A stretch of DNA of 64,000 nucleotides from Henricia sp. BOLD:AAB3569. Taxonomy: Eukaryota > Echinodermata > Asteroidea > Spinulosida > Echinasteridae. Of the stretch, positions 1 to 64,000 are shown piece after piece; the first letter of the stretch is position 1, and every line of letters starts with the position of its first letter. The notes beneath the pieces were generated by a model. That model had not been told where the DNA came from and made no database searches. It saw only the letters and a list, made by a program, of their open reading frames with translations. Made by a program: the position numbers and the translations under genes. The stretch spans positions 1,736,001-1,800,000 of the forward strand of contig JBBELK010000326.1 in the NCBI GenBank assembly GCA_037783545.1, given 5' to 3'.

Positions 1-340
1 TGGCTGATCCGTCACTTGTATTCCATAATTTCCACTTGAAACAAAACTACCCCAGCCTGCAGCTGCAAGAGTGAAAATTGCCAAACAGCAGACCAGCGTC
101 TATTTTGGGAAACGAAAGTCACATACGCTACTGAGCAAACTAGGGCCTCTTTTCCGAGCTAGATAGATTGTTCAAAATGTTTGCGGTTGCAAGAAAATAC
201 CCCACATCACGATGGTGGCCTATTTCTACACTAGACCACACTCGTGCAGCTCGCAACTCTCTCTAATATAGAAGTATTTGAGGGCATACAAGATATTCAC
301 GAGCTCGGCGCACGGGTCTCTGCCTATTTACACAGTCGAG

Positions 341-412
341 TCCCATATGGTCTAGTGGTTAGGATCCGGCGCTCTCACCGCCGTGGCCCGGGTTCAATTC
401 CCGGTGTGGGAA
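341..412 (+). tRNA. tRNA-Glu(CTC), copy 1
   Basis: Reference copy, 72 nt. The acceptor stem TCCCATA/TGTGGGA is fully paired (one T-G wobble) with discriminator A. The anticodon stem CGGCG/CGCCG holds loop CTCTCAC, with anticodon CTC at 374-376 reading GAG glutamate codons. A box TGGTCTAGTGG (348-358) and B box GGTTCAATTCC (391-401) match the Pol III consensus. There is no intron, and CCA is not encoded (GTC follows), as expected for a eukaryotic nuclear tRNA. The sequence closely resembles animal tRNA-Glu-CTC. Confidence 0.97.
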
Positions 413-913
413 GTCGTTGATCAGCAGCAGCAAAGATTCCTCTGCAAGCTACTGGCAAAACACTGCGAGGAAACGTCTGTCGTGTCTTTGAAAAATTGGT
501 AAATCTTTTTGTCTCGCGACAACAACCCAATTACTCATTGAAGTCTCATCTTTTTAGTTCTGTTCAATTTTATGTGGCTGATCCGTCACTTGTATTCCAT
601 AATTTCCACTTGAAACAAAACAACCCCAGCCTGCAGCTGCAAGAGTGAAAATTGCCAAACAGCAGACCAGCGTCTATTTTGGGAAACGAAAGTCACATAC
701 GCTACTGAGCAAACTAGGGCCTCTTTTCCGAGCTAGATAGATTGTTCAAAATGTTTGCGGTTGCAAGAAAATACCCCACATCACGATGGTGGCCTATTTC
801 TACACTAGACCACACTCGTGCAGCTCGCAACTCTCTCTAATATAGAAGTATTTGAGGGCATACAAGATATTCACGAGCTCGGCGCACGAGTCTCTGCTTA
901 TTACACAGTCGAG
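413..913 (+). repeat. Inter-tRNA spacer (representative)
   Basis: About 502 bp separate consecutive tRNAs, and this applies to every spacer in both arms. I see no second RNA gene or conserved ORF. Variable sites useful for typing units are catCttttt/catAttttt; gaccag/gaacag/taccag/cagTagacc; tttgcGgtt/tttgcTgtt; ggcctattt/ggctagctattt (+3 bp); and ctgcCtattt/ctgcTtattt. The 60-85 bp before each tRNA include AT-rich ctaatatag and a TATTTACA about 18 bp upstream, which could assist Pol III, though that is inference. Confidence 0.85.
506..510 (+). terminator. First possible Pol III terminator (T5)
   Basis: This is the first run of four or more T after the tRNA, starting 94 nt beyond its 3' end. 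A second T5 lies at 551-555. The 413-505 interval contains no TTTT. The same placement (tRNA start +165) recurs across the array, so the primary transcript would carry an unusually long 3' trailer. Confidence 0.55.
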
Positions 914-985
914 TCCCATATGGTCTAGTGGTTAGGATCCGGCGCTCTCACCGCCGTGGCCCGGGTTCAATTCCCGGTGTGGGAA
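914..985 (+). tRNA. tRNA-Glu(CTC), copy 2
   Basis: Consensus tRNA. Its upstream spacer is odd: aaacaacccc replaces aaactacccc, gcacgagtct replaces gcacgggtct, and one T is lost in the leader, giving 573-bp spacing. Confidence 0.96.
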
Positions 986-1491
986 GTCGTTGATTCCTCT
1001 GCAGCAAAGATTCATCTGCAAGCTACTGGCAAAACACTGCGAGGAAACGTCTGTCGTGTCTTTGAAAAATTGGTAAATCTTTTTGTCTCGCGACAACAAC
1101 CCGACAACAACTCATTGAAGTCTCATCTTTTTAGTTCTGTTCAATTTTATGTGGCTGATCCGTCACTTGTATTCCATAATTTCCACTTGAAACAAAACTA
1201 CCCCAGCCTGCAGCTGCAAGAGTGAAAATTGCCAAACAGCAGACCAGCGTCTATTTTGGGAAACGAAAGTCACATACGCTACTGAGCAAACTAGGGCCTC
1301 TTTTCCGAGCTAGATAGATTGTTCAAAATGTTTGCGGTTGCAAGAAAATACCCCACATCACGATGGTGGCCTATTTCTACACTAGACCACACTCGTGCAG
1401 CTCGCAACTCTCTCTAATATAGAAGTATTTGAGGGCATACAAGATATTCACGAGCTCGGCGCACGGGTCTCTGCTTATTTACACAGTCGAG

Positions 1492-1563
1492 TCCCATATG
1501 GTCTAGTGGTTAGGATCCGGCGCTCTCACCGCCGTGGCCCGGGTTCAATTCCCGGTGTGGGAA
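1492..1563 (+). tRNA. tRNA-Glu(CTC), copy 3
   Basis: Consensus tRNA at 578-bp spacing. The upstream spacer is the most divergent in the array, with a rearranged trailer (ttgattcctctgcagcaaag) and cccgacaacaactc in place of cccaattactc. Confidence 0.96.
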
Positions 1564-2065
1564 GTCGTTGATCAGCAGCAGCAAAGATTCCTCTGCAAGC
1601 TACTGGCAAAACACTGCGAGGAAACGTCTGTCGTGTCTTTGAAAAATTGGTAAATCTTTTTGTCTCGCGACAACAACCCAATTACTCATTGAAGTCTCAT
1701 ATTTTTAGTTCTGTTCAATTTTATGTGGCTGATCCGTCACTTGTATTCCATAATTTCCACTTGAAACAAAACTACCCCAGCCTGCAGCTGCAAGAGTGAA
1801 AATTGCCAAACAGCAGAACAGCGTCTATTTTGGGAAACGAAAGTCACATACGCTACTGAGCAAACTAGGGCCTCTTTTCCGAGCTAGATAGATTGTTCAA
1901 AATGTTTGCGGTTGCAAGAAAATACCCCACATCACGATGGTGGCCTATTTCTACACTAGACCACACTCGTGCAGCTCGCAACTCTCTCTAATATAGAAGT
2001 ATTTGAGGGCATACAAGATATTCACGAGCTCGGCGCACGGGTCTCTGCCTATTTACACAGTCGAG

Positions 2066-2137
2066 TCCCATATGGTCTAGTGGTTAGGATCCGGCGCTCT
2101 CACCGCCGTGGCCCGGGTTCAATTCCCGGTGTGGGAA
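2066..2137 (+). tRNA. tRNA-Glu(CTC), copy 4
   Basis: Consensus tRNA. Spacer type catAttttt plus gaacag, the first of three identical consecutive units. Confidence 0.96.
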
Positions 2138-2639
2138 GTCGTTGATCAGCAGCAGCAAAGATTCCTCTGCAAGCTACTGGCAAAACACTGCGAGGAAACG
2201 TCTGTCGTGTCTTTGAAAAATTGGTAAATCTTTTTGTCTCGCGACAACAACCCAATTACTCATTGAAGTCTCATATTTTTAGTTCTGTTCAATTTTATGT
2301 GGCTGATCCGTCACTTGTATTCCATAATTTCCACTTGAAACAAAACTACCCCAGCCTGCAGCTGCAAGAGTGAAAATTGCCAAACAGCAGAACAGCGTCT
2401 ATTTTGGGAAACGAAAGTCACATACGCTACTGAGCAAACTAGGGCCTCTTTTCCGAGCTAGATAGATTGTTCAAAATGTTTGCGGTTGCAAGAAAATACC
2501 CCACATCACGATGGTGGCCTATTTCTACACTAGACCACACTCGTGCAGCTCGCAACTCTCTCTAATATAGAAGTATTTGAGGGCATACAAGATATTCACG
2601 AGCTCGGCGCACGGGTCTCTGCCTATTTACACAGTCGAG

Positions 2640-2711
2640 TCCCATATGGTCTAGTGGTTAGGATCCGGCGCTCTCACCGCCGTGGCCCGGGTTCAATTCC
2701 CGGTGTGGGAA
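2640..2711 (+). tRNA. tRNA-Glu(CTC), copy 5
   Basis: Consensus tRNA, second unit of the catAttttt/gaacag triplet. Confidence 0.96.
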
Positions 2712-3213
2712 GTCGTTGATCAGCAGCAGCAAAGATTCCTCTGCAAGCTACTGGCAAAACACTGCGAGGAAACGTCTGTCGTGTCTTTGAAAAATTGGTA
2801 AATCTTTTTGTCTCGCGACAACAACCCAATTACTCATTGAAGTCTCATATTTTTAGTTCTGTTCAATTTTATGTGGCTGATCCGTCACTTGTATTCCATA
2901 ATTTCCACTTGAAACAAAACTACCCCAGCCTGCAGCTGCAAGAGTGAAAATTGCCAAACAGCAGAACAGCGTCTATTTTGGGAAACGAAAGTCACATACG
3001 CTACTGAGCAAACTAGGGCCTCTTTTCCGAGCTAGATAGATTGTTCAAAATGTTTGCGGTTGCAAGAAAATACCCCACATCACGATGGTGGCCTATTTCT
3101 ACACTAGACCACACTCGTGCAGCTCGCAACTCTCTCTAATATAGAAGTATTTGAGGGCATACAAGATATTCACGAGCTCGGCGCACGGGTCTCTGCCTAT
3201 TTACACAGTCGAG

Positions 3214-3285
3214 TCCCATATGGTCTAGTGGTTAGGATCCGGCGCTCTCACCGCCGTGGCCCGGGTTCAATTCCCGGTGTGGGAA
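3214..3285 (+). tRNA. tRNA-Glu(CTC), copy 6
   Basis: Consensus tRNA, third unit of the catAttttt/gaacag triplet. Confidence 0.96.
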
Positions 3286-3787
3286 GTCGTTGATCAGCAG
3301 CAGCAAAGATTCCTCTGCAAGCTACTGGCAAAACACTGCGAGGAAACGTCTGTCGTGTCTTTGAAAAATTGGTAAATCTTTTTGTCTCGCGACAACAACC
3401 CAATTACTCATTGAAGTCTCATCTTTTTAGTTCTGTTCAATTTTATGTGGCTGATCCGTCACTTGTATTCCATAATTTCCACTTGAAACAAAACTACCCC
3501 AGCCTGCAGCTGCAAGAGTGAAAATTGCCAAACAGCATACCAGCGTCTATTTTGGGAAACGAAAGTCACATACGCTACTGAGCAAACTAGGGCCTCTTTT
3601 CCGAGCTAGATAGATTGTTCAAAATGTTTGCGGTTGCAAGAAAATACCCCACATCACGATGGTGGCCTATTTCTACACTAGACCACACTCGTGCAGCTCG
3701 CAACTCTCTCTAATATAGAAGTATTTGAGGGCATACAAGATATTCACGAGCTCGGCGCACGGGTCTCTGCCTATTTACACAGTCGAG

Positions 3788-3859
3788 TCCCATATGGTCT
3801 AGTGGTTAGGATCCGGCGCTCTCACCGCCGTGGCCCGGGTTCAATTCCCGGTGTGGGAA
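3788..3859 (+). tRNA. tRNA-Glu(CTC), copy 7
   Basis: Consensus tRNA. The upstream spacer is the taccag type. Confidence 0.96.
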
Positions 3860-4361
3860 GTCGTTGATCAGCAGCAGCAGAGATTCCTCTGCAAGCTACT
3901 GGCAAAACACTGCGAGGAAACGTCTGTCGTGTCTTTGAAAAATTGGTAAATCTTTTTGTCTCGCGACAACAACCCAATTACTCATTGAAGTCTCATCTTT
4001 TTAGTTCTGTTCAATTTTATGTGGCTGATCCGTCACTTGTATTCCATAATTTCCACTTGAAACAAAACTACCCCAGCCTGCAGCTGCAAGAGTGAAAATT
4101 GCCAAACAGCAGACCAGCGTCTATTTTGGGAAACGAAAGTCACATACGCTACTGAGCAAACTAGGGCCTCTTTTCCGAGCTAGATAGATTGTTCAAAATG
4201 TTTGCGGTTGCAAGAAAATACCCCACATCACGATGGTGGCCTATTTCTACACTAGACCACACTCGTGCAGCTCGCAACTCTCTCTAATATAGAAGTATTT
4301 GAGGGCATACAAGATATTCACGAGCTCGGCGCACGGGTCTCTGCCTATTTACACAGTCGAG

Positions 4362-4433
4362 TCCCATATGGTCTAGTGGTTAGGATCCGGCGCTCTCACC
4401 GCCGTGGCCCGGGTTCAATTCCCGGTGTGGGAA
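4362..4433 (+). tRNA. tRNA-Glu(CTC), copy 8
   Basis: Consensus tRNA. The upstream spacer has cagcagAGATT (an A-to-G change shared only with copy 12). Confidence 0.96.
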
Positions 4434-4935
4434 GTCGTTGATCAGCAGCAGCAAAGATTCCTCTGCAAGCTACTGGCAAAACACTGCGAGGAAACGTCTG
4501 TCGTGTCTTTGAAAAATTGGTAAATCTTTTTGTCTCGCGACAACAACCCAATTACTCATTGAAGTCTCATCTTTTTAGTTCTGTTCAATTTTATGTGGCT
4601 GATCCGTCACTTGTATTCCATAATTTCCACTTGAAACAAAACTACCCCAGCCTGCAGCTGCAAGAGTGAAAATTGCCAAACAGCAGACCAGCGTCTATTT
4701 TGGGAAACGAAAGTCACATACGCTACTGAGCAAACTAGGGCCTCTTTTCCGAGCTAGATAGATTGTTCAAAATGTTTGCGGTTGCAAGAAAATACCCCAC
4801 ATCACGATGGTGGCCTATTTCTACACTAGACCACACTCGTGCAGCTCGCAACTCTCTCTAATATAGAAGTATTTGAGGGCATACAAGATATTCACGAGCT
4901 CGGCGCACGGGTCTCTGCCTATTTACACAGTCGAG

Positions 4936-5007
4936 TCCCATATGGTCTAGTGGTTAGGATCCGGCGCTCTCACCTCCGTGGCCCGGGTTCAATTCCCGGT
5001 GTGGGAA
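4936..5007 (+). tRNA. tRNA-Glu(CTC), copy 9, G40T variant
   Basis: G-to-T at 4975 (linear position 40) gives a C30-T40 mismatch inside the anticodon stem. Anticodon and promoter boxes are intact, so it is probably transcribed but may be less stable. Confidence 0.88.
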
Positions 5008-5509
5008 GTCGTTGATCAGCAGCAGCAAAGATTCCTCTGCAAGCTACTGGCAAAACACTGCGAGGAAACGTCTGTCGTGTCTTTGAAAAATTGGTAAATC
5101 TTTTTGTCTCGCGACAACAACCCAATTACTCATTGAAGTCTCATCTTTTTAGTTCTGTTCAATTTTATGTGGCTGATCCGTCACTTGTATTCCATAATTT
5201 CCACTTGAAACAAAACTACCCCAGCCTGCAGCTGCAAGAGTGAAAATTGCCAAACAGCAGACCAGCGTCTATTTTGGGAAACGAAAGTCACATACGCTAC
5301 TGAGCAAACTAGGGCCTCTTTTCCGAGCTAGATAGATTGTTCAAAATGTTTGCGGTTGCAAGAAAATACCCCACATCACGATGGTGGCCTATTTCTACAC
5401 TAGACCACACTCGTGCAGCTCGCAACTCTCTCTAATATAGAAGTATTTGAGGGCATACAAGATATTCACGAGCTCGGCGCACGGGTCTCTGCCTATTTAC
5501 ACAGTCGAG

Positions 5510-5581
5510 TCCCATATGGTCTAGTGGTTAGGATCCGGCGCTCTCACCGCCGTGGCCCGGGTTCAATTCCCGGTGTGGGAA
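5510..5581 (+). tRNA. tRNA-Glu(CTC), copy 10
   Basis: Consensus tRNA in a standard gaccag spacer. Confidence 0.96.
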
Positions 5582-6090
5582 GTCGTTGATCAGCAGCAGC
5601 AAAGATTCCTCTGCAAGCTACTGGCAAAACACTGCGAGGAAACGTCTGTCGTGTCTTTGAAAAATTGGTAAATCTTTTTGTCTCGCGACAAGCGACAACA
5701 ACCCAATTACTCATTGAAGTCTCATCTTTTTAGTTCTGTTCAATTTTATGTGGCTGATCCGTCACTTGTATTCCATAATTTCCACTTGAAACAAAACTAC
5801 CCCAGCCTGCAGCTGCAAGAGTGAAAATTGCCAAACAGCAGACCAGCGTCTATTTTGGGAAACGAAAGTCACATACGCTACTGAGCAAACTAGGGCCTCT
5901 TTTCCGAGCTAGATAGATTGTTCAAAATGTTTGCGGTTGCAAGAAAATACCCCACATCACGATGGTGGCCTATTTCTACACTAGACCACACTCGTGCAGC
6001 TCGCAACTCTCTCTAATATAGAAGTATTTGAGGGCATACAAGATATTCACGAGCTCGGCGCACGGGTCTCTGCCTATTTACACAGTCGAG

Positions 6091-6162
6091 TCCCATATGG
6101 TCTAGTGGTTAGGATCCGGCGCTCTCACCGCCGTGGCCCGGGTTCAATTCCCGGTGTGGGAA
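6091..6162 (+). tRNA. tRNA-Glu(CTC), copy 11
   Basis: Consensus tRNA. Spacing is 581 bp because of a 7-bp duplication (gcgacaagcgacaac) near 5690, just after the T5 terminator of the previous unit. Confidence 0.96.
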
Positions 6163-6664
6163 GTCGTTGATCAGCAGCAGCAGAGATTCCTCTGCAAGCT
6201 ACTGGCAAAACACTGCGAGGAAACGTCTGTCGTGTCTTTGAAAAATTGGTAAATCTTTTTGTCTCGCGACAACAACCCAATTACTCATTGAAGTCTCATC
6301 TTTTTAGTTCTGTTCAATTTTATGTGGCTGATCCGTCACTTGTATTCCATAATTTCCACTTGAAACAAAACTACCCCAGCCTGCAGCTGCAAGAGTGAAA
6401 ATTGCCAAACAGCAGACCAGCGTCTATTTTGGGAAACGAAAGTCACATACGCTACTGAGCAAACTAGGGCCTCTTTTCCGAGCTAGATAGATTGTTCAAA
6501 ATGTTTGCGGTTGCAAGAAAATACCCCACATCACGATGGTGGCCTATTTCTACACTAGACCACACTCGTGCAGCTCGCAACTCTCTCTAATATAGAAGTA
6601 TTTGAGGGCATACAAGATATTCACGAGCTCGGCGCACGGGTCTCTGCCTATTTACACAGTCGAG

Positions 6665-6736
6665 TCCCATATGGTCTAGTGGTTAGGATCCGGCGCTCTC
6701 ACCGCCGTGGCCCGGGTTCAATTCCCGGTGTGGGAA
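6665..6736 (+). tRNA. tRNA-Glu(CTC), copy 12
   Basis: Consensus tRNA. It shares the cagcagAGATT marker with copy 8, four units earlier. Confidence 0.96.
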
Positions 6737-7238
6737 GTCGTTGATCAGCAGCAGCAAAGATTCCTCTGCAAGCTACTGGCAAAACACTGCGAGGAAACGT
6801 CTGTCGTGTCTTTGAAAAATTGGTAAATCTTTTTGTCTCGCGACAACAACCCAATTACTCATTGAAGTCTCATCTTTTTAGTTCTGTTCAATTTTATGTG
6901 GCTGATCCGTCACTTGTATTCCATAATTTCCACTTGAAACAAAACTACCCCAGCCTGCAGCTGCAAGAGTGAAAATTGCCAAACAGCAGACCAGCGTCTA
7001 TTTTGGGAAACGAAAGTCACATACGCTACTGAGCAAACTAGGGCCTCTTTTCCGAGCTAGATAGATTGTTCAAAATGTTTGCGGTTGCAAGAAAATACCC
7101 CACATCACGATGGTGGCCTATTTCTACACTAGACCACACTCGTGCAGCTCGCAACTCTCTCTAATATAGAAGTATTTGAGGGCATACAAGATATTCACGA
7201 GCTCGGCGCACGGGTCTCTGCCTATTTACACAGTCGAG

Positions 7239-7310
7239 TCCCATATGGTCTAGTGGTTAGGATCCGGCGCTCTCACCTCCGTGGCCCGGGTTCAATTCCC
7301 GGTGTGGGAA
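7239..7310 (+). tRNA. tRNA-Glu(CTC), copy 13, G40T variant
   Basis: Same anticodon-stem mismatch as copy 9 (change at 7278), at the same place relative to the cagcagAGATT marker. This supports a block duplication of 2303 bp. Confidence 0.88.
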
Positions 7311-7812
7311 GTCGTTGATCAGCAGCAGCAAAGATTCCTCTGCAAGCTACTGGCAAAACACTGCGAGGAAACGTCTGTCGTGTCTTTGAAAAATTTGTAA
7401 ATCTTTTTGTCTCGCGACAACAACCCAATTACTCATTGAAGTCTCATCTTTTTAGTTCTGTTCAATTTTATGTGGCTGATCCGTCACTTGTATTCCATAA
7501 TTTCCACTTGAAACAAAACTACCCCAGCCTGCAGCTGCAAGAGTGAAAATTGCCAAACAGCAGACCAGCGTCTATTTTGGGAAACGAAAGTCACATACGC
7601 TACTGAGCAAACTAGGGCCTCTTTTCCGAGCTAGATAGATTGTTCAAAATGTTTGCGGTTGCAAGAAAATACCCCACATCACGATGGTGGCCTATTTCTA
7701 CACTAGACCACACTCGTGCAGCTCGCAACTCTCTCTAATATAGAAGTATTTGAGGGCATACAAGATATTCACGAGCTCGGCGCACGGGTCTCTGCCTATT
7801 TACACAGTCGAG

Positions 7813-7884
7813 TCCCATATGGTCTAGTGGTTAGGATCCGGCGCTCTCACCGCCGTGGCCCGGGTTCAATTCCCGGTGTGGGAA
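7813..7884 (+). tRNA. tRNA-Glu(CTC), copy 14
   Basis: Consensus tRNA. The upstream spacer has aaatTtgtaaatc before the T5. Confidence 0.96.
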
Positions 7885-8386
7885 GTCGTTGATCAGCAGC
7901 AGCAAAGATTCCTCTGCAAGCTACTGGCAAAACACTGCGAGGAAACGTCTGTCGTGTCTTTGAAAAATTGGTAAATCTTTTTGTCTCGCGACAACAACCC
8001 AATTACTCATTGAAGTCTCATCTTTTTAGTTCTGTTCAATTTTATGTGGCTGATCCGTCACTTGTATTCCATAATTTCCACTTGAAACAAAACTACCCCA
8101 GCCTGCAGCTGCAAGAGTGAAAATTGCCAAACAGCAGACCAGCGTCTATTTTGGGAAACGAAAGTCACATACGCTACTGAGCAAACTAGGGCCTCTTTTC
8201 CGAGCTAGATAGATTGTTCAAAATGTTTGCGGTTGCAAGAAAATACCCCACATCACGATGGTGGCCTATTTCTACACTAGACCACACTCGTGCAGCTCGC
8301 AACTCTCTCTAATATAGAAGTATTTGAGGGCATACAAGATATTCACGAGCTCGGCGCACGGGTCTCTGCCTATTTACACAGTCGAG

Positions 8387-8458
8387 TCCCATATGGTCTA
8401 GTGGTTAGGATCCGGCGCTCTCACCGCCGTGGCCCGGGTTCAATTCCCGGTGTGGGAA
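8387..8458 (+). tRNA. tRNA-Glu(CTC), copy 15
   Basis: Consensus tRNA, standard spacer. Confidence 0.96.
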
Positions 8459-8960
8459 GTCGTTGATCAGCAGCAGCAAAGATTCCTCTGCAAGCTACTG
8501 GCAAAACACTGCGAGGAAACGTCTGTCGTGTCTTTGAAAAATTGGTAAATCTTTTTGTCTCGCGACAACAACCCAATTACTCATTGAAGTCTCATCTTTT
8601 TAGTTCTGTTCAATTTTATGTGGCTGATCCGTCACTTGTATTCCATAATTTCCACTTGAAACAAAACTACCCCAGCCTGCAGCTGCAAGAGTGAAAATTG
8701 CCAAACAGCAGACCAGCGTCTATTTTGGGAAACGAAAGTCACATACGCTACTGAGCAAACTAGGGCCTCTTTTCCGAGCTAGATAGATTGTTCAAAATGT
8801 TTGCGGTTGCAAGAAAATACCCCACATCACGATGGTGGCCTATTTCTACACTAGACCACACTCGTGCAGCTCGCAACTCTCTCTAATATAGAAGTATTTG
8901 AGGGCATACAAGATATTCACGAGCTCGGCGCACGGGTCTCTGCTTATTTACACAGTCGAG

Positions 8961-9032
8961 TCCCATATGGTCTAGTGGTTAGGATCCGGCGCTCTCACCG
9001 CCGTGGCCCGGGTTCAATTCCCGGTGTGGGAA
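8961..9032 (+). tRNA. tRNA-Glu(CTC), copy 16
   Basis: Consensus tRNA with the ctgcTtattt leader. First unit of a tandemly duplicated trimer. Confidence 0.96.
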
Positions 9033-9534
9033 GTCGTTGATCAGCAGCAGCAAAGATTCCTCTGCAAGCTACTGGCAAAACACTGCGAGGAAACGTCTGT
9101 CGTGTCTTTGAAAAATTGGTAAATCTTTTTGTCTCGCGACAACAACCCAATTACTCATTGAAGTCTCATCTTTTTAGTTCTGTTCAATTTTATGTGGCTG
9201 ATCCGTCACTTGTATTCCATAATTTCCACTTGAAACAAAACTACCCCAGCCTGCAGCTGCAAGAGTGAAAATTGCCAAACAGCAGACCAGCGTCTATTTT
9301 GGGAAACGAAAGTCACATACGCTACTGAGCAAACTAGGGCCTCTTTTCCGAGCTAGATAGATTGTTCAAAATGTTTGCGGTTGCAAGAAAATACCCCACA
9401 TCACGATGGTGGCCTATTTCTACACTAGACCACACTCGTGCAGCTCGCAACTCTCTCTAATATAGAAGTATTTGAGGGCATACAAGATATTCACGAGCTC
9501 GGCGCACGGGTCTCTGCTTATTTACACAGTCGAG

Positions 9535-9606
9535 TCCCATATGGGCTAGTGGTTAGGATCCGGCGCTCTCACCGCCGTGGCCCGGGTTCAATTCCCGGTG
9601 TGGGAA
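9535..9606 (+). tRNA. tRNA-Glu(CTC), copy 17, T11G variant
   Basis: T-to-G at 9545 breaks the T11-A24 D-stem pair and replaces the conserved pyrimidine of the A box (TGGGCTAGTGG). The leader is the ctgcTtattt type. Reduced transcription or folding is plausible. Confidence 0.8.
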
Positions 9607-10108
9607 GTCGTTGATCAGCAGCAGCAAAGATTCCTCTGCAAGCTACTGGCAAAACACTGCGAGGAAACGTCTGTCGTGTCTTTGAAAAATTGGTAAATCT
9701 TTTTGTCTCGCGACAACAACCCAATTACTCATTGAAGTCTCATATTTTTAGTTCTGTTCAATTTTATGTGGCTGATCCGTCACTTGTATTCCATAATTTC
9801 CACTTGAAACAAAACTACCCCAGCCTGCAGCTGCAAGAGTGAAAATTGCCAAACAGCAGAACAGCGTCTATTTTGGGAAACGAAAGTCACAAACGCTACT
9901 GAGCAAACTAGGGCCTCTTTTCCGAGCTAGATAGATTGTTCAAAATGTTTGCGGTTGCAAGAAAATACCCCACATCACGATGGTGGCCTATTTCTACACT
10001 AGACCACACTCGTGCAGCTCGCAACTCTCTCTAATATAGAAGTATTTGAGGGCATACAAGATATTCACGAGCTCGGCGCACGGGTCTCTGCCTATTTACA
10101 CAGTCGAG

Positions 10109-10180
10109 TCCCATATGGTCTAGTGGTTAGGATCCGGCGCTCTCACCGCCGTGGCCCGGGTTCAATTCCCGGTGTGGGAA
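10109..10180 (+). tRNA. tRNA-Glu(CTC), copy 18
   Basis: Consensus tRNA. The spacer is catAttttt/gaacag with cacAaacgc, shared only with copy 21. Confidence 0.96.
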
Positions 10181-10682
10181 GTCGTTGATCAGCAGCAGCA
10201 AAGATTCCTCTGCAAGCTACTGGCAAAACACTGCGAGGAAACGTCTGTCGTGTCTTTGAAAAATTGGTAAATCTTTTTGTCTCGCGACAACAACCCAATT
10301 ACTCATTGAAGTCTCATCTTTTTAGTTCTGTTCAATTTTATGTGGCTGATCCGTCACTTGTATTCCATAATTTCCACTTGAAACAAAACTACCCCAGCCT
10401 GCAGCTGCAAGAGTGAAAATTGCCAAACAGCAGACCAGCGTCTATTTTGGGAAACGAAAGTCACATACGCTACTGAGCAAACTAGGGCCTCTTTTCCGAG
10501 CTAGATAGATTGTTCAAAATGTTTGCGGTTGCAAGAAAATACCCCACATCACGATGGTGGCCTATTTCTACACTAGACCACACTCGTGCAGCTCGCAACT
10601 CTCTCTAATATAGAAGTATTTGAGGGCATACAAGATATTCACGAGCTCGGCGCACGGGTCTCTGCTTATTTACACAGTCGAG

Positions 10683-10754
10683 TCCCATATGGTCTAGTGG
10701 TTAGGATCCGGCGCTCTCACCGCCGTGGCCCGGGTTCAATTCCCGGTGTGGGAA
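10683..10754 (+). tRNA. tRNA-Glu(CTC), copy 19
   Basis: Consensus tRNA with the ctgcTtattt leader. First unit of the second trimer copy. Confidence 0.96.
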
Positions 10755-11256
10755 GTCGTTGATCAGCAGCAGCAAAGATTCCTCTGCAAGCTACTGGCAA
10801 AACACTGCGAGGAAACGTCTGTCGTGTCTTTGAAAAATTGGTAAATCTTTTTGTCTCGCGACAACAACCCAATTACTCATTGAAGTCTCATCTTTTTAGT
10901 TCTGTTCAATTTTATGTGGCTGATCCGTCACTTGTATTCCATAATTTCCACTTGAAACAAAACTACCCCAGCCTGCAGCTGCAAGAGTGAAAATTGCCAA
11001 ACAGCAGACCAGCGTCTATTTTGGGAAACGAAAGTCACATACGCTACTGAGCAAACTAGGGCCTCTTTTCCGAGCTAGATAGATTGTTCAAAATGTTTGC
11101 GGTTGCAAGAAAATACCCCACATCACGATGGTGGCCTATTTCTACACTAGACCACACTCGTGCAGCTCGCAACTCTCTCTAATATAGAAGTATTTGAGGG
11201 CATACAAGATATTCACGAGCTCGGCGCACGGGTCTCTGCTTATTTACACAGTCGAG

Positions 11257-11328
11257 TCCCATATGGGCTAGTGGTTAGGATCCGGCGCTCTCACCGCCGT
11301 GGCCCGGGTTCAATTCCCGGTGTGGGAA
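11257..11328 (+). tRNA. tRNA-Glu(CTC), copy 20, T11G variant
   Basis: A-box T11G at 11267, the duplicate of copy 17 at a 1722-bp offset. Confidence 0.8.
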
Positions 11329-11830
11329 GTCGTTGATCAGCAGCAGCAAAGATTCCTCTGCAAGCTACTGGCAAAACACTGCGAGGAAACGTCTGTCGTG
11401 TCTTTGAAAAATTGGTAAATCTTTTTGTCTCGCGACAACAACCCAATTACTCATTGAAGTCTCATATTTTTAGTTCTGTTCAATTTTATGTGGCTGATCC
11501 GTCACTTGTATTCCATAATTTCCACTTGAAACAAAACTACCCCAGCCTGCAGCTGCAAGAGTGAAAATTGCCAAACAGCAGAACAGCGTCTATTTTGGGA
11601 AACGAAAGTCACAAACGCTACTGAGCAAACTAGGGCCTCTTTTCCGAGCTAGATAGATTGTTCAAAATGTTTGCGGTTGCAAGAAAATACCCCACATCAC
11701 GATGGTGGCCTATTTCTACACTAGACCACACTCGTGCAGCTCGCAACTCTCTCTAATATAGAAGTATTTGAGGGCATACAAGATATTCACGAGCTCGGCG
11801 CACGGGTCTCTGCCTATTTACACAGTCGAG

Positions 11831-11902
11831 TCCCATATGGTCTAGTGGTTAGGATCCGGCGCTCTCACCGCCGTGGCCCGGGTTCAATTCCCGGTGTGGG
11901 AA
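11831..11902 (+). tRNA. tRNA-Glu(CTC), copy 21
   Basis: Consensus tRNA, with the rare cacAaacgc spacer as in copy 18. Confidence 0.96.
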
Positions 11903-12404
11903 GTCGTTGATCAGCAGCAGCAAAGATTCCTCTGCAAGCTACTGGCAAAACACTGCGAGGAAACGTCTGTCGTGTCTTTGAAAAATTGGTAAATCTTTTT
12001 GTCTCGCGACAACAACCCAATTACTCATTGAAGTCTCATCTTTTTAGTTCTGTTCAATTTTATGTGGCTGATCCGTCACTTGTATTCCATAATTTCCACT
12101 TGAAACAAAACTACCCCAGCCTGCAGCTGCAAGAGTGAAAATTGCCAAACAGCATACCAGCGTCTATTTTGGGAAACGAAAGTCACATACGCTACTGAGC
12201 AAACTAGGGCCTCTTTTCCGAGCTAGATAGATTGTTCAAAATGTTTGCGGTTGCAAGAAAATACCCCACATCACGATGGTGGCCTATTTCTACACTAGAC
12301 CACACTCGTGCAGCTCGCAACTCTCTCTAATATAGAAGTATTTGAGGGCATACAAGATATTCACGAGCTCGGCGCACGGGTCTCTGCTTATTTACACAGT
12401 CGAG

Positions 12405-12476
12405 TCCCATATGGTCTAGTGGTTAGGATCCGGCGCTCTCACCGCCGTGGCCCGGGTTCAATTCCCGGTGTGGGAA
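12405..12476 (+). tRNA. tRNA-Glu(CTC), copy 22
   Basis: Consensus tRNA, taccag spacer with the ctgcTtattt leader. Confidence 0.96.
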
Positions 12477-12978
12477 GTCGTTGATCAGCAGCAGCAAAGA
12501 TTCCTCTGCAAGCTACTGGCAAAACACTGCGAGGAAACGTCTGTCGTGTCTTTGAAAAATTGGTAAATCTTTTTGTCTCGCGACAACAACCCAATTACTC
12601 ATTGAAGTCTCATCTTTTTAGTTCTGTTCAATTTTATGTGGCTGATCCGTCACTTGTATTCCATAATTTCCACTTGAAACAAAACTACCCCAGCCTGCAG
12701 CTGCAAGAGTGAAAATTGCCAAACAGCATACCAGCGTCTATTTTGGGAAACGAAAGTCACATACGCTACTGAGCAAACTAGGGCCTCTTTTCCGAGCTAG
12801 ATAGATTGTTCAAAATGTTTGCGGTTGCAAGAAAATACCCCACATCACGATGGTGGCCTATTTCTACACTAGACCACACTCGTGCAGCTCGCAACTCTCT
12901 CTAATATAGAAGTATTTGAGGGCATACAAGATATTCACGAGCTCGGCGCACGGGTCTCTGCTTATTTACACAGTCGAG

Positions 12979-13050
12979 TCCCATATGGTCTAGTGGTTAG
13001 GATCCGGCGCTCTCACCGCCGTGGCCCGGGTTCAATTCCCGGTGTGGGAA
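12979..13050 (+). tRNA. tRNA-Glu(CTC), copy 23
   Basis: Consensus tRNA, taccag spacer with the ctgcTtattt leader. First unit of an 11-unit block repeated from copy 34. Confidence 0.96.
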
Positions 13051-13552
13051 GTCGTTGATCAGCAGCAGCAAAGATTCCTCTGCAAGCTACTGGCAAAACA
13101 CTGCGAGGAAACGTCTGTCGTGTCTTTGAAAAATTGGTAAATCTTTTTGTCTCGCGACAACAACCCAATTACTCATTGAAGTCTCATCTTTTTAGTTCTG
13201 TTCAATTTTATGTGGCTGATCCGTCACTTGTATTCCATAATTTCCACTTGAAACAAAACTACCCCAGCCTGCAGCTGCAAGAGTGAAAATTGCCAAACAG
13301 CAGAACAGCGTCTATTTTGGGAAACGAAAGTCACATACGCTACTGAGCAAACTAGGGCCTCTTTTCCGAGCTAGATAGATTGTTCAAAATGTTTGCGGTT
13401 GCAAGAAAATACCCCACATCACGATGGTGGCCTATTTCTACACTAGACCACACTCGTGCAGCTCGCAACTCTCTCTAATATAGAAGTATTTGAGGGCATA
13501 CAAGATATTCACGAGCTCGGCGCACGGGTCTCTGCCTATTTACACAGTCGAG

Positions 13553-13624
13553 TCCCATATGGTCTAGTGGTTAGGATCCGGCGCTCTCACCGCCGTGGCC
13601 CGGGTTCAATTCCCGGTGTGGGAA
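13553..13624 (+). tRNA. tRNA-Glu(CTC), copy 24
   Basis: Consensus tRNA, gaacag spacer. Counterpart of copy 35. Confidence 0.96.
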
Positions 13625-14126
13625 GTCGTTGATCAGCAGCAGCAAAGATTCCTCTGCAAGCTACTGGCAAAACACTGCGAGGAAACGTCTGTCGTGTCTT
13701 TGAAAAATTGGTAAATCTTTTTGTCTCGCGACAACAACCCAATTACTCATTGAAGTCTCATCTTTTTAGTTCTGTTCAATTTTATGTGGCTGATCCGTCA
13801 CTTGTATTCCATAATTTCCACTTGAAACAAAACTACCCCAGCCTGCAGCTGCAAGAGTGAAAATTGCCAAACAGCAGACCAGCGTCTATTTTGGGAAACG
13901 AAAGTCACATACGCTACTGAGCAAACTAGGGCCTCTTTTCCGAGCTAGATAGATTGTTCAAAATGTTTGCGGTTGCAAGAAAATACCCCACATCACGATG
14001 GTGGCCTATTTCTACACTAGACCACACTCGTGCAGCTCGCAACTCTCTCTAATATAGAAGTATTTGAGGGCATACAAGATATTCACGAGCTCGGCGCACG
14101 GGTCTCTGCCTATTTACACAGTCGAG

Positions 14127-14198
14127 TCCCATATGGTCTAGTGGTTAGGATCCGGCGCTCTCACCGCCGTGGCCCGGGTTCAATTCCCGGTGTGGGAA
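14127..14198 (+). tRNA. tRNA-Glu(CTC), copy 25
   Basis: Consensus tRNA, gaccag spacer. Counterpart of copy 36. Confidence 0.96.
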
Positions 14199-14700
14199 GT
14201 CGTTGATCAGCAGCAGCAAAGATTCCTCTGCAAGCTACTGGCAAAACACTGCGAGGAAACGTCTGTCGTGTCTTTGAAAAATTGGTAAATCTTTTTGTCT
14301 CGCGACAACAACCCAATTACTCATTGAAGTCTCATCTTTTTAGTTCTGTTCAATTTTATGTGGCTGATCCGTCACTTGTATTCCATAATTTCCACTTGAA
14401 ACAAAACTACCCCAGCCTGCAGCTGCAAGAGTGAAAATTGCCAAACAGCAGACCAGCGTCTATTTTGGGAAACGAAAGTCACATACGCTACTGAGCAAAC
14501 TAGGGCCTCTTTTCCGAGCTAGATAGATTGTTCAAAATGTTTGCGGTTGCAAGAAAATACCCCACATCACGATGGTGGCCTATTTCTACACTAGACCACA
14601 CTCGTGCAGCTCGCAACTCTCTCTAATATAGAAGTATTTGAGGGCATACAAGATATTCACGAGCTCGGCGCACGGGTCTCTGCCTATTTACACAGTCGAG

Positions 14701-14772
14701 TCCCATATGGTCTAGTGGTTAGGATCCGGCGCTCTCACCGCCGTGGCCCGGGTTCAATTCCCGGTGTGGGAA
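14701..14772 (+). tRNA. tRNA-Glu(CTC), copy 26
   Basis: Consensus tRNA, gaccag spacer. Counterpart of copy 37. Confidence 0.96.
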
Positions 14773-15274
14773 GTCGTTGATCAGCAGCAGCAAAGATTCC
14801 TCTGCAAGCTACTGGCAAAACACTGCGAGGAAACGTCTGTCGTGTCTTTGAAAAATTGGTAAATCTTTTTGTCTCGCGACAACAACCCAATTACTCATTG
14901 AAGTCTCATCTTTTTAGTTCTGTTCAATTTTATGTGGCTGATCCGTCACTTGTATTCCATAATTTCCACTTGAAACAAAACTACCCCAGCCTGCAGCTGC
15001 AAGAGTGAAAATTGCCAAACAGCAGACCAGCGTCTATTTTGGGAAACGAAAGTCACATACGCTACTGAGCAAACTAGGGCCTCTTTTCCGAGCTAGATAG
15101 ATTGTTCAAAATGTTTGCGGTTGCAAGAAAATACCCCACATCACGATGGTGGCCTATTTCTACACTAGACCACACTCGTGCAGCTCGCAACTCTCTCTAA
15201 TATAGAAGTATTTGAGGGCATACAAGATATTCACGAGCTCGGCGCACGGGTCTCTGCTTATTTACACAGTCGAG

Positions 15275-15346
15275 TCCCATATGGTCTAGTGGTTAGGATC
15301 CGGCGCTCTCACCGCCGTGGCCCGGGTTCAATTCCCGGTGTGGGAA
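15275..15346 (+). tRNA. tRNA-Glu(CTC), copy 27
   Basis: Consensus tRNA, ctgcTtattt leader. Counterpart of copy 38. Confidence 0.96.
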
Positions 15347-15848
15347 GTCGTTGATCAGCAGCAGCAAAGATTCCTCTGCAAGCTACTGGCAAAACACTGC
15401 GAGGAAACGTCTGTCGTGTCTTTGAAAAATTGGTAAATCTTTTTGTCTCGCGACAACAACCCAATTACTCATTGAAGTCTCATCTTTTTAGTTCTGTTCA
15501 ATTTTATGTGGCTGATCCGTCACTTGTATTCCATAATTTCCACTTGAAACAAAACTACCCCAGCCTGCAGCTGCAAGAGTGAAAATTGCCAAACAGCAGA
15601 CCAGCGTCTATTTTGGGAAACGAAAGTCACATACGCTACTGAGCAAACTAGGGCCTCTTTTCCGAGCTAGATAGATTGTTCAAAATGTTTGCGGTTGCAA
15701 GAAAATACCCCACATCACGATGGTGGCCTATTTCTACACTAGACCACACTCGTGCAGCTCGCAACTCTCTCTAATATAGAAGTATTTGAGGGCATACAAG
15801 ATATTCACGAGCTCGGCGCACGGGTCTCTGCTTATTTACACAGTCGAG

Positions 15849-15920
15849 TCCCATATGGGCTAGTGGTTAGGATCCGGCGCTCTCACCGCCGTGGCCCGGG
15901 TTCAATTCCCGGTGTGGGAA
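15849..15920 (+). tRNA. tRNA-Glu(CTC), copy 28, T11G variant
   Basis: A-box T11G at 15859 with the ctgcTtattt leader. Counterpart of copy 39. Confidence 0.8.
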
Positions 15921-16422
15921 GTCGTTGATCAGCAGCAGCAAAGATTCCTCTGCAAGCTACTGGCAAAACACTGCGAGGAAACGTCTGTCGTGTCTTTGAA
16001 AAATTGGTAAATCTTTTTGTCTCGCGACAACAACCCAATTACTCATTGAAGTCTCATATTTTTAGTTCTGTTCAATTTTATGTGGCTGATCCGTCACTTG
16101 TATTCCATAATTTCCACTTGAAACAAAACTACCCCAGCCTGCAGCTGCAAGAGTGAAAATTGCCAAACAGCAGAACAGCGTCTATTTTGGGAAACGAAAG
16201 TCACATACGCTACTGAGCAAACTAGGGCCTCTTTTCCGAGCTAGATAGATTGTTCAAAATGTTTGCGGTTGCAAGAAAATACCCCACATCACGATGGTGG
16301 CCTATTTCTACACTAGACCACACTCGTGCAGCTCGCAACTCTCTCTAATATAGAAGTATTTGAGGGCATACAAGATATTCACGAGCTCGGCGCACGGGTC
16401 TCTGCCTATTTACACAGTCGAG

Positions 16423-16494
16423 TCCCATATGGTCTAGTGGTTAGGATCCGGCGCTCTCACCGCCGTGGCCCGGGTTCAATTCCCGGTGTGGGAA
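16423..16494 (+). tRNA. tRNA-Glu(CTC), copy 29
   Basis: Consensus tRNA, catAttttt/gaacag spacer. Counterpart of copy 40. Confidence 0.96.
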
Positions 16495-16996
16495 GTCGTT
16501 GATCAGCAGCAGCAAAGATTCCTCTGCAAGCTACTGGCAAAACACTGCGAGGAAACGTCTGTCGTGTCTTTGAAAAATTGGTAAATCTTTTTGTCTCGCG
16601 ACAACAACCCAATTACTCATTGAAGTCTCATCTTTTTAGTTCTGTTCAATTTTATGTGGCTGATCCGTCACTTGTATTCCATAATTTCCACTTGAAACAA
16701 AACTACCCCAGCCTGCAGCTGCAAGAGTGAAAATTGCCAAACAGCATACCAGCGTCTATTTTGGGAAACGAAAGTCACATACGCTACTGAGCAAACTAGG
16801 GCCTCTTTTCCGAGCTAGATAGATTGTTCAAAATGTTTGCGGTTGCAAGAAAATACCCCACATCACGATGGTGGCCTATTTCTACACTAGACCACACTCG
16901 TGCAGCTCGCAACTCTCTCTAATATAGAAGTATTTGAGGGCATACAAGATATTCACGAGCTCGGCGCACGGGTCTCTGCTTATTTACACAGTCGAG

Positions 16997-17068
16997 TCCC
17001 ATATGGTCTAGTGGTTAGGATCCGGCGCTCTCACCGCCGTGGCCCGGGTTCAATTCCCGGTGTGGGAA
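16997..17068 (+). tRNA. tRNA-Glu(CTC), copy 30
   Basis: Consensus tRNA, taccag spacer with ctgcTtattt. Counterpart of copy 41. Confidence 0.96.
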
Positions 17069-17570
17069 GTCGTTGATCAGCAGCAGCAAAGATTCCTCTG
17101 CAAGCTACTGGCAAAACACTGCGAGGAAACGTCTGTCGTGTCTTTGAAAAATTGGTAAATCTTTTTGTCTCGCGACAACAACCCAATTACTCATTGAAGT
17201 CTCATCTTTTTAGTTCTGTTCAATTTTATGTGGCTGATCCGTCACTTGTATTCCATAATTTCCACTTGAAACAAAACTACCCCAGCCTGCAGCTGCAAGA
17301 GTGAAAATTGCCAAACAGCAGAACAGCGTCTATTTTGGGAAACGAAAGTCACATACGCTACTGAGCAAACTAGGGCCTCTTTTCCGAGCTAGATAGATTG
17401 TTCAAAATGTTTGCGGTTGCAAGAAAATACCCCACATCACGATGGTGGCCTATTTCTACACTAGACCACACTCGTGCAGCTCGCAACTCTCTCTAATATA
17501 GAAGTATTTGAGGGCATACAAGATATTCACGAGCTCGGCGCACGGGTCTCTGCCTATTTACACAGTCGAG

Positions 17571-17642
17571 TCCCATATGGTCTAGTGGTTAGGATCCGGC
17601 GCTCTCACCGCCGTGGCCCGGGTTCAATTCCCGGTGTGGGAA
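17571..17642 (+). tRNA. tRNA-Glu(CTC), copy 31
   Basis: Consensus tRNA, gaacag spacer. Counterpart of copy 42. Confidence 0.96.
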
Positions 17643-18144
17643 GTCGTTGATCAGCAGCAGCAAAGATTCCTCTGCAAGCTACTGGCAAAACACTGCGAGG
17701 AAACGTCTGTCGTGTCTTTGAAAAATTGGTAAATCTTTTTGTCTCGCGACAACAACCCAATTACTCATTGAAGTCTCATCTTTTTAGTTCTGTTCAATTT
17801 TATGTGGCTGATCCGTCACTTGTATTCCATAATTTCCACTTGAAACAAAACTACCCCAGCCTGCAGCTGCAAGAGTGAAAATTGCCAAACAGCAGACCAG
17901 CGTCTATTTTGGGAAACGAAAGTCACATACGCTACTGAGCAAACTAGGGCCTCTTTTCCGAGCTAGATAGATTGTTCAAAATGTTTGCTGTTGCAAGAAA
18001 ATACCCCACATCACGATGGTGGCCTATTTCTACACTAGACCACACTCGTGCAGCTCGCAACTCTCTCTAATATAGAAGTATTTGAGGGCATACAAGATAT
18101 TCACGAGCTCGGCGCACGGGTCTCTGCCTATTTACACAGTCGAG

Positions 18145-18216
18145 TCCCATATGGTCTAGTGGTTAGGATCCGGCGCTCTCACCGCCGTGGCCCGGGTTCA
18201 ATTCCCGGTGTGGGAA
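18145..18216 (+). tRNA. tRNA-Glu(CTC), copy 32
   Basis: Consensus tRNA. First occurrence of the tttgcTgtt spacer variant. Counterpart of copy 43. Confidence 0.96.
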
Positions 18217-18717
18217 GTCGTTGATCAGCAGCAGCAAAGATTCCTCTGCAAGCTACTGGCAAAACACTGCGAGGAAACGTCTGTCGTGTCTTTGAAAAAT
18301 TGGTAAATCTTTTTGTCTCGCGACAACAACCCAATTACTCATTGAAGTCTCATCTTTTTAGTTCTGTTCATTTTATGTGGCTGATCCGTCACTTGTATTC
18401 CATAATTTCCACTTGAAACAAAACTACCCCAGCCTGCAGCTGCAAGAGTGAAAATTGCCAAACAGCAGACCAGCGTCTATTTTGGGAAACGAAAGTCACA
18501 TACGCTACTGAGCAAACTAGGGCCTCTTTTCCGAGCTAGATAGATTGTTCAAAATGTTTGCTGTTGCAAGAAAATACCCCACATCACGATGGTGGCCTAT
18601 TTCTACACTAGACCACACTCGTGCAGCTCGCAACTCTCTCTAATATAGAAGTATTTGAGGGCATACAAGATATTCACGAGCTCGGCGCACGGGTCTCTGC
18701 CTATTTACACAGTCGAG

Positions 18718-18789
18718 TCCCATATGGTCTAGTGGTTAGGATCCGGCGCTCTCACCGCCGTGGCCCGGGTTCAATTCCCGGTGTGGGAA
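18718..18789 (+). tRNA. tRNA-Glu(CTC), copy 33
   Basis: Consensus tRNA at 573-bp spacing. The spacer has a 1-bp loss (ttcatttta) plus tttgcTgtt. Counterpart of copy 44. Confidence 0.96.
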
Positions 18790-19291
18790 GTCGTTGATCA
18801 GCAGCAGCAAAGATTCCTCTGCAAGCTACTGGCAAAACACTGCGAGGAAACGTCTGTCGTGTCTTTGAAAAATTGGTAAATCTTTTTGTCTCGCGACAAC
18901 AACCCAATTACTCATTGAAGTCTCATCTTTTTAGTTCTGTTCAATTTTATGTGGCTGATCCGTCACTTGTATTCCATAATTTCCACTTGAAACAAAACTA
19001 CCCCAGCCTGCAGCTGCAAGAGTGAAAATTGCCAAACAGCATACCAGCGTCTATTTTGGGAAACGAAAGTCACATACGCTACTGAGCAAACTAGGGCCTC
19101 TTTTCCGAGCTAGATAGATTGTTCAAAATGTTTGCGGTTGCAAGAAAATACCCCACATCACGATGGTGGCCTATTTCTACACTAGACCACACTCGTGCAG
19201 CTCGCAACTCTCTCTAATATAGAAGTATTTGAGGGCATACAAGATATTCACGAGCTCGGCGCACGGGTCTCTGCTTATTTACACAGTCGAG

Positions 19292-19363
19292 TCCCATATG
19301 GTCTAGTGGTTAGGATCCGGCGCTCTCACCGCCGTGGCCCGGGTTCAATTCCCGGTGTGGGAA
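19292..19363 (+). tRNA. tRNA-Glu(CTC), copy 34
   Basis: Consensus tRNA, taccag spacer with ctgcTtattt. Opens the second 11-unit block, offset 6313 from copy 23. Confidence 0.96.
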
Positions 19364-19865
19364 GTCGTTGATCAGCAGCAGCAAAGATTCCTCTGCAAGC
19401 TACTGGCAAAACACTGCGAGGAAACGTCTGTCGTGTCTTTGAAAAATTGGTAAATCTTTTTGTCTCGCGACAACAACCCAATTACTCATTGAAGTCTCAT
19501 CTTTTTAGTTCTGTTCAATTTTATGTGGCTGATCCGTCACTTGTATTCCATAATTTCCACTTGAAACAAAACTACCCCAGCCTGCAGCTGCAAGAGTGAA
19601 AATTGCCAAACAGCAGAACAGCGTCTATTTTGGGAAACGAAAGTCACATACGCTACTGAGCAAACTAGGGCCTCTTTTCCGAGCTAGATAGATTGTTCAA
19701 AATGTTTGCGGTTGCAAGAAAATACCCCACATCACGATGGTGGCCTATTTCTACACTAGACCACACTCGTGCAGCTCGCAACTCTCTCTAATATAGAAGT
19801 ATTTGAGGGCATACAAGATATTCACGAGCTCGGCGCACGGGTCTCTGCCTATTTACACAGTCGAG

Positions 19866-19937
19866 TCCCATATGGTCTAGTGGTTAGGATCCGGCGCTCT
19901 CACCGCCGTGGCCCGGGTTCAATTCCCGGTGTGGGAA
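19866..19937 (+). tRNA. tRNA-Glu(CTC), copy 35
   Basis: Consensus tRNA, gaacag spacer. Confidence 0.96.
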
Positions 19938-20439
19938 GTCGTTGATCAGCAGCAGCAAAGATTCCTCTGCAAGCTACTGGCAAAACACTGCGAGGAAACG
20001 TCTGTCGTGTCTTTGAAAAATTGGTAAATCTTTTTGTCTCGCGACAACAACCCAATTACTCATTGAAGTCTCATCTTTTTAGTTCTGTTCAATTTTATGT
20101 GGCTGATCCGTCACTTGTATTCCATAATTTCCACTTGAAACAAAACTACCCCAGCCTGCAGCTGCAAGAGTGAAAATTGCCAAACAGCAGACCAGCGTCT
20201 ATTTTGGGAAACGAAAGTCACATACGCTACTGAGCAAACTAGGGCCTCTTTTCCGAGCTAGATAGATTGTTCAAAATGTTTGCGGTTGCAAGAAAATACC
20301 CCACATCACGATGGTGGCCTATTTCTACACTAGACCACACTCGTGCAGCTCGCAACTCTCTCTAATATAGAAGTATTTGAGGGCATACAAGATATTCACG
20401 AGCTCGGCGCACGGGTCTCTGCCTATTTACACAGTCGAG

Positions 20440-20511
20440 TCCCATATGGTCTAGTGGTTAGGATCCGGCGCTCTCACCGCCGTGGCCCGGGTTCAATTCC
20501 CGGTGTGGGAA
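20440..20511 (+). tRNA. tRNA-Glu(CTC), copy 36
   Basis: Consensus tRNA, gaccag spacer. Confidence 0.96.
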
Positions 20512-21013
20512 GTCGTTGATCAGCAGCAGCAAAGATTCCTCTGCAAGCTACTGGCAAAACACTGCGAGGAAACGTCTGTCGTGTCTTTGAAAAATTGGTA
20601 AATCTTTTTGTCTCGCGACAACAACCCAATTACTCATTGAAGTCTCATCTTTTTAGTTCTGTTCAATTTTATGTGGCTGATCCGTCACTTGTATTCCATA
20701 ATTTCCACTTGAAACAAAACTACCCCAGCCTGCAGCTGCAAGAGTGAAAATTGCCAAACAGCAGACCAGCGTCTATTTTGGGAAACGAAAGTCACATACG
20801 CTACTGAGCAAACTAGGGCCTCTTTTCCGAGCTAGATAGATTGTTCAAAATGTTTGCGGTTGCAAGAAAATACCCCACATCACGATGGTGGCCTATTTCT
20901 ACACTAGACCACACTCGTGCAGCTCGCAACTCTCTCTAATATAGAAGTATTTGAGGGCATACAAGATATTCACGAGCTCGGCGCACGGGTCTCTGCCTAT
21001 TTACACAGTCGAG

Positions 21014-21085
21014 TCCCATATGGTCTAGTGGTTAGGATCCGGCGCTCTCACCGCCGTGGCCCGGGTTCAATTCCCGGTGTGGGAA
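21014..21085 (+). tRNA. tRNA-Glu(CTC), copy 37
   Basis: Consensus tRNA, gaccag spacer. Confidence 0.96.
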
Positions 21086-21587
21086 GTCGTTGATCAGCAG
21101 CAGCAAAGATTCCTCTGCAAGCTACTGGCAAAACACTGCGAGGAAACGTCTGTCGTGTCTTTGAAAAATTGGTAAATCTTTTTGTCTCGCGACAACAACC
21201 CAATTACTCATTGAAGTCTCATCTTTTTAGTTCTGTTCAATTTTATGTGGCTGATCCGTCACTTGTATTCCATAATTTCCACTTGAAACAAAACTACCCC
21301 AGCCTGCAGCTGCAAGAGTGAAAATTGCCAAACAGCAGACCAGCGTCTATTTTGGGAAACGAAAGTCACATACGCTACTGAGCAAACTAGGGCCTCTTTT
21401 CCGAGCTAGATAGATTGTTCAAAATGTTTGCGGTTGCAAGAAAATACCCCACATCACGATGGTGGCCTATTTCTACACTAGACCACACTCGTGCAGCTCG
21501 CAACTCTCTCTAATATAGAAGTATTTGAGGGCATACAAGATATTCACGAGCTCGGCGCACGGGTCTCTGCTTATTTACACAGTCGAG

Positions 21588-21659
21588 TCCCATATGGTCT
21601 AGTGGTTAGGATCCGGCGCTCTCACCGCCGTGGCCCGGGTTCAATTCCCGGTGTGGGAA
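21588..21659 (+). tRNA. tRNA-Glu(CTC), copy 38
   Basis: Consensus tRNA, ctgcTtattt leader. Confidence 0.96.
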
Positions 21660-22161
21660 GTCGTTGATCAGCAGCAGCAAAGATTCCTCTGCAAGCTACT
21701 GGCAAAACACTGCGAGGAAACGTCTGTCGTGTCTTTGAAAAATTGGTAAATCTTTTTGTCTCGCGACAACAACCCAATTACTCATTGAAGTCTCATCTTT
21801 TTAGTTCTGTTCAATTTTATGTGGCTGATCCGTCACTTGTATTCCATAATTTCCACTTGAAACAAAACTACCCCAGCCTGCAGCTGCAAGAGTGAAAATT
21901 GCCAAACAGCAGACCAGCGTCTATTTTGGGAAACGAAAGTCACATACGCTACTGAGCAAACTAGGGCCTCTTTTCCGAGCTAGATAGATTGTTCAAAATG
22001 TTTGCGGTTGCAAGAAAATACCCCACATCACGATGGTGGCCTATTTCTACACTAGACCACACTCGTGCAGCTCGCAACTCTCTCTAATATAGAAGTATTT
22101 GAGGGCATACAAGATATTCACGAGCTCGGCGCACGGGTCTCTGCTTATTTACACAGTCGAG

Positions 22162-22233
22162 TCCCATATGGGCTAGTGGTTAGGATCCGGCGCTCTCACC
22201 GCCGTGGCCCGGGTTCAATTCCCGGTGTGGGAA
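22162..22233 (+). tRNA. tRNA-Glu(CTC), copy 39, T11G variant
   Basis: A-box T11G at 22172 with the ctgcTtattt leader. Confidence 0.8.
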
Positions 22234-22735
22234 GTCGTTGATCAGCAGCAGCAAAGATTCCTCTGCAAGCTACTGGCAAAACACTGCGAGGAAACGTCTG
22301 TCGTGTCTTTGAAAAATTGGTAAATCTTTTTGTCTCGCGACAACAACCCAATTACTCATTGAAGTCTCATATTTTTAGTTCTGTTCAATTTTATGTGGCT
22401 GATCCGTCACTTGTATTCCATAATTTCCACTTGAAACAAAACTACCCCAGCCTGCAGCTGCAAGAGTGAAAATTGCCAAACAGCAGAACAGCGTCTATTT
22501 TGGGAAACGAAAGTCACATACGCTACTGAGCAAACTAGGGCCTCTTTTCCGAGCTAGATAGATTGTTCAAAATGTTTGCGGTTGCAAGAAAATACCCCAC
22601 ATCACGATGGTGGCCTATTTCTACACTAGACCACACTCGTGCAGCTCGCAACTCTCTCTAATATAGAAGTATTTGAGGGCATACAAGATATTCACGAGCT
22701 CGGCGCACGGGTCTCTGCCTATTTACACAGTCGAG

Positions 22736-22807
22736 TCCCATATGGTCTAGTGGTTAGGATCCGGCGCTCTCACCGCCGTGGCCCGGGTTCAATTCCCGGT
22801 GTGGGAA
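22736..22807 (+). tRNA. tRNA-Glu(CTC), copy 40
   Basis: Consensus tRNA, catAttttt/gaacag spacer directly after a T11G unit, as in copies 18, 21 and 29. Confidence 0.96.
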
Positions 22808-23309
22808 GTCGTTGATCAGCAGCAGCAAAGATTCCTCTGCAAGCTACTGGCAAAACACTGCGAGGAAACGTCTGTCGTGTCTTTGAAAAATTGGTAAATC
22901 TTTTTGTCTCGCGACAACAACCCAATTACTCATTGAAGTCTCATCTTTTTAGTTCTGTTCAATTTTATGTGGCTGATCCGTCACTTGTATTCCATAATTT
23001 CCACTTGAAACAAAACTACCCCAGCCTGCAGCTGCAAGAGTGAAAATTGCCAAACAGCATACCAGCGTCTATTTTGGGAAACGAAAGTCACATACGCTAC
23101 TGAGCAAACTAGGGCCTCTTTTCCGAGCTAGATAGATTGTTCAAAATGTTTGCGGTTGCAAGAAAATACCCCACATCACGATGGTGGCCTATTTCTACAC
23201 TAGACCACACTCGTGCAGCTCGCAACTCTCTCTAATATAGAAGTATTTGAGGGCATACAAGATATTCACGAGCTCGGCGCACGGGTCTCTGCTTATTTAC
23301 ACAGTCGAG

Positions 23310-23381
23310 TCCCATATGGTCTAGTGGTTAGGATCCGGCGCTCTCACCGCCGTGGCCCGGGTTCAATTCCCGGTGTGGGAA
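23310..23381 (+). tRNA. tRNA-Glu(CTC), copy 41
   Basis: Consensus tRNA, taccag spacer with ctgcTtattt. Confidence 0.96.
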
Positions 23382-23883
23382 GTCGTTGATCAGCAGCAGC
23401 AAAGATTCCTCTGCAAGCTACTGGCAAAACACTGCGAGGAAACGTCTGTCGTGTCTTTGAAAAATTGGTAAATCTTTTTGTCTCGCGACAACAACCCAAT
23501 TACTCATTGAAGTCTCATCTTTTTAGTTCTGTTCAATTTTATGTGGCTGATCCGTCACTTGTATTCCATAATTTCCACTTGAAACAAAACTACCCCAGCC
23601 TGCAGCTGCAAGAGTGAAAATTGCCAAACAGCAGAACAGCGTCTATTTTGGGAAACGAAAGTCACATACGCTACTGAGCAAACTAGGGCCTCTTTTCCGA
23701 GCTAGATAGATTGTTCAAAATGTTTGCGGTTGCAAGAAAATACCCCACATCACGATGGTGGCCTATTTCTACACTAGACCACACTCGTGCAGCTCGCAAC
23801 TCTCTCTAATATAGAAGTATTTGAGGGCATACAAGATATTCACGAGCTCGGCGCACGGGTCTCTGCCTATTTACACAGTCGAG

Positions 23884-23955
23884 TCCCATATGGTCTAGTG
23901 GTTAGGATCCGGCGCTCTCACCGCCGTGGCCCGGGTTCAATTCCCGGTGTGGGAA
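23884..23955 (+). tRNA. tRNA-Glu(CTC), copy 42
   Basis: Consensus tRNA, gaacag spacer. Confidence 0.96.
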
Positions 23956-24457
23956 GTCGTTGATCAGCAGCAGCAAAGATTCCTCTGCAAGCTACTGGCA
24001 AAACACTGCGAGGAAACGTCTGTCGTGTCTTTGAAAAATTGGTAAATCTTTTTGTCTCGCGACAACAACCCAATTACTCATTGAAGTCTCATCTTTTTAG
24101 TTCTGTTCAATTTTATGTGGCTGATCCGTCACTTGTATTCCATAATTTCCACTTGAAACAAAACTACCCCAGCCTGCAGCTGCAAGAGTGAAAATTGCCA
24201 AACAGCAGACCAGCGTCTATTTTGGGAAACGAAAGTCACATACGCTACTGAGCAAACTAGGGCCTCTTTTCCGAGCTAGATAGATTGTTCAAAATGTTTG
24301 CTGTTGCAAGAAAATACCCCACATCACGATGGTGGCCTATTTCTACACTAGACCACACTCGTGCAGCTCGCAACTCTCTCTAATATAGAAGTATTTGAGG
24401 GCATACAAGATATTCACGAGCTCGGCGCACGGGTCTCTGCCTATTTACACAGTCGAG

Positions 24458-24529
24458 TCCCATATGGTCTAGTGGTTAGGATCCGGCGCTCTCACCGCCG
24501 TGGCCCGGGTTCAATTCCCGGTGTGGGAA
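24458..24529 (+). tRNA. tRNA-Glu(CTC), copy 43
   Basis: Consensus tRNA, tttgcTgtt spacer. Confidence 0.96.
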
Positions 24530-25030
24530 GTCGTTGATCAGCAGCAGCAAAGATTCCTCTGCAAGCTACTGGCAAAACACTGCGAGGAAACGTCTGTCGT
24601 GTCTTTGAAAAATTGGTAAATCTTTTTGTCTCGCGACAACAACCCAATTACTCATTGAAGTCTCATCTTTTTAGTTCTGTTCATTTTATGTGGCTGATCC
24701 GTCACTTGTATTCCATAATTTCCACTTGAAACAAAACTACCCCAGCCTGCAGCTGCAAGAGTGAAAATTGCCAAACAGCAGACCAGCGTCTATTTTGGGA
24801 AACGAAAGTCACATACGCTACTGAGCAAACTAGGGCCTCTTTTCCGAGCTAGATAGATTGTTCAAAATGTTTGCTGTTGCAAGAAAATACCCCACATCAC
24901 GATGGTGGCCTATTTCTACACTAGACCACACTCGTGCAGCTCGCAACTCTCTCTAATATAGAAGTATTTGAGGGCATACAAGATATTCACGAGCTCGGCG
25001 CACGGGTCTCTGCCTATTTACACAGTCGAG

Positions 25031-25102
25031 TCCCATATGGTCTAGTGGTTAGGATCCGGCGCTCTCACCGCCGTGGCCCGGGTTCAATTCCCGGTGTGGG
25101 AA
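25031..25102 (+). tRNA. tRNA-Glu(CTC), copy 44
   Basis: Consensus tRNA with the ttcatttta 1-bp loss and tttgcTgtt. Ends the second 11-unit block and opens a duplicated 4-unit block. Confidence 0.96.
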
Positions 25103-25604
25103 GTCGTTGATCAGCAGCAGCAAAGATTCCTCTGCAAGCTACTGGCAAAACACTGCGAGGAAACGTCTGTCGTGTCTTTGAAAAATTGGTAAATCTTTTT
25201 GTCTCGCGACAACAACCCAATTACTCATTGAAGTCTCATCTTTTTAGTTCTGTTCAATTTTATGTGGCTGATCCGTCACTTGTATTCCATAATTTCCACT
25301 TGAAACAAAACTACCCCAGCCTGCAGCTGCAAGAGTGAAAATTGCCAAACAGCAGACCAGCGTCTATTTTGGGAAACGAAAGTCACATACGCTACTGAGC
25401 AAACTAGGGCCTCTTTTCCGAGCTAGATAGATTGTTCAAAATGTTTGCTGTTGCAAGAAAATACCCCACATCACGATGGTGGCCTATTTCTACACTAGAC
25501 CACACTCGTGCAGCTCGCAACTCTCTCTAATATAGAAGTATTTGAGGGCATACAAGATATTCACGAGCTCGGCGCACGGGTCTCTGCCTATTTACACAGT
25601 CGAG

Positions 25605-25668
25605 TCCCATATGGTCAGGATCCGGCGCTCTCACCGCCGTGGCCCGGGTTCAATTCCGGGTGTGGGAA
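25605..25668 (+). pseudogene. tRNA-Glu pseudogene, copy 45
   Basis: 64 nt. The 8 nt tagtggtt are missing, which removes most of the A box and D arm, and a C-to-G change in the T stem (attccgggtg) unpairs position 63. It is unlikely to be transcribed or to fold as a tRNA. The anticodon loop is unchanged. Confidence 0.93.
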
Positions 25669-26170
25669 GTCGTTGATCAGCAGCAGCAAAGATTCCTCTG
25701 CAAGCTACTGGCAAAACACTGCCAGGAAACGTCTGTCGTGTCTTTGAAAAATTGGTAAATCTTTTTGTCTCGCGACAACAACCCAATTACTCATTGAAGT
25801 CTCATCTTTTTAGTTCTGTTCAATTTTATGTGGCTGATCCGTCACTTGTATTCCATAATTTCCACTTGAAACAAAACTACCCCAGCCTGCAGCTGCAAGA
25901 GTGAAAATTGCCAAACAGCAGACCAGCGTCTATTTTGGGAAACGAAAGTCACATACGCTACTGAGCAAACTAGGGCCTCTTTTCCGAGCTAGATAGATTG
26001 TTCAAAATGTTTGCGGTTGCAAGAAAATACCCCACATCACGATGGTGGCCTATTTCTACACTAGACCACACTCGTGCAGCTCGCAACTCTCTCTAATATA
26101 GAAGTATTTGAGGGCATACAAGATATTCACGAGCTCGGCGCACGGGTCTCTGCCTATTTACACAGTCGAG

Positions 26171-26242
26171 TCCCATATGGTCTAGTGGTTAGGATCCGGC
26201 GCTCTCACCGCCGTGGCCCGGGTTCAATTCCCGGTGTGGGAA
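26171..26242 (+). tRNA. tRNA-Glu(CTC), copy 46
   Basis: Consensus tRNA. The upstream spacer carries ctgcCagg, which follows three of the four pseudogene copies. Confidence 0.96.
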
Positions 26243-26744
26243 GTCGTTGATCAGCAGCAGCAAAGATTCCTCTGCAAGCTACTGGCAAAACACTGCGAGG
26301 AAACGTCTGTCGTGTCTTTGAAAAATTGGTAAATCTTTTTGTCTCGCGACAACAACCCAATTACTCATTGAAGTCTCATCTTTTTAGTTCTGTTCAATTT
26401 TATGTGGCTGATCCGTCACTTGTATTCCATAATTTCCACTTGAAACAAAACTACCCCAGCCTGCAGCTGCAAGAGTGAAAATTGCCAAACAGCAGACCAG
26501 CGTCTATTTTGGGAAACGAAAGTCACATACGCTACTGAGCAAACTAGGGCCTCTTTTCCGAGCTAGATAGATTGTTCAAAATGTTTGCGGTTGCAAGAAA
26601 ATACCCCACATCACGATGGTGGCCTATTTCTACACTAGACCACACTCGTGCAGCTCGCAACTCTCTCTAATATAGAAGTATTTGAGGGCATACAAGATAT
26701 TCACGAGCTCGGCGCACGGGTCTCTGCCTATTTACACAGTCGAG

Positions 26745-26816
26745 TCCCATATGGTCTAGTGGTTAGGATCCGGCGCTCTCACCGCCGTGGCCCGGGTTCA
26801 ATTCCCGGTGTGGGAA
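26745..26816 (+). tRNA. tRNA-Glu(CTC), copy 47
   Basis: Consensus tRNA, standard spacer. Confidence 0.96.
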
Positions 26817-27317
26817 GTCGTTGATCAGCAGCAGCAAAGATTCCTCTGCAAGCTACTGGCAAAACACTGCGAGGAAACGTCTGTCGTGTCTTTGAAAAAT
26901 TGGTAAATCTTTTTGTCTCGCGACAACAACCCAATTACTCATTGAAGTCTCATCTTTTTAGTTCTGTTCATTTTATGTGGCTGATCCGTCACTTGTATTC
27001 CATAATTTCCACTTGAAACAAAACTACCCCAGCCTGCAGCTGCAAGAGTGAAAATTGCCAAACAGCAGACCAGCGTCTATTTTGGGAAACGAAAGTCACA
27101 TACGCTACTGAGCAAACTAGGGCCTCTTTTCCGAGCTAGATAGATTGTTCAAAATGTTTGCTGTTGCAAGAAAATACCCCACATCACGATGGTGGCCTAT
27201 TTCTACACTAGACCACACTCGTGCAGCTCGCAACTCTCTCTAATATAGAAGTATTTGAGGGCATACAAGATATTCACGAGCTCGGCGCACGGGTCTCTGC
27301 CTATTTACACAGTCGAG

Positions 27318-27389
27318 TCCCATATGGTCTAGTGGTTAGGATCCGGCGCTCTCACCGCCGTGGCCCGGGTTCAATTCCCGGTGTGGGAA
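27318..27389 (+). tRNA. tRNA-Glu(CTC), copy 48
   Basis: Consensus tRNA. The spacer has the ttcatttta loss and tttgcTgtt, duplicating copy 44 at offset 2287. Confidence 0.96.
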
Positions 27390-27891
27390 GTCGTTGATCA
27401 GCAGCAGCAAAGATTCCTCTGCAAGCTACTGGCAAAACACTGCGAGGAAACGTCTGTCGTGTCTTTGAAAAATTGGTAAATCTTTTTGTCTCGCGACAAC
27501 AACCCAATTACTCATTGAAGTCTCATCTTTTTAGTTCTGTTCAATTTTATGTGGCTGATCCGTCACTTGTATTCCATAATTTCCACTTGAAACAAAACTA
27601 CCCCAGCCTGCAGCTGCAAGAGTGAAAATTGCCAAACAGCAGACCAGCGTCTATTTTGGGAAACGAAAGTCACATACGCTACTGAGCAAACTAGGGCCTC
27701 TTTTCCGAGCTAGATAGATTGTTCAAAATGTTTGCTGTTGCAAGAAAATACCCCACATCACGATGGTGGCCTATTTCTACACTAGACCACACTCGTGCAG
27801 CTCGCAACTCTCTCTAATATAGAAGTATTTGAGGGCATACAAGATATTCACGAGCTCGGCGCACGGGTCTCTGCCTATTTACACAGTCGAG

Positions 27892-27955
27892 TCCCATATG
27901 GTCAGGATCCGGCGCTCTCACCGCCGTGGCCCGGGTTCAATTCCGGGTGTGGGAA
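27892..27955 (+). pseudogene. tRNA-Glu pseudogene, copy 49
   Basis: Carries the same 8-nt A-box deletion and T-stem C-to-G as copy 45, at offset 2287. It is an amplified copy rather than an independent lesion. Confidence 0.93.
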
Positions 27956-28457
27956 GTCGTTGATCAGCAGCAGCAAAGATTCCTCTGCAAGCTACTGGCA
28001 AAACACTGCCAGGAAACGTCTGTCGTGTCTTTGAAAAATTGGTAAATCTTTTTGTCTCGCGACAACAACCCAATTACTCATTGAAGTCTCATCTTTTTAG
28101 TTCTGTTCAATTTTATGTGGCTGATCCGTCACTTGTATTCCATAATTTCCACTTGAAACAAAACTACCCCAGCCTGCAGCTGCAAGAGTGAAAATTGCCA
28201 AACAGCAGACCAGCGTCTATTTTGGGAAACGAAAGTCACATACGCTACTGAGCAAACTAGGGCCTCTTTTCCGAGCTAGATAGATTGTTCAAAATGTTTG
28301 CGGTTGCAAGAAAATACCCCACATCACGATGGTGGCCTATTTCTACACTAGACCACACTCGTGCAGCTCGCAACTCTCTCTAATATAGAAGTATTTGAGG
28401 GCATACAAGATATTCACGAGCTCGGCGCACGGGTCTCTGCCTATTTACACAGTCGAG

Positions 28458-28529
28458 TCCCATATGGTCTAGTGGTTAGGATCCGGCGCTCTCACCGCCG
28501 TGGCCCGGGTTCAATTCCCGGTGTGGGAA
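28458..28529 (+). tRNA. tRNA-Glu(CTC), copy 50
   Basis: Consensus tRNA, ctgcCagg spacer. Confidence 0.96.
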
Positions 28530-29031
28530 GTCGTTGATCAGCAGCAGCAAAGATTCCTCTGCAAGCTACTGGCAAAACACTGCGAGGAAACGTCTGTCGT
28601 GTCTTTGAAAAATTGGTAAATCTTTTTGTCTCGCGACAACAACCCAATTACTCATTGAAGTCTCATCTTTTTAGTTCTGTTCAATTTTATGTGGCTGATC
28701 CGTCACTTGTATTCCATAATTTCCACTTGAAACAAAACTACCCCAGCCTGCAGCTGCAAGAGTGAAAATTGCCAAACAGCAGACCAGCGTCTATTTTGGG
28801 AAACGAAAGTCACATACGCTACTGAGCAAACTAGGGCCTCTTTTCCGAGCTAGATAGATTGTTCAAAATGTTTGCGGTTGCAAGAAAATACCCCACATCA
28901 CGATGGTGGCCTATTTCTACACTAGACCACACTCGTGCAGCTCGCAACTCTCTCTAATATAGAAGTATTTGAGGGCATACAAGATATTCACGAGCTCGGC
29001 GCACGGGTCTCTGCCTATTTACACAGTCGAG

Positions 29032-29103
29032 TCCCATATGGTCTAGTGGTTAGGATCCGGCGCTCTCACCGCCGTGGCCCGGGTTCAATTCCCGGTGTGG
29101 GAA
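29032..29103 (+). tRNA. tRNA-Glu(CTC), copy 51
   Basis: Consensus tRNA, standard spacer. Confidence 0.96.
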
Positions 29104-29605
29104 GTCGTTGATCAGCAGCAGCAAAGATTCCTCTGCAAGCTACTGGCAAAACACTGCGAGGAAACGTCTGTCGTGTCTTTGAAAAATTGGTAAATCTTTT
29201 TGTCTCGCGACAACAACCCAATTACTCATTGAAGTCTCATCTTTTTAGTTCTGTTCAATTTTATGTGGCTGATCCGTCACTTGTATTCCATAATTTCCAC
29301 TTGAAACAAAACTACCCCAGCCTGCAGCTGCAAGAGTGAAAATTGCCAAACAGCAGACCAGCGTCTATTTTGGGAAACGAAAGTCACATACGCTACTGAG
29401 CAAACTAGGGCCTCTTTTCCGAGCTAGATAGATTGTTCAAAATGTTTGCGGTTGCAAGAAAATACCCCACATCACGATGGTGGCCTATTTCTACACTAGA
29501 CCACACTCGTGCAGCTCGCAACTCTCTCTAATATAGGAGTATTTGAGGGCATACAAGATATTCACGAGCTCGGCGCACGGGTCTCTGCTTATTTACACAG
29601 TCGAG

Positions 29606-29677
29606 TCCCATATGGGCTAGTGGTTAGGATCCGGCGCTCTCACCGCCGTGGCCCGGGTTCAATTCCCGGTGTGGGAA
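29606..29677 (+). tRNA. tRNA-Glu(CTC), copy 52, T11G variant
   Basis: A-box T11G at 29616 with ctgcTtattt. The leader has ataGgagt, shared only with copy 58. Confidence 0.8.
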
Positions 29678-30179
29678 GTCGTTGATCAGCAGCAGCAAAG
29701 ATTCCTCTGCAAGCTACTGGCAAAACACTGCGAGGAAACGTCTGTCGTGTCTTTGAAAAATTGGTAAATCTTTTTGTCTCGCGACAACAACCCAATTACT
29801 CATTGAAGTCTCATCTTTTTAGTTCTGTTCAATTTTATGTGGCTGATCCGTCACTTGTATTCCATAATTTCCACTTGAAACAAAACTACCCCAGCCTGCA
29901 GCTGCAAGAGTGAAAATTGCCAAACAGCAGACCAGCGTCTATTTTGGGAAACGAAAGTCACATACGCTACTGAGCAAACTAGGGCCTCTTTTCCGAGCTA
30001 GATAGATTGTTCAAAATGTTTGCTGTTGCAAGAAAATACCCCACATCACGATGGTGGCCTATTTCTACACTAGACCACACTCGTGCAGCTCGCAACTCTC
30101 TCTAATATAGAAGTATTTGAGGGCATACAAGATATTCACGAGCTCGGCGCACGGGTCTCTGCCTATTTACACAGTCGAG

Positions 30180-30251
30180 TCCCATATGGTCTAGTGGTTA
30201 GGATCCGGCGCTCTCACCGCCGTGGCCCGGGTTCAATTCCCGGTGTGGGAA
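30180..30251 (+). tRNA. tRNA-Glu(CTC), copy 53
   Basis: Consensus tRNA, tttgcTgtt spacer. Confidence 0.96.
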
Positions 30252-30753
30252 GTCGTTGATCAGCAGCAGCAAAGATTCCTCTGCAAGCTACTGGCAAAAC
30301 ACTGCGAGGAAACGTCTGTCGTGTCTTTGAAAAATTGGTAAATCTTTTTGTCTCGCGACAACAACCCAATTACTCATTGAAGTCTCATCTTTTTAGTTCT
30401 GTTCAATTTTATGTGGCTGATCCGTCACTTGTATTCCATAATTTCCACTTGAAACAAAACTACCCCAGCCTGCAGCTGCAAGAGTGAAAATTGCCAAACA
30501 GCAGACCAGCGTCTATTTTGGGAAACGAAAGTCACATACGCTACTGAGCAAACTAGGGCCTCTTTTCCGAGCTAGATAGATTGTTCAAAATGTTTGCTGT
30601 TGCAAGAAAATACCCCACATCACGATGGTGGCCTATTTCTACACTAGACCACACTCGTGCAGCTCGCAACTCTCTCTAATATAGAAGTATTTGAGGGCAT
30701 ACAAGATATTCACGAGCTCGGCGCACGGGTCTCTGCCTATTTACACAGTCGAG

Positions 30754-30825
30754 TCCCATATGGTCTAGTGGTTAGGATCCGGCGCTCTCACCGCCGTGGC
30801 CCGGGTTCAATTCCCGGTGTGGGAA
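30754..30825 (+). tRNA. tRNA-Glu(CTC), copy 54
   Basis: Consensus tRNA, tttgcTgtt spacer. Confidence 0.96.
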
Positions 30826-31327
30826 GTCGTTGATCAGCAGCAGCAAAGATTCCTCTGCAAGCTACTGGCAAAACACTGCGAGGAAACGTCTGTCGTGTCT
30901 TTGAAAAATTGGTAAATCTTTTTGTCTCGCGACAACAACCCAATTACTCATTGAAGTCTCATCTTTTTAGTTCTGTTCAATTTTATGTGGCTGATCCGTC
31001 ACTTGTATTCCATAATTTCCACTTGAAACAAAACTACCCCAGCCTGCAGCTGCAAGAGTGAAAATTGCCAAACAGCAGACCAGCGTCTATTTTGGGAAAC
31101 GAAAGTCACATACGCTACTGAGCAAACTAGGGCCTCTTTTCCGAGCTAGATAGATTGTTCAAAATGTTTGCTGTTGCAAGAAAATACCCCACATCACGAT
31201 GGTGGCCTATTTCTACACTAGACCACACTCGTGCAGCTCGCAACTCTCTCTAATATAGAAGTATTTGAGGGCATACAAGATATTCACGAGCTCGGCGCAC
31301 GGGTCTCTGCCTATTTACACAGTCGAG

Positions 31328-31391
31328 TCCCATATGGTCAGGATCCGGCGCTCTCACCGCCGTGGCCCGGGTTCAATTCCGGGTGTGGGAA
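31328..31391 (+). pseudogene. tRNA-Glu pseudogene, copy 55
   Basis: Third copy of the deletion allele (8-nt A-box loss plus T-stem C-to-G), 3436 bp after copy 49. Confidence 0.93.
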
Positions 31392-31893
31392 GTCGTTGAT
31401 CAGCAGCAGCAAAGATTCCTCTGCAAGCTACTGGCAAAACACTGCCAGGAAACGTCTGTCGTGTCTTTGAAAAATTGGTAAATCTTTTTGTCTCGCGACA
31501 ACAACCCAATTACTCATTGAAGTCTCATCTTTTTAGTTCTGTTCAATTTTATGTGGCTGATCCGTCACTTGTATTCCATAATTTCCACTTGAAACAAAAC
31601 TACCCCAGCCTGCAGCTGCAAGAGTGAAAATTGCCAAACAGCAGACCAGCGTCTATTTTGGGAAACGAAAGTCACATACGCTACTGAGCAAACTAGGGCC
31701 TCTTTTCCGAGCTAGATAGATTGTTCAAAATGTTTGCGGTTGCAAGAAAATACCCCACATCACGATGGTGGCCTATTTCTACACTAGACCACACTCGTGC
31801 AGCTCGCAACTCTCTCTAATATAGAAGTATTTGAGGGCATACAAGATATTCACGAGCTCGGCGCACGGGTCTCTGCCTATTTACACAGTCGAG

Positions 31894-31965
31894 TCCCATA
31901 TGGTCTAGTGGTTAGGATCCGGCGCTCTCACCGCCGTGGCCCGGGTTCAATTCCCGGTGTGGGAA
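31894..31965 (+). tRNA. tRNA-Glu(CTC), copy 56
   Basis: Consensus tRNA, ctgcCagg spacer. Confidence 0.96.
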
Positions 31966-32467
31966 GTCGTTGATCAGCAGCAGCAAAGATTCCTCTGCAA
32001 GCTACTGGCAAAACACTGCGAGGAAACGTCTGTCGTGTCTTTGAAAAATTGGTAAATCTTTTTGTCTCGCGACAACAACCCAATTACTCATTGAAGTCTC
32101 ATCTTTTTAGTTCTGTTCAATTTTATGTGGCTGATCCGTCACTTGTATTCCATAATTTCCACTTGAAACAAAACTACCCCAGCCTGCAGCTGCAAGAGTG
32201 AAAATTGCCAAACAGCAGACCAGCGTCTATTTTGGGAAACGAAAGTCACATACGCTACTGAGCAAACTAGGGCCTCTTTTCCGAGCTAGATAGATTGTTC
32301 AAAATGTTTGCGGTTGCAAGAAAATACCCCACATCACGATGGTGGCCTATTTCTACACTAGACCACACTCGTGCAGCTCGCAACTCTCTCTAATATAGAA
32401 GTATTTGAGGGCATACAAGATATTCACGAGCTCGGCGCACGGGTCTCTGCCTATTTACACAGTCGAG

Positions 32468-32539
32468 TCCCATATGGTCTAGTGGTTAGGATCCGGCGCT
32501 CTCACCGCCGTGGCCCGGGTTCAATTCCCGGTGTGGGAA
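32468..32539 (+). tRNA. tRNA-Glu(CTC), copy 57
   Basis: Consensus tRNA, standard spacer. Confidence 0.96.
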
Positions 32540-33041
32540 GTCGTTGATCAGCAGCAGCAAAGATTCCTCTGCAAGCTACTGGCAAAACACTGCGAGGAAA
32601 CGTCTGTCGTGTCTTTGAAAAATTGGTAAATCTTTTTGTCTCGCGACAACAACCCAATTACTCATTGAAGTCTCATCTTTTTAGTTCTGTTCAATTTTAT
32701 GTGGCTGATCCGTCACTTGTATTCCATAATTTCCACTTGAAACAAAACTACCCCAGCCTGCAGCTGCAAGAGTGAAAATTGCCAAACAGCAGACCAGCGT
32801 CTATTTTGGGAAACGAAAGTCACATACGCTACTGAGCAAACTAGGGCCTCTTTTCCGAGCTAGATAGATTGTTCAAAATGTTTGCGGTTGCAAGAAAATA
32901 CCCCACATCACGATGGTGGCCTATTTCTACACTAGACCACACTCGTGCAGCTCGCAACTCTCTCTAATATAGGAGTATTTGAGGGCATACAAGATATTCA
33001 CGAGCTCGGCGCACGGGTCTCTGCTTATTTACACAGTCGAG

Positions 33042-33113
33042 TCCCATATGGGCTAGTGGTTAGGATCCGGCGCTCTCACCGCCGTGGCCCGGGTTCAATT
33101 CCCGGTGTGGGAA
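33042..33113 (+). tRNA. tRNA-Glu(CTC), copy 58, T11G variant
   Basis: A-box T11G at 33052 with ataGgagt and ctgcTtattt. Matches copy 52 at offset 3436. Confidence 0.8.
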
Positions 33114-33615
33114 GTCGTTGATCAGCAGCAGCAAAGATTCCTCTGCAAGCTACTGGCAAAACACTGCGAGGAAACGTCTGTCGTGTCTTTGAAAAATTGG
33201 TAAATCTTTTTGTCTCGCGACAACAACCCAATTACTCATTGAAGTCTCATATTTTTAGTTCTGTTCAATTTTATGTGGCTGATCCGTCACTTGTATTCCA
33301 TAATTTCCACTTGAAACAAAACTACCCCAGCCTGCAGCTGCAAGAGTGAAAATTGCCAAACAGCAGAACAGCGTCTATTTTGGGAAACGAAAGTCACATA
33401 CGCTACTGAGCAAACTAGGGCCTCTTTTCCGAGCTAGATAGATTGTTCAAAATGTTTGCGGTTGCAAGAAAATACCCCACATCACGATGGTGGCCTATTT
33501 CTACACTAGACCACACTCGTGCAGCTCGCAACTCTCTCTAATATAGAAGTATTTGAGGGCATACAAGATATTCACGAGCTCGGCGCACGGGTCTCTGTCT
33601 ATTTACACAGTCGAG

Positions 33616-33687
33616 TCCCATATGGTCTAGTGGTTAGGATCCGGCGGTCTCACCGCCGTGGCCCGGGTTCAATTCCCGGTGTGGGAA
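33616..33687 (+). tRNA. tRNA-Glu(CTC), copy 59, C32G variant
   Basis: C-to-G at 33647 (position 32, first base of the anticodon loop) could pair with C38 and shrink the loop to five bases. The anticodon CTC remains. The leader is ctgTctattt, shared with copy 62. Confidence 0.85.
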
Positions 33688-34189
33688 GTCGTTGATCAGC
33701 AGCAGCAAAGATTCCTCTGCAAGCTACTGGCAAAACACTGCGAGGAAACGTCTGTCGTGTCTTTGAAAAATTTGTAAATCTTTTTGTCTCGCGACAACAA
33801 CCCAATTACTCATTGAAGTCTCATCTTTTTAGTTCTGTTCAATTTTATGTGGCTGATCCGTCACTTGTATTCCATAATTTCCACTTGAAACAAAACTACC
33901 CCAGCCTGCAGCTGCAAGAGTGAAAATTGCCAAACAGCAGACCAGCGTCTATTTTGGGAAACGAAAGTCACATACGCTACTGAGCAAACTAGGGCCTCTT
34001 TTCCGAGCTAGATAGATTGTTCAAAATGTTTGCTGTTGCAAGAAAATACCCCACATCACGATGGTGGCCTATTTCTACACTAGACCACACTCGTGCAGCT
34101 CGCAACTCTCTCTAATATAGAAGTATTTGAGGGCATACAAGATATTCACGAGCTCGGCGCACGGGTCTCTGCCTATTTACACAGTCGAG

Positions 34190-34261
34190 TCCCATATGGT
34201 CTAGTGGTTAGGATCCGGCGCTCTCACCGCCGTGGCCCGGGTTCAATTCCCGGTGTGGGAA
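34190..34261 (+). tRNA. tRNA-Glu(CTC), copy 60
   Basis: Consensus tRNA, spacer with aaatTtgtaaatc and tttgcTgtt. Its downstream spacer contains a 210-bp internal duplication. Confidence 0.96.
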
Positions 34262-34344
34262 GTCGTTGATCAGCAGCAGCAAAGATTCCTCTGCAAGCTA
34301 CTGGCAAAACACTGCGAGGAAACGTCTGTCGTGTCTTTGAAAAA

Positions 34345-34764
34345 TTGGTAAATCTTTTTGTCTCGCGACAACAACCCAATTACTCATTGAAGTCTCATCT
34401 TTTTAGTTCTGTTCAATTTTATGTGGCTGATCCGTCACTTGTATTCCATAATTTCCACTTGAAACAAAACTACCCCAGCCTGCAGCTGCAAGAGTGAAAA
34501 TTGCCAAACAGCAGACCAGCGTCTATTTTGGGAAACGAAAGTCACATACGCTACTTGGTAAATCTTTTTGTCTCGCGACAACAACCTAATTACTCATTGA
34601 AGTCTCATCTTTTTAGTTCTGTTCAATTTTATGTGGCTGATCCGTCACTTGTATTCCATAATTTCCACTTGAAACAAAACTACCCCAGCCTGCAGCTGCA
34701 AGAGTGAAAATTGCCAAACAGCATACCAGCGTCTATTTTGGGAAACGAAAGTCACATACGCTAC
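34345..34764 (+). repeat. 210-bp direct duplication within a spacer
   Basis: Positions 34345-34554 and 34555-34764 are direct copies of the trailer-to-midspacer segment (from ttggtaaatc to acgctac). The second copy joins a taccag-type spacer and reads cctaatta instead of cccaatta. The junction has essentially no microhomology. It stretches the copy 60-61 interval to 784 bp and adds no tRNA. Confidence 0.93.
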
Positions 34765-34973
34765 TGAGCAAACTAGGGCCTCTTTTCCGAGCTAGATAGA
34801 TTGTTCAAAATGTTTGCGGTTGCAAGAAAATACCCCACATCACGATGGTGGCCTATTTCTACACTAGACCACACTCGTGCAGCTCGCAACTCTCTCTAAT
34901 ATAGAAGTATTTGAGGGCATACAAGATATTCACGAGCTCGGCGCACGGGTCTCTGCTTATTTACACAGTCGAG

Positions 34974-35045
34974 TCCCATATGGTCTAGTGGTTAGGATCC
35001 GGCGCTCTCACCGCCGTGGCCCGGGTTCAATTCCCGGTGTGGGAA
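34974..35045 (+). tRNA. tRNA-Glu(CTC), copy 61
   Basis: Consensus tRNA, taccag spacer and ctgcTtattt leader, 784 bp after copy 60. Confidence 0.96.
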
Positions 35046-35547
35046 GTCGTTGATCAGCAGCAGCAAAGATTCCTCTGCAAGCTACTGGCAAAACACTGCG
35101 AGGAAACGTCTGTCGTGTCTTTGAAAAATTGGTAAATCTTTTTGTCTCGCGACAACAACCCAATTACTCATTGAAGTCTCATCTTTTTAGTTCTGTTCAA
35201 TTTTATGTGGCTGATCCGTCACTTGTATTCCATAATTTCCACTTGAAACAAAACTACCCCAGCCTGCAGCTGCAAGAGTGAAAATTGCCAAACAGCAGAA
35301 CAGCGTCTATTTTGGGAAACGAAAGTCACATACGCTACTGAGCAAACTAGGGCCTCTTTTCCGAGCTAGATAGATTGTTCAAAATGTTTGCGGTTGCAAG
35401 AAAATACCCCACATCACGATGGTGGCCTATTTCTACACTAGACCACACTCGTGCAGCTCGCAACTCTCTCTAATATAGAAGTATTTGAGGGCATACAAGA
35501 TATTCACGAGCTCGGCGCACGGGTCTCTGTCTATTTACACAGTCGAG

Positions 35548-35619
35548 TCCCATATGGTCTAGTGGTTAGGATCCGGCGCTCTCACCGCCGTGGCCCGGGT
35601 TCAATTCCCGGTGTGGGAA
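35548..35619 (+). tRNA. tRNA-Glu(CTC), copy 62
   Basis: Consensus tRNA with the ctgTctattt leader, as in copy 59 but without the C32G change. Confidence 0.96.
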
Positions 35620-36121
35620 GTCGTTGATCAGCAGCAGCAAAGATTCCTCTGCAAGCTACTGGCAAAACACTGCGAGGAAACGTCTGTCGTGTCTTTGAAA
35701 AATTTGTAAATCTTTTTGTCTCGCGACAACAACCCAATTACTCATTGAAGTCTCATCTTTTTAGTTCTGTTCAATTTTATGTGGCTGATCCGTCACTTGT
35801 ATTCCATAATTTCCACTTGAAACAAAACTACCCCAGCCTGCAGCTGCAAGAGTGAAAATTGCCAAACAGCAGACCAGCGTCTATTTTGGGAAACGAAAGT
35901 CACATACGCTACTGAGCAAACTAGGGCCTCTTTTCCGAGCTAGATAGATTGTTCAAAATGTTTGCTGTTGCAAGAAAATACCCCACATCACGATGGTGGC
36001 CTATTTCTACACTAGACCACACTCGTGCAGCTCGCAACTCTCTCTAATATAGAAGTATTTGAGGGCATACAAGATATTCACGAGCTCGGCGCACGGGTCT
36101 CTGCCTATTTACACAGTCGAG

Positions 36122-36193
36122 TCCCATATGGTCTAGTGGTTAGGATCCGGCGCTCTCACCGCCGTGGCCCGGGTTCAATTCCCGGTGTGGGAA
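36122..36193 (+). tRNA. tRNA-Glu(CTC), copy 63
   Basis: Consensus tRNA, aaatTtg and tttgcTgtt spacer, matching copy 60 at offset 1932. Confidence 0.96.
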
Positions 36194-36695
36194 GTCGTTG
36201 ATCAGCAGCAGCAAAGATTCCTCTGCAAGCTACTGGCAAAACACTGCGAGGAAACGTCTGTCGTGTCTTTGAAAAATTGGTAAATCTTTTTGTCTCGCGA
36301 CAACAACCCAATTACTCATTGAAGTCTCATCTTTTTAGTTCTGTTCAATTTTATGTGGCTGATCCGTCACTTGTATTCCATAATTTCCACTTGAAACAAA
36401 ACTACCCCAGCCTGCAGCTGCAAGAGTGAAAATTGCCAAACAGCAGACCAGCGTCTATTTTGGGAAACGAAAGTCACATACGCTACTGAGCAAACTAGGG
36501 CCTCTTTTCCGAGCTAGATAGATTGTTCAAAATGTTTGCTGTTGCAAGAAAATACCCCACATCACGATGGTGGCCTATTTCTACACTAGACCACACTCGT
36601 GCAGCTCGCAACTCTCTCTAATATAGAAGTATTTGAGGGCATACAAGATATTCACGAGCTCGGCGCACGGGTCTCTGCCTATTTACACAGTCGAG

Positions 36696-36767
36696 TCCCA
36701 TATGGTCTAGTGGTTAGGATCCGGCGCTCTCACCGCCGTGGCCCGGGTTCAATTCCCGGTGTGGGAA
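36696..36767 (+). tRNA. tRNA-Glu(CTC), copy 64
   Basis: Consensus tRNA, tttgcTgtt spacer. Confidence 0.96.
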
Positions 36768-37269
36768 GTCGTTGATCAGCAGCAGCAAAGATTCCTCTGC
36801 AAGCTACTGGCAAAACACTGCGAGGAAACGTCTGTCGTGTCTTTGAAAAATTGGTAAATCTTTTTGTCTCGCGACAACAACCCAATTACTCATTGAAGTC
36901 TCATCTTTTTAGTTCTGTTCAATTTTATGTGGCTGATCCGTCACTTGTATTCCATAATTTCCACTTGAAACAAAACTACCCCAGCCTGCAGCTGCAAGAG
37001 TGAAAATTGCCAAACAGCAGACCAGCGTCTATTTTGGGAAACGAAAGTCACATACGCTACTGAGCAAACTAGGGCCTCTTTTCCGAGCTAGATAGATTGT
37101 TCAAAATGTTTGCTGTTGCAAGAAAATACCCCACATCACGATGGTGGCCTATTTCTACACTAGACCACACTCGTGCAGCTCGCAACTCTCTCTAATATAG
37201 AAGTATTTGAGGGCATACAAGATATTCACGAGCTCGGCGCACGGGTCTCTGCCTATTTACACAGTCGAG

Positions 37270-37341
37270 TCCCATATGGTCTAGTGGTTAGGATCCGGCG
37301 CTCTCACCGCCGTGGCCCGGGTTCAATTCCCGGTGTGGGAA
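37270..37341 (+). tRNA. tRNA-Glu(CTC), copy 65
   Basis: Consensus tRNA, tttgcTgtt spacer. Confidence 0.96.
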
Positions 37342-37843
37342 GTCGTTGATCAGCAGCAGCAAAGATTCCTCTGCAAGCTACTGGCAAAACACTGCGAGGA
37401 AACGTCTGTCGTGTCTTTGAAAAATTGGTAAATCTTTTTGTCTCGCGACAACAACCCAATTACTCATTGAAGTCTCATCTTTTTAGTTCTGTTCAATTTT
37501 ATGTGGCTGATCCGTCACTTGTATTCCATAATTTCCACTTGAAACAAAACTACCCCAGCCTGCAGCTGCAAGAGTGAAAATTGCCAAACAGCAGACCAGC
37601 GTCTATTTTGGGAAACGAAAGTCACATACGCTACTGAGCAAACTAGGGCCTCTTTTCCGAGCTAGATAGATTGTTCAAAATGTTTGCTGTTGCAAGAAAA
37701 TACCCCACATCACGATGGTGGCCTATTTCTACACTAGACCACACTCGTGCAGCTCGCAACTCTCTCTAATATAGAAGTATTTGAGGGCATACAAGATATT
37801 CACGAGCTCGGCGCACGGGTCTCTGCCTATTTACACAGTCGAG

Positions 37844-37907
37844 TCCCATATGGTCAGGATCCGGCGCTCTCACCGCCGTGGCCCGGGTTCAATTCCGGGT
37901 GTGGGAA
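37844..37907 (+). pseudogene. tRNA-Glu pseudogene, copy 66
   Basis: Fourth copy of the deletion allele. Unlike the other three it is followed by the standard ctgcGagg, so the ctgcCagg marker arose later or was converted away here. Confidence 0.93.
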
Positions 37908-38409
37908 GTCGTTGATCAGCAGCAGCAAAGATTCCTCTGCAAGCTACTGGCAAAACACTGCGAGGAAACGTCTGTCGTGTCTTTGAAAAATTGGTAAATC
38001 TTTTTGTCTCGCGACAACAACCCAATTACTCATTGAAGTCTCATCTTTTTAGTTCTGTTCAATTTTATGTGGCTGATCCGTCACTTGTATTCCATAATTT
38101 CCACTTGAAACAAAACTACCCCAGCCTGCAGCTGCAAGAGTGAAAATTGCCAAACAGCAGACCAGCGTCTATTTTGGGAAACGAAAGTCACATACGCTAC
38201 TGAGCAAACTAGGGCCTCTTTTCCGAGCTAGATAGATTGTTCAAAATGTTTGCGGTTGCAAGAAAATACCCCACATCACGATGGTGGCCTATTTCTACAC
38301 TAGACCACACTCGTGCAGCTCGCAACTCTCTCTAATATAGAAGTATTTGAGGGCATACAAGATATTCACGAGCTCGGCGCACGGGTCTCTGCCTATTTAC
38401 ACAGTCGAG

Positions 38410-38481
38410 TCCCATATGGTCTAGTGGTTAGGATCCGGCGCTCTCACCGCCGTGGCCCGGGTTCAATTCCCGGTGTGGGAA
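38410..38481 (+). tRNA. tRNA-Glu(CTC), copy 67
   Basis: Consensus tRNA, standard spacer. Confidence 0.96.
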
Positions 38482-38983
38482 GTCGTTGATCAGCAGCAGC
38501 AAAGATTCCTCTGCAAGCTACTGGCAAAACACTGCGAGGAAACGTCTGTCGTGTCTTTGAAAAATTGGTAAATCTTTTTGTCTCGCGACAACAACCCAAT
38601 TACTCATTGAAGTCTCATCTTTTTAGTTCTGTTCAATTTTATGTGGCTGATCCGTCACTTGTATTCCATAATTTCCACTTGAAACAAAACTACCCCAGCC
38701 TGCAGCTGCAAGAGTGAAAATTGCCAAACAGCAGACCAGCGTCTATTTTGGGAAACGAAAGTCACATACGCTACTGAGCAAACTAGGGCCTCTTTTCCGA
38801 GCTAGATAGATTGTTCAAAATGTTTGCGGTTGCAAGAAAATACCCCACATCACGATGGTGGCCTATTTCTACACTAGACCACACTCGTGCAGCTCGCAAC
38901 TCTCTCTAATATAGAAGTATTTGAGGGCATACAAGATATTCACGAGCTCGGCGCACGGGTCTCTGCCTATTTACACAGTCGAG

Positions 38984-39055
38984 TCCCATATGGTCTAGTG
39001 GTTAGGATCCGGCGCTCTCACCGCCGTGGCCCGGGTTCAATTCCCGGTGTGGGAA
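38984..39055 (+). tRNA. tRNA-Glu(CTC), copy 68
   Basis: Consensus tRNA and the last unit before the ctagc spacer type appears. Confidence 0.96.
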
Positions 39056-39560
39056 GTCGTTGATCAGCAGCAGCAAAGATTCCTCTGCAAACTACTGGCA
39101 AAACACTGCGAGGAAACGTCTGTCGTGTCTTTGAAAAATTGGTAAATCTTTTTGTCTCGCGACAACAACCCAATTACTCATTGAAGTCTCATCTTTTTAG
39201 TTCTGTTCAATTTTATGTGGCTGATCCGTCACTTGTATTCCATAATTTCCACTTGAAACAAAACTACCCCAGCCTGCAGCTGCAAGAGTGAAAATTGCCA
39301 AACAGCAGACCAGCGTCTATTTTGGGAAACGAAAGTCACATACGCTACTGAGCAAACTAGGGCCTCTTTTCCGAGCTAGATAGATTGTTCAAAATGTTTG
39401 CGGTTGCAAGAAAATACCCCACATCACGATGGTGGCTAGCTATTTCTACACTAGACCACACTCGTGCAGCTCGTAACTCTCTCTAATATAGAAGTATTTG
39501 AGGGCATACAAGATATTCACGAGCTCGGCGCACGGGTCTCTGCCTATTTACACAGTCGAG

Positions 39561-39632
39561 TCCCATATGGTCTAGTGGTTAGGATCCGGCGCTCTCACCG
39601 CCGTGGCCCGGGTTCAATTCCCGGTGTGGGAA
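39561..39632 (+). tRNA. tRNA-Glu(CTC), copy 69
   Basis: Consensus tRNA at 577-bp spacing. First ctagc-type (+3 bp) spacer, with ctcgTaac in the leader and tgcaAactac in the trailer. Confidence 0.96.
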
Positions 39633-40137
39633 GTCGTTGATCAGCAGCAGCAAAGATTCCTCTGCAAGCTACTGGCAAAACACTGCGAGGAAACGTCTGT
39701 CGTGTCTTTGAAAAATTGGTAAATCTTTTTGTCTCGCGACAACAACCCAATTACTCATTGAAGTCTCATCTTTTTAGTTCTGTTCAATTCTATGTGGCTG
39801 ATCCGTCACTTGTATTCCATAATTTCCACTTGAAACAAAACTACCCCAGCCTGCAGCTGCAAGAGTGAAAATTGCCAAACAGCAGACCAGCGTCTATTTT
39901 GGGAAACGAAAGTCACATACGCTACTGAGCAAACTAGGGCCTCTTTTCCGAGCTAGATAGATTGTTCAAAATGTTTGCGGTTGCAAGAAAATACCCCACA
40001 TCACGATGGTGGCTAGCTATTTCTACACTAGACCACACTCGTGCAGCTCGTAACTCTCTCTAATATAGAAGTATTTGAGGGCATACAAGATATTCACGAG
40101 CTCGGCGCACGGGTCTCTGCCTATTTACACAGTCGAG

Positions 40138-40209
40138 TCCCATATGGTCTAGTGGTTAGGATCCGGCGCTCTCACCGCCGTGGCCCGGGTTCAATTCCCG
40201 GTGTGGGAA
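40138..40209 (+). tRNA. tRNA-Glu(CTC), copy 70
   Basis: Consensus tRNA, ctagc spacer with ctcgTaac and caattCtatg. First unit of a duplicated trimer. Confidence 0.96.
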
Positions 40210-40714
40210 GTCGTTGATCAGCAGCAGCAAAGATTCCTCTGCAAGCTACTGGCAAAACACTGCGAGGAAACGTCTGTCGTGTCTTTGAAAAATTGGTAAA
40301 TCTTTTTGTCTCGCGACAACAACCCAATTACTCATTGAAGTCTCATCTTTTTAGTTCTGTTCAATTTTATGTGGCTGATCCGTCACTTGTATTCCATCAT
40401 TTCCACTTGAAACAAAACTACCCCAGCCTGCAGCTGCAAGAGTGAAAATTGCCAAACAGCAGACCAGCGTCTATTTTGGGAAACGAAAGTCACATACGCT
40501 ACTGAGCAAACTAGGGCCTCTTTTCCGAGCTAGATAGATTGTTCAAAATGTTTGCGGTTGCAAGAAAATACCCCACATCACGATGGTGGCTAGCTATTTC
40601 TACACTAGACCACACTCGTGCAGCTCGCAACTCTCTCTAATATAGAAGTATTTGAGGGCATACAAGATATTCACGAGCTCGGCGCACGGGTCTCTGCCTA
40701 TTTACACAGTCGAG

Positions 40715-40786
40715 TCCCATATGGTCTAGTGGTTAGGATCCGGCGCTCTCACCGCCGTGGCCCGGGTTCAATTCCCGGTGTGGGAA
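40715..40786 (+). tRNA. tRNA-Glu(CTC), copy 71
   Basis: Consensus tRNA, ctagc spacer with ccatCattt. Confidence 0.96.
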
Positions 40787-41288
40787 GTCGTTGATCAGCA
40801 GCAGCAAAGATTCCTCTGCAAGCTACTGGCAAAACACTGCGAGGAAACGTCTGTCGTGTCTTTGAAAAATTGGTAAATCTTTTTGTCTCGCGACAACAAC
40901 CCAATTACTCATTGAAGTCTCATCTTTTTAGTTCTGTTCAATTTTATGTGGCTGATCCGTCACTTGTATTCCATAATTTCCACTTGAAACAAAACTACCC
41001 CAGCCTGCAGCTGCAAGAGTGAAAATTGCCAAACAGCAGACCAGCGTCTATTTTGGGAAACGAAAGTCACATACGCTACTGAGCAAACTAGGGCCTCTTT
41101 TCCGAGCTAGATAGATTGTTCAAAATGTTTGCGGTTGCAAGAAAATACCCCACATCACGATGGTGGCCTATTTCTACACTAGACCACACTCGTGCAGCTC
41201 GCAACTCTCTCTAATATAGAAGTATTTGAGGGCATACAAAATATTCACGAGCTCGGCGCACGGGTCTCTGCCTATTTACACAGTCGAG

Positions 41289-41360
41289 TCCCATATGGTC
41301 TAGTGGTTAGGATCCGGCGCTCTCACCGCCGTGGCCCGGGTTCAATTCCCGGTGTGGGAA
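41289..41360 (+). tRNA. tRNA-Glu(CTC), copy 72
   Basis: Consensus tRNA, 574-bp spacer with acaaAatatt. Confidence 0.96.
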
Positions 41361-41865
41361 GTCGTTGATCAGCAGCAGCAAAGATTCCTCTGCAAGCTAC
41401 TGGCAAAACACTGCGAGGAAACGTCTGTCGTGTCTTTGAAAAATTGGTAAATCTTTTTGTCTCGCGACAACAACCCAATTACTCATTGAAGTCTCATCTT
41501 TTTAGTTCTGTTCAATTCTATGTGGCTGATCCGTCACTTGTATTCCATAATTTCCACTTGAAACAAAACTACCCCAGCCTGCAGCTGCAAGAGTGAAAAT
41601 TGCCAAACAGCAGACCAGCGTCTATTTTGGGAAACGAAAGTCACATACGCTACTGAGCAAACTAGGGCCTCTTTTCCGAGCTAGATAGATTGTTCAAAAT
41701 GTTTGCGGTTGCAAGAAAATACCCCACATCACGATGGTGGCTAGCTATTTCTACACTAGACCACACTCGTGCAGCTCGTAACTCTCTCTAATATAGAAGT
41801 ATTTGAGGGCATACAAGATATTCACGAGCTCGGCGCACGGGTCTCTGCCTATTTACACAGTCGAG

Positions 41866-41937
41866 TCCCATATGGTCTAGTGGTTAGGATCCGGCGCTCT
41901 CACCGCCGTGGCCCGGGTTCAATTCCCGGTGTGGGAA
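41866..41937 (+). tRNA. tRNA-Glu(CTC), copy 73
   Basis: Consensus tRNA. It repeats the copy 70 markers at offset 1728. Confidence 0.96.
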
Positions 41938-42442
41938 GTCGTTGATCAGCAGCAGCAAAGATTCCTCTGCAAGCTACTGGCAAAACACTGCGAGGAAACG
42001 TCTGTCGTGTCTTTGAAAAATTGGTAAATCTTTTTGTCTCGCGACAACAACCCAATTACTCATTGAAGTCTCATCTTTTTAGTTCTGTTCAATTTTATGT
42101 GGCTGATCCGTCACTTGTATTCCATCATTTCCACTTGAAACAAAACTACCCCAGCCTGCAGCTGCAAGAGTGAAAATTGCCAAACAGCAGACCAGCGTCT
42201 ATTTTGGGAAACGAAAGTCACATACGCTACTGAGCAAACTAGGGCCTCTTTTCCGAGCTAGATAGATTGTTCAAAATGTTTGCGGTTGCAAGAAAATACC
42301 CCACATCACGATGGTGGCTAGCTATTTCTACACTAGACCACACTCGTGCAGCTCGCAACTCTCTCTAATATAGAAGTATTTGAGGGCATACAAGATATTC
42401 ACGAGCTCGGCGCACGGGTCTCTGCCTATTTACACAGTCGAG

Positions 42443-42514
42443 TCCCATATGGTCTAGTGGTTAGGATCCGGCGCTCTCACCGCCGTGGCCCGGGTTCAAT
42501 TCCCGGTGTGGGAA
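42443..42514 (+). tRNA. tRNA-Glu(CTC), copy 74
   Basis: Consensus tRNA. It repeats the copy 71 markers. Confidence 0.96.
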
Positions 42515-43016
42515 GTCGTTGATCAGCAGCAGCAAAGATTCCTCTGCAAGCTACTGGCAAAACACTGCGAGGAAACGTCTGTCGTGTCTTTGAAAAATTG
42601 GTAAATCTTTTTGTCTCGCGACAACAACCCAATTACTCATTGAAGTCTCATCTTTTTAGTTCTGTTCAATTTTATGTGGCTGATCCGTCACTTGTATTCC
42701 ATAATTTCCACTTGAAACAAAACTACCCCAGCCTGCAGCTGCAAGAGTGAAAATTGCCAAACAGCAGACCAGCGTCTATTTTGGGAAACGAAAGTCACAT
42801 ACGCTACTGAGCAAACTAGGGCCTCTTTTCCGAGCTAGATAGATTGTTCAAAATGTTTGCGGTTGCAAGAAAATACCCCACATCACGATGGTGGCCTATT
42901 TCTACACTAGACCACACTCGTGCAGCTCGCAACTCTCTCTAATATAGAAGTATTTGAGGGCATACAAAATATTCACGAGCTCGGCGCACGGGTCTCTGCC
43001 TATTTACACAGTCGAG

Positions 43017-43088
43017 TCCCATATGGTCTAGTGGTTAGGATCCGGCGCTCTCACCGCCGTGGCCCGGGTTCAATTCCCGGTGTGGGAA
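43017..43088 (+). tRNA. tRNA-Glu(CTC), copy 75
   Basis: Consensus tRNA. It repeats the copy 72 markers. Confidence 0.96.
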
Positions 43089-43593
43089 GTCGTTGATCAG
43101 CAGCAGCAAAGATTCCTCTGCAAGCTACTGGCAAAACACTGCGAGGAAACGTCTGTCGTGTCTTTGAAAAATTGGTAAATCTTTTTGTCTCGCGACAACA
43201 ACCCAATTACTCATTGAAGTCTCATCTTTTTAGTTCTGTTCAATTTTATGTGGCTGATCCGTCACTTGTATTCCATAATTTCCACTTGAAACAAAACTAC
43301 CCCAGCCTGCAGCTGCAAGAGTGAAAATTGCCAAACAGCAGACCAGCGTCTATTTTGGGAAACGAAAGTCACATACGCTACTGAGCAAACTAGGGCCTCT
43401 TTTCCGAGCTAGATAGATTGTTTAAAATGTTTGCGGTTGCAAGAAAATACCCCACATCACGATGGTGGCTAGCTATTTCTACACTAGACCACACTCGTGC
43501 AGCTCGCAACTCTCTCTAATATAGAAGTATTTGAGGGCATACAAGATATTCACGAGCTCGGCGCACGGGTCTCTGCCTATTTACACAGTCGAG

Positions 43594-43665
43594 TCCCATA
43601 TGGTCTAGTGGTTAGGATCCGGCGCTCTCACCGCCGTGGCCCGGGTTCAATTCCCGGTGTGGGAA
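43594..43665 (+). tRNA. tRNA-Glu(CTC), copy 76
   Basis: Consensus tRNA, ctagc spacer with gttTaaaatg, shared with copy 89 in the right arm. Confidence 0.96.
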
Positions 43666-44167
43666 GTCGTTGATCAGCAGCAGCAAAGATTCCTCTGCAA
43701 GCTACTGGCAAAACACTGCGAGGAAACGTCTGTCGTGTCTTTGAAAAATTGGTAAATCTTTTTGTCTCGCGACAACAACCCAATTACTCATTGAAGTCTC
43801 ATCTTTTTAGTTCTGTTCAATTTTATGTGGCTGATCCGTCACTTGTATTCCATAATTTCCACTTGAAACAAAACTACCCCAGCCTGCAGCTGCAAGAGTG
43901 AAAATTGCCAAACAGTAGACCAGCGTCTATTTTGGGAAACGAAAGTCACATACGCTACTGAGCAAACTAGGGCCTCTTTTCCGAGCTAGATAGATTGTTC
44001 AAAATGTTTGCGGTTGCAAGAAAATACCCCACATCACGATGGTGGCCTATTTCTACACTAGACCACACTCGTGCAGCTCGCAACTCTCTCTAATATAGAA
44101 GTATTTGAGGGCATACAAGATATTCACGAGCTCGGCGCACGGGTCTCTGCCTATTTACACAGTCGAG

Positions 44168-44239
44168 TCCCATATGGTCTAGTGGTTAGGATCTGGCGCT
44201 CTCACCTCCGTGGCCCGGGTTCAATTCCCGGTGTGGGAA
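44168..44239 (+). tRNA. tRNA-Glu(CTC), copy 77, C27T/G40T variant
   Basis: Two anticodon-stem changes: C27T at 44194 (leaves a T-G wobble) and G40T at 44207 (mismatch). The spacer is the cagTagacc type. Confidence 0.85.
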
Positions 44240-44741
44240 GTCGTTGATCAGCAGCAGCAAAGATTCCTCTGCAAGCTACTGGCAAAACACTGCGAGGAAA
44301 CGTCTGTCGTGTCTTTGAAAAATTGGTAAATCTTTTTGTCTCGCGACAACAACCCAATTACTCATTGAAGTTTCATCTTTTTAGTTCTGTTCAATTTTAT
44401 GTGGCTGATCCGTCACTTGTATTCCATAATTTCCACTTGAAACAAAACTACCCCAGCCTGCAGCTGCAAGAGTGAAAATTGCCAAACAGCAGACCAGCGT
44501 CTATTTTGGGAAACGAAAGTCACATACGCTACTGAGCAAACTAGGGCCTCTTTTCCGAGCTAGATAGATTGTTCAAAATGTTTGCGGTTGCAAGAAAATA
44601 CCCCACATCACGATGGTGGCCTATTTCTACACTAGACCACACTCGTGCAGCTCGCAACTCTCTCTAATATAGAAGTATTTGAGGGCATACAAGATATTCA
44701 CGAGCTCGGCGCACGGGTCTCTGCCTATTTACACAGTCGAG

Positions 44742-44813
44742 TCCCATATGGTCTAGTGGTTAGGATCCGGCGCTCTCACCTCCGTGGCCCGGGTTCAATT
44801 CCCGGTGTGGGAA
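44742..44813 (+). tRNA. tRNA-Glu(CTC), copy 78, G40T variant
   Basis: G40T at 44781. The upstream spacer has gaagtTtcatc. Confidence 0.88.
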
Positions 44814-45318
44814 GTCGTTGATCAGCAGCAGCAAAGATTCCTCTGCAAGCTACTGGCAAAACACTGCGAGGAAACGTCTGTCGTGTCTTTGAAAAATTGG
44901 TAAATCTTTTTGTCTCGCGACAACAACCCAATTACTCATTGAAGTCTCATCTTTTTAGTTCTGTTCAATTTTATGTGGCTGATCCGTCACTTGTATTCCA
45001 TAATTTCCACTTGAAACAAAACTACCCCAGCCTGCAGCTGCAAGAGTGAAAATTGCCAAACAGCAGACCAGCGTCTATTTTGGGAAACGAAAGTCACATA
45101 CGCTACTGAGCAAACTAGGGCCTCTTTTCCGAGCTAGATAGATTGTTCAAAATGTTTGCGGTTGCAAGAAAATACCCCACATCACGATGGTGGCTAGCTA
45201 ATTCTACACTAGACCACACTCGTGCAGCTCGCAACTCTCTCTAATATAGAAGTATTTGAGGGCATACAAGATATTCACGAGCTCGGCGCACGGGTCTCTG
45301 CCTAATTACACAGTCGAG

Positions 45319-45390
45319 TCCCATATGGTCTAGTGGTTAGGATCCGGCGCTCTCACCGCCGTGGCCCGGGTTCAATTCCCGGTGTGGGAA
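45319..45390 (+). tRNA. tRNA-Glu(CTC), copy 79
   Basis: Consensus tRNA, last in the left arm. The leader has ctagctAattc and gcctAattac. Its downstream spacer is cut by the retroelement 417 bp after the tRNA. Confidence 0.96.
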
Positions 45391-45807
45391 GTCGTTGATC
45401 AGCAGCAGCAAAGATTCCTCTGCAAGCTACTGGCAAAACACTGCGAGGAAATGTCTGTCGTGTCTTTGAAAAATTGGTAAATCTTTTTGTCTCGCGACAA
45501 CAACCCAATTACTCATTGAAGTCTCATCTTTTTAGTTCTGTTCAATTTTATGTGGCTGATCCGTCACTTGTATTCCATAATTTCCACTTGAAACAAAACT
45601 ACCCCAGCCTGCAGCTGCAAGAGTGAAAATTGCCAAACAGTAGACCAGCGTCTATTTTGGGAAACGAAAGTCACATACGCTACTGAGCAAACTAGGGCCT
45701 CTTTTCCGAGCTAGATAGATTGTTCAAAATGTTTGCGGTTGCAAGAAAATACCCCACATCACGATGGTGGCCTATTTCTACACTAGACCACACTCGTGCA
45801 GCTCGCG

Positions 45808-45871
45808 ACTATTTGCACAACCGCCGACGTTGAGGGTTGCGTAGGAATCTACGCAGTCTCGAGTATACCAA
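45808..45871 (+). repeat. Split direct repeat A1 (left end)
   Basis: 64 bp, identical to A2 at 55590-55653. It begins ACTATTTGCACAAC and contains a 7-bp hairpin stem TGCGTAG/CTACGCA with a GAAT loop (45838-45855), a possible accessory recombinase site. It joins the array at ...gctcgcg|ACT. Confidence 0.95.
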
Positions 45872-46848
45872 CCCGTCGGGTGGACGTGTGTGTGATCGCT
45901 CGGGATAATCAATGGTTTTGAATTATCATCCATTAGCTGATATATTTCGAGGAAAATGAAAGTGCAGCAGTGTGTTACCTAGCGTCGAGTTTGGGATGTT
46001 TTGTAAGGCGAAATCAGGTAACCAGAGTAATTTAGAGGCATTTAAACATTTGCGAGGTGTGGGCAGCACCGCGCACCAGTATCATGCATTACGCAGCTTC
46101 AAGCAATCGCCGTTACCGCACGCATGGTTGGCACTACGTTGGGTAAAGCCTATACGTACGTACATAGTCAAATTGGCTCTTTCTCAACAATGGTAGAGCG
46201 CGCTCCAGTAATTCCTTTTGAATTTTCGCGTGCCTTAAGCAATGCACCCCTCATTGGGCTTGCGTGTGTATTATATAGGCTATTGTGCCAATGCTGTGTG
46301 CGGGTTATGCTGCCTCGTCGTGTTTTATGTACCGGACAAGTTTCCAACTACATGTACTCGTTTGCTGAATGTGCTGAAGATGGACATGATTTACGCCTTA
46401 GTTGAGGTACGAATTGCTTCAATGCTTTATATGTCATAAGATATTATTCAGTTTTGGTAAAACATCTGTCAGGCCCATAAATATGGCGAATTAGGCCTAG
46501 TAGCCTCAGGCTCGTATTTTATAGGTATCACCCGTGTGGCGACGGGGGCCCAGCCATTCGACAGGTATACAGGTATACAGCCAAATATTTTGTACGTATA
46601 CAAATGCATACGACTCTTTAATTAAGTTTGGGCTACTAAGCCCACCATGCACAAGTACGCATTATAACAATTAACACACGCGTCTCCGAAACAGTGCTTT
46701 TCTCCGCCTTTTTATGGAGCCAGGCGGCCAAGGTACAGCGTGGGTCGGAGAAGGCATGGGCAGGTGAAATGCTTTCGATAATTGGCGTTTACACAAACAG
46801 TTTCCGAAATTTCAATTTTCTTTATTGCTTTTTTCGTGCTCCCTATAG
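45872..46848. other. Left internal region, no recognised gene
   Basis: Non-repetitive, moderately AT-rich sequence inside the element. Three short overlapping open frames (46-46.45 kb) show no family motif I recognise and no conserved codon pattern. A gag-like protein would be expected in this part of an intact element but cannot be identified. Confidence 0.5.
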
Positions 46849-47049
46849 GAAAAGGCGGATGCCAAGGATGGTTGGCAAGACATCGACCAATTGCAAGGTC
46901 TGAAAGACCGCTGGAGGGAGAATTTGTTCACCTTGGCGTCCTATGGATCCATATGGAGGACAACGCCGAAATCTGGAGCGAATGCTCCAACGGGTAAACA
47001 AGGCTCAGGGTGCAATGCTAGCATGTTTATAAACGGGGCACGCCCTTGA
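46849..47049 (+). CDS. Possible terminal exon, 66 codons, unknown
   Basis: An open frame begins directly after a pyrimidine-rich tract and a CTATAG acceptor-like site (AG at 46847-46848) and ends at TGA 47047. The predicted peptide is charged, with DGWQDIDQLQGLKDRWREN near its start, and looks more protein-like than neighbouring frames. An in-frame TAG overlaps the acceptor and there is no usable ATG, so it would need splicing, perhaps to sequence ending near 46764 before gtgaaatg. No homology recognised. It could be chance. Confidence 0.2.
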   Translation, partial: EKADAKDGWQDIDQLQGLKDRWRENLFTLASYGSIWRTTPKSGANAPTGKQGSGCNASMFINGARP

Positions 47050-48430
47050 ATCGTGGGAATTAAAATACCAGTTTGGCATGTTCGTTAGATGATAGAGGGC
47101 GGGCCTCTTTCAAGATTCGTAGTTCGGAAAGTGCCCTCACAATTCTTGTTTTGTTATTGCTCGAGCATGTATAGCGAGCGCAATATAACAATAAAAAAGG
47201 AGTCAGCCTAGCATTTGGGAAATCTGGTTCTGGCCTTTTGTTTCAAGGTACCTGTGTTAGCGCCCTCATAGGTAACGGAACAGGCCCTAAGTGGCAAGTG
47301 AATGGACTCTTGCTTACTAAATGTATGAAGTGGAGGACGGGCCCCCAAACGCGCAGTTTAAGCGCATCTTTTGTTAGGCAATTTACGAAGCACGGGTTGG
47401 GCTTCCGAGTATCAAGGCCTAGATCGTATTTCTATGGACCAGGACTGGTCCCTGAGTACATGTGGGCTATTTCACAGTGGGTGGTCATTTGAGTAGATTA
47501 CAGTTTAACCCATCCTGGATAACTTTATCAGTGCATATACATGTTATGAGTGATTTTATATGACGGGTAATATGAAGGACAAGCTACAGAACTATTTTTA
47601 CATAATTCTACGAGTTATTCGTTTTTAATTTCTCTATTTACATGCACTTTTAACACCATTTTGGAGTCTCATTTCAAGTTTTGCATTAGTTTAAGTGCAA
47701 TCATTTGTTGATGATGCATTATTGTGGTGATCATTTGGTGATCAATCATGGATATATAGTGTTCAACAATATTGTGAAACTTGGGTTGGTGTAATTCGGT
47801 CAACAAAAAAACAAACAAACAAACAAACAAATAAAATATGGTAATGTCCTCTCCAGGTCAAGGTATTCCACACAATGGAATAGTTTGGAGATATGTACTC
47901 ACAAAGATGTTTGTATCATCACATGACACATTTGATGGAGTAAATATGACAATTTGATCGTGCAAGAGATTTGAGTAAATTTTATCAAGATCATATTCAG
48001 GGTTGTGGAAAATCCGTTAAACATTTGTCCTCTCCAGGACAGCATTCAATTGTAATATAACATGTCAACCATGATTGAAATATTTCGTTGTTAGGTTTGT
48101 AAAATTAATAGTACCATTCCTTCTAACAGGACAGTGCATGGCATTACCATTTCAACATTTAGTCTGGCCATTATATTGTGATATTCTGTGTTTAACAAAA
48201 TGTCCTCTCCAGACAACCAATTATAAATTATGATTTCAGTGGAAAAAATAAACACGTTAATCATAATGCCACGCTCTGATATTTTTTGAATTATTAGTAT
48301 ACATCCTGAAGTTTTTAGATCAACAAACTTTTGTGAGTTGGACAAGTTTGAAATTTTACCCCGATTTGCCAGTGAGACTGAAAGTGTACACTTATTGTGA
48401 AATAGCCCATGTCTTAATTTCCAGTTCCTT
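47050..48430. other. Internal AT-rich region with scattered repeats
   Basis: No gene seen. Holds two diverged copies of the minisatellite motif (about 47094 and 47331), a (CAAA)n tract at 47801-47836, and the 12-mer TGTCCTCTCCAG at 47845, 48026 and 48201 (spacings 181 and 175 bp). Confidence 0.6.
47801..47836 (+). repeat. (CAAA)n microsatellite
   Basis: Five or so CAAA repeats preceded by an A7 run. Simple sequence only. Confidence 0.9.
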
Positions 48431-49700
48431 CGAGGAGGCAGAGCATGGGCCTCTGAATGCTATGCTGTTGTTCGTGAGCACGTCAATTATACTGAATGAT
48501 AGATATGTGTCGCCATTAGGCAGCAAGCATAGATGCACTGGGGGTTTGGCTTGACAATACTTAAAGTTTCGTCATAACCCCAGTCAGAATCTGTATAGGC
48601 CGAGGACGGGCCTCTAAAGGGCAAGTTCAAAGTACCCATAGATTACATGTGTACTTGCCGAGATCGGGCCTCTGAATACTAAGTGGTAATAGATATTCCA
48701 CATGTACTCGGTACTAGACAGAGGACGGACCGAGTAAATATTGCCCACGTACTCTATATACTAGATAGAGGGCGGGCCTCCCAATGCCAAGTTTAATATG
48801 CTCATAGCTTGCATGTGTACTAGGCAGAGGAGGGCCTCTAAATGCCAAGTTGAGATGCCAAGTTCTGATGTGACGCTAATTTTGGCATTGGTACCCTTTA
48901 CTAGACAGCCGACTTCTGAATTAGCGTATCCCTATTAATATGCGCTCTTATTTGGTATTGGTACATAAGGGCGTGTACATAGGCAGAGGACGGGTCTCTG
49001 AATTCAAAATTTCAATAAAAATCAATTTTATGAATGCCAAATTTTAATGTGCCCATGTTTTCTATGTGTATAGATACAGGTACTAGGCACAGACGGGTCC
49101 CTGTATGTCAAGTGTAATATACCCATAAATGGCGTGTGTGCTAGAGGACGGGCCTCGGGACACCAAGCTTAAAGTTGCATTGCCCGTGTTTCGGTGAAAG
49201 GATTAAAAATAAAAATTAATTTACACAAGCGAACGAATTTATAAAGCTTACGTGTCTCTGTAACGAAAAATATCAAAAACTTAAGTTTCCGACGTCGGGA
49301 GTTGGAGATGCAGGCCTTTTTCTTGAAACGTGCTTTTCATGTTGTGCATGTGCGCGTGCGCTCGTATGTACATGGTGTGTGTGCAATGTGCACATGTGCG
49401 CGCACATGTGCATTTGCGTCATGGCCCTGTCGATTGGGTGACCTGCCAGCCATTTGGTCGTTTCTTGTTTTTGATCGACTGGCGTTGGTCCTTGACGGAT
49501 TGTTTTACGTTCTTGGTGCCAAGTGGGGGCTGATAACTTTTTCTATTCGGGAAAGTTACCTATTTTACCAGTGCAACTTTGATGAGCATTTATATTGCAG
49601 GTGCGATACACAGAGGGCGGGCCTCTGTATGAATGTACCCTTGATTTGCATGTGTACTCGGTACCAGGCTGAGGGCGTGCCTCTGAATGCCAGGCTTATG
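48431..49700 (+). repeat. Diverged minisatellite related to the 50.2-kb array
   Basis: Degenerate copies of the core gaggacgggcctc followed by tgaatgccaagttt occur near 48437, 48601, 48661, 48721, 48773, 48824, 48981, 49087, 49144, 49613 and 49670, often 50-60 bp apart and usually preceded by tgtac. They look like older, diverged relatives of the homogeneous array downstream. Confidence 0.75.
49389..49412. other. 24-bp perfect palindrome in a TG/CG-rich tract
   Basis: Perfect inverted repeat centred on CG at 49400/49401 (half site CGCACATGTGCA), inside an alternating purine-pyrimidine stretch, 49341-49412, that could adopt Z-DNA or a cruciform. The 150-codon open frame across it is probably a by-product of this simple composition. 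Confidence 0.85.
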
Positions 49701-49754
49701 GTACATGTGCAATGTAACCATATTTTGCGTATTACAATCGGGTCATGGTCTTAG

Positions 49755-50219
49755 ATGAGAGACATTCTATGATTTGAAGCAAAAAAGCCCCTTTTCCCCT
49801 TGTCCAATCAAAATGTTTCATATATGAGTGGGACGGGAATTTTATGTAGTTTATTCATAAGTGCGAGTTGAATCTGTGTGTCACAGAGAACGACCGTGCC
49901 GTTCAATTCAGTGAGACAACCTACTGAAAAATGATCAGTAATCGTGTTGACCTCCATTGACTTTGCCGATTTTGAGGTTCAACACCCGTTCTTTGAGTGA
50001 AAAAAGCCCCTTTTCCCCGTGCATCATATATTTTATGAAATAATAACCAAACTAAAGGTAATACTCTGTACTTTGAAACGCATAGCGAGTTGGGGAGAAA
50101 CATAGACGTACTTTTTTTATGTACTCACAAAAGTTCGCAGTGAGGGGCTGTTTTCCGTGTCATTTTCCTGCGCTGAGCGTAGGGTCACGGAGCTCAGCGA
50201 GCAGATGCGCGCAAGTTCA
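49755..50219. other. Unassigned internal sequence
   Basis: No gene recognised. The phrase aaaaaagccccttttcccc occurs twice (about 49780 and 49999), hinting at an old short duplication. Confidence 0.5.
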
Positions 50220-50225
50220 TGGTGC

Positions 50226-51105
50226 AAATGTACTTGGCAGAGGACGGGCCTCTGAATGCTATGTTTATGGTGCAATGTACTTGCCAGAGGACGGGCCTCT
50301 GAATGCTATGTTTATGGTACAAATGTACTTGGCAGAGGACGGGCCTCTGAATGCTATGTTTATGGTGCAATGTACTTGGCAGAGGACGGGCCTCTGAGTG
50401 CTATGTTTATAGTGCAATATACTTGGCAGAGGACGGGCCTCTGAATGCTATGTTTAAGGTACAAATGTACTTGCCAGAGGACGGGCCTCTAAACGCTATG
50501 TTTATGGTGCAATGTACTTGGCAGAGGACGGGCCTCTGAATGCTATGTTTGTGGTACACATGTACTTGGCAGAGGACGGGCCTCTGAGTGCTATGTTTAT
50601 AGTGCAATGTACTTGGCAGAGGACGGGCCTCTGAATGCTATGTTTAAGGTACAAATGTACTTGCCAGAGGACGGGCCTCTGAACGCTATGTTTATGGTGC
50701 AATGTACTTGGCAGAGGACGGGCCTCTGAATGCTATGTTTGTGGTACAAATGTACTTGGCAGAGGACGGGCCTCCGAGTGCTATGTTTATAGTGCAATGT
50801 ACTTGGCAGAGGACGGGCCTCTGAATGCTATGTTTAAGGTACAAATGTACTTGCCAGAGGACGGGCCTCTGAATGCCGTGTTTGTGGTACAATGTACTTC
50901 TATTTTGCACATATGCGCGCTATACTTGGCAGAGGACGGGCCTCTGAATGCCATGTTTGTGGTACAATGTGCTTCTATTTCGCATACTCTGTATTTGGCA
51001 GAGGACGGGCCTCTGAATGCCATGTTTGGGGTACAGTGTACTTCTATTTCGCATATATGTACTCTGTACCTGGCAGAGGGCGGGCCTCTGTATGCCATGT
51101 TGATG
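50226..51105 (+). repeat. 47/48-bp minisatellite with 95- and 190-bp higher order
   Basis: Monomers begin tacttggcagaggacggg and continue ctctgaatgctatgttta. Lengths alternate 47 and 48 bp, giving a 95-bp dimer. The marker gtgctatgtttatag recurs every 190 bp (about 50398, 50588, 50778), so two dimers form the recent unit. The array degrades after 50880, where cttctatttcgcat inserts appear. The core gaggacgggcctc is a gapped palindrome. Open frames on both strands arise from the repeat and are not taken as genes. Confidence 0.95.
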
Positions 51106-51494
51106 GGCCTTCGCTAGCACGCTGATTTTAATGTGGTCCAGGGGCACCTCTTTGTGCCATTTTGTGAATCCCAAAGTTCAAGTACCCCGTAAAAAAAATA
51201 AAAAAAACCAACCAGTACCATTGAGTACCAGTGGTATTTGAAAATGCTGGAGAGTCATCTGTGTGAGAGAGATTTTGATCAATCTTTGATCCCATCGCTA
51301 CGCACGCAGCGAAGCGGAAACGAGGCACCTCCCAGTGGGTAATTTTCAATGGCAAACCAAGTGGCTTGCCAGTCCCTTTTACACCCACCCCGCCTGAAGT
51401 TCTCTCTGGTAGACTACAGGTAGATTTATAGGCGCTCGGATTCAGAGATCCAACTATTTTGTAGCCGGCACATTAAGCAATGATCCTGGTGCTT
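51106..51494. other. Region between minisatellite and RT remnant
   Basis: No gene seen. Contains an A-rich tract with interruptions (about 51191-51212). It may hold decayed N-terminal pol sequence. Confidence 0.5.
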
Positions 51495-52134
51495 TGGGAC
51501 GATATCTTAGCAGAGTCACCCAATAGGGACGAAGTTCATGGTTGGCTTCATCATGGAATTAGTCTGTATAATTTTTTTCCAGTCGTTTCATGGCAGATAC
51601 AGGGGCAGGAATTGCTGTTTATAATTGCCCACCGAAAGGTATTTTAAATGCGCTCATTTGTCAAGATTATGTCGCCCTTTTCATAGACACAATCACCAGG
51701 CGGTGGATAGAGGGCTCTATATACGTTGTGGGTAGGGTCAAGGAAGTACAGCCGCCGAAATGTGTGACTGCCTTGACAGTCTGCTTCTATATCAATGAAG
51801 GGACCTAATCTTTGGCGCAAGGACACACCCTTCAGTGTGGTACCTTTAGGCAATGTTGTCAGACCCATAACCAAAGGCGATATTTTCTCAAGTACCGACA
51901 ACAGCCAGGGATACAAGCAAATCTTCTTGACCAAGGAGTCCAGAACCTTTTCCGGCTTCGAGTGGGTTTGGTTTAAAAAAAAAAAACAAAAAAAACAAAA
52001 AAAAAAATTCCATTGGCTTTTGTCTTCCCGCATGGCTTAAGAACAGAGGTATACATACAGAAATATGGATAGACGACCGTTTCATTGGCAAGTGCCATCC
52101 CAGCGATGGAGGGCCAAAGTATACGAAGGTTTAA
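51495..52134 (+). pseudogene. Reverse transcriptase remnant (Ngaro/DIRS type)
   Basis: Homologous blocks lie in three frames. 51495-51577 reads WDDILAES...HGWLHHGISLYNFF. 51590-51808 reads VGRVKEVQPPK...LTV...INEGT. 51795-51972 reads DTPFSVVP and SSTDNSQGYKQIFL, the RT motif A region with Asp at 51897, then FSGFEW. A 36-bp A-rich tract (51973-52008) interrupts where the LPFG region should be. The catalytic YxDD equivalent IWIDDR lies at 52063-52080, and its frame ends at TAA 52132. The gene is clearly non-functional. Assignment rests on motif order and on the recombinase downstream. Confidence 0.8.
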
Positions 52135-52146
52135 AACACTTCACTC

Positions 52147-52664
52147 GTGTTTGTTTTATTGCGGTGTGAACAGGACATGCATGGGGACGGTTCCTACATC
52201 AGAGCTCTAAGGGCCGTTTACGTCGTACGCTACATACAGTTAAAGCTCGGCTTGTTCAGCAACTTAAAGAAAAGTCATCGGCAGCCATCGAACAGCATGG
52301 TGCATCTCGGGTTCGGCATCTGCTCCAAACCCTATCATTTCCGATTCCTGAGCATAAAAAGGTATCATTCGCTGAGGTACGAGAGACAATTTTGCGGAAG
52401 GATAAAATGCTCTAAAAACAGATGCAACGTTTTGTGGGCAAAGGCCAAAGTTTTGCTCTGGTGTTTGTTTGTTTCTGAGGGAATGCTCCTCCTTCATATC
52501 TACACTTGATATGATCTCGTGCCTACGCCTCTGTCACCACAAGTGCGGGAGGAGATTCTATTTTGGAGGTTTGTCGATAGCTTCTCGCAGCTGATCCCTT
52601 GAAGTCAAGGCCGCCACCTTGCTATCGCATTGCACTGTCGGCAGACGCATCTGGCTATAAATAG
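52147..52664 (+). pseudogene. RT thumb and RNase H remnant
   Basis: Continues the pol remnant. MVHLGF (near 52300) is followed in another frame by FPIPEHKKVSFAEVRETI from 52338, an in-frame TAA at 52413, then KQMQRFVGKGQSFAL. REEILFWRFVDSFSQ follows from 52546, and SADASGYK (52638-52661) is the RNase H Asp-containing motif, ending in TAG where Trp is usual. Same strand and order as expected after RT. Confidence 0.75.
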
Positions 52665-52677
52665 GGCGGTACCCTAG

Positions 52678-52845
52678 TCTTACCAGACGATGGCAAACAG
52701 GAGCAAGGGCAGGAGGAGACTAACTTTCGTAGATCAGCTGAAGAGGGACGCAACACAACAAGAAACAACTGAGCTTAGGACGCTGATGCTGGACCGAGAT
52801 GCGTGGAAGACGACCATCAGAGTTTCCCGAGAAGGCGTCGGCTAA
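52678..52845 (+). pseudogene. C-terminal scrap of a LINE (non-LTR) RT protein
   Basis: The frame ending TAA at 52843 encodes GRRRLTFVDQLKRDATQ followed by TELRTLMLDRDAW. This matches the conserved tail of animal non-LTR reverse transcriptases (GRxRxxxVDQLxxDTG...ELxxxMxDRxxW). It lies between RNase H and the SGNH domain, so it is probably a 5'-truncated LINE insertion or a captured fragment. No poly(A) tail or target duplication was identified. Confidence 0.65.
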
Positions 52846-53190
52846 AGACAACCTCTCGCTCAACTAAGTGTAAGTTTCTGAGATTACTGGTCCGCAGACA
52901 TTTTGGGACACACGGGTATATGTCGCAAGGAGGCCCTTGATCTATATTTTGTGTGGCTCTCAGTCTTTGATTCGCTATGGAACTTGATGGTGGATGTGGT
53001 TGGAGATTCCAGAAATGTAGTGGATGCTTGGACTGGCCTCCGAGCTAGGTCTAAACCGCTTTCAAAAATGTTGAAGTTTAATTTTTTGTTTTGCCCTCTC
53101 CTTGGAGGCAAATTTTTCGCTCAAGTTGACCTAGGTCTCATCTGGTAATCCCACAGGTTTTCACCTCTGATTTGATGTCACTTTCGTCAA
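52846..53190. other. Unassigned sequence between LINE scrap and SGNH frame
   Basis: A 75- to 81-codon open frame exists on each strand, but neither resembles a known domain. Possibly decayed linker of the retroelement. Confidence 0.5.
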
Positions 53191-54096
53191 ATGTCCCGGC
53201 GCGCAGGAACGGGTCTCCACTCAAGTTCTTCCTTTCGCCTGTCAGAGGCAGGTCAAGCAGGGATTTTTAGAATGTCCCGAATTTTTCAAGGGCTGGGGTT
53301 TGAGCTCCGGGCCTTCCAGTGCTACTTCCCACGTATTGTCACCCCCCGAATGGATATCGCTTACGTTAAGCGCCACCATGTTCTCCTTGTGTCCGACTCA
53401 ATGTTCAGAGGGTTCAAAGGATTCGGCTGGCCCAAGGCATTGAGCGTGAAAATGTTAGCCAACGGAGGCACAAAAATGGCCCCGTTATGTAGACATCTGG
53501 TGGTATCTTGCAGGGCTTTTCAGCCGGAGGTGGCAGTTTTGCGCGGAGGCATAAATGATTTCAGCCGATTGACCGACCCTTCGCAGGGTGTACTTGACGT
53601 GGTAGGGTTTTTTCGCGCTGTTGCCCAACTGATCAGGGAAAAAATTCCCAATATGCATATTTGTTCTTTCCTCAAGGTGCCAAACCAAGATGGTGGACAT
53701 CAATCGCTCAGTCTCCGTAGTCAACTCATTATTGAAAGAGGTCTATCATGAATGCTAGCTGGCAGTTTTTTCTCGAACGATTACATCGTGGAGCAGGATC
53801 TTGCGGACATTGTGCACCTATCGATGATGGGATATCTAAGCTCCAGCGCAGGCTGCGGCTGTTTTCAGATCCGTTTCGGGCTTGCCCTCGGGAATTCCGA
53901 TACAATGCTAAATTTCTTCTTCAATCATGCCCTCCCCTTCACGAGAGCGTTTTGGTATCTTTTTGAAGATGATCAGTGCGGCAACCAGGCTGACAAAACT
54001 AGGAAACGAGTTGGATACGCAGGGATATGGAGTGCAAAAGAGCGGACTTATTTGCAGCATATAGACCGATTTCTGCGGAAGCATCAAAGCAAATGA
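53191..54096 (+). pseudogene. SGNH-hydrolase-like domain of the retroelement
   Basis: One reading frame with a single internal TGA at 53749-53751. All SGNH blocks are visible: HVLLVSDSM with the nucleophile Ser at 53398, GGTK (block II), VLRGGINDFS with Asn at 53554, and after the stop ADIVHLS with Asp 53806 and His 53815. Similar esterase domains occur in retrotransposon proteins (CR1 ORF1, some Ngaro elements). The tail after 53830 seems frameshifted, because the alternative frame at 53823 reads DDGISKLQRRLRLF, the more typical continuation. The first 50 codons are not recognisable. Confidence 0.7.
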
Positions 54097-54229
54097 TGCT
54101 GTACTGAAGGGGAGGATCTGGAGTCAGTGACACCACTTGACATCCTATGCTTTTTGATCGATCGTGACTCAGAAGGTCGCACGCAGATTCACGGCTTAGG
54201 GTGAAAAAATTTGGGTAAGCACGGGATCT
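54097..54229. other. Linker before the MITE
   Basis: No gene recognised. Probably the decayed N-terminal part of the recombinase ORF or an intergenic linker. Confidence 0.45.
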
Positions 54230-54392
54230 GCAGCCGATTTCACGAATCCTTACGCACTGCGTAAGTCCGCTTGCGCAACATTTTATTGCGTAGGCTGCGC
54301 AACATTCCTGTGAAAATTACACGCAAGCTATAGGGCTTGCGCCATTTTGCAAAAGTTGCGCAAGCTGCGCACTCTTTCGTGAAATCGGCTGC
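54230..54392. mobile_element. 163-bp MITE with 17-bp terminal inverted repeats
   Basis: The left end GCAGCCGATTTCACGAA (54230-54246) is the perfect reverse complement of the right end (54376-54392). The interior is rich in gcgcaa/ttgcgc motifs and can fold on itself. It has no coding capacity. No clear target-site duplication is visible, so the superfamily is undetermined. It sits just upstream of the recognisable recombinase frame and is a younger insertion into the element. Confidence 0.85.
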
Positions 54393-54431
54393 CGCTCTTG
54401 TGGGTGCCCGCTTATATTAGCGGCATGCACC

Positions 54432-55259
54432 GTGGACTCTTGCATCTCTCACCAAGTTCGTAGATACATGAATGCAATGCAGCTGGAGCAGGCTGAGTCT
54501 CACATTACTTCAAAGCAGGCAATTCCATTGTTTTCTGATAAGTTACGATGGTCGGTGAAAGAGATCACTGACCGATCCTGGAGACTTGGCAAAGGCGAAG
54601 GTCTTTTCCCCTAGCGCTACGTGGTACAACGAGACTTGGCCCTTTTCCTCTGCCTATAATGGGCCGGAGACAGAGCTGGTGACCTAGGAGGAATCAGAAC
54701 CTGAAAAATAACAAGGATCGAAGGAGGCGATTTTTTATTCAGCCACACTATTGGCAAGACGGTAAGTGAGGGTGACTCATCATTGATAATGATTCCAAAG
54801 TTGCAGGACCAAGGAAAGATGGATCCAGTCGGCGCAGTTCAAAGTCTGGTTGATCTTTCGCCCCTTGGCGGCCAATCGCAGAGTCCTCGTAAACAAACCC
54901 TTCGCCTGTTAACGGACCGAATTCACGGCTGAAGATGTATTTTGCCGCAACAGACAACCCTGAAAACCAGCTTTTGAGAGCGCACAACAGCCGTGCCATG
55001 GGTAGCAACCACACTGCGGCTCCTGGATGCATCGGACGAGCAGGTGATGGACCACTGCCAATGGGCGTCGCGGAAGACGTACAAGCACTATACCCAGGTT
55101 GAGAGAGTGATGAGGCGTCAGAGCACGGTCCAGGTATTACGCGACGCCGTCTCCACAGCTGAACAAAGTCCAATGGCAGATATCGTCGGACAATTCTATA
55201 GGCGTCTGAACTCGGGCCTCGGGGCCCGCGTAGCTTTCCCGCCATCTACATGCAGCTGA
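54432..55259 (+). pseudogene. Tyrosine recombinase (Ngaro/DIRS integrase) remnant
   Basis: A single frame runs the whole length, with five stops (TAG 54612, TAA 54657, TGA 54702, 54930, 54975) and no evident frameshift. IPLFSDKL and WRLGKGEG precede the Arg I box WAGDRAGDLG (Arg at 54672). FLFSHTIGKT follows. TLRLLDASDEQVMDHCQW and KTYKHYTQ carry the third-position W and the nucleophilic Tyr (55089). The second-box HxxR expected near 54978-54995 is not recognisable. The recombinase would integrate a circular DNA intermediate. All stops could derive from C-to-T changes of CAG, CAA or CGA. Confidence 0.82.
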
Positions 55260-55515
55260 TATGTCTAAAAATGCCATCACCTACTAACAAAACTACCCAT
55301 TTTGTTTTTTAATCAATTTTATAGGCAGCGACAGCTTGAGAAAAGAAAAGAGAAGAAAATAAAATGAAAGAAAGGCAGCAAGACAACTAGTCCAGTTTTT
55401 CTTTCCTTTCTATCTGATACAGTCTCCCGCTTTCGTTTGAGGTTTGGGTAAGGATTGGGGTGTATTTGGGCAGGTTTGGGGGTTCTCGGCGGCCTACGAG
55501 GGCAGGTTTTGGCGA
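55260..55515. other. 3' untranslated region of the element with G-rich tract
   Basis: No gene. A purine-rich stretch (aaagaaaagagaag, about 55340-55380) is followed by a G-rich segment with four runs of three or more G at 55446, 55457, 55468 and 55478, a possible G-quadruplex on the + strand just before B1. Confidence 0.6.
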
Positions 55516-55592
55516 AATCCATCTAACCCATATCTAAACCCTATAGATGCCGGAGTCGGACGGAAACAAAGGCGTTGTGCAAATAGGTTACT
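55516..55592 (+). repeat. Split direct repeat B1
   Basis: 77 bp, identical to B2 (offset 344). It ends gttgtgcaaataggttACT and overlaps A2 by the triplet ACT. Confidence 0.95.
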
Positions 55593-55603
55593 ATTTGCAC
55601 AAC
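55574..55603. other. Internal B1-A2 junction, putative recombination site
   Basis: Two 13-bp arms, GTTGTGCAAATAG (55574-55586) and CTATTTGCACAAC (55591-55603), are perfect reverse complements separated by GTTA. The geometry resembles a tyrosine-recombinase crossover site. It equals the joint formed when the element's right and left ends meet in a circle, so it can template restoration of both ends during reverse transcription. Confidence 0.8.
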
Positions 55604-55653
55604 CGCCGACGTTGAGGGTTGCGTAGGAATCTACGCAGTCTCGAGTATACCAA
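55590..55653 (+). repeat. Split direct repeat A2
   Basis: 64 bp, identical to A1 at the far left end, including the TGCGTAG/CTACGCA hairpin. Confidence 0.95.
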
Positions 55654-55859
55654 GGTGGCAGGTGGGTAGTATTTGGACGAGAAGGAACGAGTCGGCAGAG
55701 GACGGTATACGGTTGTATGTCTCAACGGTGGTAAGATAATAGTTTGGCCTCGGCGGCCAGCTTCTGGTGAGTATTATTATATATATACCTTTTTTTCCCC
55801 CGCCCACCCGACCTCCTTCCTCATTGCTGAGCTTTCCTATGGCTTCGGTTTCTATGCTC
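55654..55859. other. A2-B2 spacer
   Basis: 206 bp not repeated at the left end. Contains an AT run tattattatatatatac (about 55772-55788) followed by T7 and C5 runs, which could act in promoter or RNA-end formation, though this is inference. No gene. Confidence 0.5.
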
Positions 55860-55936
55860 AATCCATCTAACCCATATCTAAACCCTATAGATGCCGGAGT
55901 CGGACGGAAACAAAGGCGTTGTGCAAATAGGTTACT
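55860..55936 (+). repeat. Split direct repeat B2 (right end)
   Basis: 77 bp, identical to B1. Its last three bases ACT (55934-55936) are shared with the resumed array sequence ACTCTCTCTAAT, 85 bp upstream of tRNA copy 80. Confidence 0.95.
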
Positions 55937-56018
55937 CTCTCTAATATAGAAGTATTTGAGGGCATACAAGATATTCACGAGCTCGGCGCACGGGTCTCTG
56001 CCTATTTACACAGTCGAG

Positions 56019-56090
56019 TCCCATATGGTCTAGTGGTTAGGATCCGGCGCTCTCACCTCCGTGGCCCGGGTTCAATTCCCGGTGTGGGAA
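56019..56090 (+). tRNA. tRNA-Glu(CTC), copy 80, G40T variant
   Basis: First copy of the right arm, G40T at 56058. Its spacer, split by the retroelement, is the cagTagacc type at its left part (45649), the same pairing seen in copies 77, 84 and 92. Confidence 0.88.
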
Positions 56091-56595
56091 GTCGTTGATC
56101 AGCAGCAGCAAAGATTCCTCTGCAAGCTACTGGCAAAACACTGCGAGGAAACGTCTGTCGTGTCTTTGAAAAATTGGTAAATCTTTTTGTCTCGCGACAA
56201 CAACCCAATTACTCATTGAAGTCTCATCTTTTTAGTTCTGTTCAATTTTATGTGGCTGATCCGTCACTTGTATTCCATTATTTCCACTTGAAACAAAACT
56301 ACCCCAGCCTGCAGCTGCAAGAGTGAAAATTGCCAAACAGCAGACCAGCGTCTATTTTGGGAAACGAAAGTCACATACGCTACTGAGCAAACTAGGGCCT
56401 CTTTTCCGAGCTAGATAGATTGTTCAAAATGTTTGCGGTTGCAAGAAAATACCCCACATCACGATGGTGGCTAGCTATTTCTACACTAGACCACACTCGT
56501 GCAGCTCGCAACTCTCTCTAATATAGAAGTATTTGAGGGCATACAAGATATTCACGAGCTCGGCGCACGGGTCTCTGCCTATTTACACAGTCGAG

Positions 56596-56667
56596 TCCCA
56601 TATGGTCTAGTGGTTAGGATCCGGCGCTCTCACCGCCGTGGCCCGGGTTCAATTCCCGGTGTGGGAA
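56596..56667 (+). tRNA. tRNA-Glu(CTC), copy 81
   Basis: Consensus tRNA, ctagc spacer with ccatTattt. Confidence 0.96.
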
Positions 56668-57172
56668 GTCGTTGATCAGCAGCAGCAAAGATTCCTCTGC
56701 AAGCTACTGGCAAAACACTGCGAGGAAACGTCTGTCGTGTCTTTGAAAAATTGGTAAATCTTTTTGTCTCGCGACAACAACCCAATTACTCATTGAAGTC
56801 TCATCTTTTTAGTTCTGTTCAATTTTATGTGGCTGATCCGTCACTTGTATTCCATAATTTCCACTTGAAACAAAACTACCCCAGCCTGCAGCTGCAAGAG
56901 TGAAAATTGCCAAACAGTAGACCAGCGTCTATTTTGGGAAACGAAAGTCACATACGCTACTGAGCAAACTAGGGCCTCTTTTCCGAGCTAGATAGATTGT
57001 TCAAAATGTTTGCGGTTGCAAGAAAATACCCCACATCACGATGGTGGCTAGCTATTTCTACACTAGACCACACTCGTGCAGCTCGCAACTCTCTCTAATA
57101 TAGAAGTATTTGAGGGCATACAAGATATTCACGAGCTCGGCGCACGGGTCTCTGCCTATTTACACAGTCGAG

Positions 57173-57244
57173 TCCCATATGGTCTAGTGGTTAGGATCCG
57201 GCGCTCTCACCGCCGTGGCCCGGGTTCAATTCCCGGTGTGGGAA
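57173..57244 (+). tRNA. tRNA-Glu(CTC), copy 82
   Basis: Consensus tRNA, cagTagacc combined with the ctagc spacer. Confidence 0.96.
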
Positions 57245-57749
57245 GTCGTTGATCAGCAGCAGCAAAGATTCCTCTGCAAGCTACTGGCAAAACACTGCGA
57301 GGAAACGTCTGTCGTGTCTTTGAAAAATTTGTAAATCTTTTTATCTCGCGACAACAACCCAATTACTCATTGAAGTCTCATCTTTTTAGTTCTGTTCAAT
57401 TTTATGTGGCTGATCCGTCACTTGTATTCCATAATTTCCACTTGAAACAAAACTACCCCAGCCTGCAGCTGCAAGAGTGAAAATTGCCAAACAGCAGACC
57501 AGCGTCTATTTTGGGAAACGAAAGTCACATACGCTACTGAGCAAACTAGGGCCTCTTTTCCGAGCTAGATAGATTGTTCAAAATGTTTGCGGTTGCAAGA
57601 AAATACCCCACATCACGATGGTGGCTAGCTATTTCTACACTAGACCACACTCGTGCAGCTCGCAACTCTCTCTAATATAGAAGTATTTGAGGGCATACAA
57701 GATATTCACGAGCTCGGCGCACGGGTCTCTGCCTATTTACACAGTCGAG

Positions 57750-57821
57750 TCCCATATGGTCTAGTGGTTAGGATCCGGCGCTCTCACCGCCGTGGCCCGG
57801 GTTCAATTCCCGGTGTGGGAA
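57750..57821 (+). tRNA. tRNA-Glu(CTC), copy 83
   Basis: Consensus tRNA, aaatTtg and tttttAtctcg in the spacer. The T5 terminator is kept. Confidence 0.96.
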
Positions 57822-58323
57822 GTCGTTGATCAGCAGCAGCAAAGATTCCTCTGCAAGCTACTGGCAAAACACTGCGAGGAAACGTCTGTCGTGTCTATGA
57901 AAAATTGGTAAATCTTTTTGTCTCGCGACAACAACCCAATTACTCATTGAAGTCTCATCTTTTTAGTTCTGTTCAATTTTATGTGGCTGATCCGTCACTT
58001 GTATTCCATAATTTCCACTTGAAACAAAACTACCCCAGCCTGCAGCTGCAAGAGTGAAAATTGCCAAACAGTAGACCAGCGTCTATTTTGGGAAACGAAA
58101 GTCACATACGCTACTGAGCAAACTAGGGCCTCTTTTCCGAGCTAGATAGATTGTTCAAAATGTTTGCGGTTGCAAGAAAATACCCCACATCACGATGGTG
58201 GCCTATTTCTACACTAGACCACACTCGTGCAGCTCGCAACTCTCTCTAATATAGAAGTATTTGAGGGCATACAAGATATTCACGAGCTCGGCGCACGGGT
58301 CTCTGCCTATTTACACAGTCGAG

Positions 58324-58395
58324 TCCCATATGGTCTAGTGGTTAGGATCCGGCGCTCTCACCTCCGTGGCCCGGGTTCAATTCCCGGTGTGGGAA
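58324..58395 (+). tRNA. tRNA-Glu(CTC), copy 84, G40T variant
   Basis: G40T at 58363 after a cagTagacc spacer. The trailer reads gtctAtgaaa. Confidence 0.88.
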
Positions 58396-58900
58396 GTCGT
58401 TGATCAGCAGCAGCAAAGATTCCTCTGCAAGCTACTGGCAAAACACTGCGAGGAAACGTCTGTCGTGTCTTTGAAAAATTGGTAAATCTTTTTGTCTCGC
58501 GACAACAACCCAATTACTCATTGAAGTCTCATCTTTTTAGTTCTGTTCAATTTTATGTGGCTGATCCGTCACTTGTATTCCATAATTTCCACTTGAAACA
58601 AAACTACCCCAGCCTGCAGCTGCAAGAGTGAAAATTGCCAAACAGCAGACCAGCGTCTATTTTGGGAAACGAAAGTCACATACGCTACTGAGCAAACTAG
58701 GGCCTCTTTTCCGAGCTAGATAGATTGTTCAAAATGTTTGCGGTTGCAAGAAAATACCCCACATCACGATGGTGGCTAGCTATTTCTACACTAGACCACA
58801 CTCGTGCAGCTCGCAACTCTCTCTAATATAGAAGTATTTGAGGGCATACAAGATATTCACGAGCTCGGCGCACGGGTCTCTGCCTATTTACACAGTCGAG

Positions 58901-58972
58901 TCCCATATGGTCTAGTGGTTAGGATCCGGCGCTCTCACCGCCGTGGCCCGGGTTCAATTCCCGGTGTGGGAA
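58901..58972 (+). tRNA. tRNA-Glu(CTC), copy 85
   Basis: Consensus tRNA, ctagc spacer. Confidence 0.96.
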
Positions 58973-59477
58973 GTCGTTGATCAGCAGCAGCAAAGATTCC
59001 TCTGCAAGCTACTGGCAAAACACTGCGAGGAAACGTCTGTCGTGTCTTTGAAAAATTTGTAAATCTTTTTGTCTCGCGACAACAACCTAATTACTCATTG
59101 AAGTCTCATCTTTTTAGTTCTGTTCAATTTTATGTGGCTGATCCGTCACTTGTATTCCATAATTTCCACTTGAAACAAAACTACCCCAGCCTGCAGCTGC
59201 AAGAGTGAAAATTGCCAAACAGCAGACCAGCGTCTATTTTGGGAAACGAAAGTCACATACGCTACTGAGCAAACTAGGGCCTCTTTTCCGAGCTAGATAG
59301 ATTGTTCAAAATTTTTGCGGTTGCAAGAAAATACCCCACATCACGATGGTGGCTAGCTATTTCTACACTAGACCACACTCGTGCAGCTCGCAACTCTCTC
59401 TAATATAGAAGTATTTGAGGGCATACAAGATATTCACGAGCTCGGCGCACGGGTCTCTGCCTATTTACACAGTCGAG

Positions 59478-59549
59478 TCCCATATGGTCTAGTGGTTAGA
59501 ATCCGGCGCTCTCACCGCCGTGGCCCGGGTTCAATTCCCGGTGTGGGAA
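59478..59549 (+). tRNA. tRNA-Glu(CTC), copy 86, G23A variant
   Basis: G-to-A at 59500 breaks the C12-G23 D-stem pair. The A box is otherwise intact. The spacer has aaatTtg, ccTaatta and aaatTtttgc. Confidence 0.85.
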
Positions 59550-60051
59550 GTCGTTGATCAGCAGCAGCAAAGATTCCTCTGCAAGCTACTGGCAAAACAC
59601 TGCGAGGAAACGTCTGTCGTGTCTTTGAAAAATTGGTAAATCTTTTTGTCTCGCGACAACAACCCAATTACTCATTGAAGTCTCATCTTTTTAGTTCTGT
59701 TCAATTTTATGTGGCTGATCCGTCACTTGTATTCCATAATTTCCACTTGAAACAAAACTACCCCAGCCTGCAGCTGCAAGAGTGAAAATTGCCAAACAGT
59801 AGACCAACGTCTATTTTGGGAAACGAAAGTCACATACGCTACTGAGCAAACTAGGGCCTCTTTTCCGAGCTAGATAGATTGTTCAAAATGTTTGCGGTTG
59901 CAAGAAAATACCCCACATCACGATGGTGGCCTATTTCTACACTAGACCACACTCGTGCAGCTCGCAACTCTCTCTAATATAGAAGTATTTGAGGGCATAC
60001 AAGATATTCACGAGCTCGGCGCACGGGTCTCTGCCTATTTACACAGTCGAG

Positions 60052-60123
60052 TCCCATATGGTCTAGTGGTTAGGATCCGGCGCTCTCACCGCCGTGGCCC
60101 GGGTTCAATTCCCGGTGTGGGAA
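60052..60123 (+). tRNA. tRNA-Glu(CTC), copy 87
   Basis: Consensus tRNA, although its spacer is cagTagaccAacg. This is one of few cagTagacc units without G40T. Confidence 0.96.
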
Positions 60124-60625
60124 GTCGTTGATCAGCAGCAGCAAAGATTCCTCTGCAAGCTACTGGCAAAACACTGCGAGGAAACGTCTGTCGTGTCTTT
60201 GAAAAATTGGTAAATCTTTTTGTCTCGCGACAACAACCCAATTACTCATTGAAGTCTCATCTTTTTAGTTCTGTTCAATTTTATGTGGCTGATCCGTCAC
60301 TTGTATTCCATCATTTCCACTTGAAACAAAACTACCCCAGCCTGCAGCTGCAAGAGTGAAAATTGCCAAACAGCAGACCAGCGTCTATTTTGGGAAACGA
60401 AAGTCACATACGCTACTGAGCAAACTAGGGCCTCTTTTCCGAGCTAGATAGATTGTTCAAAATGTTTGCGGTTGCAAGAAAATACCCCACATCACGATGG
60501 TGGCCTATTTCTACACTAGACCACACTCGTGCAGCTCGCAACTCTCTCTAATATAGAAGTATTTGAGGGCATACAAAATATTCACGAGCTCGGCGCACGG
60601 GTCTCTGCCTATTTACACAGTCGAG

Positions 60626-60697
60626 TCCCATATGGTCTAGTGGTTAGGATCCGGCGCTCTCACCGCCGTGGCCCGGGTTCAATTCCCGGTGTGGGAA
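60626..60697 (+). tRNA. tRNA-Glu(CTC), copy 88
   Basis: Consensus tRNA. The spacer combines ccatCattt with acaaAatatt, markers that lie in adjacent units in the left arm (copies 74 and 75). Confidence 0.96.
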
Positions 60698-61202
60698 GTC
60701 GTTGATCAGCAGCAGCAAAGATTCCTCTGCAAGCTACTGGCAAAACACTGCGAGGAAACGTCTGTCGTGTCTTTGAAAAATTGGTAAATCTTTTTGTCTC
60801 GCGACAACAACCCAATTACTCATTGAAGTCTCATCTTTTTAGTTCTGTTCAATTTTATGTGGCTGATCCGTCACTTGTATTCCATAATTTCCACTTGAAA
60901 CAAAACTACCCCAGCCTGCAGCTGCAAGAGTGAAAATTGCCAAACAGCAGACCAGCGTCTATTTTGGGAAACGAAAGTCACATACGCTACTGAGCAAACT
61001 AGGGCCTCTTTTCCGAGCTAGATAGATTGTTTAAAATGTTTGCGGTTGAAAGAAAATACCCCACATCACGATGGTGGCTAGCTATTTCTACACTAGACCA
61101 CACTCGTGCAGCTCGCAACTCTCTCTAATATAGAAGTATTTGAGGGCATACAAGATATTCACGAGCTCGGCGCACGGGTCTCTGCCTATTTACACAGTCG
61201 AG

Positions 61203-61274
61203 TCCCATATGGTCTAGTGGTTAGGATCCGGCGCTCTCACCGCCGTGGCCCGGGTTCAATTCCCGGTGTGGGAA
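61203..61274 (+). tRNA. tRNA-Glu(CTC), copy 89
   Basis: Consensus tRNA, ctagc spacer with gttTaaaatg (as copy 76) and cggttgAaag. Confidence 0.96.
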
Positions 61275-61779
61275 GTCGTTGATCAGCAGCAGCAAAGATT
61301 CCTCTGCAAGCTACTGGCAAAACACTGCGAGGAAACGTCTGTCGTGTCTTTGAAAAATTGGTAAATCTTTTTGTCTCGCGACAACAACCCAATTACTCAT
61401 TGAAGTCTCATCTTTTTAGTTCTGTTCAATTTTATGTGGCTGATCCGTCACTTGTATTCCATAATTTCCACTTGAAACAAAACTACCCCAGCCTGCAGCT
61501 GCAAGAGTGAAAATTGCCAAACAGCAGACCAGCGTCTATTTTGGGAAACGAAAGTCACATACGCTACTGAGCAAACTAGGGCCTCTTTTCCGAGCTAGAT
61601 AGATTGTTCAAAATGTTTGCGGTTGCAAGAAAATACCCCACATCACGATGGTGGCTAGCTATTTCTACACTAGACCACACTCGTGCAGCTCGCAACTCTC
61701 TCTAATATAGAAGTATTTGAGGGCATACAAGATATTCACGAGCTCGGCGCACGGGTCTCTGCCTATTTACACAGTCGAG

Positions 61780-61851
61780 TCCCATATGGTCTAGTGGTTA
61801 GGATCCGGCGCTCTCACCGCCGTGGCCCGGGTTCAATTCCCGGTGTGGGAA
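61780..61851 (+). tRNA. tRNA-Glu(CTC), copy 90
   Basis: Consensus tRNA, ctagc spacer. Confidence 0.96.
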
Positions 61852-62356
61852 GTCGTTGATCAGCAGCAGCAAAGATTCCTCTGCAAGCTACTGGCAAAAC
61901 ACTGCGAGGAAACGTCTGTCGTGTCTTTGAAAAATTTGTAAATCTTTTTGTCTCGCGACAACAACCCAATTACTCATTGAAGTCTCATCTTTTTAGTTCT
62001 GTTCAATTTTATGTGGCTGATCCGTCACTTGTATTCCATAATTTCCACTTGAAACAAAACTACCCCAGCCTGCAGCTGCAAGAGTGAAAATTGCCAAACA
62101 GCAGACCAGCGTCTATTTTGGGAAACGAAAGTCACATACGCTACTGAGCAAACTAGGGCCTCTTTTCCGAGCTAGATAGATTGTTCAAAATGTTTGCGGT
62201 TGCAAGAAAATACCCCACATCACGATGGTGGCTAGCTATTTCTACACTAGACCACACTCGTGCAGCTCGCAACTCTCTCTAATATAGAAGTATTTGAGGG
62301 CATACAAGATATTCACGAGCTCGGCGCACGGGTCTCTGCCTATTTACACAGTCGAG

Positions 62357-62428
62357 TCCCATATGGTCTAGTGGTTAGGATCCGGCGCTCTCACCGCCGT
62401 GGCCCGGGTTCAATTCCCGGTGTGGGAA
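62357..62428 (+). tRNA. tRNA-Glu(CTC), copy 91
   Basis: Consensus tRNA, ctagc spacer with aaatTtg. Confidence 0.96.
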
Positions 62429-62930
62429 GTCGTTGATCAGCAGCAGCAAAGATTCCTCTGCAAGCTACTGGCAAAACACTGCGAGGAAACGTCTGTCGTG
62501 TCTTTGAAAAATTGGTAAATCTTTTTGTCTCGCGACAACAACCCAATTACTCATTGAAGTCTCATCTTTTTAGTTCTGTTCAATTTTATGTGGCTGATCC
62601 GTCACTTGTATTCCATAATTTCCACTTGAAACAAAACTACCCCAGCCTGCAGCTGCAAGAGTGAAAATTGCCAAACAGTAGACCAGCGTCTATTTTGGGA
62701 AACGAAAGTCACATACGCTACTGAGCAAACTAGGGCCTCTTTTCCGAGCTAGATAGATTGTTCAAAATGTTTGCGGTTGCAAGAAAATACCCCACATCAC
62801 GATGGTGGCCTATTTCTACACTAGACCACACTCGTGCATCTCGCAACTCTCTCTAATATAGAAGTATTTGAGGGCATACAAGATATTCACGAGCTCGGCG
62901 CACGGGTCTCTGCCTATTTACACAGTCGAG

Positions 62931-63002
62931 TCCCATATGGTCTAGTGGTTAGGATCCGGCGCTCTCACCTCCGTGGCCCGGGTTCAATTCCCGGTGTGGG
63001 AA
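62931..63002 (+). tRNA. tRNA-Glu(CTC), copy 92, G40T variant
   Basis: G40T at 62970 after a cagTagacc spacer. The leader has gtgcaTctcgc. Confidence 0.88.
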
Positions 63003-63504
63003 GTCGTTGATCAGCAGCAGCAAAGATTCCTCTGCAAGCTACTGGCAAAACACTGCGAGGAAACGTCTGTCGTGTCTTTGAAAAATTGGTAAATCTTTTT
63101 GTCTCGCGACAACAACCCAATTACTCATTGAAGTCTCATCTTTTTAGTTCTGTTCAATTTTATGTGGCTGATCCGTCACTTGTATTCCATAATTTCCACT
63201 TGAAACAAAACTACCCCAGCCTGCAGCTGCAAGAGTGAAAATTGCCAAACAGCAGACCAGCGTCTATTTTGGGAAACGAAAGTCACATACGCTACTGAGC
63301 AAACTAGGGCCTCTTTTCCGAGCTAGATAGATTGTTCAAAATGTTTGCGGTTGCAAGAAAATACCCCACATCACGATGGTGGCCTATTTCTACACTAGAC
63401 CACACTCGTGCATCTCGCAACTCTCTCTAATATAGAAGTATTTGAGGGCATACAAGATATTCACGAGCTCGGCGCACGGGTCTCTGCCTATTTACACAGT
63501 CGAG

Positions 63505-63576
63505 TCCCATATGGTCTAGTGGTTAGGATCCGGCGCTCTCACCTCCGTGGCCCGGGTTCAATTCCCGGTGTGGGAA
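63505..63576 (+). tRNA. tRNA-Glu(CTC), copy 93, G40T variant
   Basis: G40T at 63544. The leader gtgcaTctcgc is as in copy 92, a recent neighbour duplication. Last tRNA in the window. Confidence 0.88.
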
Positions 63577-64000
63577 GTCGTTGATCAGCAGCAGCAAAGA
63601 TTCCTCTGCAAGCTACTGGCAAAACACTGCGAGGAAACGTCTGTCGTGTCTTTGAAAAATTGGTAAATCTTTTTGTCTCGCGACAACAACCCAATTACTC
63701 ATTGAAGTCTCATCTTTTTAGTTCTGTTCAATTTTATGTGGCTGATCCGTCACTTGTATTCCATAATTTCCACTTGAAACAAAACTACCCCAGCCTGCAG
63801 CTGCAAGAGTGAAAATTGCCAAACAGCAGACCAGCGTCTATTTTGGGAAACGAAAGTCACATACGCTACTGAGCAAACTAGGGCCTCTTTTCCGAGCTAG
63901 ATAGATTGTTCAAAATGTTTGCGGTTGCAAGAAAATACCCCACATCACGATGGTGGCTAGCTATTTCTACACTAGACCACACTCGTGCAGCTCGCAACTC

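Follow-up and report, generated by a model that had tools for sequence, protein, structure and literature searches.

How did a DNA element of about 10 kb come to lie inside a single unit of a tRNA gene array, with both ends placed to the base, and what selected this site? The window, i.e. the whole stretch of 64,000 nucleotides of Henricia sp. DNA that was analysed, contains 93 tRNA-Glu(CTC) genes (ARAGORN), one unit of which is interrupted. The original prediction saw here a complete Ngaro-like element inserted by a recombinase. Our results argue that a retrotransposon of a Ngaro-like, non-autonomous tyrosine-recombinase family inserted here once and recently, being moved in trans and exchanging strands at one cytosine beside a half-site (probability roughly 0.8).

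The element, its repeats and the interrupted unit

Comparison of the repeats confirmed that A1 and A2 (64/64) as well as B1 and B2 (77/77) are identical (Table 1). The window element and the complete copies described below display the split direct repeats of Ngaro elements in the order A1 ... B1-A2 ... B2. The terminal repeats are direct, and the window element thus departs from the DIRS1-like plan, in which they are inverted and accompanied by internal complementary regions. The B1-A2 junction is palindromic; folded as single-strand DNA, the segment 55545-55625 has calculated energies of -20.4 (plus) and -19.1 (minus) kcal/mol with z values of -4.6 and -5.2.

Table 1. Features of the element and the flanking tRNA genes in the window.
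Feature	Position	Strand	Remarks
tRNA-Glu(CTC) gene, unit upstream of element	45319..45390	+	ARAGORN
A1 left terminal repeat	45808..45871	+	opens with left-junction ACT
Internal tandem repeats, two overlapping arrays	50215..51101	+	TRF: 50215-50899, period 95; 50846-51101, period 75
Broken reverse transcriptase/RNase H region	51241..52689	+	83% identical to relative L050 in DNA; 64% identical to a portion of the L051 962-aa frame
SGNH (GDSL-like) hydrolase remnant	53176..53751	+	Pfam Lipase_GDSL_2, E = 0.0085, below curated cut-off
Broken putative tyrosine-recombinase region	54028..55238	+	matched stretches 54028-54228 and 54366-55238; tblastn with the L052 420-aa frame
B1 repeat	55516..55592	+	identical to B2
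Palindromic B1-A2 junction	55574..55603	none	13-bp arms 55574-55586 and 55591-55603 around GTTA 55587-55590; read from sequence
A2 repeat	55590..55653	+	identical to A1; shares ACT 55590-55592 with B1
B2 right terminal repeat	55860..55936	+	closes with right-junction ACT
tRNA-Glu(CTC) gene, interrupted unit	56019..56090	+	ARAGORN

As predicted, the insertion lies upstream of a tRNA-Glu gene, the ACT beginning 85 bp ahead of the tRNA start. Excision of 10,126 bp from the 10,700 bp between the flanking tRNA starts leaves a unit of 574 bp. The restored unit has the right length but differs in one base, because the 11-base motif GTGCAGCTCGC, present at 88 places, reads GCTCGC-A-ACT at the 87 empty ones and GCTCGC-G-ACT at the filled one. 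This single substitution at the left junction of the window element counts against the exchange scheme proposed below.

The element belongs to a dispersed family. Genome-wide, 130 left ends fit one strict pattern and the right-end pattern gave 187 matches, while reversed-pattern controls gave 0. Among the 40 best A matches, 14 complete copies were found, which are 98.4-99.6% identical. A1 equals A2 at 64/64 positions in all 14, and B1 equals B2 over the last 77 bp, terminal base aside, in 13. This near-perfect agreement indicates that the insertion is recent. Length differences between family members amount to 95 bp, as does the period of the first internal array.

Coding remnants and relatives

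Domain and homology searches upheld the predicted order of reverse transcriptase (RT)/RNase H, SGNH and recombinase remnants. The RNase H-region match of the window (52170-52694) contains two TGA, two TAG and one TAA, and profile searches of the window's own frames gave weak matches only, among them an ALOG trace (E = 0.035, below cut-off). A two-sequence tblastn of the 420-aa frame of relative L052 against the window gave two alignments, one of 339 columns at 43% identity (E = 7e-73) and one of 67 columns at 45%, with stops inside. No HMM match to a recombinase catalytic domain was obtained in the scanned frames of the window and its relatives, and no methyltransferase or adenine methylase domain in the scan, which covered part of the frames. 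A PHROGs search produced no matches. Searches against solved structures found no reverse transcriptase or recombinase at a usable E-value; the only hit was an ALOG-domain protein (2.2e-4). The ALOG domain of the relative, the position of the region and motifs that we take to be those of tyrosine recombinases point to a putative tyrosine recombinase.

Similar damage was found in many copies of the family. By-eye counts among the 150 RNase H-region matches listed assigned three TGA, two TAG and one TAA to 71 and the combination of the window to 22, including the window itself; 93 of 150 thus show one of two patterns, equal counts not proving equal positions. Seven frames (two overlapping) compared across the 14 copies contained 35 synonymous versus 73 non-synonymous codon variants. 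A scan of the sequence variation for three-base periodicity placed 0 of 161 scan windows below p 0.02; its power is low, since variable sites make up only about 4% of the median scan window. A 93-aa piece of the recombinase is open in 148 of the 150 copies listed. This does not resemble random decay, although there is little divergence between the copies. The family looks non-autonomous. The predicted completeness of the element stands for its ends but not for its coding frames, which are broken, with equal stop counts in many copies.

Uninterrupted RT frames of 962, 970 and 804 aa occur in relatives. L051 retains the end core CAAATAGATTACT and gave a match to CCHC gag (2.2e-6) together with weak ones to RT, RNase H and SGNH; its 962-aa frame matches RVT_1, RT_RNaseH and RVT_3, all below curated Pfam cut-offs, and no recombinase frame was found ahead of its right end. 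In L052, Lipase_GDSL_2 (SGNH; E = 1.4e-5, below cut-off) is accompanied by the 420-aa recombinase frame with an ALOG domain (E = 1.4e-16). Both show one B and not B1-A2-B2, L052 as read from SGNH to the right end only. Open gag, RT/RNase H/SGNH and recombinase frames are thus present among relatives, but neither L051 nor L052 as read shows a complete element that could serve as helper. L049 was rejected as a helper, most of the recombinase region being missing, and so was L050 with its 380-aa frame; the latter looks chimeric because a second reverse transcriptase (RVT_1, 1.3e-13) follows this frame.

Junctions, empty sites and target preference

Ends were read from 100 of the 130 left and 100 of the 187 right matches. 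Removal of three A2-like left ends and of exact duplicates yielded 85 unique left ends; on the right, 12 B1-like or deleted junctions, one further end and exact duplicates were dropped, leaving 83, and near-duplicates may remain in both sets. ACT proved not to be always at the joint. Among the matches listed it is the commonest triplet (50/85 left, 75/83 right), and only the central C is shared. Left ends in this set read N-C-T, with C at -2 in 83/85 (exceptions ATT and CAT), T at -1 in 84/85 (one exception) and A (52), G (18), T (10) or C (5) at -3. Right ends listed read A-C-N, with A and C in 83/83 and T (75), G (4), A (3) or C (1) as the third base.

Six empty sites were identified: the tDNA of the window (ACT, 87 units), the tDNA of C329 (ACT), C43 (GCA, 23/23 flank bases), C112 (ACT, 152/152), C62 (ACT, 153/153) and C60b (ACA, identical throughout 156 bp at 39 of the 40 places listed, joint at query 540). 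All contain the central C, and at the GCA and ACA sites the outer base remained with the target. No bases were duplicated or lost at the six sites, in agreement with the predicted lack of a target-site duplication. Joined flanks were searched for 12 of 13 copies, which revealed the sites of C112, C62 and C60b; C2 returned its own two halves only, and for the other eight the best 40 places scored all went to C62 and C60b. A local search over 44 pairs gave a near match for C60a inside other family copies (ACC, several mismatches), which was left uncounted.

RTT occurred at -6 to -4 in 6 of the 85 left ends among the matches listed, compared with 3.6 expected by chance, one of the six being ATTACT; the spacer of the element is thus not found beyond chance at these left junctions. 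Three matches to an alternative right-end class were rejected as unconvincing. The pattern used for it would miss such ends wherever the target retains its C, and it is the left ends that put this class to the test. The crossover is limited to about one base, which means either that the overlap is very short or that a single strand is exchanged.

To the right of the crossover, A at +1 (61), T at +2 (64), T at +3 (48) and T at +4 (39) were preferred among the 83 listed ends. Targets hold a half-site (ATTT) that resembles the element's own left end, which suggests insertion at a single cytosine beside a short mimic of one element end. A target model contrasting 44 paired sites with 3,478 background C positions reached a leave-one-out AUC of 0.97; the lowest score among the paired sites was -5.45 (one site). 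Among the 262 C positions of the tRNA-Glu unit, the window's own site ranks 31 and the recurrent tDNA site ranks 2 by sequence alone.

The original prediction asked whether other copies lie in tDNA. Likely two more occupy tRNA-Glu units, on another contig and at another base of the unit, but of 24 other copies only one had a tRNA gene in its flanks (flanks of about 1 kb, 10 copies on one side only). About 654 tRNA-Glu units, by arithmetic about 0.05% of the genome, have probably received three distinct insertions. Further copies occupy a tandem array of unrelated sequence and a high-copy repeat. Insertion into tDNA is recurrent but not a general rule. The end of one distant relative lies within an array of tRNA-Val genes.

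Proposed integration mechanism and comparison with known systems

The element, without working proteins, would be mobilised in trans by coding-intact relatives. Reverse transcription would lead to circular DNA in which B meets A in a palindrome with 13-bp arms around RTTA, as suggested by the arrangement of the repeats and by the circle model in the literature. The recombinase may bind the A-side arm and the similar target half-site N-C-T-ATTT, towards which targets are biased. Strands would then swap at one cytosine, the left junction consisting of the target through N followed by the element's T, the right junction keeping the element's A and taking the next base after C from the target. This exchange can be read directly at the two non-ACT empty sites, and the four others fit. 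The tRNA-Glu array presumably became a target because usable sites are present in its unit, of which there are about 650 copies.

Integron cassettes and CTXphi use single-strand exchange followed by replication. By analogy, the folded B1-A2 strand of the circular cDNA might be joined to the duplex target at one base and the product resolved by replication. We regard this as a tentative possibility; it would account both for left junctions without spacer beyond chance and for the fact that spacer homology is not required. From a limited literature search, we know of no eukaryotic retrotransposon with demonstrated integration of this kind. The integron attC site is a palindrome that folds from one strand, with an exchange visible on one side (PMC4792948). 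The likeness to our palindrome and one-sided exchange is an analogy only, since here a eukaryotic retrotransposon is concerned that is known from sequence alone.

The DIRS1 model assumes a circular intermediate with a 3-bp junction and no target duplication (PMC3266345), and both features are shared by our scheme. Classical integration into a target identical to this triplet, here ACT, agrees with the prevalence of ACT at both ends and in four of the six empty sites and with the model as stated for DIRS1-like elements (PMC3266345). It is unlikely nonetheless, as 20 of the 44 paired sites differ from ACT on at least one side and GCA and ACA targets were entered precisely. The latter refute strict identity and leave a loose form, in which homology helps; what distinguishes our sites from the DIRS1 model is a required middle base plus a preferred half-site on the right.

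Several yeast and amoeba retrotransposons target tRNA genes via the Pol III machinery. The array as a home of this type would explain three probable insertions in so small a part of the genome and the relative ending in the tRNA-Val array, but it is quite improbable given the 1 of 24 other copies near a tRNA gene, the copies in unrelated repeats and the second rank of the recurrent site on sequence alone. We consider it very unlikely that the element is autonomous and its genes only seem broken by spliceosomal introns: open stretches, including the recombinase piece, are common to the copies, but the RT/RNase H stops fall within a region open in relatives, and the variants show no codon-position signal and a 35:73 ratio. 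Long identical arrays are difficult to assemble; a misjoin of the element into the array is nevertheless hardly credible, for a single unit is divided between its two ends, which have the ACT in common, and five other sites show equal precision. The preferred reading remains a recent insertion of a trans-mobilised, Ngaro-like element.

Ngaro elements contain an SGNH domain. Their published layout is A1-ORFs-B1A2B2 (PMC8547959, PMC3783388, PMC4157794), and our element resembles them in its split direct repeats, with B1A2 lying beyond the putative recombinase region, and in its SGNH remnant. A likely RT/RNase H region, recognised at domain level through relatives and below Pfam cut-offs, and the lack of a methyltransferase match in the family frames scanned would fit as well. 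It differs in its size of about 10 kb, broken coding regions, internal tandem arrays and the ALOG domain of the L052 recombinase frame. ALOG was reported for a class of DIRS1-type retroposons that also have an adenine methylase; those of Ectocarpus end in direct repeats of 159 bp (PMC3537659). L052 shares the domain with this class, whereas the scanned frames gave no methylase match and the layout is A1-B1A2-B2. The original prediction is supported for a split-direct-repeat element with recombinase remnants, exact ends and no target duplication; the name Ngaro, used provisionally, fits the layout and SGNH, with no methyltransferase match in the scanned frames, whereas the ALOG domain of a relative is one reported for a DIRS1-type class. 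A further difference is the target rule, read here from 85 and 83 ends among the matches listed and six empty sites; a limited literature search found no target-site profile for a Ngaro element, which is not proof of absence.

In the literature consulted, target choice and strand exchange of tyrosine-recombinase retrotransposons are mostly a model. Many near-identical copies, readable ends and several exact empty sites make the published 3-bp identity rule testable in this family, and it looks too strict, as one base and a preferred half-site seem to be enough. With one-sided junctions, the circle model now poses a question that can be tested, namely whether one strand or two are exchanged, and tandem arrays, including tRNA arrays, are natural multi-copy target plates.

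The element in the window and the recent copies of its family

The window, part of contig C326 in a genome of 740.7 Mb, carries 93 tRNA-Glu(CTC) genes, and the Ngaro-like element lies in their array. As originally predicted, its left-type (A) and right-type (B) repeats are identical within each type, and the triplet ACT is common to both inner repeats, B1 and A2. Removal of 10,126 bp leaves a unit of 574 bp, which upholds the predicted restoration of an empty unit in length, though not letter for letter. The motif GTGCAGCTCGC occurs at 88 places, 87 of them empty (GCTCGC-A-ACT-CTCTCT) and one filled (GCTCGC-G-ACT), and position 45807, directly before the left ACT, is G where the empty units have A. 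This G is either a point change or an integration trace.

Searching the genome with the 64-bp A repeat gave at least 40 matches. Pattern searches with up to two mismatches gave 144 plus 133 (A2 copies counted in), and 130 left ends were obtained with junction bases free and a distant base excluding most A2 repeats. Fourteen complete copies, that of the window and 13 from the 40 best A matches, a sample that leaves older or more divergent copies outside, were 98.4-99.6% identical, gaps left aside. A1 equals A2 in all 14, and B1 equals B2 across the last 77 bp, terminal base aside, in 13. Given this near-identity between copies and between their own repeats, the sampled copies are recent insertions.

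Features of the element, its relatives and the empty sites; positions without contig or locus name are those of the window, contigs belong to genome G000
Feature	Position	Observation
Ngaro-like element	45808-55936	A1 = A2, 64/64; B1 = B2, 77/77
Palindrome at B1-A2 joint	55574-55603	13-bp arms around GTTA
Long tRNA-Glu unit	34190-34974	784 bp versus 574, about 210 bp extra
Four short tRNA-Glu gene calls	25605, 27892, 31328, 37844	64 versus 72 bases; anticodon at 26 versus 34
Empty site, window copy	tRNA-Glu unit	ACT
Empty site, C329 copy	tRNA-Glu unit	ACT
Empty site, copy C112	contig C849	ACT; 152/152 bp
Empty site, copy C62	contigs C257, C62	ACT; C257, 153/153 bp; C62, 99% at 39 places
Empty site, copy C43		GCA; 23/23 flank bases
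Empty site, copy C60b		ACA; 39 of 40 listed places identical across 156 bp; joint at query base 540
Tandem array	C62:29121-185340	units mostly 2.2-2.4 kb, with copy C62's empty site at 39 places listed
Copy with ends at different unit bases	C329:126362-137123 (L047:362 to L048:1123)	left end at CTAC-ACT, right end at AGT-ATTTGAGG; unit stretch between these positions missing
Distant relative L052	C860:64800-69200	open recombinase frame; ends ACT-ATTGTC inside tRNA-Val array; five empty sites in that locus
Single B repeat	L051:4290-4365; L052 right end	no A2-B2; both relatives with long open frames
Second reverse transcriptase	L050 (C622):3413-3949, minus strand	RVT_1, E = 1.3e-13; after Ngaro-like RT and RNase H frames
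Ngaro-like RT frames	C624:206715-235150	mostly 5.1-kb spacing

Junction triplets and strand exchange

Flanks were taken from the first 100 matches listed per search, and removal of A2-like and B1-like rows and of exact duplicates left 85 left and 83 right ends. The left triplets were ACT (50), GCT (18), TCT (10), CCT (4), ATT, ACA and CAT (1 each); the right triplets were ACT (75), ACG (4), ACA (3) and ACC (1). ACT is thus not always at the joint among the ends listed, a point raised with the original prediction. The outer base thus varies with the target at both ends, around a central C that hardly ever changes. The four ACT empty sites fit this rule and have no power to test it. At the sites of C43 and C60b, as expected under the rule, a base of the target stands in place of the element's A or T.

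If both strands were exchanged in the ordinary way after staggered cutting, about half of the products would be expected, after replication, to carry spacer sequence of the element at their left junction. No such class was present among the 85 left ends. Either the overlap would span one to three bases, or exchange would be confined to a single strand, in an integron-like manner. The B1-A2 joint is predicted to fold well as single-stranded DNA on both strands. Exchange of one strand only is described for integrons (PMC4792948); for the present element it would be an analogous alternative. The published DIRS1 model (PMC3266345) requires target identity over 3 bp, whereas copies of the present family entered GCA and ACA targets; this requirement is therefore too strict for the family. 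A DIRS1-like identity was rejected because the terminal repeats are direct. Repeat layout, SGNH and the lack of target duplication, the latter as originally claimed, fit Ngaro; in view of the ALOG domain in the recombinase frame of relative L052, placement in that class is tentative.

Target preference and tRNA arrays

Right of the triplet, targets (n=83) resemble ATTTG, with which the A arm of the element begins (A 61, T 64, T 48, T 39), and T is the third triplet base in 75 right ends. Left of the triplet, positions -15 to -10 show faint signs of an inverted half-site. The element's spacer AGRTT was matched in the five bases before the triplet in 17, 21, 44, 20 and 24 of 85 left ends, about the chance expectation (24.6, 17.9, 42.5, 24.6 and 24.6), and RTT at -6 to -4 in 6 of 85 versus 3.6 by chance. 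A position model was derived from these ends and set 44 paired sites, 42 of them distinct, against 3,478 background C positions in ten flanks; its leave-one-out AUC was 0.97, near-duplicate flanks being kept. Paired sites scored a median of 3.37 (lowest -5.45), which 1.2% of background positions reach. Among the 262 C positions of the tRNA-Glu unit, this model ranks the C329 site 2 and the window site 31.

On contig C329, too, tRNA-Glu units harbour copies; the site is TTTCTAC-ACT-AGACC, and the following tRNA starts 110 bp further on. Those at 97627 and 126362 look like a single insertion copied with the array, because they are 99.73% identical (10306/10334) and have a rare left-flank variant in common. 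A further copy, at about 240238-250668, shares its right flank with these two, and its left flank was read over one base. It likely arose by a separate insertion at that base, since its B type differs and its recombinase piece clusters with a different subfamily. The copy with ends at different unit bases looks like the product of recombination between two insertions.

A tRNA-Glu word of 35 bases matches at 654 places with at most one mismatch. At 574 bp per unit, this amounts to about 0.05% of the genome, and three insertion events therefore exceed the expectation for even spacing. Of 24 other copies, only that at L011 has a tRNA gene, tRNA-Thr, in the scanned flanks (40 loci, L050-L052 apart; one side only for 10 of the 24). 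To the original question whether other copies lie in tDNA, the answer is thus yes for those on C329, with a tRNA gene near just one of the 24 others: tRNA arrays are a recurrent location, not a rule.

Coding state and helper candidates

Among 150 listed matches to an RNase H-region query from the relative L049, a count by eye gave 71 with 3 TGA, 2 TAG and 1 TAA in frame and 22, that of the window included, with 2 TGA, 2 TAG and 1 TAA. Over the 14 copies, seven frames (two overlapping) had 35 synonymous and 73 non-synonymous variants. Codon periodicity at p < 0.02 was found in none of 161 scan windows, at low power. A 93-aa recombinase piece open in 148 of 150 copies listed runs against broken genes. 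No HMM match was obtained for the catalytic half of the recombinase, which is recognised by position and motifs.

Reverse transcriptase frames without stops reach 970 aa in relatives. L051 encodes a CCHC gag (2.2e-6), and its 962-aa frame gave weak RT, RNase H and SGNH matches, all below curated cut-offs. The 420-aa recombinase frame of L052, which carries an ALOG domain (E = 1.4e-16), matches window 54366-55238 (43% over 339 columns) and 54028-54228 (45% over 67 columns), in both with stops inside. The single B of L051 and L052 is as after B1 x B2 recombination. The second reverse transcriptase of L050, presumably DIRS-like by its motifs, suggests a nested insertion, and the spacing on C624 is as if an element-bearing unit had been amplified in tandem. 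In our reading, the family was amplified after gene breakage, mobilised by other elements.
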